DNA of 59,806 bases, taken from Terriglobia bacterium. Its GTDB lineage: Bacteria; Acidobacteriota; Terriglobia; Bryobacterales; Bryobacteraceae. The DNA lies in contig JANYDS010000024.1 of the NCBI GenBank assembly GCA_025363475.1, forward strand, positions 1 to 59,806, written 5' to 3'. The notes under the pieces were generated by a model. The model searched no databases. It had not been told where the DNA came from and saw only the letters and a list, made by a program, of their open reading frames with translations. Below are positions 1 to 59,806 of this stretch, piece by piece. The position numbers were made by a program, and so were the translations under genes. Every line of letters starts with the position of its first letter. Within the stretch, counting starts at the first letter, position 1.

Positions 1-1118
1 TCATCTTCCACATCGCCCACGAGGATGAAGCCAATCAGCCGGTTCTGCTGCACGAACAACTTCCGGTACGTACCCGCCTCGCGGTCTTCCCCCCGAACAA
101 TCGAAACCTCCGGCACGCTCTCATCAATCACCCCCGCGGAGTAAATATCCACCCCCATGATCTTGAGCTTCGTCGCAGGTCTGGGAGCCGCGAACCCCGC
201 GCTGTCGCGGCCCGTGATCCGGTCCGCCAGCACGCGTGCCTGATCGTAGAGCGGCGCCACCAGTCCAAACGTCTGGCCGCGATGTTCCGTGCACTCACCA
301 ACCGCGAAAATACGCGGGTCGCTGGTTTCCAGGTGGTCGCCCACCACAATGCCGCGATTCACTTCCAGTCCCGCCGCGCGCGCCAGGTCTGCATTCGGCC
401 TGATGCCCGCCGCAATCACCACCAGCTCCGCGTCCAGTTGCTCCCCGTTCGCAAATTCCAGGCCCGTCACATGGCCGTTCCCCGAGAGCGCCGCCGTCTT
501 CTTCGGCAGCAAAACCTGTATCCCCAGGCTCTCGATGCGACGTTTCAAATACTCCGCCCCCGTCGCATCCAGCTGCCGGTCCATCAGGGAATCCATCAGA
601 TGCACCACAGTGACTTCGCAGCCGCGCACCTGCAATCCCCGCGCTGCTTCCAGCCCCAGCAGCCCTCCACCGATCACCGCCACCTTCAGACCCTTGCGGG
701 CTTTTTCCATCAGCGCCCGCGTGTCATCCAGCGTCCGGAAGACATGAACGTTCTCTTTGTCCACGCCCGGAATCGGCGGAATCCACGCGCTGCTGCCCGT
801 CGCCAGAATCAGGTTGTCGTACGGCACCGCCGCGCCGTCGTCCCCGAACACCAGCCGCGCTTCGCGGTCAATCCCGGTCACCTTAACACCCAGCCGCGCA
901 CGGATGCTGTGCTTCCGGTACCATTCCGCGTCGTTCAGCACAATGTCACCGGCGCTCTTCTCACCCGCCAGCACCAGTGACAGCATGATCCGGTTATAGT
1001 TCGGATGCGTCTCGTCGCCGAAGATCGTGATCTCGAAATCACTCCCCCGCTTCAGAATGTTTTCCACGCAGGCCACGCCCGCCATTCCATTGCCCACCAC
1101 CACCAGCCGCGTCTTCAT
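1..1118 (-). CDS. NirB-like NAD(P)H/FAD nitrite reductase subunit, 3' end missing
   Basis: This is the FAD/NAD(P)-binding part of a nitrite reductase large subunit or a closely related flavoprotein, which passes electrons from NAD(P)H towards nitrite or nitrate reduction in the cytoplasm. The frame is open to the left edge, so only about 372 residues are visible. An N-terminal FAD Rossmann motif (VVVGNGMAGVA), a second dinucleotide-binding motif mid-protein (VIGGGLLGLEAA) and a C-terminal FAD segment with AVGEC are seen. The sirohaem/iron-sulfur half of a full NirB would lie outside the window. Its ATG overlaps the TGA of the nitrate reductase gene by four bases, so it is translationally coupled to it. 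It could instead be a short stand-alone reductase; the missing end decides. Confidence 0.85.
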   Translation of the reverse strand, partial: MKTRLVVVGNGMAGVACVENILKRGSDFEITIFGDETHPNYNRIMLSLVLAGEKSAGDIVLNDAEWYRKHSIRARLGVKVTGIDREARLVFGDDGAAVPYDNLILATGSSAWIPPIPGVDKENVHVFRTLDDTRALMEKARKGLKVAVIGGGLLGLEAARGLQVRGCEVTVVHLMDSLMDRQLDATGAEYLKRRIESLGIQVLLPKKTAALSGNGHVTGLEFANGEQLDAELVVIAAGIRPNADLARAAGLEVNRGIVVGDHLETSDPRIFAVGECTEHRGQTFGLVAPLYDQARVLADRITGRDSAGFAAPRPATKLKIMGVDIYSAGVIDESVPEVSIVRGEDREAGTYRKLFVQQNRLIGFILVGDVED

Positions 1119-3319
1119 GACGTCGATCCCGAGCGTTCCACGTTCACCGCGCACTGCTTGTAATTCGGCTCTCTCGATACCGGATCAAACGCGCTCTGCG
1201 TCACCTCGTTCACGTTCGTCTCCTGGTAATGAAAGGGCATGAATACCTGTCCCGGCGCCGTGATTTCCGTAAGCCGCAACTCCACGCCCCGCGTACGTCC
1301 GCGCCGCGAAATCACATCCACGTGGTCATGACTGCGAAGCCCCAGTTTCTTTGCGTCCCGCGGGTTCATCTCAAGCCACGCTCGCGGTGACAACCGCTCA
1401 AGAATCGGTACCTCCCGCGTCTTCGTCCGCGTGTGCCAGTGCTCCACCGTCCGGCCCGTATTCAGCACAAAAGGGAATTCGTCGCCCGGCTGTTCCGGAA
1501 ACGGTGCCCAATCCGCGCAGATCAACTTCGCCTTGCCATCGGCTGTCTGAAAACGCCCGTCTTCGTACAGTCTCGATGCGGTCTTCCGTTCCTCGCCCTC
1601 GGCGAGCGGCCATTGCGTCGCCCCATCCCGCGCCAGCATCTCGTAGCTGATTCCGGAGTAGTCGCAAAGCCGTCCGCGCGAAACCCCGCGCCACTCGTTG
1701 AACGCATCTTCCGGTTGCGTCCAGCCCGCAAACAGCTCTTCCCGGCACCCCAGCCGTTCCGCCACCGCAAGAAAAATTTCGAAGTCCGATTTCGCTTCGC
1801 CCGGCGGCTCTACGGCCTTGTTGCACTTGCTCACCCGCCGCTCGGAGTTCGTAAACGTGCCTTCTTTTTCACCCCAGATCGCGGCCGGCAGCACAAGGTC
1901 CGCCAGCTCCGTCGTCGGCGTCGGATGATACGCATCCTGCACCACCAGAAAATCCAGATTCGAGATCGCCTGTCGCAGCACTTCCTGGTTCGGATACGAA
2001 ACCAGCGGGTTCGTCGCAATGATCCACAGCGCCCGAATCCGCTTCGCCACCGCGCCCTCAATGATGTCCGGATACGCCAGCCCGCGCTTCATCGGAAACC
2101 GCGCCTCGTCCACGCCCAGCAGTCCGGCCAGCTCCGCCCGATCCTGCGCGTCGTCGAACTTGCGGTACCCAGGCATGCTCGAAGTAAAGCCCGTCTCGCG
2201 CGTCCCCATCGCGTTGCACTGTCCGGTGATCGAAAACGGTGCCGCGCCCGTGCGCCCAATGTTGCCGGTCAGCAGTGCCAGATTGCAGATCGCGCTCACC
2301 GTCGCCGTGCCCAGCGTGGAGTGATTCACCCCCATCGTCCACCCGATGAACCCCGCTTTGGCTCGCCCGTACAGCAGAGCCGTACGCAAAATCAGTTCTT
2401 CACTCAATCCCGTGATCTGCGCCACGCGCGCCGGACGATAGTTATTAAGAAAAGCGCGAAGCTCCTCAAAGCCCGTCGTATGTGCGGCAATGTATTCGCG
2501 GTCAATCAGATTGCACTCAATCAGCACGTGCGCAATGCCGTTGATCAAAGCCAGATCCGAACGCGGCTTCAGCGGCAGATGCAGATCTGCCATCATCGCG
2601 GTCTTGGACACCCGCGGATCCGCCACCACCAGCGTCTTTCCCGGCCTTTTATCGAGGTATTGGCACAAAATCGGGTGATTATCCGCGACATTGGCGCCAA
2701 TCAGCAGCACCACGTCCGCCTGCTCCATGTCCTCGTAGTTACCCGGTGCCCCGTCGCTGCCAAAAGACTGTTTGTAACCCGAAACCGCGCTCGCCATGCA
2801 CAGCGTCGTGTTGCCGTCGAAGTTCGAAGTCCCAAAGCCCAGTTGAATCAGCTTGCCCAGCGCGTAAAATTCTTCCGTCACCAGTTGCCCGGTGCTGATC
2901 ACTCCCAGCGCACCCGCACCATACGCATTCTGTACCCCGCGAAAACGGTCCACCAGCGTGGTCAGCGCCTCGTTCCACGTCACCCGTTCCAGCTTCCCGT
3001 TCTTCTTCAGCAACGGATATTTAAGGCGGTTCTCCGTATCCAGAATGTAATGCTCCGAAAGACCCTTCGGACACAGCTTGCCCCGGTTCACCGGATGCGC
3101 TGCATGCGCCCGCGAAGCAACCGCCTTGCCGTCGCGGACCCCCACCTCAATCCCGCAGCCCACCGAACAATAACCGCACGTAGTCGGAATCCACTGGTCC
3201 GCGATCTTTTTCGCCGACGTGTAGCCCGTCTCCTCGCTTCGGCCGTAGCTGTACTCTTCAGCGAGATTGTCCAGCCCGATGATTTGCTTAAAGTTGGTCC
3301 GCCTCCAGTTCAGCTTCAT
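1115..3319 (-). CDS. nasA: Molybdopterin nitrate reductase catalytic subunit, NasA/NapA type
   Basis: This is the catalytic subunit that reduces nitrate to nitrite with a bis-MGD molybdenum cofactor. The chosen start gives 734 residues. Near the N-terminus Cys48, Cys51, Cys55 and Cys83 form the expected 4Fe-4S site, and Cys174 in TLCMASAV sits where the molybdenum-ligating cysteine of this family lies. A C-terminal molydopterin dinucleotide-binding domain is present (NTGRTVEHWHTRT). No twin-arginine signal is visible, so it should be cytoplasmic. A longer frame exists upstream, but the ATG at 3319 overlaps the stop of the preceding gene in an ATGA and begins where family homology begins. The next gene is coupled the same way. 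Assimilatory use is inferred from the NirB-like neighbour. Confidence 0.9.
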   Translation of the reverse strand: MKLNWRRTNFKQIIGLDNLAEEYSYGRSEETGYTSAKKIADQWIPTTCGYCSVGCGIEVGVRDGKAVASRAHAAHPVNRGKLCPKGLSEHYILDTENRLKYPLLKKNGKLERVTWNEALTTLVDRFRGVQNAYGAGALGVISTGQLVTEEFYALGKLIQLGFGTSNFDGNTTLCMASAVSGYKQSFGSDGAPGNYEDMEQADVVLLIGANVADNHPILCQYLDKRPGKTLVVADPRVSKTAMMADLHLPLKPRSDLALINGIAHVLIECNLIDREYIAAHTTGFEELRAFLNNYRPARVAQITGLSEELILRTALLYGRAKAGFIGWTMGVNHSTLGTATVSAICNLALLTGNIGRTGAAPFSITGQCNAMGTRETGFTSSMPGYRKFDDAQDRAELAGLLGVDEARFPMKRGLAYPDIIEGAVAKRIRALWIIATNPLVSYPNQEVLRQAISNLDFLVVQDAYHPTPTTELADLVLPAAIWGEKEGTFTNSERRVSKCNKAVEPPGEAKSDFEIFLAVAERLGCREELFAGWTQPEDAFNEWRGVSRGRLCDYSGISYEMLARDGATQWPLAEGEERKTASRLYEDGRFQTADGKAKLICADWAPFPEQPGDEFPFVLNTGRTVEHWHTRTKTREVPILERLSPRAWLEMNPRDAKKLGLRSHDHVDVISRRGRTRGVELRLTEITAPGQVFMPFHYQETNVNEVTQSAFDPVSREPNYKQCAVNVERSGSTS

Positions 3320-4908
3320 GCCGCCGCCCCCGAAGCGAACGCCGCAGCCATGTTCTTCGGCACCACCGATACGAAGAACAGGTAACGTCCCAGAAACTCG
3401 CCGCCCAGCGTCACGAAGAATGCCGCCGCCACTGCCAGCGGCGATGTGGTTACCAGTGGTGCCATGATGCCGCACGCAATCAATACGGCCAGTCTGGCGA
3501 GAAACAGCCCGCGTAATTCGCCCGAAAGCAGCAGACCGCTGGCACGGAGCTCAAACGTCTCCGACCGCGAGATCCATAGAAACTTCAGCAACTGCACCGA
3601 AATCTGCGCCGCCGCCCCCGCGATCGACGCATACAGAAGCCATACCGAAGCCGGTCGCGCACCCGCCGGTTCCAGCAGTCGCACAAACGCCGGACCCAGC
3701 AGCAGGCCGGTTGCGAAAAACTCCGCCACCGTGTACCCGCTGAACCACGCCGGTCTCGCCGGAACCATGTAGATCCGCGCCGAGCACGTTGCCCCCGCCA
3801 GACCAAACAGCGCCGTCGCCGCACCCGCCAGGCTCCGCGCCGGCAGGCCGAACAGCAGCATTCCCGCAAACGTGGCCGCCGCCCCGGCAAACAGACTGAG
3901 CGTCAACACCTCGCGGCTGAGCCACGAAGTCGCCAGACCCCGCAGCGCGCGCCACGCATAAATCGGCCGCCCCAGATGCAGCGTTGAAGCACCAAGACTC
4001 AGCCCGGCCAGCCCCAGCGCACCCAGCGCGGCAATCCCGCGATCCCCCATCGTCTTCCCCAGCAGCAGGACCCACAGCGAAATAAAAGCGCCAATCGAAA
4101 GCTGCGTCGTCACCAGCATCAGCACCAGGGGCCAGTGCGGATGCTCCGGCAGCACCCGATTCGTATCTACCCGCCCCGTGTCCGGTGAAATCGATTCCGG
4201 CAACGTGATCCGCGTCGTGGAAATGCTCTCGTCCGCCGCCGGCAACCCGGGCGCGTCTGCCGACCCGTAGTTCTGCCGCCACTCCGCCACATTCACAATC
4301 TCGATCGCGATCGCCCCTTCCGGACAGGCCGATACGCATGCCGGCGCCATCCCGTCGCTGAGCCGGTTGTGGCACATGTCGCACTTGCCCACCACGCCCC
4401 GCTCCGGGTTATATTGCGGAACCCCGTAAGAGCAGTTCCACGTGCAGTACTGGCATCCGATGCAGGTATCGGCATCGTGAAGCACCACGCCCGTCGCCGC
4501 GTCCTTGGTGTACGCCTGCACCGGGCAGCCCTGCAGACACGAGGGCTCCACGCAATGGTTGCAGCCCATCGAGAGATTGTGGCGCTGCGTATACGGATAG
4601 TGGCCGCCTTCGATTTCCCCCACGCGCCGCCAGTTCAGCCCCGCCGGATTTCCGTTCTGCTCATTGCAGGCCACAACGCAGCACTTGCACCCGATGCACT
4701 TCGTCATGTCGAAGTGAAACCGGTATTGCTCACCCTCTGCCGGCACCCTCTGCGGAATCAATTGCCTCGGCTGGGTTTCAATCTGTACCAGACCCGTCAT
4801 GCTGCGGGCAGACAGAAACAGCAGCGGACTCTCCATCAGCGGAAGAGCGCCCGGCGTCAGATCGTTTTCGTAACTCGCAGTATCAGTGGACAAAGTATGG
4901 GTTGACAC
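3316..4908 (-). CDS. Fused DmsB-like four-cluster ferredoxin and DmsC-like membrane anchor
   Basis: This is an electron-transfer subunit for the adjacent molybdoenzyme, joining two normally separate proteins. The first ~210 residues hold four cysteine clusters of the DmsB/NrfC type, beginning with C71-x2-C-x2-C-x3-C and followed by HCVEPSC, CIGCQYC and CDMCHNR. From about residue 245 to the end it is hydrophobic, with about eight membrane segments, and resembles the DmsC/NrfD-like anchor that oxidises quinol. A GTG at 4908 preceded six bases earlier by GGGGG is preferred over a TTG at 4929, which lies in the loop of a small hairpin. Its stop overlaps the nitrate reductase ATG. A quinol-linked donor for a NasA-like enzyme is unusual and is inferred from the gene order. 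Confidence 0.82.
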   Translation of the reverse strand: MSTHTLSTDTASYENDLTPGALPLMESPLLFLSARSMTGLVQIETQPRQLIPQRVPAEGEQYRFHFDMTKCIGCKCCVVACNEQNGNPAGLNWRRVGEIEGGHYPYTQRHNLSMGCNHCVEPSCLQGCPVQAYTKDAATGVVLHDADTCIGCQYCTWNCSYGVPQYNPERGVVGKCDMCHNRLSDGMAPACVSACPEGAIAIEIVNVAEWRQNYGSADAPGLPAADESISTTRITLPESISPDTGRVDTNRVLPEHPHWPLVLMLVTTQLSIGAFISLWVLLLGKTMGDRGIAALGALGLAGLSLGASTLHLGRPIYAWRALRGLATSWLSREVLTLSLFAGAAATFAGMLLFGLPARSLAGAATALFGLAGATCSARIYMVPARPAWFSGYTVAEFFATGLLLGPAFVRLLEPAGARPASVWLLYASIAGAAAQISVQLLKFLWISRSETFELRASGLLLSGELRGLFLARLAVLIACGIMAPLVTTSPLAVAAAFFVTLGGEFLGRYLFFVSVVPKNMAAAFASGAAA

Positions 4909-5124
4909 GTATAGCCCCCGAGCCCGCAAGGGCCCGCCAAAAACAATGCACCAGCTCTCGCAGCACCCATACAGGCGCGCGCAAATCCGGCAAGTCAGTC
5001 GTTGTGTTTAGGCAATCAGCTCCGGCGTGGAGCTATAGGTGTGAACCGCACGAGGGTTCTGGTTCGAACTGGTCTCAGAATAGCAACGGGGGAGGGGTTC
5101 TGAGAAATAGAAAATTTTTATGAG
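4909..5124 (-). promoter_or_regulatory. Leader of the nitrate operon with two perfect small hairpins
   Basis: There is no gene here. Read on the minus strand, one hairpin lies at 5018-5034 (six-pair stem AGCTCC/GGAGCT, five-base loop) and a second at 4920-4935 (six-pair stem, four-base loop) just upstream of the preferred GTG. Paired leader hairpins upstream of nitrate operons can be targets of ANTAR-type antiterminators such as NasR/NasT, but the loops here do not match the known hexaloop consensus. A role in controlling the operon is therefore only a guess. No convincing sigma-70 or sigma-54 promoter was found. Confidence 0.3.
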
Positions 5125-5331
5125 GCCGATGTAAAGTCAGAGCAGGCCGCCCTGCCCATTCCCTCCATCCCCCTCCTGCTCGTCCGTGGCGCGCTCGTCA
5201 AGGCCGGGCCACCTCCACCCGATTCCGGCGTCCGTCAGACCGAAACCGGCCTCCTCCGCTACGGCGTGCGCTTTCTGCTCGTCTCGAAATTTATCCCCGG
5301 CATGAACGGCCTCGCCGCGCCGCTCTCCGGA
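5125..5331 (+). pseudogene. DedA family membrane protein relic with internal deletion
   Basis: An open stretch without a start encodes two recognisable pieces of a DedA/SNARE-associated family protein. The first (EQAALPIPSIPLLL) matches the N-terminal family segment. The second (PDSGVRQTE then LVSKFIPGMNGLAAPLSG) matches the later conserved segment. The roughly 50-60 residues that should lie between them are replaced by a run of prolines. The C-terminal membrane segments are missing: the frame stops within a few codons at 5353. This is the remnant of a gene that lost its start, middle and end. The family assignment rests on remembered conserved motifs. Confidence 0.6.
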
Positions 5332-5342
5332 TCGCCTCCTTC

Positions 5343-5489
5343 CAGCGTATAGACCGGCTCAACGTATGTGTTGACTGCCAACCCGCCGATCAGGCACCAG
5401 TTCCCGGATGCCTCGCAAGCTGAGATCACGCGCGCGAAGTCACTCGTGCCACCCTGGGTAGTCAATTCGTAGGCCTCCGCAGCTGTCAC
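5343..5489 (-). pseudogene. N-terminal fragment of an AbiEii/MNT-like nucleotidyltransferase
   Basis: From a GTG at 5489 about 48 codons encode the beginning of a nucleotidyltransferase-like protein of the kind found in abortive-infection and type IV toxin-antitoxin systems. The motif CLIGGLAVNTYVEPVYTL matches the start of that fold. The family then continues with an aspartate-rich active-site motif, but here the frame runs directly into the antisense of the DedA relic near 5343, so the catalytic part is absent. The two relics meet tail to tail at this breakpoint, suggesting one rearrangement truncated both. Confidence 0.5.
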
Positions 5490-5722
5490 AGCATTACTCT
5501 AAACGATTGCGCGGGTACCTGCCCAAACACCGCGTTGTCGTCTTGATGGGAAATCCTTTTTCAACGGCCAAACCCGCGCCGTATCCATGCTGAATTTGTG
5601 CTGATTCGTAGCGCCGTCGACTTTCGATGACACGTCAAAAACATTTATCGTCCCCACAAAATCAACAACTTAACCCATCTCCCCGCCCCAAGCTCAAAAT
5701 TCCCAGGGCACAATCAACCATT

Positions 5723-6076
5723 ATGAGATCCGAACTCCAGCGCCAGGCCTCCCGCCGCAACGGTGCCAAATCACGCGGTCCCGTCACCCCGGCGGGCAAA
5801 GCCAACTCCTCCCGCAACAGCATCACCCATGGTGAATACTCCCTGGCTTACCTCGATGCCTTCTACGCTTATCTCATCCCGCCCGTTCGAAGCAGCGAAA
5901 TGTGCATTTTTTCAAACGAACCCAGCAACCTGTTGAAAACAAAAGCTAACCAGCCAAATCGATCCTAATTCACATCCTACATTGACCCTGAAACGATCCT
6001 AAAACAAGCTAAAAATGGCTACTTCGATCCTAATTTCCAGCAACCGCCGCTTCCCCAGCCACACCCGAGGCGATAG
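5723..6076 (+). pseudogene. Truncated acidobacterial small-protein family gene (SKGPVTPAGK type)
   Basis: The start resembles a family common in Acidobacteria and Planctomycetes with an N-terminal segment of the type SRRNGAKSRGPVTPAGKA followed by a THG motif. The function is unknown. After THG the usual central region is missing. The frame then carries NEPSNLLKTK, hits TAA at 5966-5968, and continues in the same frame with DPETILKQAKNGYFDPNF to a second stop at 6074-6076. That downstream segment looks like the family's own C-terminus, so the TAA is probably a nonsense lesion added to an internal deletion. A start further upstream at 5627 is possible but has no family support. Confidence 0.5.
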
Positions 6077-6085
6077 GATGATCAA

Positions 6086-8044
6086 TTGAGACTCCAGCTC
6101 ACACTTCCGCTCGTCATTGCCATCTTGCTCGCCAGCATTTGCGCAGCAGCCGAACTGCCGCTGATGCCCTGGCCATCCCAGGTTTCAACCGGCCCCGGCA
6201 GCCTGCTCATAGACAGCCACTTCGCCGTCTCCCTCACCGGTCCCGGTGCAACAGACCTCCGGGTCAAACGCTCGGCATCCCGCCTCGAAGAGCGCCTCTT
6301 CCGTCAAACCGGAATTCCCCAGGCCCCCGGCCCCGCGCCAGCCAAAGCAAGTCTGCAGATCGTAGTCGAACACCCCAAACCCGGCATCCAGCAATACAAC
6401 GACGACGAAACTTACCACCTCCTCATCACCGCCGAAAAAGCGACGCTAACAGCCAAAGAACCCCTCGGAGCCCTGCGCGGCATGGAGACATTCCTCCAAC
6501 TCATCCGCGCCTCTGAAAACGGTTTCTCCGCCCCCTCTGCAGACATCACAGATCAGCCCCGATTCCCCTGGCGCGGCCTCTCCCTGGACGTTTCCCGTCA
6601 CTTCCTCCCGGTCCCCGCCATCCGCCGAACCCTCGACGGCATGGCTGCCGTCAAACTCAACGTCCTCCACTGGCACCTTTCCGACGATCAGGGTTTTCGC
6701 GCCGAAAGCAAGCTCCACCCCCTGCTCCAAAACAAAGGTTCAGACGGCCTCTTCTACACCCAGACCGAACTCCGCGCAGTCGTCGAATACGCCCGTGAAC
6801 GCGGCATCCGTGTCGTCCCTGAATTCGATATACCGGGCCATGCCACCAGCTGGTTCGCGGGCTATCCGCAACTGGCCAGCGGCGCTGGTCCTTATGAAAT
6901 CGTCCGCGAACCCGGCATCCTGCTCGCCACCATGGACCCCACGAAGGATTCCACTTACAAATTCCTCGACGCGTTCATCGGCGAAATGGCCGCCATTTTC
7001 CCCGACGCTTTCTTCCACATCGGCGGCGACGAAGTCAGCCCCAAAGGTGAGTGGACGAACAACCCGCACATCACCGCCTTCATGCGCCGCAATCATTTGA
7101 AAGACCTGGCCGCGCTCCAGGCCGAATTCAACCGCCGCGTTCAAAAGATCGTCGCCACGCATGGCAAACGCATGGAAGGCTGGGATGAAATCCTCGATCC
7201 TGACCTGCCCAAAAGCATCGTGATTCAGTCCTGGCGCGGTCCCAAGTCTCTGGCCGAGGCCGCGCACCATGGCTATAGCGGAATCCTCTCCTCCGGCTAC
7301 TATCTGGATCTGATGCAACCCGCTGCCCAGCACTATGCGGTTGACCCCATGAAAGGCGAGACGGAAGCCCTCACGGCAGAAGAAAAGAAGCGCATCCTCG
7401 GCGGCGAAGCAGCCATGTGGGAAGAACTTGCCACAATGGAAAATATCGACGCCAAACTTTGGCCCCGCCTGGCGGCGATTGCCGAACGCCTGTGGTCGCC
7501 CGAGACCGTTACCGATGTCGATAGCATGTACCGCCGCCTTGAGGCCACCAGCCGCTGGCTCGAATTGCAGGGCATCGAACACCGCAGCCAGCCCCTGTTC
7601 ATGCTGCAGCGCCTGGCTGGTGCCGCCGATATCGAAACGCTGGCGAAATTCGCCGCTATTCTGGAACCGGTTAAAGGCTACGCACGCCACCGCAACCACA
7701 AGTATTCCTCTCTTGAACCCTACAACCGTCTGGTAGATAGCCTGGCCCCCGAAAGCGATGCCGGTCGTGAATTCAATCAGACTAAGGATCGGGATATCCT
7801 CCGCGCCAGGCTCACAGAATGGCGCGCCAATGCAGAAGCAGTGCTGCCCGTACTGCGCGCGACCACCCTGCTTTCAGAGAATGTGCCTCTTGCGGAACGG
7901 GTAGTCGAACTCTGCCGACGCGGCCTTGATGCGCTCGATTCCCGCCTTGCCGCGACCCCGTTTCCTGAGCCGGACAACAAAAGCGAAATCCTGATCGCGT
8001 TCGAGCCTGGCGTCCGGCGACTGACCGGGGCGGCGGCCCCGTGA
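6086..8044 (+). CDS. GH20 beta-N-acetylhexosaminidase, exported
   Basis: This enzyme removes terminal N-acetylglucosamine or N-acetylgalactosamine from glycans or chitin oligosaccharides. The 652-residue product has an N-terminal signal peptide (hydrophobic to about residue 21, cleavage near AAA), a GH20 N-terminal alpha/beta domain to about residue 150, and the TIM-barrel catalytic domain to about residue 480. The signature HIGGDEV contains the catalytic pair Asp315-Glu316, and the substrate-binding LHWHLSDDQGFR motif is present. The start is TTG; no better in-frame start keeps the signal peptide. It precedes the TonB receptor by about 100 bases, so the two may work together in glycan uptake, which is an inference from position. 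Confidence 0.93.
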   Translation: MRLQLTLPLVIAILLASICAAAELPLMPWPSQVSTGPGSLLIDSHFAVSLTGPGATDLRVKRSASRLEERLFRQTGIPQAPGPAPAKASLQIVVEHPKPGIQQYNDDETYHLLITAEKATLTAKEPLGALRGMETFLQLIRASENGFSAPSADITDQPRFPWRGLSLDVSRHFLPVPAIRRTLDGMAAVKLNVLHWHLSDDQGFRAESKLHPLLQNKGSDGLFYTQTELRAVVEYARERGIRVVPEFDIPGHATSWFAGYPQLASGAGPYEIVREPGILLATMDPTKDSTYKFLDAFIGEMAAIFPDAFFHIGGDEVSPKGEWTNNPHITAFMRRNHLKDLAALQAEFNRRVQKIVATHGKRMEGWDEILDPDLPKSIVIQSWRGPKSLAEAAHHGYSGILSSGYYLDLMQPAAQHYAVDPMKGETEALTAEEKKRILGGEAAMWEELATMENIDAKLWPRLAAIAERLWSPETVTDVDSMYRRLEATSRWLELQGIEHRSQPLFMLQRLAGAADIETLAKFAAILEPVKGYARHRNHKYSSLEPYNRLVDSLAPESDAGREFNQTKDRDILRARLTEWRANAEAVLPVLRATTLLSENVPLAERVVELCRRGLDALDSRLAATPFPEPDNKSEILIAFEPGVRRLTGAAAP

Positions 8045-8072
8045 GAAATTTTCCGTTAGCTGTAACGTATTG

Positions 8073-8099
8073 TTGACGCGCAACAGCCTTAGCTAATAA
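8073..8099 (+). promoter_or_regulatory. Possible promoter for the TonB receptor gene
   Basis: In the 107-base gap after the hexosaminidase gene, TTGACG (8073-8078) and TAATAA (8094-8099) resemble sigma-70 -35 and -10 boxes. The spacing is only 15 bases, shorter than optimal, so this is a weak call. Confidence 0.25.
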
Positions 8100-8151
8100 G
8101 CTCAACCGTAGCCGATTCCGTCATCCACCCCAAATTAAGGACCTCAAGTTT

Positions 8152-11067
8152 TTGTTCAAGAAGAATTTATTGCTCGCCATATTGTGGACTCTGTCGTCCA
8201 GCCTTGCTTTTAGTCAGGGATCAGGCAGCCTCAGAGGCATAATTACAGACCAGTCCGGCGCTCTTGTACCAGCCGCGCAGATCCGCGTCACCGGCCCCGC
8301 CGGAATCGTACGCGAAGTCACGTCCACCGGAGATGGCAGCTACATCATCAACGGCCTCGCTCCCGGAAAATATGCCGTCCGCGCCAGTTCCGCAGGCCTC
8401 ACCCAGCCGGAAAGCACTTCCGTTGACATCGGCACCGGCGCTGCCACCACTCTGAATATCGGCCTGCGTCTGGTGCTTGAAAACCAGCAGGTCACGGTGG
8501 ACGAAAAGTTAACCGGTTCCGTGGATACTGACCCTTCGCAAAACGCCGCCAGTCTTTCCGTCAGCGGCAGCGACCTCGACGCGCTTTCCGACGACCCCGA
8601 CGATCTGGCTGCTGATCTTGCCGCCCTCGCCGGTCCCTCTGCCGGTCCCGCCGGTGGCCAGTTCTATATCGATGGCTTTACTGCGGGCGATGCCGTGCTG
8701 CCCAGCAAGAGTTCCATCCGCGAAATCCGGATCAACCAGAATCCTTTCTCCCCCGAGTTCGAAACCATCGGTTTCGGCCGCACCGAAATCTTCACCAAAC
8801 CCGGCACGGATAAATTCCGCGGCCAGGTTTACTTCAACTACGGCAACGATATTTTTAACTCGCGTAATCCTTACGCCCAACAGAAAGCGCCCTTCCTGCT
8901 CAAAGATCCAGGCGGCAGCTTCGGCGGCGCGCTGGGTAAACGGACGTCCTATTTCGTGGATCTTGACCGCCGCCAGATCGATAACGGCGCAGTCATCAAC
9001 GCCGTGATTGTCGACCAGAAAACTTTCGCCATCACGCCCTACTCGGCAGTGGCAGGCACGCCCTCCACACGCACGCGCATCAGCCCGCGCCTCGATTATC
9101 AGATCAATTCCAGCAACACGTTTATGTTCCGCTACGGCCTTACCGATTCCAGCAACGATGCCAATGGCATCGGCGGCTTCAATCTGATTTCCAAAGCCTA
9201 CACGCAGACTATGCGCGAACATGCTTTTCAGGCCACCGAGACAGCCGTGATCAGTTCACACATCATTGACGAAACCCACGTCCAGTTTCTGCATCAGAAT
9301 CAGGTCCAGAAAACTGCCTCCCTTGACCCGGCGATCTCCGTCGCCAGCGCCTTTAATGGCGGTGGTCCCGGCAATCCGGATTATTTCTACATCCACCACC
9401 ACTACGAAGTGCAGAATTTCGTTTCCATGGCGTTCGGCAAACACACCATCAAAACCGGGGTGCGGCTGCGCGCCGTCTCGCTTGTTGACAGCACAAAAGC
9501 AAATTTCGATGGCACGTGGACCTTCGGCGGCAACACCGCCTTCAGTTCCATCCAGCAATACCAGCAGACGCTGCTTCATGCCCCAGGCGTGGGGCCCACG
9601 CAGCTAACCGTCAATGCGGGAACTCCAGGCGTACAAGTCGGGCAGATTGACCTGTCATTCTTTGCCGGGGACGATTACCGTATCCGCCCGAATATCACTT
9701 TCAGCTACGGCCTGCGCTACGAATGGCAGACCAACATTCATGACAACAAGAACTTCGCGCCGCGTGTTGCCGTGGCCTGGGCACCGGGCAAACCGGCCAA
9801 AGGCGGCCGTGCGAAAACCGTCATCCGGCTGGGCGGAGGTCTCTTCTACGACCGCTTTACGGAACAGAATATCCTGGTTGCCGAACGTTTTGATGGCGTC
9901 AGTCAGAAGCAGTTCGTGGTGCGCAACCCGTTCACGGTTTTGACACCCGGCACCTACAGCTTCCCCACGATCCCATCGATTGCAGAGCTTCAGAAGATTC
10001 CCGGAGCACTGTCGCTGCAGGCGGTGCATACTGTGAGCCCGCTCATCAGCGTGCCTTACGTGATTCAGACTGCGCTCGGTGTAGAGCGCAGTCTGCCCCG
10101 CAACACCACCCTCGCGGTGACGTGGACCAATTCCCACGCCCTGCACGGCCTGCGCACCCGCAACATCAACGCGCCGTTGAACCGCGTGGCCACTCCATCC
10201 ATTTATCCTTATGCCAGCCAGGGCCTCACAGGGCCCATTCTGGAAATGGAATCGGCCGGCCTTTACAACCAGAATCAGCTGGTGACCAACCTCAACACGC
10301 GAGTGAATTCAAAGATTTCGCTGTTCGGTTATTACACCTTGAGCTACGCCAAAAGCAATGCCGATGGCGTCAACAGCTTTCCCGCCGATCAGTATAATCT
10401 GGCTGATGAATATGGCACCGCGTCCGGTAATGCGCGCCATCGGGGGTCCATCGGCGGTTCGGTTGCCACCTATTGGAATTTGCGCCTGAGTCCGCTGGTT
10501 GATCTGCGCTCCGGAACACCTTTCAACATCACCACCAGCCAGGATATTTATGGCAGCACCATCCTGAATGCCCGTCCGGGCATCGTGACAGATCCGAATT
10601 TCCCCGGCGTCGTGAAAACGGCCTATGGGCTGTTCAACCCCAACCCCCAACCCGGCGACACCATCGTGCCGCGTAACTTCGGACGCAGCCCCAGCCAGTT
10701 CTCGGTTGATCTGCGCGTGGCAAGAACCTTCTCCCTGCGCAAGAACCGCGAGAAGACGGCTCGCGCGGGTGCGGCGGATTCTGGTGGCAGTCCGTCAGTG
10801 GCGGCCCCCGTGGCTGGCCCGGCACGTTCACGGAACGGGATTGGCGGTTTTGACGGGCAGGCCACAGCGATTGGCAATGCGGGCGGCAACAAGAATTACA
10901 ATCTGACGGTCTCGGTTTCCAGCCGTAATCTGTTTAACCATGTGAATCCGGGTCCCGTGATCGGCAATATCAACTCTCCCAAATTCGGGCAGTCGAACGA
11001 GCTGTCGGGCGGTAACGGAGCGTCCAGCAACCGGCGGTTCGAGTTCCAGTTGCGGCTCGCGTTCTAG
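8152..11067 (+). CDS. Oar-like TonB-dependent receptor with carboxypeptidase-regulatory domain
   Basis: This is an outer-membrane receptor of the large family expanded in Acidobacteria, probably importing glycans or other large ligands. The 971-residue product has a signal peptide (cleavage near AFSQG), a CarboxypepD_reg-like immunoglobulin fold at about residues 25-105 (GIITDQSGALVPAAQI), then a plug-like region and a long beta-barrel. It ends in the aromatic outer-membrane signature RLAF. The motif RTEIFTKPGTDKFRG is typical of the family. The start is TTG. Its ligand cannot be told; the upstream GH20 gene suggests an amino-sugar glycan. Confidence 0.9.
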   Translation: MFKKNLLLAILWTLSSSLAFSQGSGSLRGIITDQSGALVPAAQIRVTGPAGIVREVTSTGDGSYIINGLAPGKYAVRASSAGLTQPESTSVDIGTGAATTLNIGLRLVLENQQVTVDEKLTGSVDTDPSQNAASLSVSGSDLDALSDDPDDLAADLAALAGPSAGPAGGQFYIDGFTAGDAVLPSKSSIREIRINQNPFSPEFETIGFGRTEIFTKPGTDKFRGQVYFNYGNDIFNSRNPYAQQKAPFLLKDPGGSFGGALGKRTSYFVDLDRRQIDNGAVINAVIVDQKTFAITPYSAVAGTPSTRTRISPRLDYQINSSNTFMFRYGLTDSSNDANGIGGFNLISKAYTQTMREHAFQATETAVISSHIIDETHVQFLHQNQVQKTASLDPAISVASAFNGGGPGNPDYFYIHHHYEVQNFVSMAFGKHTIKTGVRLRAVSLVDSTKANFDGTWTFGGNTAFSSIQQYQQTLLHAPGVGPTQLTVNAGTPGVQVGQIDLSFFAGDDYRIRPNITFSYGLRYEWQTNIHDNKNFAPRVAVAWAPGKPAKGGRAKTVIRLGGGLFYDRFTEQNILVAERFDGVSQKQFVVRNPFTVLTPGTYSFPTIPSIAELQKIPGALSLQAVHTVSPLISVPYVIQTALGVERSLPRNTTLAVTWTNSHALHGLRTRNINAPLNRVATPSIYPYASQGLTGPILEMESAGLYNQNQLVTNLNTRVNSKISLFGYYTLSYAKSNADGVNSFPADQYNLADEYGTASGNARHRGSIGGSVATYWNLRLSPLVDLRSGTPFNITTSQDIYGSTILNARPGIVTDPNFPGVVKTAYGLFNPNPQPGDTIVPRNFGRSPSQFSVDLRVARTFSLRKNREKTARAGAADSGGSPSVAAPVAGPARSRNGIGGFDGQATAIGNAGGNKNYNLTVSVSSRNLFNHVNPGPVIGNINSPKFGQSNELSGGNGASSNRRFEFQLRLAF

Positions 11068-11090
11068 GTCGTTCTAAGATAGAGAGATCA

Positions 11091-11495
11091 ATGGAGCAGG
11101 CCAGCCGGATTATCGCCCAGTGGAAGGGTGTTTCCGACGTCATCAGCGCCGAACGAATTGCCTGCGGTGCCTGGAAAAAGGCCGTGGGCAAGCGCATCGC
11201 GGCGCGTACACGTGCCGTGAAACTGGTCCGCAATACGCTGGTTGTTGAAGTAGAGGATGAAGTCTGGCGGCGCAATCTCTGGGGTTTGCGTTATCAGATT
11301 CTCCGTAATCTCGAAAAGGCAATCGGACCGGAAATCGTCAGTGAAGTGGAATTACGGGTAATGCCGATGCGCATTGAACCGCAGCGCGATAAGGGCGATC
11401 TATTGATTCTAAAGCCTTTAGACGAAGCTGACGACATAACCGACCCCGGCCTGCGCCGGATTTATAAAGCAGCACGCCGCCGCGAATCAGCATGA
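11091..11495 (+). CDS. DUF721/DciA-like protein
   Basis: A 134-residue basic protein with the DUF721 fold, the family of DciA, which loads the replicative helicase DnaB in bacteria lacking DnaC. The N-terminal WKKAVGKRIAART segment and the hydrophobic LVVEVEDEVWRRNL segment are characteristic. The acidic C-terminal extension (DEADDITDPGLRR) is extra and is followed by a basic tail. Its TGA overlaps the gatC ATG by four bases, so it is translated in one operon with gatC and gatA. A replication role is by family only. Confidence 0.75.
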   Translation: MEQASRIIAQWKGVSDVISAERIACGAWKKAVGKRIAARTRAVKLVRNTLVVEVEDEVWRRNLWGLRYQILRNLEKAIGPEIVSEVELRVMPMRIEPQRDKGDLLILKPLDEADDITDPGLRRIYKAARRRESA

Positions 11496-11785
11496 AACTC
11501 ACTGAAGCCCAAGTCGAATACGTCGCAAAGCTGGCCAACCTCAGCCTGACTCCGGAAGAAGTGGGAGAGATGGTTCACCACTTGGGTGGCATCCTCGAAC
11601 ACATGGATAAGCTGTCGGAAATCAATACTGACGGCATCGAACCGATGCGCCAGGTGCTCTACAATGACGCCGATTCACTGCGTCCGGATGTGGAGCGCGA
11701 GTCGCTCACCAATGAAGCTGCGCTGAGCAATGCTCCCGTCTCCGGCAACGGCTATTTCAAGGTTCCCCGGGTGATAGAGAGGTGA
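11492..11785 (+). CDS. gatC: Asp-tRNA(Asn)/Glu-tRNA(Gln) amidotransferase subunit C
   Basis: The small subunit (97 residues) that stabilises GatA in the GatCAB complex, which converts misacylated Asp-tRNA(Asn) or Glu-tRNA(Gln). It has the family N-terminal helix pattern (EAQVEYVAKLANLSLTPEE) and the C-terminal FKVPRVIE tail. It overlaps the preceding DUF721 gene by four bases and gatA by four bases (GTGA). gatB is not in the window and must lie elsewhere. Confidence 0.95.
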   Translation: MKLTEAQVEYVAKLANLSLTPEEVGEMVHHLGGILEHMDKLSEINTDGIEPMRQVLYNDADSLRPDVERESLTNEAALSNAPVSGNGYFKVPRVIER

Positions 11786-13203
11786 GCACGGTGAGCATCT
11801 CCCGAATCACTACCGGTCTAAAAAACAAGAGCTTCAGCGCCACCGAAATCACACGGCAGGCGCTCGATTTTGCTGGGCGGGAAAACCCGAAAACCAACGC
11901 CTGGCTGCTTTTGGCGCATGAAAGCGCCTTGGCTTCGGCCGCGCGCGTGGATGAACAAATTGCTGCGGGGCATGATCCGGGGCCTCTCGCCGGTGTCACG
12001 GTCGCGGTGAAAGATGTCATCCTCACCAAAGGCATCCGCACCACCTGCGGGTCGAAGATTCTGGGCGAGTTCATCCCGCCCTACAGTGCCACCGCAATCG
12101 ACCGCATCGAAGCGGCAGGCGGCATCATCCTGGGCAAGACGAACTGCGATGAGTTCGCCATGGGTTCTTCCAATGAAAACAGCGCGTTTGGCCCGGTGCG
12201 CAATCCCGTCGCTTTAGATCGCGTTCCCGGTGGTTCGAGCGGCGGTTCGGCGGCGGCAGTAGCGCAGAATACAGCCATTGTTTCTCTTGGCTCTGATACC
12301 GGCGGCTCCGTCCGTCAGCCGGCGTCGTTCTGCGGAGTGGTCGGAGTTACTCCCACCTACGGACGTGTTTCACGCTACGGTTTGGTCGCCTACGCCAGTT
12401 CGCTTGACCACATCGCACCCTTCGCGCGCAGCGTTCGCGATGCCGCTACCCTGCTTGAAGTCATTGCGGGGCGCGATCCGCTCGATTCCACCTCGGCAGG
12501 CGCTGCGGTGCCGAACTACGCCGCGCATCTCGACGGTAACGTGCGGGGCCTGAAACTCGGCGTGCCGGTCGAGTATATGAAGCACGCCACCGGTGAGACG
12601 GCGGACCTGATCCACAAAGCCATCCGCGATCTGGAAGACCTTGGCTGCGAGATCCGCGAGATCAGTCTTCCGGCCACTGACTACGCCGTAGCCGCCTACT
12701 ATATCATCGCGACGGCGGAAGCCAGTTCCAATCTGGCCCGGTTTGACGGTGCCCGCTATGGCACCCGCGCCACAGAATCCGGCACGCTCGGAGAGATGTA
12801 CCGGAACACGCGCGGCCAGGGTTTCGGAGCCGAAGTCAAACGCCGCATCATGTTGGGTACTTACGTGCTTAGCCATGGTTACTATGATGCCTACTACGTC
12901 AAAGCCCAGAAGGTTCGTACTTTGATCACGCGCGATTTCACCCGCGCGTTTGAATCCGTGGATGCCATTGTGGCCCCCGTTTCTCCTTTCCCCGCGTTCA
13001 AACTGGGGGAAAAGGTCAATGATCCGATGGAAATGTACCTGTCCGATATCTATACAATCACGGGGAGCCTGGCTGGCATCCCGTGTATGAGCGTACCCTG
13101 CGGCAATACATCCGAAGGGCTGCCCGTGGGTCTGCAGATTCTCTGCAACCACTTTCAGGAATCAAAAATGTTCCGCCTCGCGGACGCATACGAGCAAAGG
13201 TAA
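11782..13203 (+). CDS. gatA: Asp-tRNA(Asn)/Glu-tRNA(Gln) amidotransferase subunit A
   Basis: The amidase subunit releases ammonia from glutamine for tRNA transamidation. The 473-residue product carries the amidase Ser-cisSer-Lys triad: Lys77 in GVTVAVKDV and the serines of PGGSSGGSAAAVA and GSDTGGSVRQPA. Length and domain order are normal for GatA. It starts with GTG overlapping the gatC stop. It is the last gene of the three-gene operon; the superoxide dismutase gene follows after only nine bases and may be cotranscribed. Confidence 0.96.
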   Translation: MSTVSISRITTGLKNKSFSATEITRQALDFAGRENPKTNAWLLLAHESALASAARVDEQIAAGHDPGPLAGVTVAVKDVILTKGIRTTCGSKILGEFIPPYSATAIDRIEAAGGIILGKTNCDEFAMGSSNENSAFGPVRNPVALDRVPGGSSGGSAAAVAQNTAIVSLGSDTGGSVRQPASFCGVVGVTPTYGRVSRYGLVAYASSLDHIAPFARSVRDAATLLEVIAGRDPLDSTSAGAAVPNYAAHLDGNVRGLKLGVPVEYMKHATGETADLIHKAIRDLEDLGCEIREISLPATDYAVAAYYIIATAEASSNLARFDGARYGTRATESGTLGEMYRNTRGQGFGAEVKRRIMLGTYVLSHGYYDAYYVKAQKVRTLITRDFTRAFESVDAIVAPVSPFPAFKLGEKVNDPMEMYLSDIYTITGSLAGIPCMSVPCGNTSEGLPVGLQILCNHFQESKMFRLADAYEQR

Positions 13204-13212
13204 AATTCACAC

Positions 13213-13821
13213 ATGGCTTTCACACTTCCGGCACTGCCCTGCGCACCTGACGCCCTTGAACCGTTCATCGACAAGGCCACCATGGAGATTCACCACGGCA
13301 AGCACCACAACGCCTATGTGACCAATCTCAACAAGGCTCTGGAATCTGCCCCCGAACTCGCCGGCAAGTCGATTGAAGAGCTGCTTGCGAACAACTGCGC
13401 GATTGTGCCGGAAGGCATCCGCACCGCAGTCCGCAACAATGGCGGCGGCCATGCCAATCATTCCATGTTCTGGACCGTGATGGCTGCTCCCGGTGGCGCT
13501 TCTGCTCCCTCTGGCGCGCTCGCGGAAGCCATCAACGCGGCTTTTGGCAGCTTCGATGCGTTCAAAGAAAAGTTCAACGCTGCCGGTACCACGCGATTTG
13601 GTTCCGGCTGGGCCTGGCTCCTCAACAAGGGCGGCAAGCTGGAAATCACGTCATCCGCCAATCAGGACAGCCCGCTGATGGAAGGTATTACGCCGGTGTT
13701 TGGCCTCGATGTCTGGGAGCACGCGTACTACCTGAAATATCAGAACCGCCGCCCGGATTATTTGGGTGCGTGGTGGAGCGTGGCGAACTGGCCGGAAATC
13801 GAAAAGCGCTTCGCGGCTTAA
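13213..13821 (+). CDS. sodA: Fe/Mn superoxide dismutase
   Basis: Dismutes superoxide to oxygen and hydrogen peroxide. The 202-residue product has the standard two-domain fold and all four metal ligands: His27, His83 (in NHSMFW), and the Asp and His of [19 protein letters not shown]. The NHSMFW and GSGWAWL patterns favour manganese or cambialistic use, but sequence alone does not settle the metal. No signal peptide is seen, so it is cytoplasmic. It ends five bases before the convergent methyltransferase gene. Confidence 0.95.
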
Positions 13822-13825
13822 CGAA

Positions 13826-14383
13826 TTACCGGGCGTTCATGCGGTAGAGATAAACCATGTGGGGCCGGCCTTCGACCATCATTTTATGGACGGCGGCCGG
13901 CTTCCAGCCATGAATCTCGAAATCGTGTGACACCACCCGTGCCGTGGGCTTTAGAGACTTGATCAATTCCGGTTTCAACCGTTCGTTGGAACTGGTGAGC
14001 AGGTAAAGCGTCACGACATCGGCCGGGCCGATGTCGTAAACCAGTGCATCGCCATTCACGATCTGCACCTGATCTGAAAGACCGAGTGCGGCTACCTTCG
14101 TTTTGGTCCGCTCGTAGATTTCCCGCCGGATTTCAATTCCTACCGCATGCGCCTTAAACTGGCGTGCGGCAGTAATGACGATACGGCCATCCCCGCAGCC
14201 CAAATCGTAAACCGTCTCGCCGGGCTTGACCTGTGCCATGGTGAGCATCTCATCCACGACCGCCTGGGGAGTGGGATAGCTGGGGGCAAGGGTGTCCGGA
14301 TTGGTGAACTTCTGAGCTGTCCCTGGCACCGCGCCTGCGGTCAGGCAAAGCAGTGCTACTACGTTGCCAAAACTAAGATTCAT
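13826..14383 (-). CDS. Class I SAM methyltransferase with an N-terminal signal peptide
   Basis: A 185-residue protein with a clear SAM-binding motif (VYDLGCGDGRIVI) and a following acidic strand end (VGIEIR), typical of class I methyltransferases. The N-terminus is a classical Sec signal with a hydrophobic core and cleavage near GTAQ, so it seems to be exported or membrane-tethered, which is odd for an enzyme needing cytoplasmic SAM. The sequence after residue 25 (PYPTPQ-like SYPTPQAVVDEML) is conserved among related exported proteins in my memory. Substrate unknown. It lies two bases downstream of another exported-protein gene and is probably cotranscribed with it. Confidence 0.8.
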   Translation of the reverse strand: MNLSFGNVVALLCLTAGAVPGTAQKFTNPDTLAPSYPTPQAVVDEMLTMAQVKPGETVYDLGCGDGRIVITAARQFKAHAVGIEIRREIYERTKTKVAALGLSDQVQIVNGDALVYDIGPADVVTLYLLTSSNERLKPELIKSLKPTARVVSHDFEIHGWKPAAVHKMMVEGRPHMVYLYRMNAR

Positions 14384-14385
14384 CC

Positions 14386-15609
14386 TTAGTGTGCAGACGT
14401 TGCGCTACCGGCAACGAGTTTCACTTTTGAAATGCGGCCGATGATATCTGCCCACGACGTCCAAAGATCACGCGGGCGGCTGATGGTGTATTCGAACCCG
14501 CGCAGTTTCCTGACGACGTTCCCAATGGGGTCGCGCCACGGATTCTGTTGCGGCGTCAGGTTGTAGTTCATGTAGAAAACCGGGTAACCGACGCTGGCCA
14601 GTTCCTTCAGATCTTCGGACGGGACGCCATCATCCTGCGATACTTTGGGCCCGGCAAAAATGACAGCGTCACTGCTGTTATTGCCCAGTTCTTCTGAGAT
14701 CAGGCGACTGAGGAAGCCGGAGCCGCTGTGTTTATCGGCCAGCTGTTTGTAGTCCACTATGCCCGGCTTGATGGAACTCAGGGCTTTGCCGAGTTCAGGA
14801 AAATCGATCTGATCAGTATCGTCCTGCCGATAGACTACGCGCTGTTCATTCATATTGAACGCGACTACAGAGAATTTGAAAATCATCGGTTCGCGGGAAA
14901 TGTTGCGCAGGATGGAAACCAGAGCACTGGTATCGATGGGCATCATCGTGGCGGCGAAGCTCTGCTGCGGGGCGAAGTTGATGAGCACTTTGACCTTCAG
15001 CGCGTTCTCTTCGCTGACCCGAACCACAGGCGGATCCTGTTTGAAAAACTCCCGGTCAGAAGCGTCAATTGAAGCGGGTGTAACGGCCAGCTTTACGCCC
15101 TGATCTTTGGCACTCAATTCGGCGGTGACATCCCAGTTGGAGGAGCAGACACGCTCCATGCGGTCGCGCATCATCCAGTTCACATGGAAGTCGCCTTCGC
15201 CAAGGTCGAAACCGCCCTGCAACAGGGCATCACCTTTAGCGTCGTCATCAATTTGGGGGACGCTGTAGTGTTGGGTGAAATAGATGGGTGCGTCTTTGGT
15301 TTTGGAAGAAGTCACGCGGAAAATAATAGCCAGTTCATTGCTTTCGCCCGCCAGTTCACGCAGGGGAACAATGATTTCGTAGCCGGAATGGAAACGCAGA
15401 TCGAAGCCCAGCAGGGGTTTGACGGGGGTTACCGCGCAGGGCAAATCTTTCTTGATTTCTTCGGTATCAAGCACGGCGGCATCGGTGCCGATGAGCTGGA
15501 CTGTACCCCCGGAAGAGCGCGCTCGCATCAATGTTTGCGCGCACAGACTCACGGGAGCGAGCGTCGCAACGCCCGCGATCAGCCACGAAACCATGAGCAA
15601 CCGTGACAC
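14386..15609 (-). CDS. Exported acidobacterial protein of unknown function
   Basis: A 407-residue protein with a signal peptide (hydrophobic stretch to about residue 24, cleavage near LCAQ). The mature part is soluble and mixed alpha/beta, with no membrane helix and no recognised catalytic motif. The C-terminal half (SSDAVIFAGPK and a final tryptophan-rich PRDLWTSWADIIGRI) recalls VWFA-like exported proteins of Acidobacteria, but I do not recognise it firmly. The start is GTG; an ATG five codons later would also preserve the signal. It precedes the exported methyltransferase in the same direction with a two-base gap. Confidence 0.6.
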   Translation of the reverse strand: MSRLLMVSWLIAGVATLAPVSLCAQTLMRARSSGGTVQLIGTDAAVLDTEEIKKDLPCAVTPVKPLLGFDLRFHSGYEIIVPLRELAGESNELAIIFRVTSSKTKDAPIYFTQHYSVPQIDDDAKGDALLQGGFDLGEGDFHVNWMMRDRMERVCSSNWDVTAELSAKDQGVKLAVTPASIDASDREFFKQDPPVVRVSEENALKVKVLINFAPQQSFAATMMPIDTSALVSILRNISREPMIFKFSVVAFNMNEQRVVYRQDDTDQIDFPELGKALSSIKPGIVDYKQLADKHSGSGFLSRLISEELGNNSSDAVIFAGPKVSQDDGVPSEDLKELASVGYPVFYMNYNLTPQQNPWRDPIGNVVRKLRGFEYTISRPRDLWTSWADIIGRISKVKLVAGSATSAH

Positions 15610-15636
15610 GCCTGGGTTTATCTTACACCCGAAATT

Positions 15637-16788
15637 GTGCGTACGTCTGCTACGATTCGCCTATTGCCTTCGGAATTTTTTTTCTCCCGACGTTCGCTGC
15701 TGGCTGCCAGCCTGAGCTCGGCGTTTTTAGCCGGATGCCGCCGAAAACTTGCCGCTCGCTACCAGGGCTGGCTGTTCATTGCCAGCGGCGCTGAACGGGC
15801 GGTTGTAGTTGCGGATTTAGCGCAATTTCGCCGCACGACGGCCTCTATTTCCGTACCCCATGCTCCGGACCGTCTGTTCCTGTCCGGTGGCCATGTTTTT
15901 GTGACGTCGCGTGAAGGCTCGTCGATCACCGAAATCGATTCGGCAAAGATGCAGGTCTCCGGCACAATTCCATTGCCAGGCAAGCCCCTGTCGCTGCATT
16001 TTTTAGACGGCGGACAAACAGCGGTGGTGGTGTCGGCTGACCCGCCGGCTCTGTTTCTGGTAGACCTGACGGCGCGGCGTGTGACCGCGCGGCTGGCGCT
16101 ACCTGGAGTTCCGGCGGAGGCGGACTTGTCCGATGATCTGATGGCGATTTCCCTGCCCTCGCGCAATTCGGTGGTTCGGGTTTCGGTTCAGCCCCTGAAG
16201 CTGGAAAGCGAAACGCCTCTCGGGGTGGCTTGCGGACCGCTGCGGTTCCGTAAAGATGGCCGGACGATCCTGGCTGGCGCGGGTGCGACGAAAGAGGTGA
16301 TTTCTCTGGATTCGCATACGGGCGAAGTGCTGGTGCGGTTACCGCTGCCGATTTCTCCCGTGCGGTTTTGTTTTAACAATGATGGTGGCCAGATGTTTGT
16401 CTCCGGGCCGGGTGTGGATGCGGTGGCGATTGTGAATCCCTATCAGAACGAAGTGGACCAGACGGTGCTGGCGGGCAAGATGCCGGGCGCGATGGCGGTA
16501 TCACCACGACAGAATCTGCTGTTTGTGGCGAATCAGGGCAGCGGGGATTTGACGATTCTGGATATCGATACACGGCATGCTGAGGCTTCGGTGCATATCG
16601 GGGAGACTCCGGGCGATGTATTGGTGACTCCGGATGGCGAGTATGCGCTGTTGCTGGACCAGGTTTCCGGGAACGTGGCAGTGGTACGGATTGCGACGGT
16701 GCTTGATCATAAGAACCGGGCCAAGCCTTTGTTTACGGTGTTTCCGACTGCTGCGGATGCACGATCCGCGTTGATTGTGCCGTTTTAG
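15637..16788 (+). CDS. YncE-like beta-propeller lipoprotein
   Basis: A 383-residue protein predicted to be a periplasmic lipoprotein with a seven-bladed YVTN-type beta-propeller. A basic, hydrophobic N-terminus leads to a lipobox (FLAGC) around residue 34. Repeated blade patterns include VANQGSGDLTILDID, VSGPGVDAVAIVNPY and VTPDGEYALLLDQ. Such proteins usually bind partners rather than catalyse. The GTG start gives an unusually long n-region; an in-frame TTG nine codons later (15664) would give a more normal signal. It stands alone, divergent from the exported-protein gene. Confidence 0.75.
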   Translation: MRTSATIRLLPSEFFFSRRSLLAASLSSAFLAGCRRKLAARYQGWLFIASGAERAVVVADLAQFRRTTASISVPHAPDRLFLSGGHVFVTSREGSSITEIDSAKMQVSGTIPLPGKPLSLHFLDGGQTAVVVSADPPALFLVDLTARRVTARLALPGVPAEADLSDDLMAISLPSRNSVVRVSVQPLKLESETPLGVACGPLRFRKDGRTILAGAGATKEVISLDSHTGEVLVRLPLPISPVRFCFNNDGGQMFVSGPGVDAVAIVNPYQNEVDQTVLAGKMPGAMAVSPRQNLLFVANQGSGDLTILDIDTRHAEASVHIGETPGDVLVTPDGEYALLLDQVSGNVAVVRIATVLDHKNRAKPLFTVFPTAADARSALIVPF

Positions 16789-16807
16789 CTGGATCGTGTC
16801 TGCCTGA

Positions 16808-17218
16808 TTAAAACCTGGTCCAGTCTTTGATTTTCAATTTTTTGATGCGAGTGAAAGCATGGTCGCTGGTCACCAAAACGGCCTTACAGGAGAGGGCGTG
16901 GGCGGCAATCATCAAATCCAGATTTGACATGGTCTGGCCTTCCGGTTCGAGAGTCGCCCTAAGGTCTGCGTAAATCCGGGCTGCAGCCGAATCCCAGGGC
17001 AAAATCGTGACTTTCAACAGGAATTCCCCAACAATTTTCTCGAGCCGGACTGCGGGCGCGACGCGTGCGAGTCCGTAGCGAAGTTCGGCCTCGGTCACCA
17101 CTGATATGAAGGTGCTGGCAGTCGGTATATTCGAGAGCCTCCGGTCGACCAGCGGATGTCTTCCCTTGATGATGTAACTCGAAATATTCGTATCGAGCAG
17201 ATGAGGAACCGTACTCAA
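16808..17218 (-). CDS. vapC: VapC-type PIN-domain ribonuclease toxin
   Basis: A 136-residue PIN-domain toxin of a type II module. PIN acidic residues are in place: Asp in LLDTN, Glu in [11 protein letters not shown], Asp in LDLMIAAHA and Asp in VTSDHAF. The TTG start overlaps the antitoxin stop as TTGA, so toxin is made only behind antitoxin. Substrate RNA is unknown. The frame is complete, so the module looks functional. Confidence 0.88.
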
Positions 17219-17481
17219 AAAAGCTCCCTTCCCTGCGGAAGGCTGCGGTCACGTTCCGCCATAAATTCGTCGGGGATCTGCATTCCCCTGCGAAGATCAA
17301 AGAAACTATTCCATGACGAATCTGGCCGGCGGGATAGAATCACATTGCCAGTCTCCGGGTCCTGGCTGATAAATACTTCTGTTCCCTCAAATCGGAAGTC
17401 CGCAGGAAGACGGACCGCCTGACTGCGGCCATTGAGAAATAATTTTGCAGTACGCCGGGCGGATTCGGTTTTTACTGGCAT
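17215..17481 (-). CDS. vapB: VapB-type AbrB/SpoVT antitoxin
   Basis: An 88-residue antitoxin with an N-terminal swapped-hairpin DNA-binding domain ([16 protein letters not shown], the VapB signature) and a C-terminal toxin-binding region ([11 protein letters not shown]). It precedes and overlaps vapC. The start is ATG. No ribosome-binding site is visible upstream, while a -10-like TATACT ends seven bases before the ATG, suggesting a leaderless message. Confidence 0.9.
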
Positions 17482-17488
17482 ATATCAA

Positions 17489-17494
17489 AGTATA
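17489..17494 (-). promoter_or_regulatory. -10-like box of vapBC, probably leaderless
   Basis: On the minus strand TATACT (17494 to 17489) ends seven bases before the vapB ATG at 17481. Transcription would then begin at or next to the start codon. The surrounding 17482-17503 is AT-rich and is shared with the divergent methyltransferase gene, so VapB binding here could affect both. No good -35 was found. Confidence 0.35.
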
Positions 17495-17515
17495 TTACAT
17501 CTCAGGAGGTATTTG

Positions 17516-18343
17516 ATGGACACGACAGAAGACAAACTGGCGCACGTCAAAGAACGAATGCGCAGTACATGGATGGCCGGTGACTTCGGTCAGATTGCCC
17601 GGTACATCGAAACCTGCGCGGCGGAGTTCGTGGCGCGGCTCGACCTGAAGCCTGGGATGCGGGTGCTGGATGTGGCGTGTGGGACGGGGAATCTGGCGCT
17701 GCCCGCCGCTCGTGCGGGTGCCCGGGTTTCCGGCCTTGATATCGCTCCGAACCTCCTCGAACAGGCGCGGATTCGTGCGGCGTCAGAAGGCCTCGACATC
17801 AATTTCGTCGAAGGCGATGCCGAACGGCTGACCTTTCCCGACGGCGAGTTCGACGTCGTGATGACGATGTTTGGAGCCATGTTCGCACCGCGTCCGGAAG
17901 TCGCGGCCAGCGAGATGGCGCGGGTGTGCAAACCGGGCGGACGAATCGCCATGGCGAACTGGACTCCGCAGGGATTTACCGGCAAGATGTTCTCGCTCGG
18001 CAGCAAGTACATTCCTCCGCCAAAAGGCGTTCCGGCACCAGTACAGTGGGGCGATGAGGCTATGGTGCAGGATCGACTGGGGCCGTATGCATCTGATATC
18101 CGGTGCACCCGTCAGATGGCGATTTTCGATTATGAATTTACGCCACGTGAAGTAGTGGGTTTGTTTCGCGAATTCTTCGGACCAACGAAGGTCGCGTTTT
18201 CCCGTCTGGATGCCGCCGGGCAAGAGGCTTATGAACGGGATCTGATCCAACTCTGGGCCGCTGATAACCAGGCCAGCAAGGGCCGAACTCTCGTACCCTC
18301 AGAGTATTTGGAAGTAATAGCCGTCAGGCGTACTGAACGGTAA
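17516..18343 (+). CDS. Class I SAM-dependent methyltransferase (UbiE-like)
   Basis: A 275-residue cytoplasmic methyltransferase. The SAM site is clear: motif I VLDVACGTGNLAL, the acidic end of strand two (GLDIAPNLLEQAR) and a post-I segment VEGDAERLTFPDGEFD. The substrate is not known; it resembles the broad UbiE/Methyltransf_11 group. The ATG at 17516 is chosen because a perfect AGGAGG lies at 17504-17509; a longer frame starting at 17432 would run antisense through vapB. Its 3' end overlaps the convergent phosphoesterase gene by 20 bases. Confidence 0.88.
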   Translation: MDTTEDKLAHVKERMRSTWMAGDFGQIARYIETCAAEFVARLDLKPGMRVLDVACGTGNLALPAARAGARVSGLDIAPNLLEQARIRAASEGLDINFVEGDAERLTFPDGEFDVVMTMFGAMFAPRPEVAASEMARVCKPGGRIAMANWTPQGFTGKMFSLGSKYIPPPKGVPAPVQWGDEAMVQDRLGPYASDIRCTRQMAIFDYEFTPREVVGLFREFFGPTKVAFSRLDAAGQEAYERDLIQLWAADNQASKGRTLVPSEYLEVIAVRRTER

Positions 18344-19076
18344 GCATTCCGCGCATAGGGTTGGCGCTGGCCGCAGCCGCGTCATGCAAGGCCTTGCGGT
18401 CCAGCGGCACGCGGTGCAACTGCACATGGGTCGCGCCATTGTGAACCTCGACGGTCGCGTATTCAGCATGAGCGAGGATCTGCGGCGGGCCGGCTGTGAC
18501 GTCCTGACGAAACGGCATACCTACGCTGCCCGCATTCACCACTAACTGCCCTTTGTGCTGGCGCAGCATTTGGACATGGGTGTGACCGCCCGCCATAACC
18601 GCCGCCTGTTTGCCGGCGAGCATCGCATCCAGTTCGTCCACCGGCGTAGTGGCGAGAATCATTTCCATGTGCGACCGGGGTGAGCCGTGGAAGAGCAGCA
18701 GGCTGGCATCATTGCCGAGCGGTATCTCCATTTCGCGTTCAAACGTACGAATGAAATCGAGATCATCGGAAGTCAGCACGTCACGGCACCAGTCCACCGC
18801 ATCCACGATGGCCTGCATCTGGTTGTAGCCAAGAATCATGTCGGGAACCAGCAGGAATTCATCGTGATTACCCATGATGCAGCGCAAGCAGCGGGCGCGT
18901 ATAACCGCCATGACGGCACAGGGGTCCGGTCCCAGGGTGGCAACATCACCGAGGCAGATGATTTCATCGGCACCGGTTTTTACAATGTCTGCGAGCACCG
19001 CTTCAAGGGCGAGAGCGTTGCCGTGGATATCTGAGATGAGCGCGATGCGCATTCGGCTATTGTCTCCCGGTTTCAT
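18324..19076 (-). CDS. Calcineurin-like metallophosphoesterase (YfcE/MJ0936 type)
   Basis: A 250-residue metallophosphoesterase. The metal-binding motifs occur in order: DxH in [12 protein letters not shown], GDxxTxGP-type [17 protein letters not shown] in IMGNHDEF, and GGHTH near residue 165. The substrate is unknown; relatives hydrolyse phosphodiesters or phosphoproteins. The ATG overlaps the tsaD stop in an ATGA; a second in-frame ATG eight codons later ([10 protein letters not shown]) is also plausible. It is the last gene of the ribH-nusB-tsaD operon. Confidence 0.88.
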
Positions 19077-20158
19077 GCCAGCGCGAGATTGGGCAGAGCC
19101 GAGAGGGTGAACGGCGAAAATTCGCCACGCAGGAATTTTGGGAATGCCGCGGCTGCGATCATGACCGCATTATCTGTGGAAAGCGCGGTTGAAGGAAAAT
19201 AAACGGGCAGGCCGACCGATGCCTCTGTAACGGCCGCGCGGAGTCCGGTATTGCACGCGACGCCGCCCGAGACGACAAGAGAACGGAAGTCGGGATTAGC
19301 ATCAACCGCTTCGAGCGCATGGTTGAGCAACTCGGCAACAATCGTGCGCTGAAAGCTGGCCACCAGATCGCGGGTTCGCTGCGGTGTGAGGGCGAGGAAT
19401 TCATCGAGACTCGGTTGACCGCGTTCCTTGACAAGTAGCTTGCGCGCGGCAATTTCTTCCACCATGTCATGGCTTTCCACCCAGCGCAGAACGGCGCTCT
19501 TGATGCCGCTGAAGCTGAAGTCGAGCGCGTTGCCTTTCATGCGCACGGCCGTGAATTTGACGGCGCGGGGGTCGCCAAAGACGGCGATCCGGTCAACCAC
19601 CGGGCCGCCGGGATAACCGAAGCCCAGCAGCTTGCCCACTTTATCGAAAGCCTCGCCCGCAGCGTCATCGCGTGTCTTGCCCAGCAGGCGGTAGGAACGG
19701 TCAGCGGCGGCTTGAAACAGATGCGTGTGGCCTCCGCTGACGACGAGCGCGAGTGCGGGGAGTTCCACCGGGGTGCCGCGCTGGCGGGCTTCCAGAATGA
19801 CGGCGTGGATGTGCCCTTCTATATGATTTACACCGATGAACGGGATGCCCGCAGCCAGTGAAATTGCTTTGGCGTAAGTGAGGCCGACCAGCAGGCATCC
19901 GGCGAGGCCGGGGCCGTAAGTTGCGGCTACGCCGTCCAGATCGCCCCAGTTCAGCCCGGCTTGTTGAAGGGCTTCGCGCGTCACGGGAACGATGGACCGC
20001 AGGTGTTCACGCGATGCAAGTTCCGGAACCACGCCACCGTATTTTCCATGTACGGGAAGTTGACTGGCGACGACGGATGAGAGGACACGAACTTCATCTT
20101 CTATAACGGCAGCGGCCGTTTCATCGCAGGAGCTTTCAATGGCAAGGATTCGCGCCAC
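19073..20158 (-). CDS. tsaD: tRNA N6-threonylcarbamoyladenosine transferase TsaD
   Basis: The catalytic subunit that moves threonylcarbamoyl to A37 of tRNAs reading ANN codons, acting with TsaB and TsaE. The 361-residue product has the ASKHA fold, the metal-binding HIEGH motif, the family motif VSGGHTHL and the nucleotide-binding [12 protein letters not shown]. The start [14 protein letters not shown] is typical. It follows nusB by two bases and overlaps the phosphoesterase gene, so these are one operon. Confidence 0.96.
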
Positions 20159-20160
20159 TT

Positions 20161-20634
20161 CTACTCCGCAGGGCGGGGCGCGGGCGCGGGGAGTTCGCGC
20201 CGCACGGCATCAAGAACACCATTGATGAAATGCACAGACTCTTCGCCTGAAAATTGGCGGGCGAGTTCCAGCGCTTCATCAATCGCAACGGCGGCTGGTG
20301 TTTCGGTGCGCAGCATTTCATAAACGGCGAGCCGGAGGATGTTGCGGTCCACTGCGGGCATACGGGCGATGCGCCAGTGTTCGGCGGCGCGGGTAATGTG
20401 CTCGTCAACCTTCTTCACATCGCCGACTACGCCGCGAAATAAAGCAACGGCAAATTCATCAGCAGCAGGATGGGCCAGGGTTTCCTCGCTCACCAGCAGC
20501 GAATCATAATAACCGCGAATAATGCGGTCAAGGGAAATTTCTTCTTCATCTGGAGGGGCGTCGGGGCCGAGTCTTCGAAGGTCCCAATGGAATAACAATT
20601 GAAGCGCCTGGCGGCGCGCGCGATGGCGTGCCAT
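20161..20634 (-). CDS. nusB: Transcription antitermination factor NusB
   Basis: A 157-residue all-helical RNA-binding protein that, with NusE/S10, binds boxA of ribosomal RNA leaders. The start [19 protein letters not shown] and the later [13 protein letters not shown] and [13 protein letters not shown] segments are diagnostic. The C-terminus has a short alanine/proline tail. The ATG directly follows the ribH stop, and the ribH-nusB order is the usual conserved pair. Confidence 0.95.
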
Positions 20635-21123
20635 TTAGGCCTGAGCCCGCAGTTTCCGCAACAAATTCACCATTTCAATGGCAGTCATGGCGGAGTCAAA
20701 ACCCTTATTGCCATGTTTCCCGCCCGCGCGATCCGTTGCCTGCTCTAAAGTGTTCGTGGTGAGAAGCCCGAAAGCGATGGGCACGCCCATACGCAGCGAC
20801 TCCGCAGACAAGCCGCGCGAAGCCTCGCCCGCCACGTAATCGAAATGAGGCGTATCGCCTTTGATGACGGCACCAAGACAGATGATGGCGTCATATTTGC
20901 GGTGTTCAAGGGCGCGAACCGTGATGGGCAACTCCCACGCTCCGGGTATGCGGACCACGTCCACCTGCGCCATATCAGCACCCTGCTGTTTGAGCGCAGC
21001 AAGTGCGCCGGACAACAGCTGTTCGGTAACGAAACTGTTGAAACGGCTCGCGACGACGGCAAAACGAAAGCCGCCCGCTTGCATTTCCGCGTCAAAACTC
21101 TGGTTTGTATGTTCGCTCATCAA
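20635..21123 (-). CDS. ribH: 6,7-dimethyl-8-ribityllumazine synthase
   Basis: Catalyses the penultimate step of riboflavin synthesis. The 162-residue product has the family signatures [37 protein letters not shown] (with the catalytic histidine) and FGLLTTNT. Two adjacent ATG codons could start it; the first is given. It is the first gene of the ribH-nusB-tsaD-phosphoesterase operon, transcribed away from lepA. Confidence 0.96.
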
Positions 21124-21196
21124 CCTTTAGATACGGCCTTTCGATACGCATGGAAGGACGTTATGGGACAATCAGGATTCAGCCTCATCTTACCGC

Positions 21197-23011
21197 ATGG
21201 TCCCCGAATTCATACGAAATTTCTCGATTATCGCTCACATTGACCACGGCAAAAGCACCCTTGCCGACCGCCTGCTGGAGACAACAGGCGCGCTTTCTCA
21301 GCGGGAAATGATGGCTCAGGTGCTGGATTCGATGGACCTTGAGCGCGAACGCGGCATCACCATCAAAGCCCACGCCGTGCGCCTTGATTACAAGGCCGAT
21401 GACGGCCACTTGTATCAGCTCAACCTGATCGATACGCCCGGCCACGTCGATTTTTCCTACGAAGTGTCGCGCAGTCTGCAGGCGTGTGAAGGCGCGCTGC
21501 TGGTGGTGGATGCGTCGCAGGGCGTGGAAGCGCAGACGCTGGCGAATACTTATCTGGCGCTGCACCATAATCTTGAAATCATTCCCGTCATCAATAAGAT
21601 TGACCTGCCGGCTGCGGAGCCGGAACGTGTACGTGAACAGATTGAAGAAGTGATTGGCATTGATGCCACGGACGCGGTGCTGTGCAGCGCGAAACAGGGG
21701 ATTGGGATTCACGAGATTCTGGAATCGGTGGTGAAGCGGGTGCCTCCGCCACGGGGAAATCCGGATGCTCCGCTGCGCGCGCTGATTTTTGATTCCTGGT
21801 TTGATGCCTATCGCGGCGTGATTATTCTGGCGCGTATCTTAGATGGCAAGATCGCGCTGGGCGAACGGATCAAGTTGTGGTCAAATGGCGAACAGTTCAA
21901 CGTGGAAGGCGTAGGGTATCAGTCGCCGAAAGCGATTCCCACGCAGGAACTTGTGGCGGGCGAAGTCGGCTATATTTACGCGAATATCAAGAACGTTGGC
22001 GATGCCAAGATTGGCGACACCATCACCACCGTTGCGAACCCGGCGACGGAAGCGCTGCCTGGGTTTGAAGAGATTAAGCCCATGGTTTTCGCCGGGCTGT
22101 ATCCGGTGGAATCGCACGAGCATGGTTTGCTGCGGGACGCGCTGGAGAAACTGCGGTTGAACGACAGCGCGATGAGTTTTGAACCGGAAAATTCTGTCGC
22201 TCTCGGGTTTGGTTTTCGCTGCGGATTTCTGGGACTGCTGCATCTGGAGATTGTGCAGGAGCGTTTGGAACGCGAGTTCAACATTGATCTGATTACTACA
22301 GCGCCCGGTGTGCGCTACCGGATTACCAACACCCGGGATGAAATTATCCAGGTGGATAATCCAACAAAATTTCCGGATCCGTCTTCGATCAAGACGATTG
22401 AAGAGCCGATCATCGATGCCAGTGTGATAACGCGGGAAGAGTATCTGGGCGGGATTCTGGCGCTGCTGGAAGAAAAGCGCGGCGTGCAGAAGAAGTTCGA
22501 ATATATTGGCGCGGGCCGGGTGATGCTGCTGTATGAGATGCCGCTCAATGAGATTGTGCTGGATTTCTATGACCGGCTGAAGAGCGCTTCGCGAGGGTAT
22601 GCGTCGCTCGATTATCATCTGGCCGGGTTTCGTGTGTCACCGATGGTTCGGCTGGATGTGTTAATTGCGGGCGAGCCGGTGGATGCGCTTTCGTTAATTG
22701 TGCATCGGGATTTTGCTTTTGAACGCGGCAAGACGCTGATTGAGCGGATGCGCAAGCTGATTCCGCGACAGATGTTTGAAATTGCTTTACAGGCTGCAAT
22801 TGGTTCGAAGATTGTGGCGCGGGAAACGATTTCGGCGATTCGAAAAAATGTGATTGCGAAGTGCTATGGCGGCGATATTTCGCGTAAACGGAAGTTGCTG
22901 GAGAAGCAGAAGGAAGGCAAGAAGCGGATGAAGCGTGTGGGTCGCGTGGATATTCCGCAGGAAGCTTTCCTGGCTGTGTTGAAGGTTTCGGAATCGAGTT
23001 CGGACGATTAG
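21197..23011 (+). CDS. lepA: Elongation factor 4 (LepA) GTPase
   Basis: A ribosome-binding translational GTPase acting in initiation or under stress. The 604-residue product has the G1 motif [10 protein letters not shown], the DTPGHVDF G3 motif and NKIDLP G4, followed by EF-G-like domains and the LepA-specific C-terminal domain ([20 protein letters not shown]). Length is normal. It stands as a single gene divergent from ribH with about 70 bases between them. Confidence 0.97.
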
Positions 23012-23020
23012 GGGAAGCTG

Positions 23021-23251
23021 TTAAGGCCCGGTATGGCTGGCACCTTTCCGCGCGCCATTATTCTTCTCGCCCTCAATGGCGGCGAAGCTCTTATTGAGCT
23101 GATCCAGAAGTTTTGCAGTCTGCGCCTGGGACGCCATCATGTCTGGCGTGGCCATTCCGGCCATCTGGCTTTCCGGCGCGCCCGGCTTCGCCTGATGCTC
23201 TTCGTGCTGGGCCATGGCCCCGGTGCCAAACAAGGCAGAGGCCGCAAACAA
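23021..23251 (-). pseudogene. Remnant of a small Met/His-rich exported protein
   Basis: A 76-residue frame whose N-terminus resembles the end of a signal peptide (ASALFGTGAMAQ) followed by a His/Met-rich segment and a short helix (AKLLDQLNKSFAAIEGEK). It then ends abruptly in a low-complexity tail. The start is a TTG only one base downstream of an AGAAGGAG, too close for good initiation. It looks like a damaged copy of small exported proteins seen in Acidobacteria. It may also be non-coding. Confidence 0.3.
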
Positions 23252-23342
23252 ACTCCTTCTACGTTATCGCCCACTACCGGCCCCGCGTCACCGAATGGTG
23301 GAACGCGATGCGTCAGTTGAACGCACCGGTCACGCCTAATAA

Positions 23343-23783
23343 TTAAAAGCGGCCGGAAGACCCGAAGCCGCCCTCGCCGCGTTGTGATTCCGAAAGCTCG
23401 GCCTCTTCCCATTCGACAGCCTCATAACGGGCAATCACCATCTGCGCAATACGCTCGCCCGGCTGAACCTCAAACAGCTGGCGCCCCAGGTTGTGCAAAA
23501 TCACTTTGATCTCACCGCGATAGCCAGGATCAATCGTCGCCGGGCTGTTCGGGAGCGTGATTCCGTACTTCAAAGCCAGGCCGCTGCGGGGACGAACCTG
23601 CGCCTCATATCCTGGCGGCAGTTCAATCGCGAGGCCCGTCGCCACCAGCTTCGTTTCGCCCGGCCCAATGTTCACGGACTCTACGCTGTGCAAGTCCATG
23701 CCTGCATCTTCCTCCGGACTATGTGCGTAGCGCGGAACCAGAGCTGAGGGGTGCAGGCGTTTTATTCGGATTGTAAGTGCCAA
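23343..23783 (-). CDS. dut: Deoxyuridine 5'-triphosphate nucleotidohydrolase
   Basis: A trimeric dUTPase that hydrolyses dUTP to dUMP, keeping uracil out of DNA and feeding thymidylate synthesis. The 146-residue product has the five motifs in order: [40 protein letters not shown] and the C-terminal [10 protein letters not shown]. The start is TTG, only 16 bases from the divergent thyX-like gene. The two genes serve the same pathway, dUTP to dUMP to dTMP. Confidence 0.96.
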
Positions 23784-23787
23784 ACGT

Positions 23788-23794
23788 TATGATA
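23788..23794. promoter_or_regulatory. Symmetric -10 element shared by dut and the thyX-like gene
   Basis: Seven bases (TATGATA) read TATGAT on the plus strand and TATCAT on the minus strand; each differs from TATAAT at one position. The predicted transcription starts fall on the TTG start codons of the thyX-like gene (23800) and dut (23783), so both messages would be leaderless. The -35 regions are poor on both sides. Confidence 0.4.
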
Positions 23795-23799
23795 GCCGT

Positions 23800-25218
23800 T
23801 TGAAGAAACGTGTCGTTACTGTCGCTCCGATGCCGCCGGAACGCAGCGCCTATGCGCTGGCGCGGTACAGCCGTTCTGCCGATTCCATCCGAGAATCGGT
23901 TGACTGGGTGCGCTCTCACAACTCTCAGCAATTTCTTGAAAGCTTTTATTTCCAGTACGGCCACCAGTCCATTGCTGACCTTGGCCATACGGTGCTTTGT
24001 TTTGAAGGCGTGAGCGAAATTGCCGCCAGTGAGATTGAAGATGAGGTGCTGTGGGATGGCCAGGCGCGCTCTTCGCGTTATCAGGATTTTTCCCAGTCGG
24101 GTTTCATCACGCCACCGGAACTGACACCGGAGCAGGCCTCGCAGTATTCGACCACGGCCGAAAGCTTGCTGGGGACGTATAGCGAAGTACACGAAAAAGT
24201 TCGCGAGCACCTCACCGTGACACTTCCCCGCCCTGAGGACATGAAGCCTGCCGTATACGGACGCAACATCGCTGCCCGTGCGTTTGACGTTGCGCGCTAT
24301 CTGCTTTTTTGGGGCATCCCTACCAGCGTCGGCCAGGTCACCAGTATTCGCACTTTGGAAAAGCAGATTAAGCGCCTGCGTGTGTCGGAATTTGCTGAGT
24401 TGCGCGAACTGGGCGAGGAAGTTTCGCAAGCCTGCGCCGCGCCCCCGGAATGCTTGTGGAACGACCAGGATTGTGAACCTCTGGCACCCACCCTGGCGCG
24501 CCACGCCGAGCCGGATGAATACCTGCGCCAGTCTCAGGCGGATCTGGCGCTCTGGGCTGCACAAAACCTTAGCGTTCCCGCGCTCGAATCGCCTCGGGTC
24601 GAGTTGCTAAAACCTGCGGATACTCTGGCCGAAATCGTGGCGACACTGCTCTACCCGGTCTGCGAGCATCCATTCCGCGCGATTTATGAGACGGTGAGCG
24701 GCTGGAGTCGCGAGCGCCAGGCTGAAGTCCTGGACGTTGCCACGCGGTCCCGAGGCCAGCGGGACGACCTGCTGCGCGGCTTTCGCGGTGGCCAGTATTG
24801 TTTCGACATGCTCATCGACATCGGGGCCTACCGCGATATGCACCGCCACCGCCGCTGCCACCAGTACCGCCAGTCCTATTCGGGGAAGCACGGTTATGAC
24901 GTCCCTGCCCTGCTGCTGGATGCCGGCGCGGAAACCCTCTATCGCGGCGCGATGGATTCAGCGTTGGCGATGATGCAGGCGCTGCCCGACCCAGGTCGCC
25001 AATATCTGCTGCCGTTTGGTGCCCGCTCGCGCTTTCTCTTCAAGATGGATTTTGCAGAAGTCGAATACATCTCAAGAGTGCGCAGTGCGGTGAAAGGGCA
25101 TTTCAGTTATCGCGAAATTGCCTGGGATATGAAACAGTGTGTGGCCGGGATCGAACCGGAGCTGGCTGCGCTCATCCATGCCACGCCACCGTGGATCGAA
25201 GACCCCCTCACGCGGTAG
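23800..25218 (+). CDS. thyX: Tandem ThyX-like flavin-dependent thymidylate synthase
   Basis: A 472-residue protein, about twice the usual ThyX length, made of two ThyX-like halves. The first half (about 1-230) keeps the FYFQYGHQSIADLGH segment, but the ThyX signature is changed: the place expected to hold RHR reads SSRYQDFS. The second half (about 240-472) has HRHRRCHQYRQSY, closer to the catalytic RHRxxSxNexSxRY motif but also divergent. It probably methylates dUMP with methylenetetrahydrofolate and FAD, or has derived from such an enzyme. The neighbouring dut supports dTMP metabolism. Start TTG. Activity is unproven. Confidence 0.8.
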   Translation: MKKRVVTVAPMPPERSAYALARYSRSADSIRESVDWVRSHNSQQFLESFYFQYGHQSIADLGHTVLCFEGVSEIAASEIEDEVLWDGQARSSRYQDFSQSGFITPPELTPEQASQYSTTAESLLGTYSEVHEKVREHLTVTLPRPEDMKPAVYGRNIAARAFDVARYLLFWGIPTSVGQVTSIRTLEKQIKRLRVSEFAELRELGEEVSQACAAPPECLWNDQDCEPLAPTLARHAEPDEYLRQSQADLALWAAQNLSVPALESPRVELLKPADTLAEIVATLLYPVCEHPFRAIYETVSGWSRERQAEVLDVATRSRGQRDDLLRGFRGGQYCFDMLIDIGAYRDMHRHRRCHQYRQSYSGKHGYDVPALLLDAGAETLYRGAMDSALAMMQALPDPGRQYLLPFGARSRFLFKMDFAEVEYISRVRSAVKGHFSYREIAWDMKQCVAGIEPELAALIHATPPWIEDPLTR

Positions 25219-25388
25219 TACCAGTACCGCATCCGCTTGTATTAATATTTCCCGTATGTAATCGGCGATTCAGGTCGGCTACTCTGGTTATTGACCGCGC
25301 TAAACGGGAAAACATTCTTGAACTCATTTATTGAAAAAGTTCAGGCCTTCCTGCTGAAAACCTTCGGCTGGGACATCGGCCCTTATTC

Positions 25389-27059
25389 TTAAACCGCTCG
25401 TGCGGTTACCACCCCGCGATGTAACGCCTCGGCGCGCTCCAGCGCACTTTCCACATTCGGACAAATATTGTCCCGCCCCACAACGTCCTCAAAATGGGCG
25501 TCATGCATCATCGCCGCCGGCTGCGCCCGCGCCCCGCACACAATCATCACCCGATTCGACGCCTTGAGTTCAGTGGCCAGATCTTCCAGCGCCAGCAGGC
25601 CCGTCCCATCAATCGCCGTCATGTTGCGTAACCGCAGCGCCACAATTTCCGGCAGGTCTTCGATCCGGTCCAGAATCTCGTTGATCTTGTCCGTCGAGCC
25701 AAATAGAAAGGGCCCGTGAATGCGGAACACGGCGACATAGGGTGGCACCAGTTTGTCCTGCAACACGTGAGCGCGCCCGGTATCAACGTCTTCAGGTGTT
25801 ACTTCAGTAACCGTGGTTCCAGCAGTAACGCGCTGGATGAACGTGAGCGCGGCGATGATCATGCCCACCTCAACGGCCACCGATAGATCCGCGAACACAG
25901 TCAGCAGGAACGTGATCGCCCACACTGCGATATCAGATTTTGGCAGTTTGAACAGCTTCGGGATTTCCAGCCATTCGCCCATGTTCCACGCCACCATCAG
26001 CAGAATCGCAGCCAGCACGGAAAGGGGAATAAACCTGGCGAGGGGTGCGGCGAAAAGCAGAATCATTAGCAGCACCAGCGCGTGGATCATCCCCGCTACA
26101 GGCGTCTTCGCGCCGGATTTCACATTGGTTGCAGTCCGCGCTATCGCGCCCGTTGCCGGAATTCCGCCAAAGAACGGAGCCACCATATTCGCGACACCCT
26201 GCGCCACCAGCTCCACATTGGGGTTGTGCGTATCGCCGATCATCCGGTCCGCCACGACGGCGGACATGAGCGATTCAATGGCCCCGAGCATGGCGATAGT
26301 CAGTGCCGGAGTAAACAAATTTCCCAGATTTCCCCAATGGATCACAGGCGCATGGAACGGCGGAAAACCAGCCGGAATACTTCCAAATCGCGACCCGATC
26401 GTTTCCACGGGAATCCCCAGCAGGCTGACTGCGCCGGTGGCCAGGATCAGCACTCCGACGGAGGCAGGGATTGCGGGCCGGAACAACCGGAACACGACCA
26501 GCGTCAATAACGCCAACCCTGCAACGGCGGTCGCCTGCCAGGAAAGGGACGAGGCATGCGCCGCCAGAGCTTGCATGCGCGGTAGAAAATCACTTGGCAC
26601 AATTGCCATATTTAGGCCGAAGAAATCACGCAGTTGCGTGCTTGCGATCAGCAGAGCGATGCCGTTCGTGAAGCCGATAATGATGGGTCGCGGGATGAAT
26701 TTCACCGCAGCGCCGGTGCCGGTGAGGCCCATTACCACCAGAATCACCCCCGCCATTATGGTGCAAATCAGCAGGCCGTCGAAACCGTATTTTGCGGCGA
26801 TTGAAGAAACCACGACAACGAATGCGCCGGTGGGTCCGCCAATCTGAACCCTTGACCCGCCGAGGGCCGAGATCAGGAAGCCGGCAATTACAGCAGTGTA
26901 GATACCTGTTTGGGGAGAGAGGCCGGAGGATATGGCAAAAGCCATCGCCAGCGGGAGTGCGACCAGTCCTACGGTTACGCCGGCGATCAGATCGGACACA
27001 AAGGTCTTGACGGAGTACGTCTGGAAACAGTCCAGCGATTTGGGAAGACCAATTGCCAT
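25389..27059 (-). CDS. SulP/SLC26 anion transporter with STAS domain
   Basis: An inner-membrane transporter of the SulP family, 556 residues, typically carrying sulfate, bicarbonate or dicarboxylates. The N-terminal two thirds is a string of hydrophobic segments (about 12-14) including the family motif near residues 26-55 (LIAGVTVGLVALPLAMAF). The C-terminal STAS domain occupies about residues 440-545 (LRLRNMTAIDGTGL). Substrate cannot be told from sequence. It is a single gene on the minus strand; no carbonic anhydrase or sulfur-assimilation gene lies next to it. Confidence 0.93.
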   Translation of the reverse strand: MAIGLPKSLDCFQTYSVKTFVSDLIAGVTVGLVALPLAMAFAISSGLSPQTGIYTAVIAGFLISALGGSRVQIGGPTGAFVVVVSSIAAKYGFDGLLICTIMAGVILVVMGLTGTGAAVKFIPRPIIIGFTNGIALLIASTQLRDFFGLNMAIVPSDFLPRMQALAAHASSLSWQATAVAGLALLTLVVFRLFRPAIPASVGVLILATGAVSLLGIPVETIGSRFGSIPAGFPPFHAPVIHWGNLGNLFTPALTIAMLGAIESLMSAVVADRMIGDTHNPNVELVAQGVANMVAPFFGGIPATGAIARTATNVKSGAKTPVAGMIHALVLLMILLFAAPLARFIPLSVLAAILLMVAWNMGEWLEIPKLFKLPKSDIAVWAITFLLTVFADLSVAVEVGMIIAALTFIQRVTAGTTVTEVTPEDVDTGRAHVLQDKLVPPYVAVFRIHGPFLFGSTDKINEILDRIEDLPEIVALRLRNMTAIDGTGLLALEDLATELKASNRVMIVCGARAQPAAMMHDAHFEDVVGRDNICPNVESALERAEALHRGVVTARAV

Positions 27060-27107
27060 CAGGCGTGAAAAGAGCAGTACTGGCCTAATGTTACCAGGCG
27101 ACGGCGT

Positions 27108-27395
27108 TTACGCAAGTTTTTGGGGCCAGTTGCGCCTGCCGTCAAATACTGCCAGCAGTTCCAGCCAGTCATGGCGGACACGATAGGGAACGATGTACGG
27201 TGTCCCGGTCACCACCATTTCTCTGGTTCCGGGCAAGCGACCAGGGCGCCCCATTTGAGGCTGCGTAGCCAGAGTGTCGAGAGCGTCCAGAATTCGGGCC
27301 GCAACAAGAGCTGTGGTCGCATCGGAATCCCTTGCGATATATCGCCGGATCGCAACCAGATGACTGATGGCTTTCGGCGACCAGACAACCTTCAT
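27108..27395 (-). CDS. RelE/ParE family toxin
   Basis: A 95-residue toxin of the ParE/RelE fold (Plasmid_stabil family). Diagnostic segments are VVWSPKAISHLVAIRRYIA at the start, RPGRLPGTREMVVTGTPYIVPYRV in the middle and a final histidine-free basic tail. The ATG overlaps the TGA of an antitoxin-like frame by four bases. The toxin frame is complete, but the antitoxin upstream seems damaged, so the module may be silent. Confidence 0.85.
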   Translation of the reverse strand: MKVVWSPKAISHLVAIRRYIARDSDATTALVAARILDALDTLATQPQMGRPGRLPGTREMVVTGTPYIVPYRVRHDWLELLAVFDGRRNWPQKLA

Positions 27396-27565
27396 CGGGG
27401 CCGGTTTTGCTCCTCAGCGGTTCCCCAGGATTTCAACCAGGAAGCCGCCTTTTCGTGGCTGATCGCCCGGCCAGAATCGAGTTCCGTGATCGCAGTTTGC
27501 AATTCCGAGGCTATTGCGGCCTTTGTCGAACAAGAGGCCTGGCAAGTGAGGGAAGATGCGGGCAC
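27392..27565 (-). pseudogene. Antitoxin C-terminal remnant for the adjacent RelE/ParE toxin
   Basis: A 57-codon frame ends in TELDSGRAISHEKAASWLKSWG, a segment typical of the C-terminus of RelB/ParD-like antitoxins that grips a ParE/RelE toxin. Its stop overlaps the toxin start. The N-terminal DNA-binding region is not recognisable: upstream, this frame meets TGA and TAG within 15 codons, and no clean frameshift restores a ribbon-helix-helix domain. Either a short, odd antitoxin starts at the GTG at 27565, or the 5' half has been lost. Confidence 0.5.
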
Positions 27566-27637
27566 CGGCTACTCAATTCACTCCCGCGATTTCGGACTCG
27601 TCAAACCGGTGCTAAATTAACAATATCGACGTACTTG

Positions 27638-27889
27638 ATGCCAATGGAAACGATTCCCGTGACCGCTGAACGCAAAGCCCAGCTTGACGACTATGCCCGC
27701 CGGCACGGCCAGGACGCCGCTACTGCCGCCGACGACGCCCTCGCAGCATGGCTGGAGGGAGACGAGCAGCATTATCTGGAAACCGTCGAAAGTATCAAGC
27801 GGGGATACGCCGACTTCAGGGCGGGGCGCACTCAGCCCGCCGAAACCGTCTTTGAAGAACTGCGCTTGAAGCATGCCCTTCCGCGTTGA
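27638..27889 (+). CDS. ParD-like antitoxin
   Basis: An 83-residue acidic helical protein with an N-terminal segment METIPVTAERKAQLDDYARR that fits a ribbon-helix-helix-type antitoxin and a C-terminal helix (VESIKRGYADFRAGRTQPAETVFEELR) that fits toxin binding. The last 17 bases overlap the start of the ParE-like gene. The ATG at 27638 is chosen; a second ATG two codons later is equally good. The antitoxin is intact although its toxin is frameshifted. Confidence 0.8.
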   Translation: MPMETIPVTAERKAQLDDYARRHGQDAATAADDALAAWLEGDEQHYLETVESIKRGYADFRAGRTQPAETVFEELRLKHALPR

Positions 27890-28189
27890 ATATTCCGAAG
27901 AAGCAAAATACGACCTGGATCTGATTCTGGAATGGTTGCTTGCACGGGAAGCAGGAGAAACCGGCCTGCGCTGGTTCCGGAATTTTAAAGACGCGATTCC
28001 TTCCCTCGCCGAATTTCCGCGACGGTGTCCACAGGCACCGGAAGTTGCGGAGTTTCTTTTGAAGTTCGCCAGATGGTCTATGGACGCAAGCCCCACCATT
28101 ACAGAGTGCTGTTTACGGTCGACGGTGACGCTGTGATAGTCCTTCACATCCGGCACGGCAGACGAAGGCGTATCTCCGAACCCCATTGA
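27873..28189 (+). pseudogene. ParE-like toxin, frameshifted
   Basis: The frame starts as a normal ParE toxin (MPFRVEYSEEAKYDLDLILEWL) but leaves the family pattern after PEVAEF and ends at 28136. Moving by one base in the run TTTCTTTT (28053-28060) restores the expected C-terminus (FEVRQMVYGRKPHHYRVLFTV then VIVLHIRHGRRR) to a stop at 28187-28189. One extra base is thus likely. The reconstructed length, about 105 residues, is normal. It could be real inactivation or a sequencing error in a homopolymer-like run. Confidence 0.8.
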
Positions 28190-28230
28190 ATTACTCGCTC
28201 GTGGACATCACTAGTTAGTACCCCTGGATT

Positions 28231-30204
28231 ATGATGACTGTGATCCCGATGGCACACGAATCAACCGATATCCAGTCCACCCTCAACGAACAGCGGGTCT
28301 TCCCCCCGCCCCCAGCGTTCTCCGCCCAGGCCCGCATCAAATCCATGGCGGAATACGACGCGCTCTACGCCGAGGCCGACCGCGACCCCGAAGCCTTCTG
28401 GGGCCGAATCGCTAAGGAACTCGACTGGTCTGAGCCCTTCACCAAAGTCCTCGAATGGGACTGCCCCCATGCCAAATGGTTCACCGGCGGCAAGCTCAAC
28501 CTCTCGCACAACTGCCTCGACCGTCACCTCACCACCTGGCGCAAAAATAAAGCCGCCATTATCTGGGAAGGTGAACCTGGCGAAGTCCGCACGCTCACCT
28601 ATCAGCAACTCCACTCCGAAGTCTCAAAGTGTGCCAACGTCCTAAAGTCCCTGGGCGTTAAAAAAGGCGACCGCGTGGCCATCTATATGGGTATGAGTCC
28701 GGAACTCGCCATCGCCCTGCTCGCCTGCGCCCGCATCGGCGCTCCCCATACCGTAATCTTTGGCGGCTTCGCGCCCCAAGCCCTGATAGACCGCATCAAT
28801 GACGCGCAATGCGCCGCCGTCATCACGCAGGACGGGTCATACAGACGCGGGGCCGAAATCCGCCTCAAACCCATCGTCGATGAAGCGCTGCCGCAGTGCC
28901 CTTCCGTCCACAGCGTTCTGGTCTATCAGCGCAGCAAAACCGAGCAGAAGATGGTCCCCGGCCGCGACCACTGGTGGCATGAACTGATGGCCAACGCCTC
29001 TGACGATTGCCCGGCCGAACCCGTCGATTCCGAGCATCCGCTCTTCCTGCTCTACACTTCCGGCACCACCGGGAAACCCAAGGGAATTCTACACACCACG
29101 GGTGGTTATTCCGTGTCAACTTACGCCACCACGCAGTGGATTTTCGACCTTCGCGATGAAGATATTTTCTGGTGTACTGCTGACATCGGCTGGGTAACCG
29201 GCCACACTTATATCGTCTACGGTCCGCTGCAAAACGGTGCCACCGTGGTGATGTATGAAGGCAACCCCACCTTCCCGCAGCCGGACCGTTTCTGGGAAAT
29301 GATTGACCGCCACAAGGTCACCATTTTCTACACCGCTCCTACGGCCATCCGCGCCTTCATGCGCCTCGGCGAACGCTGGCCCGCTCGTCATTCCTTGAAG
29401 AGTCTGCGCCTCATCGGCAGCGTGGGTGAACCCATCAATCCCGAAGCCTGGATGTGGTACCGCAGCATCATCGGGCATGACCGCTGCCCTATCGTGGATA
29501 CCTGGTGGCAAACCGAAACCGGTGCGTGTATGATCAGCCCCATCCCCGGTGCCACCCCCACCAAACCTGGTTCCTGCACGAAGCCGCTGCCGGGTATCAG
29601 CGTTGGAGTGGTCACGCGTGAAGGCGAGCCCGTGCCGGCAGGTTCCGGCGGTTACCTCATCATCAAGAAGCCCTGGCCCTCGATGCTGCGCACCATCTAT
29701 AACGACCCCGCGCGTTATGAAGAGGCTTACTGGTCGCAAATCCCCGGCGTCTATTTCACAGGCGACGGTGCCCGGCAGGATGCCGATGGCTACATCTGGA
29801 TCATGGGCCGCGTCGATGATGTGATCAACGTTTCCGGCCATCGCCTCAGCACGATGGAGGTGGAATCGGCTCTGGTTGCACATCCCAAAGTCGTCGAAGC
29901 AGCCGTAGTGGGACGCCCCGATGAAATTAAAGGTCAGGCCATCGCTGCCTTTGTCACGCTGCAGGCCGGGCTGGAAACTTCCGAAGAACTCAAGGCTGAA
30001 CTGCGGGCTTGGGTTGGCAAAGAGATCGGGTCGCTGGCCAAACCTGACGATATTCGTTTCACTGACGCGCTCCCCAAAACCCGCAGCGGCAAAATCATGC
30101 GCCGTCTTCTGCGGGAACTGGCCGCCGGTGGAGACGTGAAAGGCGATGTCACTACTCTCGAAGACATGGGCGTGATTGCCGCATTGAGACAAGACGAAGA
30201 CTGA
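28231..30204 (+). CDS. acs: Acetyl-CoA synthetase (AMP-forming)
   Basis: Activates acetate to acetyl-CoA via acetyl-AMP. The 657-residue product has the P-loop-like [11 protein letters not shown], the DTWWQTETG motif, and the C-terminal domain with the regulatory acetylatable lysine in [14 protein letters not shown]. Length and order match Acs. Several ATG codons lie near the N-terminus; the first is used. A hairpin separates it from recA. Confidence 0.96.
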
Positions 30205-30214
30205 GAATTTTTCC

Positions 30215-30244
30215 TGGCTCCGCGCACTCTGGTTGCGGGAGCCA
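30215..30244 (+). promoter_or_regulatory. Hairpin covering the recA ribosome-binding site
   Basis: TGGCTCC (30215-30221) pairs with GGAGCCA (30238-30244), extended inside by CGCA/TGCG around a seven-base loop with one bulged base. The 3' arm contains the GGGAG ribosome-binding site, and the recA ATG begins two bases after the stem. The hairpin could mask initiation. It lacks a U-tract, so a simple terminator is less likely. Confidence 0.5.
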
Positions 30245-30245
30245 C

Positions 30246-31268
30246 ATGACAGAACTGGAAAAACGCAAAGCAATCGACCTCGCCCTGGTGGCGATGGACA
30301 AGCAGTTTGGCAAGGGAACCGTACTCCGCCTGGGGTCAGATAACGCCGTTCCCGTCGCGGTTATTTCCACCGGCTGTCTCTCGGTAGACGCCGCGCTGGG
30401 CGTCGGTGGCCTGCCCCGTGGCCGCGTCGTCGAGATCTTTGGTCCGGAGTCTTCCGGCAAAACTACCCTGACGCTTCAGGTGATCGCTCAGGCGCAGAAG
30501 CTGGGCGGAGTCGCGGCCTTTATCGATGCCGAACATGCCCTCGACCCGCAGTACGCCCGCAAGCTTGGCGTCGATATCGACAACCTGCTCATTTCCCAGC
30601 CCGATACGGGCGAACAGGCGCTTGAAATCACGGCCGCACTCATTCAAAGTGGTGCCGTCGATCTGGTCGTAATCGATTCGGTTGCGGCACTGGTCCCTAA
30701 GGCCGAGCTCGAAGGCGAAATGGGCGATAGTCACATGGGCCTGCATGCCCGCCTCATGTCTCAGGCCCTGCGTAAACTTACCGGAGTCGTTTCCCGCACC
30801 AACACCTGCCTGATCTTCATCAATCAGATCCGTGAGAAGATCGGCGTCATGTTCGGCAGCCCTGAAACCACCACCGGTGGCCGGGCATTGAAGTTCTACT
30901 GCTCAGTCCGCATCGACATCCGCCGCATTTCCGCCATTAAAGACGGCGAGAGCATCATCGGCAACCGCACCCGCGTCAAGATCGTAAAGAACAAGGTCGC
31001 CTCGCCCTTCAAGGAGGCCGAATTCGATATTCTCTATGGCGAAGGAGCCTCGCGCGAAGGTGATCTGATTGACCTCGGTGTCAACAAGAACGTTCTGGAA
31101 AAATCCGGGTCCTGGTTTAGCTATCGCGGGGAACGGATCGGCCAGGGTCGCGAAAACGCCCGGGTCTACCTCAAGGAGCATCCAGAGATGGCTCAACGCC
31201 TTGAAGATGAACTCCGCGCCGTTATGGGTATTGCTGCCAAAGCCATTGCTGTTACGGCAGTTGCATAA
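30246..31268 (+). CDS. recA: Recombinase RecA
   Basis: The strand-exchange ATPase of homologous recombination and SOS induction. The 340-residue product has Walker A GPESSGKT at about 66-73, Walker [11 protein letters not shown], the L1/L2 DNA-binding loops ([37 protein letters not shown]) and a C-terminal regulatory domain. The C-terminus lacks the strongly acidic tail of enteric RecA. No LexA box was recognised upstream. Confidence 0.98.
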
Positions 31269-31295
31269 CCTTTTGTACTAGTCATATAATATGAC
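31261..31295 (+). promoter_or_regulatory. Promoter and palindromic operator of the Phd/VapC module
   Basis: TTGCAT (31261-31266) and a perfect TATAAT (31285-31290) are spaced 18 bases apart, inside and just after the end of recA. The TATAAT lies within a perfect 15-base palindrome (GTCATAT-A-ATATGAC, 31281-31295), the kind of site an antitoxin uses for autorepression. The predicted start falls near 31297, at an in-frame ATG, so the message may be leaderless. Confidence 0.6.
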
Positions 31296-31518
31296 CATGA
31301 TGATTGAGTCTTATCAACTCGCCGATGCCAAAGCCCATTTTTCTGAACTCGTGCAAAAAGCGATGCTCGGGGAATCGGTAATCGTGACGAAGGAAAACCG
31401 GCCCGTGGTCAAAATCGTGGCCATCAAACCGGCCACGCGGATGCCGGGCACCGGTAAAGGAATCTGGATGTCTCCCGATTTCGACGCGCCGCTCGCTGAT
31501 TTCGCGGAGTACATGTAA
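31291..31518 (+). CDS. Phd/YefM family antitoxin
   Basis: A 75-residue antitoxin. The N-terminal DNA-binding fold is recognisable (YQLADAKAHFSELVQKAMLGESVIVTKENRPVVKIV, split here only for recognition) and the C-terminal tail (GIWMSPDFDAPLADF) is the usual toxin-wrapping segment. The ATG codons at 31291, 31297 and 31300 are all in frame; the promoter position favours one of the later two. The toxin gene follows without a gap. Confidence 0.9.
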   Translation: MTMMIESYQLADAKAHFSELVQKAMLGESVIVTKENRPVVKIVAIKPATRMPGTGKGIWMSPDFDAPLADFAEYM

Positions 31519-31899
31519 TTGCCAGTCCTCCTCGACACACACGCCTTCCTGTGGTGGTGTCAGGACAGCCCGGAGCTTTCTCCCAAAGCTCGCAAGGTCA
31601 TGAAGGAGCAGGATTGCTTCGTCAGCTTTGTGAGCTTTTGGGAAATCGCCATCAAAGTCAGCCTCAACAAACTGCGTCTGCCCGGCGTGCCTGACCGCTG
31701 GCTGGCAGACCAGATGCAACTCAATGGCTTCGAGCAGCTGGAGATCAGTTTCCGCCAGATCATGCGTTGCGCTTCCCTGCCCCGCCACCACGGCGATCCC
31801 TTTGACCGTCTGCTCATCACCCAGGCGCAGGAAGAAAAACTCTCCGTCGTTTCCTGCGATCCGGCCTTCGACGCTTACGGAATCAAGCGAATCTGGTAA
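31519..31899 (+). CDS. VapC-type PIN-domain toxin
   Basis: A 126-residue PIN nuclease of the Phd-linked VapC group. The acidic residues are present: Asp in LLDTHAFLWW, Glu in FWEIAIK, Asp in HHGDPFDRLLI and Asp in SCDPAFDAYGI. The TTG start follows the antitoxin stop directly. The whole module looks intact, unlike most other toxin loci in this window. Confidence 0.9.
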   Translation: MPVLLDTHAFLWWCQDSPELSPKARKVMKEQDCFVSFVSFWEIAIKVSLNKLRLPGVPDRWLADQMQLNGFEQLEISFRQIMRCASLPRHHGDPFDRLLITQAQEEKLSVVSCDPAFDAYGIKRIW

Positions 31900-31909
31900 A
31901 ACGAGTTAG

Positions 31910-33457
31910 ATGCCCGAAACCCTCCGACTGCTCGAAGACAGATTGCGCGAAGGTGGCGGGCCAAAGAAAATCGACAAGCAACACAGCGCAGGCAAACTCA
32001 CGGCCCGCGAACGAATCACACGCCTGCTTGACCCGGGCGCGCACTTCCTTGAAATTGGCCTGCTCATCGCCTACGACCTTTACGACGGCCAGGCACCGGC
32101 AGCAGGCGTAGTCACAGGCATCGGCAAGATCGAAGGCCGACCGGCAGTTGTCGTCGCCAATGACGCCACGGTAAAAGCCGGTTCCTGGTGGCCTGAAACC
32201 ATCACCAAGATTCTGCGCGCGCAGGAAATCGCCATGCGCAATCGCATTCCCATCGTCTATCTGGTGGATTCCGCCGGCGTAAACCTCCCTTATCAGGACG
32301 GCATCTTCCCCGGGCAGTACGGCGCGGGCCGAATATTCTTCTATAACTCGCTGATGCGCCGCAAACTCCGCATTCCGCAGATTGCCGCCGTCATGGGTCC
32401 CTGCATCGCCGGTGGCGCATACCTGCCGGCCCTGAGCGACGTGATCATCATGGTGGAAAAGACCAGCTTTATGGGTCTTGGCGGACCCAATCTGGTGAAG
32501 GGCGCAACCGGGCAGACTATCGATCAGGAATCACTCGGCGGCGCGCACCTGCACAATGCCACCAGTGGTGTGGCCCATTACGCGGCTAAAGATGATGCAG
32601 AATGCCTCGCCATGATCCGTACGCGCTTCCGGCAAATGCCTGCACCGCTGCCCCAGCCGACAGGCACTGAACCAGCCGAAGCCGCTGACGATATCGCTGC
32701 AATCCTGCCCCCGGATCACCGCCTTCCCTACCGCATGGAAGACGTGCTGGAACGCATCTTCGACCGCGACGATTTCATCGAATTCCAGCCCGAATTCGCC
32801 CCCGAACTGCTCTGCGCCAATGCCCGCCTGAACGGCCATCCGGTCGCTTTGATCGCCAACCGCCGCGGCTTCCTGCGCCCCCGGATCGGCGGCATCATTT
32901 ACACCGAAAGCGCCCGTAAAGCCGCGTATTTCGTTGACGCAGCCGAGCGTGCCGGTACTCCGATCATCTACATTCAGGATGTTTCCGGTTTCATGATTGG
33001 CTCGGAAGCCGAAAGTGGCGGCATTATCCGCGCGGGTGCGGAGATGGTGGAAACCATGTCTACGGCCAGCGTGCCGCGCATCATCCTCACCATCAACCAC
33101 GCCAGCGGCGCGGGCTACTACGCCATGGCCGGACAGGGTTTCGACCCCAACTTCACCTTCAGCTGGCCCACCGCCCGCATCGGCGTCATGGAAGGCGATT
33201 CCGCCGTCAAAGCGCTCTTCTCCGTGGAACTGGACCGGCTCAAAAAGGCGGGTGAACCCATCCCGCCTGAACTCGCCGAATCCATCGATAAAACCCGCGC
33301 CGATTACGAGCGCTGGCTCGATGCGAAGTACGCCGCAGCCCGCGGCCACTGCGATGCCATCATTAATCCCAGCGACTCGCGCGCCGTCTTAACGCAGGCA
33401 CTCGAAGTAACCCTGCATCGTCCGCGAGCAGTTGCGCTCGCCCTGGAGCTTCTGTGA
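31910..33457 (+). CDS. Acyl-CoA carboxylase carboxyltransferase subunit (beta)
   Basis: The biotin-dependent carboxyltransferase subunit, 515 residues, of the propionyl/methylcrotonyl/geranyl-CoA carboxylase group. The N-terminal crotonase-like half holds KLTARERITRLLDPG and the acyl-CoA site GPCIAGGAYLPALSD; the C-terminal half has the carboxybiotin site GAEMVETMSTASVP. The following crotonase of the methylglutaconyl-CoA hydratase type favours methylcrotonyl-CoA or geranyl-CoA. The biotin carboxylase subunit is not in the window. Overlap with the next gene shows coupling. Confidence 0.88.
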   Translation: MPETLRLLEDRLREGGGPKKIDKQHSAGKLTARERITRLLDPGAHFLEIGLLIAYDLYDGQAPAAGVVTGIGKIEGRPAVVVANDATVKAGSWWPETITKILRAQEIAMRNRIPIVYLVDSAGVNLPYQDGIFPGQYGAGRIFFYNSLMRRKLRIPQIAAVMGPCIAGGAYLPALSDVIIMVEKTSFMGLGGPNLVKGATGQTIDQESLGGAHLHNATSGVAHYAAKDDAECLAMIRTRFRQMPAPLPQPTGTEPAEAADDIAAILPPDHRLPYRMEDVLERIFDRDDFIEFQPEFAPELLCANARLNGHPVALIANRRGFLRPRIGGIIYTESARKAAYFVDAAERAGTPIIYIQDVSGFMIGSEAESGGIIRAGAEMVETMSTASVPRIILTINHASGAGYYAMAGQGFDPNFTFSWPTARIGVMEGDSAVKALFSVELDRLKKAGEPIPPELAESIDKTRADYERWLDAKYAAARGHCDAIINPSDSRAVLTQALEVTLHRPRAVALALELL

Positions 33458-34182
33458 TTCTCACCACGCAGCATGGCCGCGTTTGCCATATCGCGCTCAA
33501 CCGACCGGAAAAGCGCAACGCCCTCAACACCCAGCTCTGCACTGACCTGGTCGCTGCTCTGGATGCCGCCGATGCTGACCCAGGCACCGGGGCTATCGTC
33601 CTCTCCGGCAACGGACCGGCGTTTTGCGCAGGCATGGATCTCAAGGATTCCCTGACGGCTGACCCCGTGGCGCTGGCAGAGATCCACGAACGCCTCTACA
33701 GCACCATCAACCGGCTGCACAAGCCGCTCATTGCCGCAGTACAGGGCGCGGCACTGGCGGGAGGAACCGGCCTTGTCGCCAACGCGCACATCGCTATCGC
33801 GCACCCTGATGCCCGCTTCGGCCTCACCGAAATCCGGATTGGTCTGTGGCCTGTGCTGATTTTTCGCGCCGTCGAAATGGCTATCGGCGAGCGACGCACG
33901 GTGGAACTTAGTCTTTCCGGACGCGAGTTCAACGCGCATCAGGCCGAACAGTATGGCCTGATCCATGAGGTCGCCATTATCCCGCTGGTCCGGGCTCTGG
34001 AACTGGGAAAACAAATCGCGGGCTACAGCGGCACCGCCCTCAGTTCGGGGCTTGAATACGCGCGCCAGATTCGCGGCTGCGACTGGGAAACAGCGGGTAA
34101 GATTGGTGCCAAATTGCGCGAAGGGTTGCTGGAAAGCGCCGAATATCGCGCCAGCGTCGAGGCTTTTCTTAATAAGACATGA
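33454..34182 (+). CDS. Enoyl-CoA hydratase/isomerase family protein, LiuC-like
   Basis: A 242-residue crotonase-fold enzyme. The oxyanion-hole segments NRPEKRNALN and FCAGMDLKD are clear. Of the two catalytic glutamates of classical crotonase, the second is kept (LTEIRIG), while the first position reads AGGTGLV instead of GGGCEL. Methylglutaconyl-CoA hydratases also lack that glutamate, so hydration of a methylglutaconyl-type substrate in leucine or isoprenoid breakdown is a reasonable inference with the upstream carboxylase. GTG start overlapping the previous stop; ATGA overlap with the next gene. Confidence 0.82.
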   Translation: MILTTQHGRVCHIALNRPEKRNALNTQLCTDLVAALDAADADPGTGAIVLSGNGPAFCAGMDLKDSLTADPVALAEIHERLYSTINRLHKPLIAAVQGAALAGGTGLVANAHIAIAHPDARFGLTEIRIGLWPVLIFRAVEMAIGERRTVELSLSGREFNAHQAEQYGLIHEVAIIPLVRALELGKQIAGYSGTALSSGLEYARQIRGCDWETAGKIGAKLREGLLESAEYRASVEAFLNKT

Positions 34183-35201
34183 AGTGGCTGATCACGGGTG
34201 GTGCCGGGTTCATCGGTACCAACGCCGCGAAACGCCTGATAGAGGCGGGTGAAAATTGCATAGTTACCGATAACTTCCACCGGCTCGGCAGCCTGCGGAA
34301 TCAGGCGTTTCTGGCCAGCCAGTGCGGCCTCAATGTTTCGTTTCTCGATGTCCGGCACCGCGATCCGGTGGATGCCACATTCGCCGCCCATTCGGATGTT
34401 GACGTAATCCTCCACCTGGCCGGTCAGGTGTCGCTGGTCGAATCCATCAAAGACCCCCGCTATGATTTCGACACCAATGCGCTGGGTACGTTCAACATTC
34501 TTGAAGCTATGCGGCAGCACGCTCCGCAGGCGGCGCTCATCTACGCCAGCACCAACAAAGTCTACGGCGCTTTGAGCACATTGCAGACTGACGAATCTGA
34601 CACCCGCTATTCCCTTCCCGCCTACCCGCACGGGCTGCCCGAAACGTTGCCCATAGACCTACATGGCGGCTACTCCTGTTCCAAGGGCGCAGCCGATCAA
34701 TACGTCCGGGATTACCACAAAATCTACGGGTTGAAGACGATTGCCTTGCGTCAGTCCAGCATCTACGGTGGTCATCAGTACGCGTCGGAAGACCAGGGCT
34801 GGGTGGCGTATTTTGTTCGTATAGGCGTAGAAAAACAGCCCTTCCGCACCAGTGGAACAGGCAAACAGGTTCGGGATTTGCTCCATGTTTCAGACCTCTG
34901 CGGATGCTTCGAAAAAATCGCACGGCTGCCCGCGGACAGCCCGGCCTGGGGTGAAGCGTTCAACATCGGAGGCGGCGTGGAATCGAGTCTGTCGCTGCTC
35001 GAACTCTTCGAAATCCTTCGTTCGCAATACGACCTCGCCATCAGCTATGAGGCTGGCCCGGCACGCACCGGCGACCAAAAAGTTTTCATCGCCAGCACCG
35101 CGAAAGCGCACCACCTGCTGGACTGGCAACCACAAATGGCCGTCGATAAGGGACTCCGCGAGCTTGTCGACTGGTCCCGTGAATCTGTGTTAGCATCCTG
35201 A
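34179..35201 (+). CDS. NAD-dependent sugar-nucleotide epimerase (CDP-paratose 2-epimerase-like)
   Basis: A 340-residue extended short-chain dehydrogenase. The NAD motif is MKWLITGGAGFIGTNAA, and the catalytic triad region is visible as the serine/threonine in YASTNKVYG and the Tyr-x3-Lys in YSCSKGAAD. The overall pattern (DNFHRLGS near the N-terminus, DQGWVAYFV later) resembles CDP-paratose/tyvelose epimerases more than GalE. It belongs to surface-polysaccharide metabolism but sits in an acyl-CoA operon by ATGA overlap, so its link to those genes is unclear. Confidence 0.85.
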   Translation: MKWLITGGAGFIGTNAAKRLIEAGENCIVTDNFHRLGSLRNQAFLASQCGLNVSFLDVRHRDPVDATFAAHSDVDVILHLAGQVSLVESIKDPRYDFDTNALGTFNILEAMRQHAPQAALIYASTNKVYGALSTLQTDESDTRYSLPAYPHGLPETLPIDLHGGYSCSKGAADQYVRDYHKIYGLKTIALRQSSIYGGHQYASEDQGWVAYFVRIGVEKQPFRTSGTGKQVRDLLHVSDLCGCFEKIARLPADSPAWGEAFNIGGGVESSLSLLELFEILRSQYDLAISYEAGPARTGDQKVFIASTAKAHHLLDWQPQMAVDKGLRELVDWSRESVLAS

Positions 35202-35203
35202 CC

Positions 35204-35680
35204 ATGCGCCTTTTCCTTGGACTCATGATCGCAGCGTCGCTGCTGGCTCAGCAGGTGCCCCCTGCCCCGAAGCTGTTCTCTTCCGCCGCCGACGTGGAAA
35301 AGCTGATTGCCGAAGCCAGGGCCGAGCGCAAAGAGCAGCCCCAGATCACCAAACGAATCCTTTCGCTGGCACCGTACAATGCCAATCTCGAATACCGCGC
35401 ATCCGTGGGTCCGGCCTCTGTTCACGAAACCGAAGCCGAAGTTTTCTACGTGATTGAGGGCTCAGCCACGATGATCACGGGCGGCAAACTGACTAAAGAG
35501 ACCCGTACCAACCCGGCAAATCTAACCGGCACGGGCATCGAAGGCGGAACACCTCGTCCCGTCGCCAAGGGTGATTTTATTGTGGTTCCCGAAGCCACCG
35601 CGCACTGGTTCAGCGAAATCAAAGAGACGCTGGTCCTGATGACTCTGCATGTCCCGCGCCCTGTACCCGCCGCGCACTAA
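35204..35680 (+). CDS. Exported cupin-domain protein
   Basis: A 158-residue protein with a short signal peptide (LGLMIAASLLAQQ) and one cupin barrel. Cupin motif 1 (SVHETEAEVFYVIEGSAT) supplies the His/Glu ligands, and motif 2 (GDFIVVPEATAHWFSE) the last histidine. Function unknown; such proteins may be periplasmic dioxygenases or isomerases. It follows the epimerase gene by two bases, and its 3' end overlaps the convergent ATP-grasp gene by four bases. Confidence 0.8.
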   Translation: MRLFLGLMIAASLLAQQVPPAPKLFSSAADVEKLIAEARAERKEQPQITKRILSLAPYNANLEYRASVGPASVHETEAEVFYVIEGSATMITGGKLTKETRTNPANLTGTGIEGGTPRPVAKGDFIVVPEATAHWFSEIKETLVLMTLHVPRPVPAAH

Positions 35681-36621
35681 CCTCGGATTTTAGCTTCCAG
35701 CCAATCGACGACACGCTCAAAAGGATCGAATCCAAAAGCCGCGGCGATGGGCGCACGCAGGTTCGAATTGGCGTTGACATCGTAGAAAATCAGGCGTCCG
35801 TCGGCGGCCTCCAGGTACTCGATGCCACCGATGTCGAGACCTCCGGCGTGCATCAGTTTCATGCCTGCTTCGACAGCGGCTGCGGGAACTTCCGGATACG
35901 GATAGAACTCGACAGGCGCAGCGGGTTTGACCTCCGGCACCTCGCAAACTCCTTCACCGGATTCCGGATTGCAGACTTCGGACGGGCATAAATTGAAAGC
36001 CCCGTGCGAGATCACCCGCATCGCATAAAGCAACTGGCCATCCAGAAATTCCATGCGCACGATGCCCTTCGCCTGATCGACTGGAAAGTATTCCTGCAGC
36101 ATGAGCAGATTGTCGGGAAACCAGATTTCAGGCCGCTCCCGCAAGGTGCGCAGCAACTCATCCGGTTCGTTCAACAGGAACATCCGGGCACCGCTGCCAC
36201 CCTGTTCCGGCTTCAGCAGGGCAGGCCAGCCGCCAGTCCAGGCAGCCAGCGCCGCCTCCGGGTCATTGAACGCCAGGGTCTTCGGATGATCGACACCCAG
36301 CTTCTGCATCAGGGCACCCTGAGCCGTCTTGCTCAATTCCAGCGCAAACGCCCCCGAACCGTTGAGCACCCGCGCTCCGCTCAGTTCCAAGGACCTCATC
36401 AGCGACAAACAAAGCGGCACCGCACGCGTATTCCCGCGCACATAAGCGCTGGGACTCGCCTGGTTAAAATAAACCTTCGCCCGGGGAACAGCATCCGGAT
36501 CAAAGCAGGCCCGCTTCAGATCAAAAGCTTCAAACGAAACACCCCGCCGTTCCAGCGCGGCAAAAAGTGGCTTCTGCCACTCCGGGTGCTCATAAAGTAC
36601 AACCAGGTCCGGGATCTTCAC
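35677..36621 (-). CDS. RimK-like ATP-grasp ligase, substrate unknown
   Basis: A 314-residue ATP-grasp protein. The lysine of WPALLKPEQGGSGARMFLL, LQEYFP and the acidic metal-binding pair at the end (GRLIFYDVNANSNLR) mark an ATP-grasp fold similar to RimK or GshB. The N-terminal domain (PDLVVLYEHPEWQKPLF) is of the pre-ATP-grasp type. Such enzymes add amino acids to peptides or small molecules, but no peptide precursor gene is seen nearby. It lies upstream of no other gene on its strand within the window's next 12 bases, being followed by a broken VapC. Confidence 0.75.
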   Translation of the reverse strand: MKIPDLVVLYEHPEWQKPLFAALERRGVSFEAFDLKRACFDPDAVPRAKVYFNQASPSAYVRGNTRAVPLCLSLMRSLELSGARVLNGSGAFALELSKTAQGALMQKLGVDHPKTLAFNDPEAALAAWTGGWPALLKPEQGGSGARMFLLNEPDELLRTLRERPEIWFPDNLLMLQEYFPVDQAKGIVRMEFLDGQLLYAMRVISHGAFNLCPSEVCNPESGEGVCEVPEVKPAAPVEFYPYPEVPAAAVEAGMKLMHAGGLDIGGIEYLEAADGRLIFYDVNANSNLRAPIAAAFGFDPFERVVDWLEAKIRG

Positions 36622-36633
36622 TTCCCCACACTA

Positions 36634-37052
36634 TCAAGACGGCCGGGGAGAAGAATTGAATATCATGGACCCGCAGCGCGGAATCATTCGGAAGTGAGCA
36701 TCCCATGTAAGCAGAGTCGCCCCGGCGCGCGCACAGGTTGCGGCAATCCAAATGTCATTGACTGGAATCGGTCGCCCAGCCCTCCGCAAATCCGAGATCA
36801 TTTCTCCGAAGATCCCGGCTATCTGGCGATCAACAGGCAAAATTTCCACAACAGGAAGCGTGAGGAATTCGTCAAGTGTGGCAAGGTTTTCCGCCAATCG
36901 GCGGCCTTGCGTAAAACCTGCGCACAACTCCCCAATCACAATTACCGGAACCCTATCCATTCCGCGCGGTCCAGCATTTCCGCAATCTTTTGGTCGCCTC
37001 GCTTGAAATGGCTATAAGCCACCGCGTCCAGCCAGTAGCGACTCACTTTCAC
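36634..37052 (-). pseudogene. VapC-type PIN toxin, broken by one-base deletion
   Basis: From a GTG at 37052 the frame reads SRYWLDAVAYSHFKRGDQK and EMLDRAEWIG, then stops. Adding one base to the G run at 36951-36953 (plus-strand CCC) joins it to PVIVIGELCAGF and on to a normal PIN C-terminus (VNDIWIAATCARAGATLLTWD) ending at 36634. The two pieces together give a toxin of about 138 residues. An ATG at 36960 could start the second piece alone, but this would lack the first catalytic aspartate. Its GTG overlaps the antitoxin stop. Confidence 0.8.
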
Positions 37053-37303
37053 AAATCCTGATCGATCACCTCAAACTCTTGAATTCCTGACAAAAATTCC
37101 TGATGCTCCGCCTCAGTCCAAGTGCCCGCAAATCGCTACAGGCCATTGCTGCGGACCCCTTTCACTCCCAAACTCTGTTCCAGCAGGTCGATCACCGTCT
37201 GATTCAGGGATGTTCCGCGCCTGAGCTTTTCCTGCTCCAGCGCCGCAGCCAGCTGGTCGGGCAGGTTACGAACCGTCAGATGGGATGCATTCACATTACT
37301 CAC
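37049..37303 (-). pseudogene. CopG/Arc-type antitoxin with an internal stop
   Basis: From a GTG at 37303 the frame encodes a ribbon-helix-helix domain (ASHLTVRNLPDQLAAALE, then TSLNQTVIDLLEQSL) and stops at TAG 37136-37138. The same frame then continues RFAGTWTEAEHQEFLSGIQ and ends in a TGA that overlaps the toxin GTG. That downstream part is the usual toxin-binding tail, so the TAG is probably a nonsense mutation (CAG to TAG would do it). The truncated DNA-binding domain might still repress. Confidence 0.75.
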
Positions 37304-37385
37304 TAGATGTCTGCACCAACAGACTACAACCGAACCTGCCCCACCTGGCTTGCAGACGCCCGGGTCTGGTAGCCTGGTATTTCCT

Positions 37386-39023
37386 GTGATTTCCTTTTCC
37401 AACATTAACAAGCAGTACGGCAAGCAACTCATTTTCGTCGAAGCCTCCTTTCAGCTGAACCCCGGCGAGAAGGTGGGGCTGGTGGGGCCTAACGGCGCGG
37501 GCAAGACCACGCTCTTCCGTATGGTGGTGGGCGAGGAAGATCCTGACGAGGGCGAAGTCTCCGTTCCGAAGAAACTCACCATCGGTTATTTCCGGCAGGA
37601 CGTGGAAGAAATGTCGGGCCGTTCGGTGCTCGATGAAGCCATCGCTGGCAGCGGACGCGCCGGTGACTTGCACCACGAACTGGAAGCCCTGCAACACGCC
37701 ATGGAAGACCCCGCGCAGGCGGGCGACATGGATCGCATTCTCGAACGTTTTGGCGAAGTGCAGGAAGAATACGAACACCTGGGCGGCTATACGCTGGAAG
37801 CCCAGGCGCGCGAAGTTCTGCACGGTCTGGGATTCCAGGAAGATCAGATTGATGGCGACGTAGGCGCGCTTTCGGGCGGCTGGAAAATGCGTGTCGCGCT
37901 GGCGCGGGTGCTGCTGGGCAAGCCCGAAGTCCTGCTGATGGATGAACCGACGAACCACCTGGATATTGAATCCATTATCTGGCTGGAACAGTTTCTGCGC
38001 GACTATCAGGGCGCGCTGCTCATGACTTCGCATGACCGCGAATTCATGAACCGGATCGTTTCCAAAATCGCAGAGATCGATGCCGGGGAAATCATCAGCT
38101 ACTCCGGCAATTACGATTTCTACGAACGCGAACGCACCATTCGCGAGACCAATCAGCAGGCAGCGTTCGCGCGGCAACAGTCAATGCTGGCCAAAGAACA
38201 GCGCTTCATTGAACGCTTCAAAACCCACGCAGCCAAAGCCGCACAGGTGCAGAGCCGCATCAAAGCGCTCGACAAAATCGAGAAGATTGAACTGCCCAAA
38301 AAGCGCGTTGTAGTCAAGTTTGAATTCCGCGTTCCGCCCCGCTCCGGCGATCAGGTGGCGGTGATCGAAGACCTGGCCAAGAGCTATGGAACCCGGCAGA
38401 TCTATGACGGCTTTAATCTCAACATCCGGCGTGGTGAGCGCTGGGCTGTGATGGGCCGCAACGGCGCCGGCAAGAGCACGCTGCTCAAAATGATTGCCGG
38501 GGCGACGCAACCGGACCGTGGCAGTGTGCGTCTGGGAGCGAGTTTGAAGATGGGTTACTTTGCCCAACAGTCGCTCGATGTATTGAATCCGGACATCACT
38601 GTCATTGACCAGCTGCAGAATGATTTCCCTGGCGACGGGCTGGGATCATTGCGTTCATTAGCGGGGGCGTTTCAGTTTTCCGGAGACGATGTGGATAAGA
38701 AGATCCGGGCGCTATCGGGCGGCGAGAAATCGCGGCTGTCTATGGCACGGATGCTCTACGATCCGCCTAACTTTTTAGTGCTGGATGAACCCACGAACCA
38801 CCTGGATCTGGCCACCAAAGAGATGCTGGTGGAAAAGCTGAAAGATTTTGAAGGGACAATGATTTTCGTTTCCCATGACCGCGTGTTTTTACGTGGTCTG
38901 GGGACCCGGGTACTGGAACTCGGCGGTGAGAGCGGCAAGGAAAAGAATCCACGTATCTACCCCGGCACTTATATCGAGTATGTCACCGCTTTAGGCCATG
39001 AAGCGCCCGGTATCTATGCCTAA
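37386..39023 (+). CDS. ABC-F family ATPase (Uup/EttA-like)
   Basis: A 545-residue soluble protein with two ABC ATPase domains and no membrane part, acting on the ribosome in this family. Walker A motifs are GPNGAGKTTLF and GRNGAGKSTLL; signatures are LSGGWKMRVALAR and LSGGEKSRLSMAR; Walker B motifs end in MDEPTNHLD and LDEPTNHLD. A linker with a basic coiled region (about 230-300) joins them. The GTG at 37386 is preferred since upstream codons run into the broken antitoxin region. Its end overlaps hemW. Confidence 0.93.
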   Translation: MISFSNINKQYGKQLIFVEASFQLNPGEKVGLVGPNGAGKTTLFRMVVGEEDPDEGEVSVPKKLTIGYFRQDVEEMSGRSVLDEAIAGSGRAGDLHHELEALQHAMEDPAQAGDMDRILERFGEVQEEYEHLGGYTLEAQAREVLHGLGFQEDQIDGDVGALSGGWKMRVALARVLLGKPEVLLMDEPTNHLDIESIIWLEQFLRDYQGALLMTSHDREFMNRIVSKIAEIDAGEIISYSGNYDFYERERTIRETNQQAAFARQQSMLAKEQRFIERFKTHAAKAAQVQSRIKALDKIEKIELPKKRVVVKFEFRVPPRSGDQVAVIEDLAKSYGTRQIYDGFNLNIRRGERWAVMGRNGAGKSTLLKMIAGATQPDRGSVRLGASLKMGYFAQQSLDVLNPDITVIDQLQNDFPGDGLGSLRSLAGAFQFSGDDVDKKIRALSGGEKSRLSMARMLYDPPNFLVLDEPTNHLDLATKEMLVEKLKDFEGTMIFVSHDRVFLRGLGTRVLELGGESGKEKNPRIYPGTYIEYVTALGHEAPGIYA

Positions 39024-40095
39024 ATGGGGGGCTTACATTGCCTGGCCCTTCTGTGCGCAGAAATGCACTTACTGTAACTTTGCCTCGGGAGTGTTGCCGA
39101 AAGCGCTGGAGGCTGACTATCTTTCCGCGTTGCTTGCCGAAATCGGCAACTGGTCAGGTTCCGCGGACACCGTGTTCATTGGTGGCGGAACACCCAGCGC
39201 AATGGAACCCGCATCCATTGCACAACTGCTGGCGTCACTAAAAGGCCCGTGGAATGAAGCTACTCTGGAGGCCGCGCCTGGTTCACTTACCCCGGAGCGA
39301 GTAACATCCTGGGTAACTGCCGGAATCAACCGGGTAAGTCTGGGCGTTCAGTCATTCAACAGACAGGAACTGGCTCGCACGGGCCGTAAACATACGGCTG
39401 AAACCGTGGTCCACGATGTGGCTTTGCTGCGTTCATATGGCATTGCGAACATCAACATCGACTTGATTGCCGGCCTCCCTGGACAGACTGACACCTCATG
39501 GCGTTCATCTCTGGACCAGACTCGCGCACTCGACGTCCCGCATGTTTCGGTCTACATGCTGGAGGTGGATGATGACAGCCGCCTGGGTTCGGAAATCATT
39601 CTGGGCGGCAAACGCTATGGCGCGGGCGATGTCCCCTCTGACGACCAGACGGCGAACTTCTATGAACTCGCGGTGGATGAACTGGCGGGTGCCGGTATCA
39701 TGCGCTACGAAATCTCGAACTTCGCGCGCCCCGGGGCGGAGTCCCTGCACAATCTTAAATACTGGCGACGTGAGCCTTATATAGGATTCGGCGCGGACGC
39801 CCATTCCTTCGACGGCATCAGGCGCTGGCAGAACGTGGAATCGGCGCAGCAGTATGCCGAGGGCAAAAGGCTGGTGGGCGAGATAACGCCCGACGCGCAG
39901 GAAGAGAAATTCTTCGTCGGCCTGCGCATGACCGAAGGCATTGAGGCCGATGATTCCGACTGGCTGCGCTTCGGCCCTGTGTTCACGCGCTTCCTTGCTG
40001 AAGCCATGCTGGAAACGCATAACGACCGGCTGCGGCTTACGCCGCGCGGAGTGATGGTGTCCAATGAAATCTTTCAGGAGTTTTTGACCGTATGA
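38998..40095 (+). CDS. hemW: Radical SAM haem chaperone HemW-like protein
   Basis: A 365-residue radical SAM protein of the HemN/HemW family; HemW delivers haem and does not act as a coproporphyrinogen oxidase. The cluster motif is [10 protein letters not shown] (CxxxCxxC), followed by FIGGGTPS and SLGVQSFN. It lacks the extra N-terminal cysteine region of HemN. The ATG at 38998 overlaps the ABC-F gene by 26 bases; another ATG at 39016 would reduce the overlap. A downstream ATGA overlap ties it to ltaE. Confidence 0.9.
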
Positions 40096-41111
40096 TTGAT
40101 CTGCGCAGCGATACCGTAACCAAACCGACTCCCGCCATGCGGAAGGCCATGTTTGAGGCCGAAGTGGGCGACGACGTTTACGCCGAAGACCCGACCGTCA
40201 ACAAGCTGGAAGAACTTGCAGCTGCGGTGACGGGCAAGGAATCCGCCATTTTTGTTCCGTCGGGTACGATGGGCAACACGATCGCCATCAAACTGCTAAC
40301 GCAACATGGTGAGGAAGTGGTGTGCGAATCGCGCGCGCACCTGCTGGACTGGGAACTTTCGATGCTCGCCTGGTTCTCCGGCTGTCTGATTCGCCCGGCG
40401 GAATCGGAGACGGGAGTGCTCACGTGGGAAGCGATTCGGAAGGTACTCAAGGCCGGTGGGACGCACTCCTCTCGCACCGGCGCGATTGAACTTGAGAACA
40501 CCCACAACATGGGGGGCGGCAGTTATTACCAGCAGGAAGCGATTGACGACATTTGCGACAACGCGCATGAACGCGGGGTGCCGGTTCACATTGACGGCGC
40601 ACGGATTTTCAACGCGGCAGAGGCGACTGGCCGCACGGTAAAACAACTGGTTAGCAAAGGGGATACCGTGATGTTTTCCTTGTCGAAAGCGTTGGGCGCG
40701 CCTGTCGGCTCCATGCTAACGGGGCCGAAGGTGCTGATGGATCAAGGCCGCTTCCTGCGCAAGCGTCTGGGTGGAGCGATGAGGCAGGTGGGCGTGCTTG
40801 CGGCGGCTGGTTTGGTCGCGCTGGAACAGAGTCCGAAGGGCCTTGCGGCCGACCATGCCAATGCGAAGTATCTGGGTGAATGTCTGGCCCGGATTGAGGG
40901 AGTGCGGGTGAAGCCGGTTCACACGAATATTGTGGTTTTCCATCTGCCTGCCGGGGTTTCACCTGATTCCACGAGCGCGGAATTGCGCAAACGTGGCGTG
41001 CTGATGAATGGCGTGAATAACACGTTCATGCGAGCACTTACGCACTACGACGTAACGCGCGAACAATGCGGTGAAGCTGCGGGCGTGCTGGAGGAAATAC
41101 TGGGGCGGTAG
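40092..41111 (+). CDS. ltaE: Low-specificity L-threonine aldolase
   Basis: A PLP enzyme cleaving L-threonine or allo-threonine to glycine and acetaldehyde, 339 residues. Family segments are [19 protein letters not shown] at the start, the aldolase [11 protein letters not shown] segment, [21 protein letters not shown] and the PLP lysine in [12 protein letters not shown]. It overlaps hemW by four bases and is the last gene of this group. Confidence 0.94.
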
Positions 41112-41232
41112 GTTGATTTTAGTGCAAGCGGTGGCGGTTCGGCTTGTCGCCTCCAGCCAGAGCACGACATGGTGCTTTGACCGCAAGCTTATGCGGCAGG
41201 CCCGCCCACTCACCGCTGGCAGGCGCGCAGCC

Positions 41233-41971
41233 TTAGCAGGACGCCCGGCGCTTGAAAGCGAGCAGACCGGCGAATCCGCACGCTGCAAGAAGGATCGTGC
41301 CGGGCTCAGGAGTTGCTGCTGTGTTGACGATGGTCTGCGAAACCGTTGCGTCACCGACTGCAGCCAGTTCCGTTTCGTTTTCGAAGGTGTTCACTGTTAA
41401 TGTGCTCGGCGCGAACTGGTAGTACTTGTATGCCGTTGCGAACGAGAAATATTCTTCGTATCCGGCGATTCCGCTCTGACCGCTGGTGCCACCCGGCCCA
41501 TAAGTGAGGGTGTTGTTCTCAATGGTGGGAGCGGTCCCGACTAACTGCCCAGGGTAAACGCGTTGGGGTCGGTGGTCGCGTTGGCGCTTTGCGGATCGAA
41601 CAATAATGTGTAGTTTGAGGCGTCATTGCTGCCGAGGACTTTTACTGGTATACGTCTGCAGCAACGCCCGCGTGGTCAATGTCGTCGAAGACCAGAATAT
41701 GGGAAGTCGCAGAGTTGAAGGTGACGTTGATGGTTCCCCAGCCGGGACCACCGATTATCCGAGCGTAGCCCTCTGCAAGGAGTCCTGCGGTCGTCGGCGT
41801 ATAGGGTAGGGAAGTGCCATCAGCCGTCCCCGAGGTGAATGTCCCGTACGAGTTCACTGTGCTGGTGAAATCGGATAGATTGGGATCCTGACCGTAAATC
41901 GTGGCCCCGTAAGCCTGGCTAAAACCAATCGTCAGGAGCGCACCGAGCGCGCCGAACTGAAATCTTTGCAT
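41233..41971 (-). pseudogene. PEP-CTERM exported protein split by two frameshifts
   Basis: From an ATG at 41971 with a strong AAGGAGA site the frame encodes a signal peptide and secreted domain up to VAADVYQ, then stops at 41642. Restoring one base there continues KVLGSNDASNYTLLFDPQ to TLG; a second restored base near 41549 continues VGTAPTIENNTLTYGPGG to a classic PEP-CTERM sorting tail (TPEPGTILLAACGFAGLL then FKRR) ending at 41233. Both lesions fit loss of one G from a run. The intact protein of about 246 residues would be sorted by exosortase to the surface. Confidence 0.8.
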
Positions 41972-42451
41972 GTTTATTGTCTCCTTATAATGATTATATA
42001 AAGAATAATTAGCTTTTATGTCCGTAATGGGAATGTACACCAGCGACCATTTCGGTTTGGTTACAGGCCGGGGCATCGAGTAACGTTCGGAGCATTAGCA
42101 GGGACCCTGTTTCACTGGTGTCCGGTTAAGTAGCAGGGAACCTGCGGCGAGGGCACCGGAAATGACTACCCCAAGCCAAACCGCGCGGCCTCCAGGACCA
42201 CCGCGGCTGGGGGACACGCTCTTGCGGATGTCATCTTTAACTACTTATTATTTAGTGAGTAAATTCAAAATCAAATGCCAAATATTGTCAAAAAAACGGC
42301 TTCGAAAAACCCTGCTTCTCAATCTCCCCGCGAAACTGACGGCGTTTTTTTAGGTGTCGAAGAAGCTGCCCATCGATACCATCTATGCCCCAATTGAAGA
42401 CGGAGGCCGAAGGGGAGTGTCGACGGAGGGTAAGGGACCCGCCGTCCATTT
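41972..42451. other. Intergenic stretch without recognised gene
   Basis: Apart from the promoter/leader of the PEP-CTERM gene (TATAAT and AAGGAGA on the minus strand, 41972-42005) and a solo IS-end-like repeat, nothing coding is convincing. A 63-codon plus-strand frame at 42162 has no family resemblance and an AT-rich 3' half. Confidence 0.5.
42097..42144. repeat. IS-end-like sequence within a short direct repeat
   Basis: CACTGGTGTCCGG at 42113-42125 is identical to the first 13 bases of the IS4 element's left end (57092-57104). It lies between two copies of AGCAGGGA(C/A)CCTG (42097-42109 and 42132-42144), 35 bases apart. No transposase relic was recognised beside it. Confidence 0.45.
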
Positions 42452-43288
42452 CTATTGCTGCGAATTCCAGCCGGGTGCGCCATTAGCCGGCTTGGCACCA
42501 GCTTCATGACCGCCGCCCTTAGGTCCACGGGGACCGCCTCCTGGTCCACCAAAACCGCGGCCGCCTTGTTTTACCGTGTAACCGGCCGGTACCACAAAAA
42601 GCGTGGCGTTCGGCTCCGCCGGAACAATATTGGTCAACTCCATATCGGTGCTCCCAAAACGCGGGTCGGACGTCTTGATCTGCACCGGAACCTGCAGAGC
42701 TACTGAAATCCAGGTCACACGTGTGACCAGGATCGGCTGCACATTGCCAATTGCACCTGCCGGGATTGTCTCGGTAACCTGATTACCCGTCGAAAGCTGA
42801 CCATTGATCGTTTGTGTCCCCAGACTCGACGTCACTGTATTTGGGCGTGCCGGACGAGTTGCCTGCGCGGGCCGCGTGCCACCCGTACGTGCCTTGGGCA
42901 AAGGCATTTGCATGGCTGTCATCGTGGATGAATTGAGCACATATTGATAACCTGCCACCGGATCGAAAATCGTCTGCACCGTGTAGGCTGCCGCGCCTGC
43001 TGTCGTCGCGGCAATGGTTTGCGTGGTGCTGATGCGCCCCTGGCCATCCCGAGCCACAGTCGACTGCTGTGAGTGCGCAATCTGATTGCCCACCAGCAAT
43101 TGCTGACTGGTCACGGTCTCTGTGGCTGAGTAGGGAGCTCCCGTCACAGGCGTTCGGGAGCCTGGCCCCGCCCCCATCATGCCCGGGCCACGACCGCCCC
43201 AGCCGCCAAAACCACCACCATGGGGCCCTTGCGCAAACACCGCCACCGCGCCCAGCAAGAGCAAACCAACTGCCAATGTTTTTTTCAT
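42452..43288 (-). CDS. Exported Gly-rich protein of unknown function
   Basis: A 278-residue secreted protein with a signal peptide (KKTLAVGLLLLGAVAVFAQG), a glycine-rich stretch (about 22-45) and another near the C-terminus. The central region (SQQLLVGNQIAHSQQSTVARDGQGRI split by recognition) is a repeated beta-like pattern seen in Acidobacteria exported proteins. No enzymatic motif. It follows the sigma/anti-sigma pair in the same direction, so it is a likely member or target of that operon. Confidence 0.7.
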   Translation of the reverse strand: MKKTLAVGLLLLGAVAVFAQGPHGGGFGGWGGRGPGMMGAGPGSRTPVTGAPYSATETVTSQQLLVGNQIAHSQQSTVARDGQGRISTTQTIAATTAGAAAYTVQTIFDPVAGYQYVLNSSTMTAMQMPLPKARTGGTRPAQATRPARPNTVTSSLGTQTINGQLSTGNQVTETIPAGAIGNVQPILVTRVTWISVALQVPVQIKTSDPRFGSTDMELTNIVPAEPNATLFVVPAGYTVKQGGRGFGGPGGGPRGPKGGGHEAGAKPANGAPGWNSQQ

Positions 43289-43300
43289 AATTTGTGTCCT

Positions 43301-43351
43301 TTAGTCAAGCTCAGGTCTTAGTCGAGCTCAGATCTTAATCAAGCTCAGATG
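43301..43351. repeat. Three tandem copies of a 17-base repeat at the anti-sigma stop
   Basis: Imperfect copies at 43301-43317, 43318-43334 and 43335-43351 share the core TCAAGCTCAG or TCGAGCTCAG. The copy at 43335 overlaps the stop and last codons of the anti-sigma gene, so the repeats look like duplications of the gene's own 3' end extending into the gap before the exported-protein gene. Confidence 0.85.
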
Positions 43352-43955
43352 TTTGCGAATAGCCCGCAAATCGTACTGCCCGCGGGAAGCCGTCCTGGCC
43401 CACTACGACATCGCCCACAACGGAATCGCCAGAGGCCAGTGGCATAGGATTTACGCCCAAAGCCGCCAGTGACGACAGATCAAGCTCCGTCCGTACCATC
43501 CGAACGATTTCCCCTGCCGCGAGCGGCGGCGCATACGGCACGGCAATAAATTCTTCGCTCGAAAGCCCGTCCGCATCCACGCTGACTGTGTCAACGGCCA
43601 GACTCTGCGATTCCACGACTTCTTCCGCGCGTTTTCCCAGTTCCCTGCCCGCCCCTATCATCAGCACCAGAGCCGCCGCGGCGCTGAGCGCCCAAAGCCA
43701 GCGGTTACCAGCGGATTTCTGCGGATTCATGCGATCAAACTCACGCAGCAAAGACGCTCTGCGCCCCGCAGGTTCCGGCCGCCGGGCCTCAGCGCGTATT
43801 TTCATCACGTGAAAATGAGAACTCAGCTCCCGCTCCGCTTCCCACCGGCTGGCGCATTCCGGACATGCCCCCAGATGCGCCCGCAGCGTCACCCCGGCGT
43901 TCCCTCGGCGACGCGCCAGTTCCACAATTTCTTCTATCCGGTTACTGCAAGTCAT
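43335..43955 (-). CDS. Membrane anti-sigma factor with zinc-binding domain
   Basis: A 206-residue protein with an N-terminal zf-HC2-like motif (HLGACPEC, H-x3-C-x2-C), one transmembrane helix at about residues 85-103 (WLWALSAAAALVLMIGAG) and a periplasmic C-terminal domain. It should hold the ECF sigma factor until a signal arrives. Its ATG overlaps the sigma stop (ATGA), so the two are made together. No conserved catalytic motif in the periplasmic part. Confidence 0.85.
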   Translation of the reverse strand: MTCSNRIEEIVELARRRGNAGVTLRAHLGACPECASRWEAERELSSHFHVMKIRAEARRPEPAGRRASLLREFDRMNPQKSAGNRWLWALSAAAALVLMIGAGRELGKRAEEVVESQSLAVDTVSVDADGLSSEEFIAVPYAPPLAAGEIVRMVRTELDLSSLAALGVNPMPLASGDSVVGDVVVGQDGFPRAVRFAGYSQTSELD

Positions 43956-44527
43956 CTGGCAACAGCCTCCCGCAAACCCGCACCAGCAGGTTCATTGATC
44001 CACCGCAGTTTGGTCGAAAGCAGCGCACGCGCCCGGTGCAGCCGCGAACGGACCGTCCCCACAGGCCTGCCGATGATTCGGGCCACGTCTTCGTACGTCT
44101 TTTCTTCCAGATCGCAGAGAATCACAACGTCGCGGTAGCGGTCCGGCATCTCCTGCAGCGCCCTGTGCAGGGCGGCCACGTTCTCGCCGCTGATCAGATC
44201 TCCCAGAATGTCGTCATGGAAGGCCCGGTCCACCGGTTGTTCAACCGGCCCCTGGCGGCGCACCACCCGGACCAGATTCCGCGCCACACCAAAGAGCCAG
44301 CCTTCCAGCGGACCCTTCTTTTCATCGAAATGTGAATTAGGATTCATGAGCTGCAGGAACACTTCGTGAGCTACTTCTTCGGCCACTACCGCGCTGCCGG
44401 ACATGTGCAAGGCGTAGCGATAGAGCCCAGGTTCGCGCCGCTCATAGAGTTCGGCAAAGGCGTCCTGCCTGCCTTGCCGCATCAGCCGGTAAAGTTCTTC
44501 ATCGCTCAGAGACATCAGTCGGGACAC
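43952..44527 (-). CDS. ECF-type RNA polymerase sigma factor
   Basis: A 191-residue sigma-70 family factor with region 2 (AFAELYERREPGLYRYAL, AEEVAHEVFLQLM) and region 4 (LQEMPDRYRDVVILCDLEEKTYEDVA split by recognition, then GRPVGTVRSRLHRAR). Regions 1 and 3 are absent, typical of ECF factors. It starts at a GTG with a possible ATG four codons later. It is coupled to the anti-sigma gene and divergent from the DUF4097 lipoprotein gene, a possible target. Confidence 0.93.
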   Translation of the reverse strand: MSRLMSLSDEELYRLMRQGRQDAFAELYERREPGLYRYALHMSGSAVVAEEVAHEVFLQLMNPNSHFDEKKGPLEGWLFGVARNLVRVVRRQGPVEQPVDRAFHDDILGDLISGENVAALHRALQEMPDRYRDVVILCDLEEKTYEDVARIIGRPVGTVRSRLHRARALLSTKLRWINEPAGAGLREAVAR

Positions 44528-44664
44528 TTTTGATTGCTTTACCAGCGCGGAAAGTTCCCGGCTGATTTGTATATTGTCATTTTACGGTCAAAAAATTCGC
44601 CCGAACTCCGCCGCGAGCCGCAGCGTAATGTTATTTTCGGGGGGATTGCTTCGGGGAGACTACA

Positions 44665-45561
44665 ATGCCGCTTGCCTATAGATGGAGAATTACCGGACGA
44701 ATTCCCGCCCTGCTGCTGCCCGCTATTCTGCTGGGCGGCTGCGTGAGCATTGATCTGGGGCCTTCTGACCGCTACCGGACCAGCTTCCACTACACCTGGG
44801 ACCTGCAGCCCGGTTCCCGCCTCAACCTCGAAAGCTTCAACGGCCCTGTCGAAATCATCGGCTGGGATCAGAACAAGATCGAAGTCTCGGGCGAGAAATA
44901 CGCGTCCACGGAAGAGGGCCTGGCTTCCATTAAGCTTGACAGCCGCAACGACCCGCATTCGGTTGAGATCAGGGCGCGCAAGCCATCAGCCAGCTTCGGC
45001 GCACGTCTCGGCGTGAGTTACACGATCCACGCGCCCTGGTCCACAGTGCTCGAACGGATCATTACCTCCAATGGAGCACTACACGTTCGCGATATCGGGG
45101 GCGAAGCTCAACTGCGGACGTCGAATGGCGCGATTCGTCTGGAACATTTGACTGGCGGGGTTGACGCCGGAACTTCGAACGGCCCCATCGAAGCAAGCGA
45201 CCTTGGCTCCAGCGCGAAGTTGAAGACTTCCAACGGGCCCATCCGCGTAGAAGACGTGGAAGGTGACTGTGATGCCCACACCTCAAACGGTTCGGTGAAT
45301 ATCAGTATGAAGAAGGCTCCGAAGTCCGGGATTCGGGTTGAAACCAGCAACGGTTCGGTCACTCTGCGCCTGCCTGGCGAAACATCCGCTCGCGTGGAAG
45401 CCAATACCTCTAACGCTTCTGTATCGTCTGATTTCAATGTAACCGGGGACTCGCACGATTCCCGCGAACAGCGTCATCACATGAGCGGGACGATTGGAGC
45501 CGGCGGTCCGCTGATCGATATCACGACCCACAACGGCCGGATCAGTCTGCTGCGCAGGTAG
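44665..45561 (+). CDS. DUF4097 beta-repeat lipoprotein
   Basis: A 298-residue lipoprotein (lipobox LLGGC near residue 28) with a DUF4097/DUF2807-like beta-helix. Eight repeats carry the motif TSNG or a variant: ITSNGAL, RTSNGAI, GTSNGPI, KTSNGPI, HTSNGSV, ETSNGSV, NTSNASV and THNGRI, about 16-24 residues apart. Such proteins are often beside ECF sigma/anti-sigma genes and may help sense envelope state. Role unknown. It ends two bases before the convergent SH3 gene. Confidence 0.85.
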   Translation: MPLAYRWRITGRIPALLLPAILLGGCVSIDLGPSDRYRTSFHYTWDLQPGSRLNLESFNGPVEIIGWDQNKIEVSGEKYASTEEGLASIKLDSRNDPHSVEIRARKPSASFGARLGVSYTIHAPWSTVLERIITSNGALHVRDIGGEAQLRTSNGAIRLEHLTGGVDAGTSNGPIEASDLGSSAKLKTSNGPIRVEDVEGDCDAHTSNGSVNISMKKAPKSGIRVETSNGSVTLRLPGETSARVEANTSNASVSSDFNVTGDSHDSREQRHHMSGTIGAGGPLIDITTHNGRISLLRR

Positions 45562-45563
45562 GG

Positions 45564-46847
45564 TCAGGGTTTCTTTTTACCGAAACGCCCGTTCCACCAC
45601 GTGCGGGTTCGGGCCAATAAGCCTTTCGCGGCCACGGGAAGAGGCAAATCGTCGGCAGACGTCAGATTCTGTTCGCCCAGATCGGAATCGAGGGCGTTCT
45701 CACAGGGTTTCTCTCCGGCAGCCCGCACCGAGGTATCAAACAGGCGGTACTGTTTGCGCACCCGCTGGCCGTCTTTCTTTTCGAGACAGACTGAAAACTC
45801 GCCTGGCTTGGCGAGGACAGGGAAAAAACCGCGCTCGCGCCGCTGGATGTACGACGTTTCATACCGGTGATGACGCTTGCTCCAGGAGAAAACGCGGTAA
45901 CCGTCGAAGTCGTAGTCGGCACCGAGTTTTTCGGATGTGGTCCAGAGCCAGATGTCCTTGAGTCCATCCGCGTCGGGAGTCTTGCCCAGTGAGAAGTACG
46001 AGGTGATGCGGTGCCCGTCGGCATGTTGCGCCACTTCATCCGGAATCTGCAGATAGATCGCGCTGGTCAGCACCCAACCGCTCTGGCCATTCTGTGTGCG
46101 GATAAGCGTCCAGTCGTCTTTTGGGGCAGGCTCGGCTGCCGGTGAATCAGGGGCTGCCGTGCCTTGCCGGGAAAGAGTAAGCCAGTCCGGGGGCGGGCTG
46201 GGAGAAAGCGGTGGAGGAGGCGGTTGCAGGTCACTGGCCTTCAGCTCCTTTTCTCCTTTGCCCTTCTTCGTTTCTTTTTTCTCCGCCTTCGGCTTCGGGG
46301 GGATCAACTGACGAGCGGCCAAAGGTACCCGCAGCGCAACCTTGTGACCGATCACGTCAAACTGTTCGCGCTCTTTTACCTGCACGAAACTGGTAGCCTG
46401 GCGGCCCGGTTCGATGTGGACGTTGAGCTGGCTGAACGTAGTTGCCTTACCTTGGGAGGGCAGTGAGGCAGCCATTTCACCGAGTGCGAGCAGCCGCTTC
46501 ATCTGTGTGGCGTCAAGGAGTTCACGACTGCCTACCCAGCCCTGCCTGCCTTTGGAGTCGCGGACTTTGTACCACGACCGGCGGCGCTGCCCGATGATCT
46601 CCAGTTTGTCGCCATGTGTCGCGGTGGCTACTGGCGGAGATTTGGAATCGATATCCTGGTGGAGGATTAGGGTGGCTGGGCCGGCAAATGCGAGCCCGAG
46701 GACTGGCGCTTTTTCTTCCTGGGGCGAAGAGTTGCAACTGGCCATCACGAGGGCACACACAAACGTCAGGCCGCGCAGTTTACGTTGTATGAGGATCGCC
46801 GACGGCACTGTTGCCAGCTTAACTGACAACGAACGAGTTACACACAT
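45564..46847 (-). CDS. SH3-domain lipoprotein
   Basis: A 427-residue lipoprotein (lipobox VMASC around residue 38). The first SH3b domain spans about residues 60-110 (HGDKLEIIGQRRRSWYKVRDSKGRQGWV, split by recognition) and a second shows near residue 245 (WTLIRTQNGQSGWVLTSAIY). Between them lies a low-complexity Lys/Glu then Pro-rich linker (about 185-225). The C-terminal part is a conserved but unnamed domain. A cell-wall binding role is suggested by the SH3b domains only. It is divergent from the metalloprotease gene with about 30 bases between starts. Confidence 0.75.
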   Translation of the reverse strand: MCVTRSLSVKLATVPSAILIQRKLRGLTFVCALVMASCNSSPQEEKAPVLGLAFAGPATLILHQDIDSKSPPVATATHGDKLEIIGQRRRSWYKVRDSKGRQGWVGSRELLDATQMKRLLALGEMAASLPSQGKATTFSQLNVHIEPGRQATSFVQVKEREQFDVIGHKVALRVPLAARQLIPPKPKAEKKETKKGKGEKELKASDLQPPPPPLSPSPPPDWLTLSRQGTAAPDSPAAEPAPKDDWTLIRTQNGQSGWVLTSAIYLQIPDEVAQHADGHRITSYFSLGKTPDADGLKDIWLWTTSEKLGADYDFDGYRVFSWSKRHHRYETSYIQRRERGFFPVLAKPGEFSVCLEKKDGQRVRKQYRLFDTSVRAAGEKPCENALDSDLGEQNLTSADDLPLPVAAKGLLARTRTWWNGRFGKKKP

Positions 46848-46877
46848 GTTGCCTCTGGTTCTGGAATAATAGAGGGG

Positions 46878-47981
46878 ATGGTCGCAACAAAAACCTCACG
46901 GCATCAAAGAACGCGGTTCGCCCGGGGACTCTTGCTGAGCTCTGGCTTCGTGGTTCTAATGACCCTCCCGCTGCAAGCGAGTCCGATTTTCAACTACACT
47001 CTGGGATCGGGAATTACCAGTGGAGACCCGGTCTACAACGCTTTCGTAGCGGCTGGAAACCGCTGGTCTTCGATTTTTGCTGACTCGGTCACCGTGAATG
47101 TGAAAATCGACTATAAATCGCTGGGTGCGGGCATCCTTGGGTCCACGGGCAGCGCGATCTACAAATATTCCTACTCCTCAGTGAAAGCAGCGCTGGCAGC
47201 GGATGCCACCACAGCTACGGATGCCACTGCCGTGGCCAACCTTCAGGCCGGGTCCGCCCTTACCTTTGCCATCAACCACACGGCCGATTGCAGCAACTGC
47301 ACCATTCCCTACCTCGACAACAACGCGAATAACGACAATCTGTTTGTGGATTTGACCGGTGCCCAGGCGCGGGCACTCGGCCTGCTTGCGCCCAATGCCG
47401 CGCTCGACGGACAAATCAGCTTCAGTTCGAATTTCGCCTTCGACTTCGACCCCACCGACGGTATCAGCGCCAGCCAGTACGACCTTGTCGGCGTTGCCAC
47501 CCACGAAATTGGACATCTGCTTGGGTTCGTCAGTTCCGTAGACGATTTCGATTTTTGCGGAGCCAACCCGGCTTCCTGCGGCGGCCTGATTTCCGAAGCT
47601 CAGGATGAGCCGACGATTCTGGACCTGTACCGCTTTTCGACGACATCAGGCTTTGGCACCATCATGGACATGAGCGCCGATAACCGCGCCAAGTATTTTT
47701 CGCTCGATGGCGGCACCACCCTGGGCCCCCTGTTTTCCAATGGAAGCAATTTTGGCGACGGCCGCCAGGCCAGTCACTGGAAGGATTCTCTGGGAATTGG
47801 CATCATGGACCCCACGGCAGGCGAGGGGGAATTGCTGGCGATTACGCAGAATGATGTGGTGGCCCTCGATGCGATCGGCTGGGATTCGGTGGTAGCACCG
47901 GAGCCGTTTACCGGGGGCTTGTTCGTCATCGGAATCGCTGTGATGGCGGTGGTGCGGAAAAGAATCGGCGCAACTGGCTAG
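46878..47981 (+). CDS. NF038122-type metalloprotease with PEP-CTERM tail
   Basis: A 367-residue exported protein. An N-terminal signal (about 1-33) is followed by a zinc-metalloprotease-like domain with ATHEIGHLLGFVSS (HExxH-x2-G) near residue 208, and by a MDP-containing segment later (GIMDPTAGEG). The C-terminus has the exosortase sorting pattern APEPFTGGLFVIGIAVMAVV with a basic end. Activity on proteins is inferred from the motif. It shares the PEP-CTERM system with the broken gene at 41233; the exosortase is not in the window. Confidence 0.85.
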   Translation: MVATKTSRHQRTRFARGLLLSSGFVVLMTLPLQASPIFNYTLGSGITSGDPVYNAFVAAGNRWSSIFADSVTVNVKIDYKSLGAGILGSTGSAIYKYSYSSVKAALAADATTATDATAVANLQAGSALTFAINHTADCSNCTIPYLDNNANNDNLFVDLTGAQARALGLLAPNAALDGQISFSSNFAFDFDPTDGISASQYDLVGVATHEIGHLLGFVSSVDDFDFCGANPASCGGLISEAQDEPTILDLYRFSTTSGFGTIMDMSADNRAKYFSLDGGTTLGPLFSNGSNFGDGRQASHWKDSLGIGIMDPTAGEGELLAITQNDVVALDAIGWDSVVAPEPFTGGLFVIGIAVMAVVRKRIGATG

Positions 47982-48002
47982 TCAGCCCCATATAATCACC
48001 AA

Positions 48003-49487
48003 ATGCCCCAACGCTACGTTCTCTCCCTCGACGAAGGAACCACAAGCGCCCGCGCCGCTCTTTATAACGAATCCGGCGAACGCATCGCCATGCATTCAGT
48101 TGCCTTTGATTCCTTCTTTCCCCATGCAGGCTGGGTGGAGCAGGATGCACTGGCGATCTGGAAAGCCCAGCTTGAAGCCGCGCGCCTGACGATTAGCCAG
48201 GCGAACATCGCCCCGCAGAACATAGCGGCTTGCGGTATCACCAACCAGCGCGAAACAACCGTGGTTTGGGACCGTCATACCGGCCAGCCTGTTGCTCCGG
48301 CCATCGTCTGGCAGTGCCGCCGCACCGCTGCGTTCTGTGCCGAACTCGCGGCCTCCCGCCACTCCCGGCTCATCGAAGAAAAGACTGGCCTGGTGATTGA
48401 CGCCTATTTCTCTGGCAGCAAGATCCGCTGGATTCTCGAAAACGTAGCAGGGTCTCGCAGCAAAGCGGCCAATGGCGACCTGCTCTTTGGGAACATCGAT
48501 ACCTGGCTCATCTGGAACCTGACTGCAGGCAAGGTGCATGTCACTGACCCCACCAACGCGTCCCGCACCATGCTCATGGACCTTGAAACGGGCGAGTGGG
48601 ATGACGAACTGCTGGCGATTTTCGACATTCCGCGCGCCATGCTGCCTGCGATTGTGCCCTCATCGGGGCGCGTCGGCACGATCAACCCTGAATTGCTGGG
48701 CGCTGCGATCCCGATCAGCGGAATCGCGGGGGACCAGCAGGCCGCGCTGGCAGGCCAAGCCTGTTTCCGGGCCGGACTTTCCAAGAACACTTACGGCACC
48801 GGTTGCTTCGCGCTCACCCATGCTGGTACCAAACTGCCCCGGTCTACGAACCGGCTGCTGGGTACGCGCGCCGCATCTGCGAATGCGACTGCGCAGTTCG
48901 CCTTGGAAGGCAGCGTCTTTATTGGAGGGGCTGTGATTCAGTGGCTGCGCGACCAGCTTGGAATCATCTCCAACGCAGCGGAATCTGAAGCAGTGGCGCA
49001 AACGGTTTCCAGCTCTGAAGGTGTTTTCCTTGTCCCGGCGTTCGTGGGGCTGGGCGCACCGCATTGGGATTCCAATGCCAGAGGCTCCATTACCGGCCTT
49101 ACGCGCTCCAGCAATAAAGGCCACATTGTCCGCGCGGCGCTCGAAAGCATTGCCTTCCAAACCCGTGAGTTGATTGATGCCATGGAAGCCGATTCCGGCG
49201 AAATCATTACTGAACTGCGCGTGGACGGGGGGGCCGCTGTGAATAATTTCCTGATGCAGTTTCAGGCCGATATCCTGGGTAAGCCGGTGGTTCGCCCGTC
49301 GGATGTGGAAACCACAGCCCTGGGCGCGGCCTATCTGGCAGGTATCGCGGAAGGAATCTGGGCGGGGACGGCGGAGGTGGAAAGCTTCTGGCGGGTGGAA
49401 CGGAGGTTTGAGCCTGCTATGTCGGATGCGACGCGCGCGGGCTTGATGGATGGATGGAAGGCCGCTATTGCACGCACGCGGGGTTGA
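48003..49487 (+). CDS. glpK: Glycerol kinase
   Basis: Phosphorylates glycerol to sn-glycerol 3-phosphate. The 494-residue product has the FGGY-kinase fold with N-terminal YVLSLDEGTTSARAAL, the CGITNQRETTVVW segment, GIAGDQQAALAGQ and the ATP-site NTYGTGCFAL plus GGAAVNNFLMQFQADI. Length is normal. It is a single gene; no glpF or glpD is next to it. The 3' end enters a tandem repeat. Confidence 0.96.
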   Translation: MPQRYVLSLDEGTTSARAALYNESGERIAMHSVAFDSFFPHAGWVEQDALAIWKAQLEAARLTISQANIAPQNIAACGITNQRETTVVWDRHTGQPVAPAIVWQCRRTAAFCAELAASRHSRLIEEKTGLVIDAYFSGSKIRWILENVAGSRSKAANGDLLFGNIDTWLIWNLTAGKVHVTDPTNASRTMLMDLETGEWDDELLAIFDIPRAMLPAIVPSSGRVGTINPELLGAAIPISGIAGDQQAALAGQACFRAGLSKNTYGTGCFALTHAGTKLPRSTNRLLGTRAASANATAQFALEGSVFIGGAVIQWLRDQLGIISNAAESEAVAQTVSSSEGVFLVPAFVGLGAPHWDSNARGSITGLTRSSNKGHIVRAALESIAFQTRELIDAMEADSGEIITELRVDGGAAVNNFLMQFQADILGKPVVRPSDVETTALGAAYLAGIAEGIWAGTAEVESFWRVERRFEPAMSDATRAGLMDGWKAAIARTRG

Positions 49488-49523
49488 CCCGGTGTGGTTG
49501 ACCTGGTATGGCTGACCCGCTAC
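49482..49523. repeat. Three tandem copies of a 14-base repeat at the glpK stop
   Basis: Copies at 49482-49495, 49496-49509 and 49510-49523 read GGTTGACCCGGTGT with small differences. The first contains the glpK TGA. The array ends at the 3' end of the convergent methyltransferase gene. Confidence 0.85.
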
Positions 49524-50380
49524 CGCGAAACGGTGGCGCATACGAGACGAGCGAGTCTGCCCTTGACTCTCAGGCGGTCAGTGCGACCCTGGAAGTAGCG
49601 GGCATTCAGGTCGTCGCTACTTAGGTCTTCGCTCTGGTGGAAGCCCATCTGAAGCAGGCGTGATTTTAGCTGCGCGGGTTCGAAGAAAAGGCGCAGGGGT
49701 TCCCCCAGACTGGCGACACGTGCGGAGAGCGCGTCGAAGGCCTTGCATTGCACTTCATTCAGCGAGCCGCGCGGCACGGCATAGTCGAATACGACGGCGC
49801 TGCCGGCTGGCATTGATGCGATCAGGGCCATGGTGTGTTCGAAAGCCTGGTCGGAGAGATATGGCGTTACGCCGAGCCATGAAAATACGGCGGGTGCGTC
49901 AAAATTAAAGCCATTTGCTCTGAGGGCGGTTTGAAGGGCCTGATGTTCAAAATTGGTTTCCACGAAGACGACGCTGGCCGGAATTTGAATGTCCGCCGCT
50001 GCCAGGAGATCCCGTTTCCAAGCCTGTGTGGCGGGATGATCGACTTCGAAGACCCGCAGCCCTTGCTGCGACCAGGGATTGCGGCAGGCAAAGGTATCGA
50101 GCCCCGCGCCGAGGACGACATATTGCCGGATTCCGGCTGCTACAGCCTTGGCAAGCTGGTCTTCGGCACAGCGACTGCGGACGGCCATAAACGCGCGGAA
50201 CGAGGGAGATAAACGCTGCCTTCTTGTGACTTTTCCGGGTTGGATTTTGGATGCCGCTTCCGATCCGATGATTCGCAGGGCGAGGGGGTCTTTGAAGATG
50301 GTTGGGTGGTCGAGGATCTGGTGTTCGGCGCGTCGGATCGCTACACGCAGGGCTGTGGCGCTGGAGATGGAGTCCTGCAT
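49520..50380 (-). CDS. LCM-like class I methyltransferase (TIGR00027 type)
   Basis: A 286-residue protein from the preferred ATG. It belongs to the leucine carboxyl methyltransferase-like group seen in actinobacteria and acidobacteria. Motifs are AIRRAEHQILDHP, the SAM-site YVVLGAGLDTFACR, VFEVDHPATQAWK and FSWLGVTPYLS. A GTG at 50431 would add 17 non-conserved residues. The substrate is unknown; other members act on polyketides or small molecules. Confidence 0.85.
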   Translation of the reverse strand: MQDSISSATALRVAIRRAEHQILDHPTIFKDPLALRIIGSEAASKIQPGKVTRRQRLSPSFRAFMAVRSRCAEDQLAKAVAAGIRQYVVLGAGLDTFACRNPWSQQGLRVFEVDHPATQAWKRDLLAAADIQIPASVVFVETNFEHQALQTALRANGFNFDAPAVFSWLGVTPYLSDQAFEHTMALIASMPAGSAVVFDYAVPRGSLNEVQCKAFDALSARVASLGEPLRLFFEPAQLKSRLLQMGFHQSEDLSSDDLNARYFQGRTDRLRVKGRLARLVCATVSR

Positions 50381-50940
50381 GGCGAAGGTATTTCTATTGT
50401 TGCCTTTACGGCGTGCCGTGCTTTGAGGCACGACAGGTCGGCACCTGAATTGCGGTTCTTGTGTTCCAGGTCGATTGACTCAGCGCCATTTTTCAAGACA
50501 ACCGGAAGCGAGATGCGTTGCGTCTGCGAGGGGCAAGAGTGGCGGTGACTGAATTCAAGCCGGGGCATTAGAGCCAGCCGGCGGACGGTCGCCCGAGTTC
50601 CTCTGGCAGGTGAACCAGCAGGGGCCGTTTTACACCCTTTGCGCGAGCCTGATCAGGAACCGCCCGGGCCTTCGGGCCATGACTGATGAACTCACTGCAC
50701 TGCAGGGCGACCCATTGCCGCTGAACATTGGACCATGAGTCCGAATCCATTCCTGCTCCTCTACCCTCATGGCGTTTACCGCCAGTTCTGGCAGATCGGT
50801 GATGGTCGGGGGTGCGTGCTGGCGCTCATTCAGAGACACGGGCTGGAGCGGGCGCAAGATGGCTCTGTTCAAAAACGGCCTCCAGATGTTGCACCACAGC
50901 TCAATTGTAACCACGCTGGCGTGGGCTCATCAGGGCGATT
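50381..50940. other. Stretch without an assigned gene
   Basis: No complete family was recognised. An open plus-strand stretch at about 50557-50737 reads like protein (PEFLWQVNQQGPFYTLCASL), without a start or clear family, and ends at 50736-50738. A 69-codon plus-strand frame follows at 50735 (NPFLLLYPHGVYRQFWQIG). These may be relics of one gene, but nothing firm can be said. Confidence 0.4.
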
Positions 50941-52256
50941 TTAGATCGAGACCTGTTCGTATTCGACGGGCAGCAGGAACCTCTCGTTCAGGCGGCGCAA
51001 ATCCTCCTGCCCGTCTCGGTCAAGTATTGTATCGCCGACAACTACGAGGCGTGTCACCGTTGGCGCACCCGGCCAGTAGCCGTATTCCAAAAGCTGGCCA
51101 ATCGCCTCACGCAAACACGCCCGCGTTGACTGAGCCGCTTGATCTCGTAATACCAATACTCATCGCCGTGCCGGACCACCAAATCGACTCGCGTTCCCAC
51201 GCCGCTGGGGTTTTCAAAGCTGACGTTGTCTTTGCCGTATTTTGAAACCAGTCTGTTGTGCAGGGCTCGTTGCAGTTCGTTGTGTCGCAAGTCAACATCA
51301 AGTTGTCGCTGTGCCTGGGTGGCCACAGCAAACGCTGGCCGGGCCCGCCATTCCCGTGGGGTGAATGCAAATGGCGCGGGTATTGGAATGGGTGCCGGTT
51401 CTGTGGTGCCACCGCCCTCGACGTAGCGGTATAGGGGCAAGAGTCTGTCCATGTCCAGCAAGATGGCATCGTAGTCTATGTTCGCGACTTTCTGCCGGGA
51501 CTCGAGAACAATGAACACCCCCTTTTTCAGCAGTTCGGGCGGTATCGGGCCGGGCAGAAAATCGCCTTCGATTTGGCTGTTTTTTTCGTACCGCCACATT
51601 CGCATGTCCTGGAATAACTCAGCGTTTAGCGATATGAATTTGTTAAATAGAGCAATAGAGCGACCTTCGGTTTCAGGGTTTCGGACAATTCATCCCACGG
51701 TTTGCTTCTGCTCGGCTCAAACGAGAAGGCCACTCCGTGCCTGAGTTCGCGATTTGCGGACTCAAAGCCGATGTTGAAATTGTAATTCGGAGCCGCCACC
51801 GCGGTGGAAGACATAGTCGCCGCCAGGGTTTGAATGTGTGGCTCCGAAATTGGTTCTCGCGGCCTTGGTTCCAGGAATCCCCCGACCAGCGATTTCGGCC
51901 CGAAGTTTCTGGAATTCGCGAATTTCATAATTTGGTGCTCGGCGGTCCACTTCTGCGACGATTTCTTGCAGGCTCGGCAGGTTAGTTGCGTGGGGACCGA
52001 GTCCCTCTTCCATCCTGACGTAACCCGGAATATTCGCGATCCCCTCGGGAACACTGAGCTCTTTGCCTTTGTGCAGCAGCGGGCACTCCTCTTACTCTGC
52101 TGTGGTTCTGAAAACGATGTACCCGTGTTCATCAAAACGCGCCCCAGGAAACTTCTCAAGCAAGTGGTACCAGTTTCCGTTTTTTCTGTAGAGCGAGTGC
52201 AGCGCCCCGACTTTCCATTTCTCATTCAATTCGCGCCCTGTCATGATGCCATCCAT
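50941..52256 (-). pseudogene. Decayed PD-(D/E)XK nuclease-like gene with four lesions
   Basis: Five collinear pieces on one strand make one protein of about 435 residues. From the ATG at 52256: NEKWKVGALHSLYRKNGNWYH to FRTTAE, then a TAA at 52092-52094; the same frame goes on through PEGIANIPGYVRMEEG and GGDYVFHRGGGSELQF; one extra T (51777-51779) shifts into NIGFESANRELRHG; an 8-base tandem duplication (51646-51661) shifts into LFNKFISLNAELFQDM; one missing base near 51137 shifts into the tail REAIGQLLEYGYWPG. The C-terminus holds the nuclease core RVDLVV...YYEIK. It resembles a restriction or defence nuclease with an N-terminal reader-like domain; the family name is unknown to me. Confidence 0.75.
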
Positions 52257-52361
52257 TGTGACTCTCTCCACAAGCAGCCACAGGCCGTTTGTATAATAGA
52301 GACGGTTTCGTTTCCCGTGAGCATACGCCCCCGGACTTGGCCATTCTAACTTTGACCCTCC

Positions 52362-53726
52362 ATGTTCGATAACTTATCCGACAAACTGCAGCGTGTCTTC
52401 AAGAACCTGCGGGGTGAAGGACGCCTCTCCGCCGAAAACATGGAAGTCGCGCTGCGCGAAGTCCGCGTGGCACTGCTCGAAGCTGACGTCAATTTCAAAG
52501 TCGTCAAACAACTCATCGAAGCTGTCAAAATTCGCGCGATGGGCCAGGAAGTACTTTCCTCCCTTTCCCCCTCGCAGCAAGTCATCGGCATCATCAACGA
52601 AGAACTCATCAAGATCCTCGGCAGCCACGAAGCCAAACTGCGCTTCGCCAATGAGCCGCCCAGTGTCTTCCTGATCGTCGGCCTGCAGGGGTCCGGCAAA
52701 ACCACCTCCACCGCCAAACTCGCACGCTGGCTCACCAAACAAGGCCACCGGCCGCAACTGGTTTCTGTCGACATCTACCGTCCCGCCGCCCGCGAACAAC
52801 TGGCTATTCTCGCCCGCGAAGTTAAAGTTCCCATCTACGCAGGCGCGCCCGAAGAAACGCTACCGGTTGACCTCGCGCGCTCCGCCCGCCGTGAAGCGGT
52901 CAACAATGGCCGCGATGTGCTGCTGGTGGATACCGCCGGCCGGCTCCACATCGACGGCGACCTGATGACCGAACTGCAGCAACTCAAAACCCTGCTGAAT
53001 CCTGTCGAAATTCTCTTCGTCGCCGACGCCATGACCGGTCAGGACGCAGTTAAATCGGCCGACGAATTCCATAAACAGCTCGGCATCACCGGCGTCATCC
53101 TCACCAAGATGGATGGCGATGCCCGCGGCGGCGCAGCGCTTTCCATCCGCAGCGTCACCGGCCAGCCGCTGAAATTCGTCGGCGCAGGCGAAAAATCAGA
53201 CGCATTTGAACAGTTCCATCCCGACCGTGCCGCCAGCCGAATTCTCGGCATGGGCGACATTGTCAGCTTCGTTGAAAAGGCGCAGGAAGCGTTCGATTCG
53301 AAGAAGCAGGAGGAAATGCAGCGTAAGCTGATGGACAACGAGTTCACGCTCGAAGACTTCCGCGATCAGCTTAAAGCGCTGCGAAAGCTGGGTTCCCTCG
53401 ATTCCATCCTCAAAATGATGCCGAAGGTGGGCATGATGAAAGAGCTGCAAAATGTGCAGCCGGATGAGAAAGAATTAACGCGCATCGTCGCCATCATCGA
53501 TTCGATGACGCCGCGCGAACGCGACAACCATATGTTGATCAACGGAAGCCGGCGGCGGCGCATTGCGCGCGGCAGCGGGACTTCTGTCAACGAAGTGAAC
53601 AACCTGCTCAAGCAGTACGGGCAGGCCAGGAAAATGATGAAGAGCCTGTCCGGTAATATGGGTTTCCTCGGCAAGAAACTGGGGAAAATGGGCATGGGCA
53701 AGTTCGGTCTGCCTGGCGGATTTTGA
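52362..53726 (+). CDS. ffh: Signal recognition particle GTPase Ffh
   Basis: The protein component of the bacterial signal recognition particle, targeting nascent membrane proteins to FtsY. The 454-residue product has the N domain, the G domain (GLQGSGKTTSTAKLA, DTAGRL, TKMDGDARGG) and the methionine-rich M domain (MMPKVGMMKELQ, then a Met/Lys-rich C-terminus). It is the first gene of the ffh-rpsP-khpA-rimM-trmD cluster and is divergent from the decayed nuclease. Confidence 0.97.
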   Translation: MFDNLSDKLQRVFKNLRGEGRLSAENMEVALREVRVALLEADVNFKVVKQLIEAVKIRAMGQEVLSSLSPSQQVIGIINEELIKILGSHEAKLRFANEPPSVFLIVGLQGSGKTTSTAKLARWLTKQGHRPQLVSVDIYRPAAREQLAILAREVKVPIYAGAPEETLPVDLARSARREAVNNGRDVLLVDTAGRLHIDGDLMTELQQLKTLLNPVEILFVADAMTGQDAVKSADEFHKQLGITGVILTKMDGDARGGAALSIRSVTGQPLKFVGAGEKSDAFEQFHPDRAASRILGMGDIVSFVEKAQEAFDSKKQEEMQRKLMDNEFTLEDFRDQLKALRKLGSLDSILKMMPKVGMMKELQNVQPDEKELTRIVAIIDSMTPRERDNHMLINGSRRRRIARGSGTSVNEVNNLLKQYGQARKMMKSLSGNMGFLGKKLGKMGMGKFGLPGGF

Positions 53727-53759
53727 TTTTCTGACTCAATTGAAGGACAATACGTATAG

Positions 53760-54008
53760 ATGCTCATGATTAGAATGGCCCGTTTCGGTGCCAAGAAGAA
53801 GCCCGTTTACCGTGTAGTAGTGATTGAGAAGGAACGCGCACGGGACAGCCGTAACCTTGAAGTGGTGGGTCAGTATAACCCCCTGATGAACCCCGCTCTG
53901 GTGAAGTTCAACTATGAACGGATCGCTCACTGGACCAAAGTCGGCGCACAGATGTCAGACACTGTGGCCCGGCTGATGAAAGCCAATCCCGCGCCCGTCG
54001 CTGCGTAA
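53760..54008 (+). CDS. rpsP: 30S ribosomal protein S16
   Basis: An 82-residue ribosomal protein of the small subunit. The core IRMARFGAKKKPVYRVVV and GQYNPLMNP are typical, although the usual final region is short. Two in-frame ATG codons (53760 and 53766) are possible. It follows ffh by 33 bases and precedes khpA in the usual order. Confidence 0.95.
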   Translation: MLMIRMARFGAKKKPVYRVVVIEKERARDSRNLEVVGQYNPLMNPALVKFNYERIAHWTKVGAQMSDTVARLMKANPAPVAA

Positions 54009-54025
54009 TCAGCGACTTAGCAGCC

Positions 54026-54253
54026 ATGAAACAGCTGATCGAGGACATCGCCAAAGCGTTGGCCGATGTCCCGGAAGAAGTGAAACTGCATGTGACCGAG
54101 GGCGATCCCACCGTCCTCAAGCTCCAGGTTGCGCCCGGCGATCTGGGTAAAATGATTGGCAAGCAGGGCCGTACCGCGCGGTCAATTCGCACCATTCTGG
54201 CAGCAGCCGGGACGAAGCAGAACCGTCGGTATTCGTTCGACATTGCCGAATAG
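54026..54253 (+). CDS. khpA: KH-domain RNA-binding protein KhpA
   Basis: A 75-residue single KH-domain protein that pairs with KhpB/EloR in many bacteria and affects RNA stability and cell elongation. The GxxG loop is in IGKQGRTARSIRTI. It lies in the common rpsP-khpA-rimM order, and its TAG is followed one base later by the rimM start. Confidence 0.93.
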   Translation: MKQLIEDIAKALADVPEEVKLHVTEGDPTVLKLQVAPGDLGKMIGKQGRTARSIRTILAAAGTKQNRRYSFDIAE

Positions 54254-54254
54254 C

Positions 54255-54794
54255 GTGGGGGCTTTGCATTCTATAAAAGCTGCAGACTGGATTGCCGTCG
54301 CCCAGCTGGGCAAAGCACGCGGAATTCGTGGGGAAGTGATCGGCTATTCCCTCACCAGCCACCCGGAACGCTTCTCCCGCCTCAAATCCGTCCGGCTGGT
54401 GGGTGACGCTCCTTTCATCACTCGCACCCTTGATGTGGAGGAGGTGTGGGAACACGCAGGTGCGCTGGTTTTCAAGTTCGCCGGAATCGATTCGATGACG
54501 GACGCAGAGACTTTACGCGGTGCCGAGGTGCAGATTCCGGGCAGCGAACGCATTCAACTGGAGCCGGGCGAATATTTTCATGCGGACCTGATCGGGTGCG
54601 AAGTGCGTGACCGCGTGTCAAATCACCTCATCGGTACGGTCACGGCTTTTGAGGAAAATGCCGGTCAGCCTCTACTTGAGATTGACCGGGGCAAGACGCT
54701 CATTCCATTTGTGAAAGCCCTGTGTACGGACATCCGCCCCGCGGATAAAATCATCCTGACTGACCTTCCGGAGGGTCTGGAGGACCTCAGGTGA
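54255..54794 (+). CDS. rimM: 16S rRNA processing protein RimM
   Basis: Helps assembly of the 30S subunit near S19. The 179-residue product has the N-terminal RimM domain (VAQLGKARGIRGEVIGYS) and the C-terminal PRC-barrel (GEYFHADLIGCEV, TDIRPADKIILTDLPEGL). The GTG at 54255 is chosen because khpA ends at 54253; a TTG at 54264 is also possible. A longer frame beginning in khpA is unlikely. It overlaps trmD by four bases. Confidence 0.94.
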   Translation: MGALHSIKAADWIAVAQLGKARGIRGEVIGYSLTSHPERFSRLKSVRLVGDAPFITRTLDVEEVWEHAGALVFKFAGIDSMTDAETLRGAEVQIPGSERIQLEPGEYFHADLIGCEVRDRVSNHLIGTVTAFEENAGQPLLEIDRGKTLIPFVKALCTDIRPADKIILTDLPEGLEDLR

Positions 54795-55468
54795 AGTTCC
54801 ACCTGCTGACCATCTTCCCTGCCTTCTTCGACGGTCCGTTTCAGCATGGCGTTGTCGCACGTGGCGCTCAGTTTGGAAGTCTGGAACTGAAAGTTCACGA
54901 CCTGCGCAAATACACCCACGACCTGCACCGAACGGTTGATGACCGTCCGTTTGGCGGCGGCGAAGGGATGCTGCTGAAGCCCGAACCTTTGTTCGATGCC
55001 GTGGAAGATATCTGGCCTGAACGTACCCCGCAACGGCGCGTGATTCTGCTTTCAGCTTCGGGGCGCAAATTCACGCAGCAAGTTGCGCGCGAGTTGCTGC
55101 AATACGAGGAACTGCTGTTTATCTGCGGACGCTACGAGGGTGTCGATGAACGCGTGGCCGAGCACCTGGCGGATGAGGAACTATCGATTGGCGATTACGT
55201 TCTGAGCGGTGGCGAACTGGCGGCTGCCGTCATCGTGGATTCAGTCGCGCGATTGTTACCCGGGGTGGTGGGAAACGCAGATTCTACTGTGAATGAATCC
55301 TTCGAAGACGGCCTGCTGGATTGTCCGCAGTGGACCCGGCCCGCAGAGTTTCGCGGCTGGAAAGTGCCTGAAGTTCTGTTGGGCGGCAACCACGCTGAGA
55401 TCAAAAAATGGCGGAAGCAGGCAGCCCGTGAAAAGACCGCCCGCTTCCGCCCTGATTTACTTGCTTAG
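54791..55468 (+). CDS. trmD: tRNA (guanine-N1)-methyltransferase TrmD
   Basis: Methylates G37 of tRNAs to stop frameshifting. The 225-residue product has the trefoil-knot SPOUT fold with VDDRPFGGGEGM, ICGRYEGVDERV, LSIGDYVLSGGELAA and the C-terminal VLLGGNHAEIKKWR. The GTG start overlaps rimM. The usual next gene, rplS, is absent; the convergent TIGR03437-type gene ends three bases after. Confidence 0.96.
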   Translation: MKFHLLTIFPAFFDGPFQHGVVARGAQFGSLELKVHDLRKYTHDLHRTVDDRPFGGGEGMLLKPEPLFDAVEDIWPERTPQRRVILLSASGRKFTQQVARELLQYEELLFICGRYEGVDERVAEHLADEELSIGDYVLSGGELAAAVIVDSVARLLPGVVGNADSTVNESFEDGLLDCPQWTRPAEFRGWKVPEVLLGGNHAEIKKWRKQAAREKTARFRPDLLA

Positions 55469-55471
55469 ACG

Positions 55472-57085
55472 TTACTTCATACTCGCGATCACCTCAGTGG
55501 CATTGTCAGCCTGAAGGATCACGGCATCCATGCCCGGTACGAGAAGAGGAACCTGGCTGTTATTTCCGATCACCGTGACGTTCGCAAAGGCCCCCGCGCC
55601 TGCGGGCATGGCCAGCAGAACACTGGGCGGAACAGTCAGACTGCCTGCGCTCACCGGACCCGCGCAATCAGCCTCAACTTCCAGCTGAACACCATTCTGG
55701 TTAATCCTGGTGCTCACTAAGACGTCGACAAAACCATCCGGGTCGCCGCCATTCCAGCGGACTGTGAGCGGCTGAGTACGATCAATTACGGAACCCGAAA
55801 TGATGGCCAGATTACTCCAGTTCAGCTGAGGCTGGAGGGTAAAGGCTGTTGAGAATGCGCCCAGGTCTGGTCCGCCGGTACCGGTGATAGTGACGACGCC
55901 TGACTGGTAGGAGTTGAGAACGCCTGAATACGTTCCATCGGTGCCTCCCGAAGCAAGGCTGATAGCGGAGCCGTTGGGCTGGGTCAGGGTGAGAATCGAG
56001 CCGGCGTTCACGAGCCGCGCGACGGCGAAGAGCGAATTGTCCTCAGTCCGCTGACCTTTAATAACAGTAACGGTGCAGCTCCCGGGTGTAACGGTAGCGA
56101 CCGCGCTCAGGAGCAGCGGAAAATTTACCTGATCGAGACCGATCAGCACAACCCCTGCCGAGTTGGTTCTGACTGCTTTACCGTCCTGATTGAAGGTGTT
56201 GGACACTTGCTGTTCGTACTGAAAAGCACCGACCTTGATGGAACTTTTGTTTTGGAGGACAGAAATTTGCGCGTTGGTGAGGTTGGCATTGGCGTTGGCG
56301 CAGGCTCCGCCTGAGGCAGAAACGGGAATCGTTGTATTGTTGCTGACCAGTGTGCCCGTCTGAATGACGAGCGATACCCCGCACCCGGGGCCAACGCCCG
56401 GCGGAACGATGAAGTTGATCTGATCAAGGCCAGCGTAACCGGACCGGCCGCGGTAGAACGGGATAACTGCAACACCTCCGACGTAGATGGTAATTTTGGT
56501 CCCCAAATCCGCCACCGTTGGAGGGTTGGCGTCGCTGGTTGAGATGGGGCCCAGCCCGGTGGCCCAGATAATCAGCGCGTCTCCTGCTTTGGCAGATTTG
56601 GTTGAGGTCAGCGCAGAGTAATCGCCAAAAGTCACGACACCCGGACCGCTGCCACTGAGGTTCGCGGTGTAGATACCAACGTTGCTGGCCACTACGGTAA
56701 CTGCGCTGGTCGCGGAAGCACCACCGAACTTGACGGTGACCGTGCCGGTTCCCACAGGGGTATTCGACGGAAGAATCGCCGCAAGCTGGCTTGCGACTGT
56801 GTAAAACATGGGGGCCTGGACCGTAATCGCTCCCACCGTTACGTCGACGGTGGTGCCGCCGAGTTGTGTCGGCAGGGGCAGGGGTGCCGCCAAAAGTGTG
56901 GCAGGCCCGAGGCCGCTGCCAAAGACGTTAAAGATCGCCCCCTGGGCAAGCGCGCCGTTGGGCGTTCCGGGCGGCAAAAGACTCGCCGAATTCACAACTC
57001 CGGTAATAGCGGGCGCAGCATACAGGCAGCCCGACCAAAGCGCAATAGCAACAATGAGTCTCAACTCTGTTCGCATATTGGCCAT
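55472..57085 (-). CDS. TIGR03437/Soli_cterm exported protein
   Basis: A secreted protein of about 537 residues with a signal peptide (LIVAIALWSGCLYAAP) and the acidobacterial TIGR03437 pattern early (ITGVVNSASLLPPG, then VFGSGLGPA, QLAAILPSNTPVG, and GPGVVTFGDYSA). Beta-rich repeats continue to the C-terminus. The family is of unknown function. Starts at 57085 or 57076 are best; a longer frame from 57094 would use bases of an IS end. The IS4 element lies six bases upstream, with no visible ribosome-binding site left. Confidence 0.8.
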   Translation of the reverse strand: MANMRTELRLIVAIALWSGCLYAAPAITGVVNSASLLPPGTPNGALAQGAIFNVFGSGLGPATLLAAPLPLPTQLGGTTVDVTVGAITVQAPMFYTVASQLAAILPSNTPVGTGTVTVKFGGASATSAVTVVASNVGIYTANLSGSGPGVVTFGDYSALTSTKSAKAGDALIIWATGLGPISTSDANPPTVADLGTKITIYVGGVAVIPFYRGRSGYAGLDQINFIVPPGVGPGCGVSLVIQTGTLVSNNTTIPVSASGGACANANANLTNAQISVLQNKSSIKVGAFQYEQQVSNTFNQDGKAVRTNSAGVVLIGLDQVNFPLLLSAVATVTPGSCTVTVIKGQRTEDNSLFAVARLVNAGSILTLTQPNGSAISLASGGTDGTYSGVLNSYQSGVVTITGTGGPDLGAFSTAFTLQPQLNWSNLAIISGSVIDRTQPLTVRWNGGDPDGFVDVLVSTRINQNGVQLEVEADCAGPVSAGSLTVPPSVLLAMPAGAGAFANVTVIGNNSQVPLLVPGMDAVILQADNATEVIASMK

Positions 57086-57104
57086 CAGATACACTGGTGT
57101 CCGG

Positions 57105-58294
57105 CTACAAGTCGAGCAGGCTCAGTTGGTTGAAAAATACCTCTGATTTTTCGTGGGGGCGAACCTCGCCGCAGGCCCGTAAAATTGGCGTTTTCTCGAA
57201 GAGGTTGAGGCTGAGTACCTGTAGGATTTCATGGAGCGACGCATTATTTCATGGAGCGACGCATTAAGGAGCAGGCGCTTCTTGAGGATGGCGATTAATA
57301 CGTAAGAGGCCACGGCTATCCATATCTGGGTTTTGACGGCATTCTCGCTGTAGCGATAAAAGGCCTTGATCCGGAGGTGTTGTTTGATCCAGTTGAAGAA
57401 GAGTTCGATGCGCCACCGGGACTTATAAAGCTGCGCGATGGTGAGGGCTGGCAACTCGAAATTATTGGTTAAGAAAATAAACCGGCGGTTTGTTTCCGGA
57501 TCGACAAAGCGGACGCGGCGGAGTGTATCAGGATAGTTTCTGGCTGAGCCGTCGGTTCCGAGGAGCACCGTTTGGTCCAACGAGACGCCGGTACCCGGAG
57601 GCACCGCGTGGGAGTATCGGCGATTCAGAACAACGCCGGGCTTGGTGCGCGTGACAAAGAAAGCGCCGGTGCGATGAAAGGAGTGCAGACGCTTGAAGCC
57701 AAGCTAGGCGCGGTCCATGACATAGAAGGCTCCGGGTTCTGCGGCGATTTCGTCCAGCAGGTTGACGTCATGACGTTTTCCATCGGAAACCTCAATGAAA
57801 GTGGGGATTGAACCGCGCAGATCCAGCAGAGTGTGCATCTTCACCGCAGCCTTTTGCTGACGAAAGTGCGCCCATGGAAAAACAGAGAGGCAGAGATCGA
57901 TAGTGGTCGAGTCCAGTGCGTACACGGTGGCTTCGAGATCAATGCCGAAAGGATCGGACGCATACATCGGACGGGCGATATGAATGAGTGCCTGAGCGAA
58001 GTCGGCGTAAATGCGCCAGTCGCGGTTCTCATTGGCTTCGGCCAGCGTCGAACGCGCAATGTGCCCACGAAAGCCGAGATGATAGAGCTTCTCGGGCACT
58101 GAACGCAGACACGCTTCGATGTCGCGCAGGCTCTCGCGAAAAGTTAATTGCGCGAAACTCATGCACAAAAACTGGTCACGGCAGGAAAAGCCACGCGATT
58201 TATAATCGCCTCCGCAGCGTGCCACACATTTCTGGAATTCGTGGATCGGCAGGTGTTCCATCACCTGGGAGAAAACCAGCTTGCCTGTGTACAT
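57105..58294 (-). pseudogene. IS4-family transposase with a stop codon and a 20-base duplication
   Basis: A DDE transposase of about 390 codons. The catalytic residues are visible: Asp in VYALDSTTIDL, Asp in FYVMDRA and Glu in YKSRWRIELFFNWIKQH with the YREK pattern. A TAG at 57704-57706 follows MDRA, where the family usually has a tyrosine; the same frame continues LGFKRLHSFHRTGAFFV. Near the 3' end a 20-base tandem duplication (57226-57265) shifts the frame; removing one copy restores a tail ending in QLSLLDL at 57105. Both lesions make it non-functional. The ATG at 58294 is preferred over one at 58327. Confidence 0.85.
57226..57265. repeat. Perfect 20-base tandem duplication inside the transposase
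   Basis: ATTTCATGGAGCGACGCATT occurs twice without gap. Because 20 is not a multiple of three, it shifts the transposase frame. Such duplications fit slippage or repair errors. Confidence 0.95.
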
Positions 58295-58554
58295 GGCCCA
58301 TTGTCTTCGAGGTGCTCCCCCTGCCATCCTGGCGGCGAAACACCTAAAAAAAGTCCAAGTCGAAAAATCTGGAAACAGGGCCTATCTATCAGATAACGCG
58401 TAGGTTGTGCGGCTTACTCTCAGCCGTAACCGGACAGCAGTGTAGGGGAAGAGTATTATTACACGAGGCGGAGAAATTGTCTAGTTTGTACACAAACCAT
58501 TAATAATCAATGAGTTACGCAACATTTCCGGATAACGTTGATCTCAGGACGTGG

Positions 58555-58914
58555 TTATTTCAGAATTGCTGTACAAGCATCTTTGACAGCATTCCCCAAG
58601 CTCCTCGTCGAGTGCGAAAACAACAGATCACCGTCAGTTTTGAACACCGCGATTTTGTTATCCTTCATCGCGTATCCTTTTCCACCCTCGTGATCAAACA
58701 ATACGATGTATTCAGCTTTGGCCTTGTCGGAGGTGATGGTAACCTCCGGACAGCGCTCGGCGAAGGTCTTCATAATCTCGACAGTTTGGCCTCTGGCCCC
58801 ACCAGAAGAAGAGCCATGTGCGGACCCAGTCCCCTTGCCCGTCGATCGATAGATGCCCGAGATGCCCAACCCGCCGCCGTCAGACCCGCCTCGACACGAA
58901 GCAGATGTCAACAT
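58555..58914 (-). CDS. Small conserved protein with Gly/Ser-rich N-terminus
   Basis: A 119-residue frame. The first 45 residues are glycine/serine-rich; the rest (VEIMKTFAERCPEVTITS, then YIVLFDHEGGKGYAMKDNKIAVF and SLGNAVKDACTAI) looks like a compact conserved domain seen in exported acidobacterial proteins of unknown function. A signal peptide is missing, so the 5' end may have been lost. A TAG upstream in frame closes it. Confidence 0.6.
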   Translation of the reverse strand: MLTSASCRGGSDGGGLGISGIYRSTGKGTGSAHGSSSGGARGQTVEIMKTFAERCPEVTITSDKAKAEYIVLFDHEGGKGYAMKDNKIAVFKTDGDLLFSHSTRSLGNAVKDACTAILK

Positions 58915-59243
58915 GGCTGCACCATCCTAGTGCAAGTTCCAAGTGATGACCAGACGTCGAAAATGTGTTGCCATTGAGGTCATTAGCGGTGCGAAACTGT
59001 CGCGCAACCCGAGCGGCATCCGGTTAACCTCAGCACCCTATTCATACCGATTTCACGTCGTCTGATTCGACGCAAAGCCGCCAGCGCAAGCTCCGGGTCA
59101 TCCACAGAAGACTTCATGGCAGAAGACTGCATGGCAGAAGAAGACTGCATGACAGAATTGTGATGCGAGGAGCATGTTGTGTGCCGCGCACCATTGGCCC
59201 GCCCCCACGCCCAGTCCGGCTGCTCGAACCAATTGATTGCTGA
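58915..59243. other. Non-coding stretch with a tandem repeat
   Basis: No gene was recognised. Three copies of a 15-base unit (AGAAGACTGCATGGC, with changes) occur at 59106-59120, 59121-59135 and 59139-59153, the last after a three-base AGA insert. This is also where any junction to the foreign-looking lpxC would lie. Confidence 0.6.
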
Positions 59244-59806
59244 CTATTCGCCCGCTGCCATGGCGTAGCCGCTGACACGCATCGCCGGCTCGCGCAGGCG
59301 CGGAGCTTGGACCATGGCCCAGGCGCTGGTGTCGGCGAGGAGGGCTTTCAGGACGTGGGCGTTCAGACGATGGCCGCCGCGAACCGAGCGATAAGCGCCG
59401 AGAATCTGGAAGCCGGCCAGAGCGAGATCGCCGACCGCATCGAGCATCTTGTGACGCACGAACTCATGCTTGAAGCGAAGGCCTTCCTGATTGAGGATTT
59501 TGTCGTCGCCAATGGCGACCGTGTTCTCAAGCGAGGCACCGAGAGCCAAGCCGGCCTTCCACAGCTTCTCGACGTCGTGCATGAAGCCGAATGTCCGCGC
59601 GCTGGCGATCTCGTTGCGGAATACACCCGGCGACATTTCGAGGCTGAGACGCTGACGGCCGATCACGGTCGAAGCGAAATCGATCTCGACGTCGAGATGG
59701 AAACCCGAATGCGGCGTCAACTCACCCCAGCAACCGCCTTCCTCGACCCGGATCGGCTTCAAAACCTTGATGTAGCGGCGGGGCTCCGACAATTCCCGGA
59801 TGCCGG
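59244..59806 (-). CDS. lpxC: LpxC UDP-3-O-acyl-GlcNAc deacetylase, 5' end missing, alphaproteobacterial type
   Basis: The C-terminal 187 residues of the zinc deacetylase that commits lipid A synthesis. The zinc/catalytic motifs HKMLDAVGDLAL and GGHRLN are present. The frame is open past the right edge. The sequence (RARTFGFM-type ARTFGFMHDVEKLWKAG, LGASLENTVAIGD, RGGHRLNAHVL) matches alphaproteobacterial LpxC far better than acidobacterial ones I remember. It could be a contig misjoin, contamination or a transferred gene. Confidence 0.9.
   Translation of the reverse strand, partial: GIRELSEPRRYIKVLKPIRVEEGGCWGELTPHSGFHLDVEIDFASTVIGRQRLSLEMSPGVFRNEIASARTFGFMHDVEKLWKAGLALGASLENTVAIGDDKILNQEGLRFKHEFVRHKMLDAVGDLALAGFQILGAYRSVRGGHRLNAHVLKALLADTSAWAMVQAPRLREPAMRVSGYAMAAGE

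Follow-up and report, generated by a model that had tools for sequence, protein, structure and literature searches.

A probable chimeric end on an acidobacterial contig: an alphaproteobacterial lpxC fragment beyond a recurring IS4-type insertion sequence

The closest described counterparts of the contig end analyzed here are the chimeric inter-genome contigs of short-read metagenomes. In one benchmark, chimeric contigs per genome are given as 22.15 for MEGAHIT and 2.63 for SPAdes (PMC11261854). A second report describes species of low to intermediate coverage as likelier to occur in chimeric contigs with all assemblers, and MEGAHIT as not the worst assembler for chimeric contigs at low coverage (PMC7881036). 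The window, by which we mean the whole of contig C12 (59,806 bases, containing no N), likewise combines two genomes, with a short foreign piece at its end near a repeat. As in the described cases, it sits in a bin of low estimated contamination (96 contigs, 4.16 Mb, 96.34% complete and 0.18% contaminated). It differs from them in that the join can be placed only to within a range of up to 800 bases.

Two further known systems meet at this contig end. The first is the LpxC protein of Hyphomicrobiaceae type. The window holds the C-terminal ~60% of such a protein, 80% identical to its nearest relative and followed, as in the relatives, by a spacer; the N-terminal ~40% is missing where the contig ends, and bamD is not next to it. 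The second is the group of IS4-family elements with a DUF4372 N-terminal domain. The window element shares with these a DDE transposase, terminal inverted repeats and further pieces elsewhere in the genome, and differs from them in having its transposase broken into two ORFs and in lacking an exact target-site duplication. The features that concern us, all within the last 5.1 kb of the window, are as follows.

54791..55468, plus strand: trmD, the native anchor (profile matches; gene order in the same-genus genome G002)
55472..57094, minus strand: Soli_cterm-domain gene adjoining the insertion sequence (TIGR03437, E 1.6e-41)
57092..58442, minus strand: broken IS4-type insertion sequence (transposase in two ORFs; terminal inverted repeats)
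58443..58554, no strand: AT-rich stretch (GC 0.40) to the right of the insertion sequence, the first bases off the suggested native gene order
58555..58914, minus strand: ORF for the C-terminal part of a longer protein (matches in some relatives of the bin)
58915..59243, no strand: spacer downstream of the lpxC fragment (similarity and composition comparisons)
59244..59806 (ORF 59244-59804), minus strand: 3' part of an alphaproteobacterial, Hyphomicrobiaceae-type lpxC (Pfam, identity, tree and composition)

The lpxC fragment and its relatives

The lpxC open frame (59244-59804, minus strand) encodes 186 amino acids and runs off the contig end. It matches positions 112-267 of the 268 in the Pfam LpxC profile PF03331 (E 8.5e-57), scoring 193.1 bits against a curated cut-off of 27. 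The score against NCBIfam TIGR00325 is 180.9, slightly under the cut-off of 187.25, as is expected for a fragment. The fragment retains the HKMLDAVGD and RGGH stretches of the C-terminal part, which we take to contribute to the zinc site and the catalytic residues; the N-terminal histidine of the zinc site presumably lies beyond the contig end. The second native flank of the gene is absent, the contig stopping inside the coding sequence, and the other half of the gene was not found in the bin.

A scan of genome contigs with the fragment returned 67 relatives in 119 stretches, the best of which is the one at 80% identity. By record title, 65 of the 67 are from alphaproteobacterial taxa and the other two are called only 'Proteobacteria bacterium'; no acidobacterial title occurs among the 67, in a scan that is biased toward close relatives. 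One of the loci, L015, belongs to a genome (G061, titled 'Devosia equisanguinis') that lies in one family with the Hyphomicrobium genomes G063 and G065, and it is on this basis that we use the label Hyphomicrobiaceae type. The order of G061 was taken as Hyphomicrobiales. Within its family, 97 of 103 genomes match a DNA query holding the fragment, with 66-80% identity over the lpxC part, and the same search gave a short second match in two genomes. Three metagenome bins titled Devosia equisanguinis (L015, L020 and L023) carry an LpxC of Hyphomicrobiaceae type, and these titles may be wrong.

The acidobacterial homologs are far more distant from the fragment. Our use of the label acidobacterial for the bin and its relatives follows from the Soli_cterm domain (TIGR03437) and from the first-pass annotation. 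LpxC matches to it were found in 28 of 31 genomes comprising the bin and its relatives. With the window excluded, the near-full-length matches among these are 34-42% identical to the fragment, and a 64-residue partial match in genome G008 is 52% identical. Across the phylum of the bin, 372 of 396 genomes (its own included) have an LpxC match, and the highest identity among the matches listed is 48%, again leaving out the window itself. The host bin has its own lpxC on contig C79, and this is 39% identical to the window fragment. We built a tree of 64 rows and 177 columns, using rows of our own selection, each trimmed to the part alignable with the fragment. A 100/99 branch separates 26 acidobacterial from 37 proteobacterial rows; the fragment groups with four alphaproteobacterial rows (98/88) on a short end branch of 0.098, and the lpxC on C79 falls inside its own genus.

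We also compared composition by fifth-order Markov models, one side trained on 20 host pieces and the leftmost 57 kb of the window, the other on 20 pieces from G061 and related genomes. The lpxC piece scores +23.6, next to a mean of +24.0 for held-out alphaproteobacterial segments, and the step from the host mean of -24.8 constitutes an abrupt change of composition on contig C12. None of 574 held-out host segments of the same length scores as high, and the bin's own lpxC, at -23.2, is in the host-like range. For 5578 tiles of 563 bases, drawn from the window together with 1.55 Mb sampled from the bin, the top score is 14.4 (on contig C52), in a scan that used the same pieces for both training and scoring; the C12 tile straddling the spacer and lpxC scores 3.4.

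The LpxC fragment is alphaproteobacterial and of Hyphomicrobiaceae type, and contig C12 carries two stretches of differing taxonomic placement, LpxC and the rest. The first-pass annotation had read the fragment as a Rhizobiales-type LpxC. The contig scan, the family search and the tree bear this out, the nearest kin being of Hyphomicrobiaceae type in the order now called Hyphomicrobiales. The same annotation had named placement in a tree as a check, and when this was carried out the fragment fell among the alphaproteobacterial and not the acidobacterial rows.

The insertion sequence and the native gene order

The transposase of the IS4-type element gives matches to DUF4372 plus DDE_Tnp_1 and to IS4_1, spread over two ORFs. 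The element has terminal inverted repeats beginning at 57092 and at 58442 that, compared by eye, are alike in 14 of their first 16 bases. No exact target-site duplication is present at the window copy, nor in any of six pairings of the IS flanks. A partial likeness between the left flank in the window and the right flank on contig C44 was rejected as evidence of such a duplication. This lack of a duplication does not decide between the readings considered below, given a window copy that is broken and perhaps old.

The element recurs in the bin. Its left part lies at the end of contig C76, other pieces are on C23, C58, C60, C89 and C93, and both C44 and C45 start with its last 121 bases. Over these 121 bases the window copy and the C44 and C45 copies show two differences, and from 58443 onward all three flanks diverge. 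The element was not found in 14 same-genus stretches or in a small sample of 87 alphaproteobacterial loci. Within the window copy a 20-base unit, identified by eye, stands twice in tandem at 57226-57265; the copy at the end of C76, which is 94% identical, aligns 417 bases to 438 of the window, consistent with one 20-base unit fewer. A lone CACTGGTGTCCGGTTA at 42113, far from the element, resembles the terminal repeat and may be the relic of a copy or a short non-autonomous element.

To the left of the element, the trmD gene provides a native anchor. It was found in all 19 genomes of the genus that were searched. In many bacteria trmD is followed by rplS. In the window rplS is not next after trmD, and the content of this position differs among 14 same-genus genomes. 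We compared 4 to 19 kb downstream of trmD from these 14, out of 18 other genomes of the genus. In one of them, G002, the gene next to trmD on its downstream side encodes a relative of a 412-amino-acid HEAT-repeat protein of contig C44 (48% identity over 334 residues), with the similarity starting ~125 bases past the trmD match. The other 13 gave no match to the C44 HEAT-repeat protein after trmD (1e-5), and no second copy of its gene was found in the sampled part of the bin.

C44 opens with the right end of the insertion sequence, continues with a partial Soli_cterm paralogue and then carries the HEAT-repeat gene. The paralogue part (C44:742-203) follows directly on the IS end, is C-terminal and has the same orientation as the Soli_cterm gene of the window, to which it is 42% identical over 181 residues; at 1e-8, nothing else in the sampled 1.55 Mb matched that gene. 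In other relatives the post-trmD stretch matches different contigs of the bin, in some cases strongly (G012 with C96, G001 with C26 and G013 with C52), so that the position after trmD is a variable spot and the case for C44 depends on G002. C44 is set apart from the other candidate neighbors by also starting with the right end of the insertion sequence. The native order suggested by this one relative would most simply be trmD, the Soli_cterm gene, the insertion sequence, the Soli_cterm paralogue and the HEAT-repeat gene, that is, the left part of C12 followed by C44. Given the IS right end at the start of C44 and the trmD-HEAT order in G002, the stretch 58443-59806 appears to continue the contig wrongly or by an alternative path. 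We consider it probable that C12 is a chimera in which this continuation was wrongly entered at the insertion sequence, the native one probably being C44.

The segment beyond the insertion sequence and the position of the join

The first part of this continuation, 58443-58914, has a composition that is ordinary for the host, with 51.6% of 574 host segments scoring as high and 0.17% of 589 alphaproteobacterial segments scoring as low. It contains a minus-strand ORF (58555-58914) of 119 amino acids, related to proteins of ~180-250 amino acids. Matches occur in 10 of 61 genomes comprising the bin and its relatives (its own genome included), with none in the other 18 genomes of the bin's genus. 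In the order of G061 there are none in 397 genomes, a set that contains no positive, though the query is positive among the bin relatives. All nine relatives compared have an N-terminal motif composed of FV, four or five residues and SWS, which in seven includes TESTSWSVSG. The window ORF has neither this motif nor any leader, and so seems to be cut on its 5' side near 58816-58914, where a second join may therefore lie. Plasmid and phage records were uninformative about the segment. Either 58443-58914 is host-like DNA, in which case a second join would connect it with the alphaproteobacterial part, or it came in together with that foreign piece. With this ORF N-terminally incomplete and no bamD following the lpxC fragment on C12, the region is tidy for neither genome.

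The host-like composition of the segment and the distribution of its ORF, which is found in bin relatives and in 0 of 397 genomes from the order of G061, could also be accommodated by one join inside 58816-59243, leaving only the last 560-990 bases foreign and C44 linked to another copy of the insertion sequence. Such a variant differs from the best explanation in detail and not in biology. We regard it as unlikely, as it is C44, and not the sequence from 58443 onward, that matches the post-trmD order in G002.

The spacer between the ORF and lpxC has a Markov score of -8.8, and about 1% of 594 alphaproteobacterial segments score as low. A host origin for it on grounds of composition was considered and dropped, since 18 of 65 stretches of 330 bases downstream of other lpxC loci score equally low, and composition is accordingly not diagnostic here. 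Local alignment of 58836-59246 gave nothing convincing, either against 59 alphaproteobacterial stretches downstream of lpxC (best z 3.8 among the 59) or against nine acidobacterial stretches upstream of relatives of the 58555-58914 ORF. A search with the spacer in the order of G061 found short matches in 4 of 397 genomes; the best, in G782, is a repeat within coding sequence and was put down to chance. The best change point in composition is at 59268, with an optimum that is broad leftward. The switch to alphaproteobacterial DNA is placed no finer than 58816-59243.

The first-pass annotation, which described 330 bases next to lpxC as holding no gene, needs some adjustment: the stretch is 329 bases long (58915-59243), and one ORF enters it, 58510-58977 on the plus strand, which is the only one of at least 60 amino acids to do so and overlaps the 58555-58914 ORF on the minus strand. 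At other lpxC loci the mechanically read start of a BamD-like ORF (two of which were checked as YfiO/BamD) is mostly ~200-400 bases downstream, and a geneless stretch of ~330 bases after lpxC is ordinary. The suggestion that this stretch marks the junction was not substantiated, since composition cannot assign the spacer and the gene order of one relative suggests that the native sequence is lost earlier, at the insertion sequence ending at 58442.

Origin of the contig end

Taking the two variants of the join together, we are confident that the right end of contig C12 is an assembly chimera. In our preferred version, the native sequence would extend past trmD and the Soli_cterm gene as far as an IS4-type element that recurs in the bin. 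There the assembler would have left the native path, which probably goes on in C44, for 58443-59806, a wrong continuation that would end in an lpxC piece from an unrelated Hyphomicrobiaceae-type bacterium. Most likely, a contig end lying in the repeat was extended with reads that came partly from other genomes. We infer an artificial join triggered by the repeat, and a donor that was a member of the community with no close kin in the collections searched.

The contig ends of the bin carry traces of the assembly process. At least 17 pairs of them share exactly 141 bases, which points to a de Bruijn graph built at k=141; the shared stretch is 108 bases in one further pair and 122 in another. MEGAHIT has 141 as its largest default k, from which we would guess it to be the assembler. 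The left end of C12 (1-141) shares exactly 141 bases with one end of contig C55, probably its true neighbor in the graph. At the right end, no other contig overlapping the join was found in the bin, and the join is thus not a visible branch of the graph. This speaks against the preferred version, as do the two base differences between the window's IS copy and those on C44 and C45, the host-like composition of 58443-58914, and a gene-order argument drawn from one relative at a variable spot. When the bin was searched with 6 kb from the nearest relative, spanning ftsA-ftsZ-lpxC, the only match was C12:59287-59786.

The first-pass annotation had offered a chimeric contig end or a recent transfer as explanations. 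These remain the pair to be weighed for an alphaproteobacterial LpxC in this position, and the evidence favors the chimera. A recent transfer would take the form of a composite transposon: two copies of the insertion sequence would enclose alphaproteobacterial cargo, the whole would lie between trmD and the HEAT-repeat gene, and the remaining cargo and the second copy would have failed to assemble. Such an arrangement is consistent with the window segment and C44 both lying beyond right IS ends, with flank counts that balance if one cargo end is unassembled, and with the host-like composition of the first 472 bases of the segment. It would likewise account for three right flanks, with a native C44 further on. 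The lpxC gene is also present on 65 of 72,556 plasmid records, though none of these reaches 60% identity and several are very large. Against transfer are the lack of further donor gene neighbors in the bin in the ftsA-ftsZ-lpxC search, the lack of an exact target-site duplication in the six flank pairings, the failure to find the element in the small sample of 87 alphaproteobacterial loci, and the retention by the bin of its own lpxC. We therefore think a transfer improbable. It is equally doubtful that we are dealing with an acidobacterium that has acquired a Hyphomicrobiaceae-type lpxC beside trmD and hence has two lipid A deacetylases of different phyla.

Searches for a route of entry were negative: no tRNA or Rfam element that could serve as an integration site was found within the window, no LpxC relative was confirmed in viral contigs, and there was no phage DNA match. 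A literature search found no paper that treats lpxC, lipid A and horizontal transfer in Acidobacteria together. Among the plasmid records with lpxC is NZ_AP026896.1, which is labelled an Aeromonas plasmid and lists only 18 features; a length of 4.94 Mb suggests a mislabelled chromosome.

That the fragment is not foreign at all, and instead represents an unusual acidobacterial paralogue, is scarcely credible, given that nothing except its position on C12 favors this and that its tree placement, identity and composition, and the lack of any LpxC above 48% among the phylum matches listed, save the 52% partial match of 64 residues in G008, all argue against it.

These considerations bear on how such bins are used. 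A bin with 0.18% estimated contamination can still hold a piece of a foreign gene, and contig ends adjoining insertion sequences merit suspicion. As a matter of quality control, 58443-59806 should be trimmed before lpxC genes are counted, before transfer into Acidobacteria is called, or before this LpxC is used as an acidobacterial sequence. Were the transfer true, the locus would be a candidate for movement of a lipid A enzyme between phyla alongside a retained native copy. On the chimeric reading that we prefer, the contig end is best filed as an artifact, a chimeric end to be trimmed from 58443, and adds no new biological feature to the organism.
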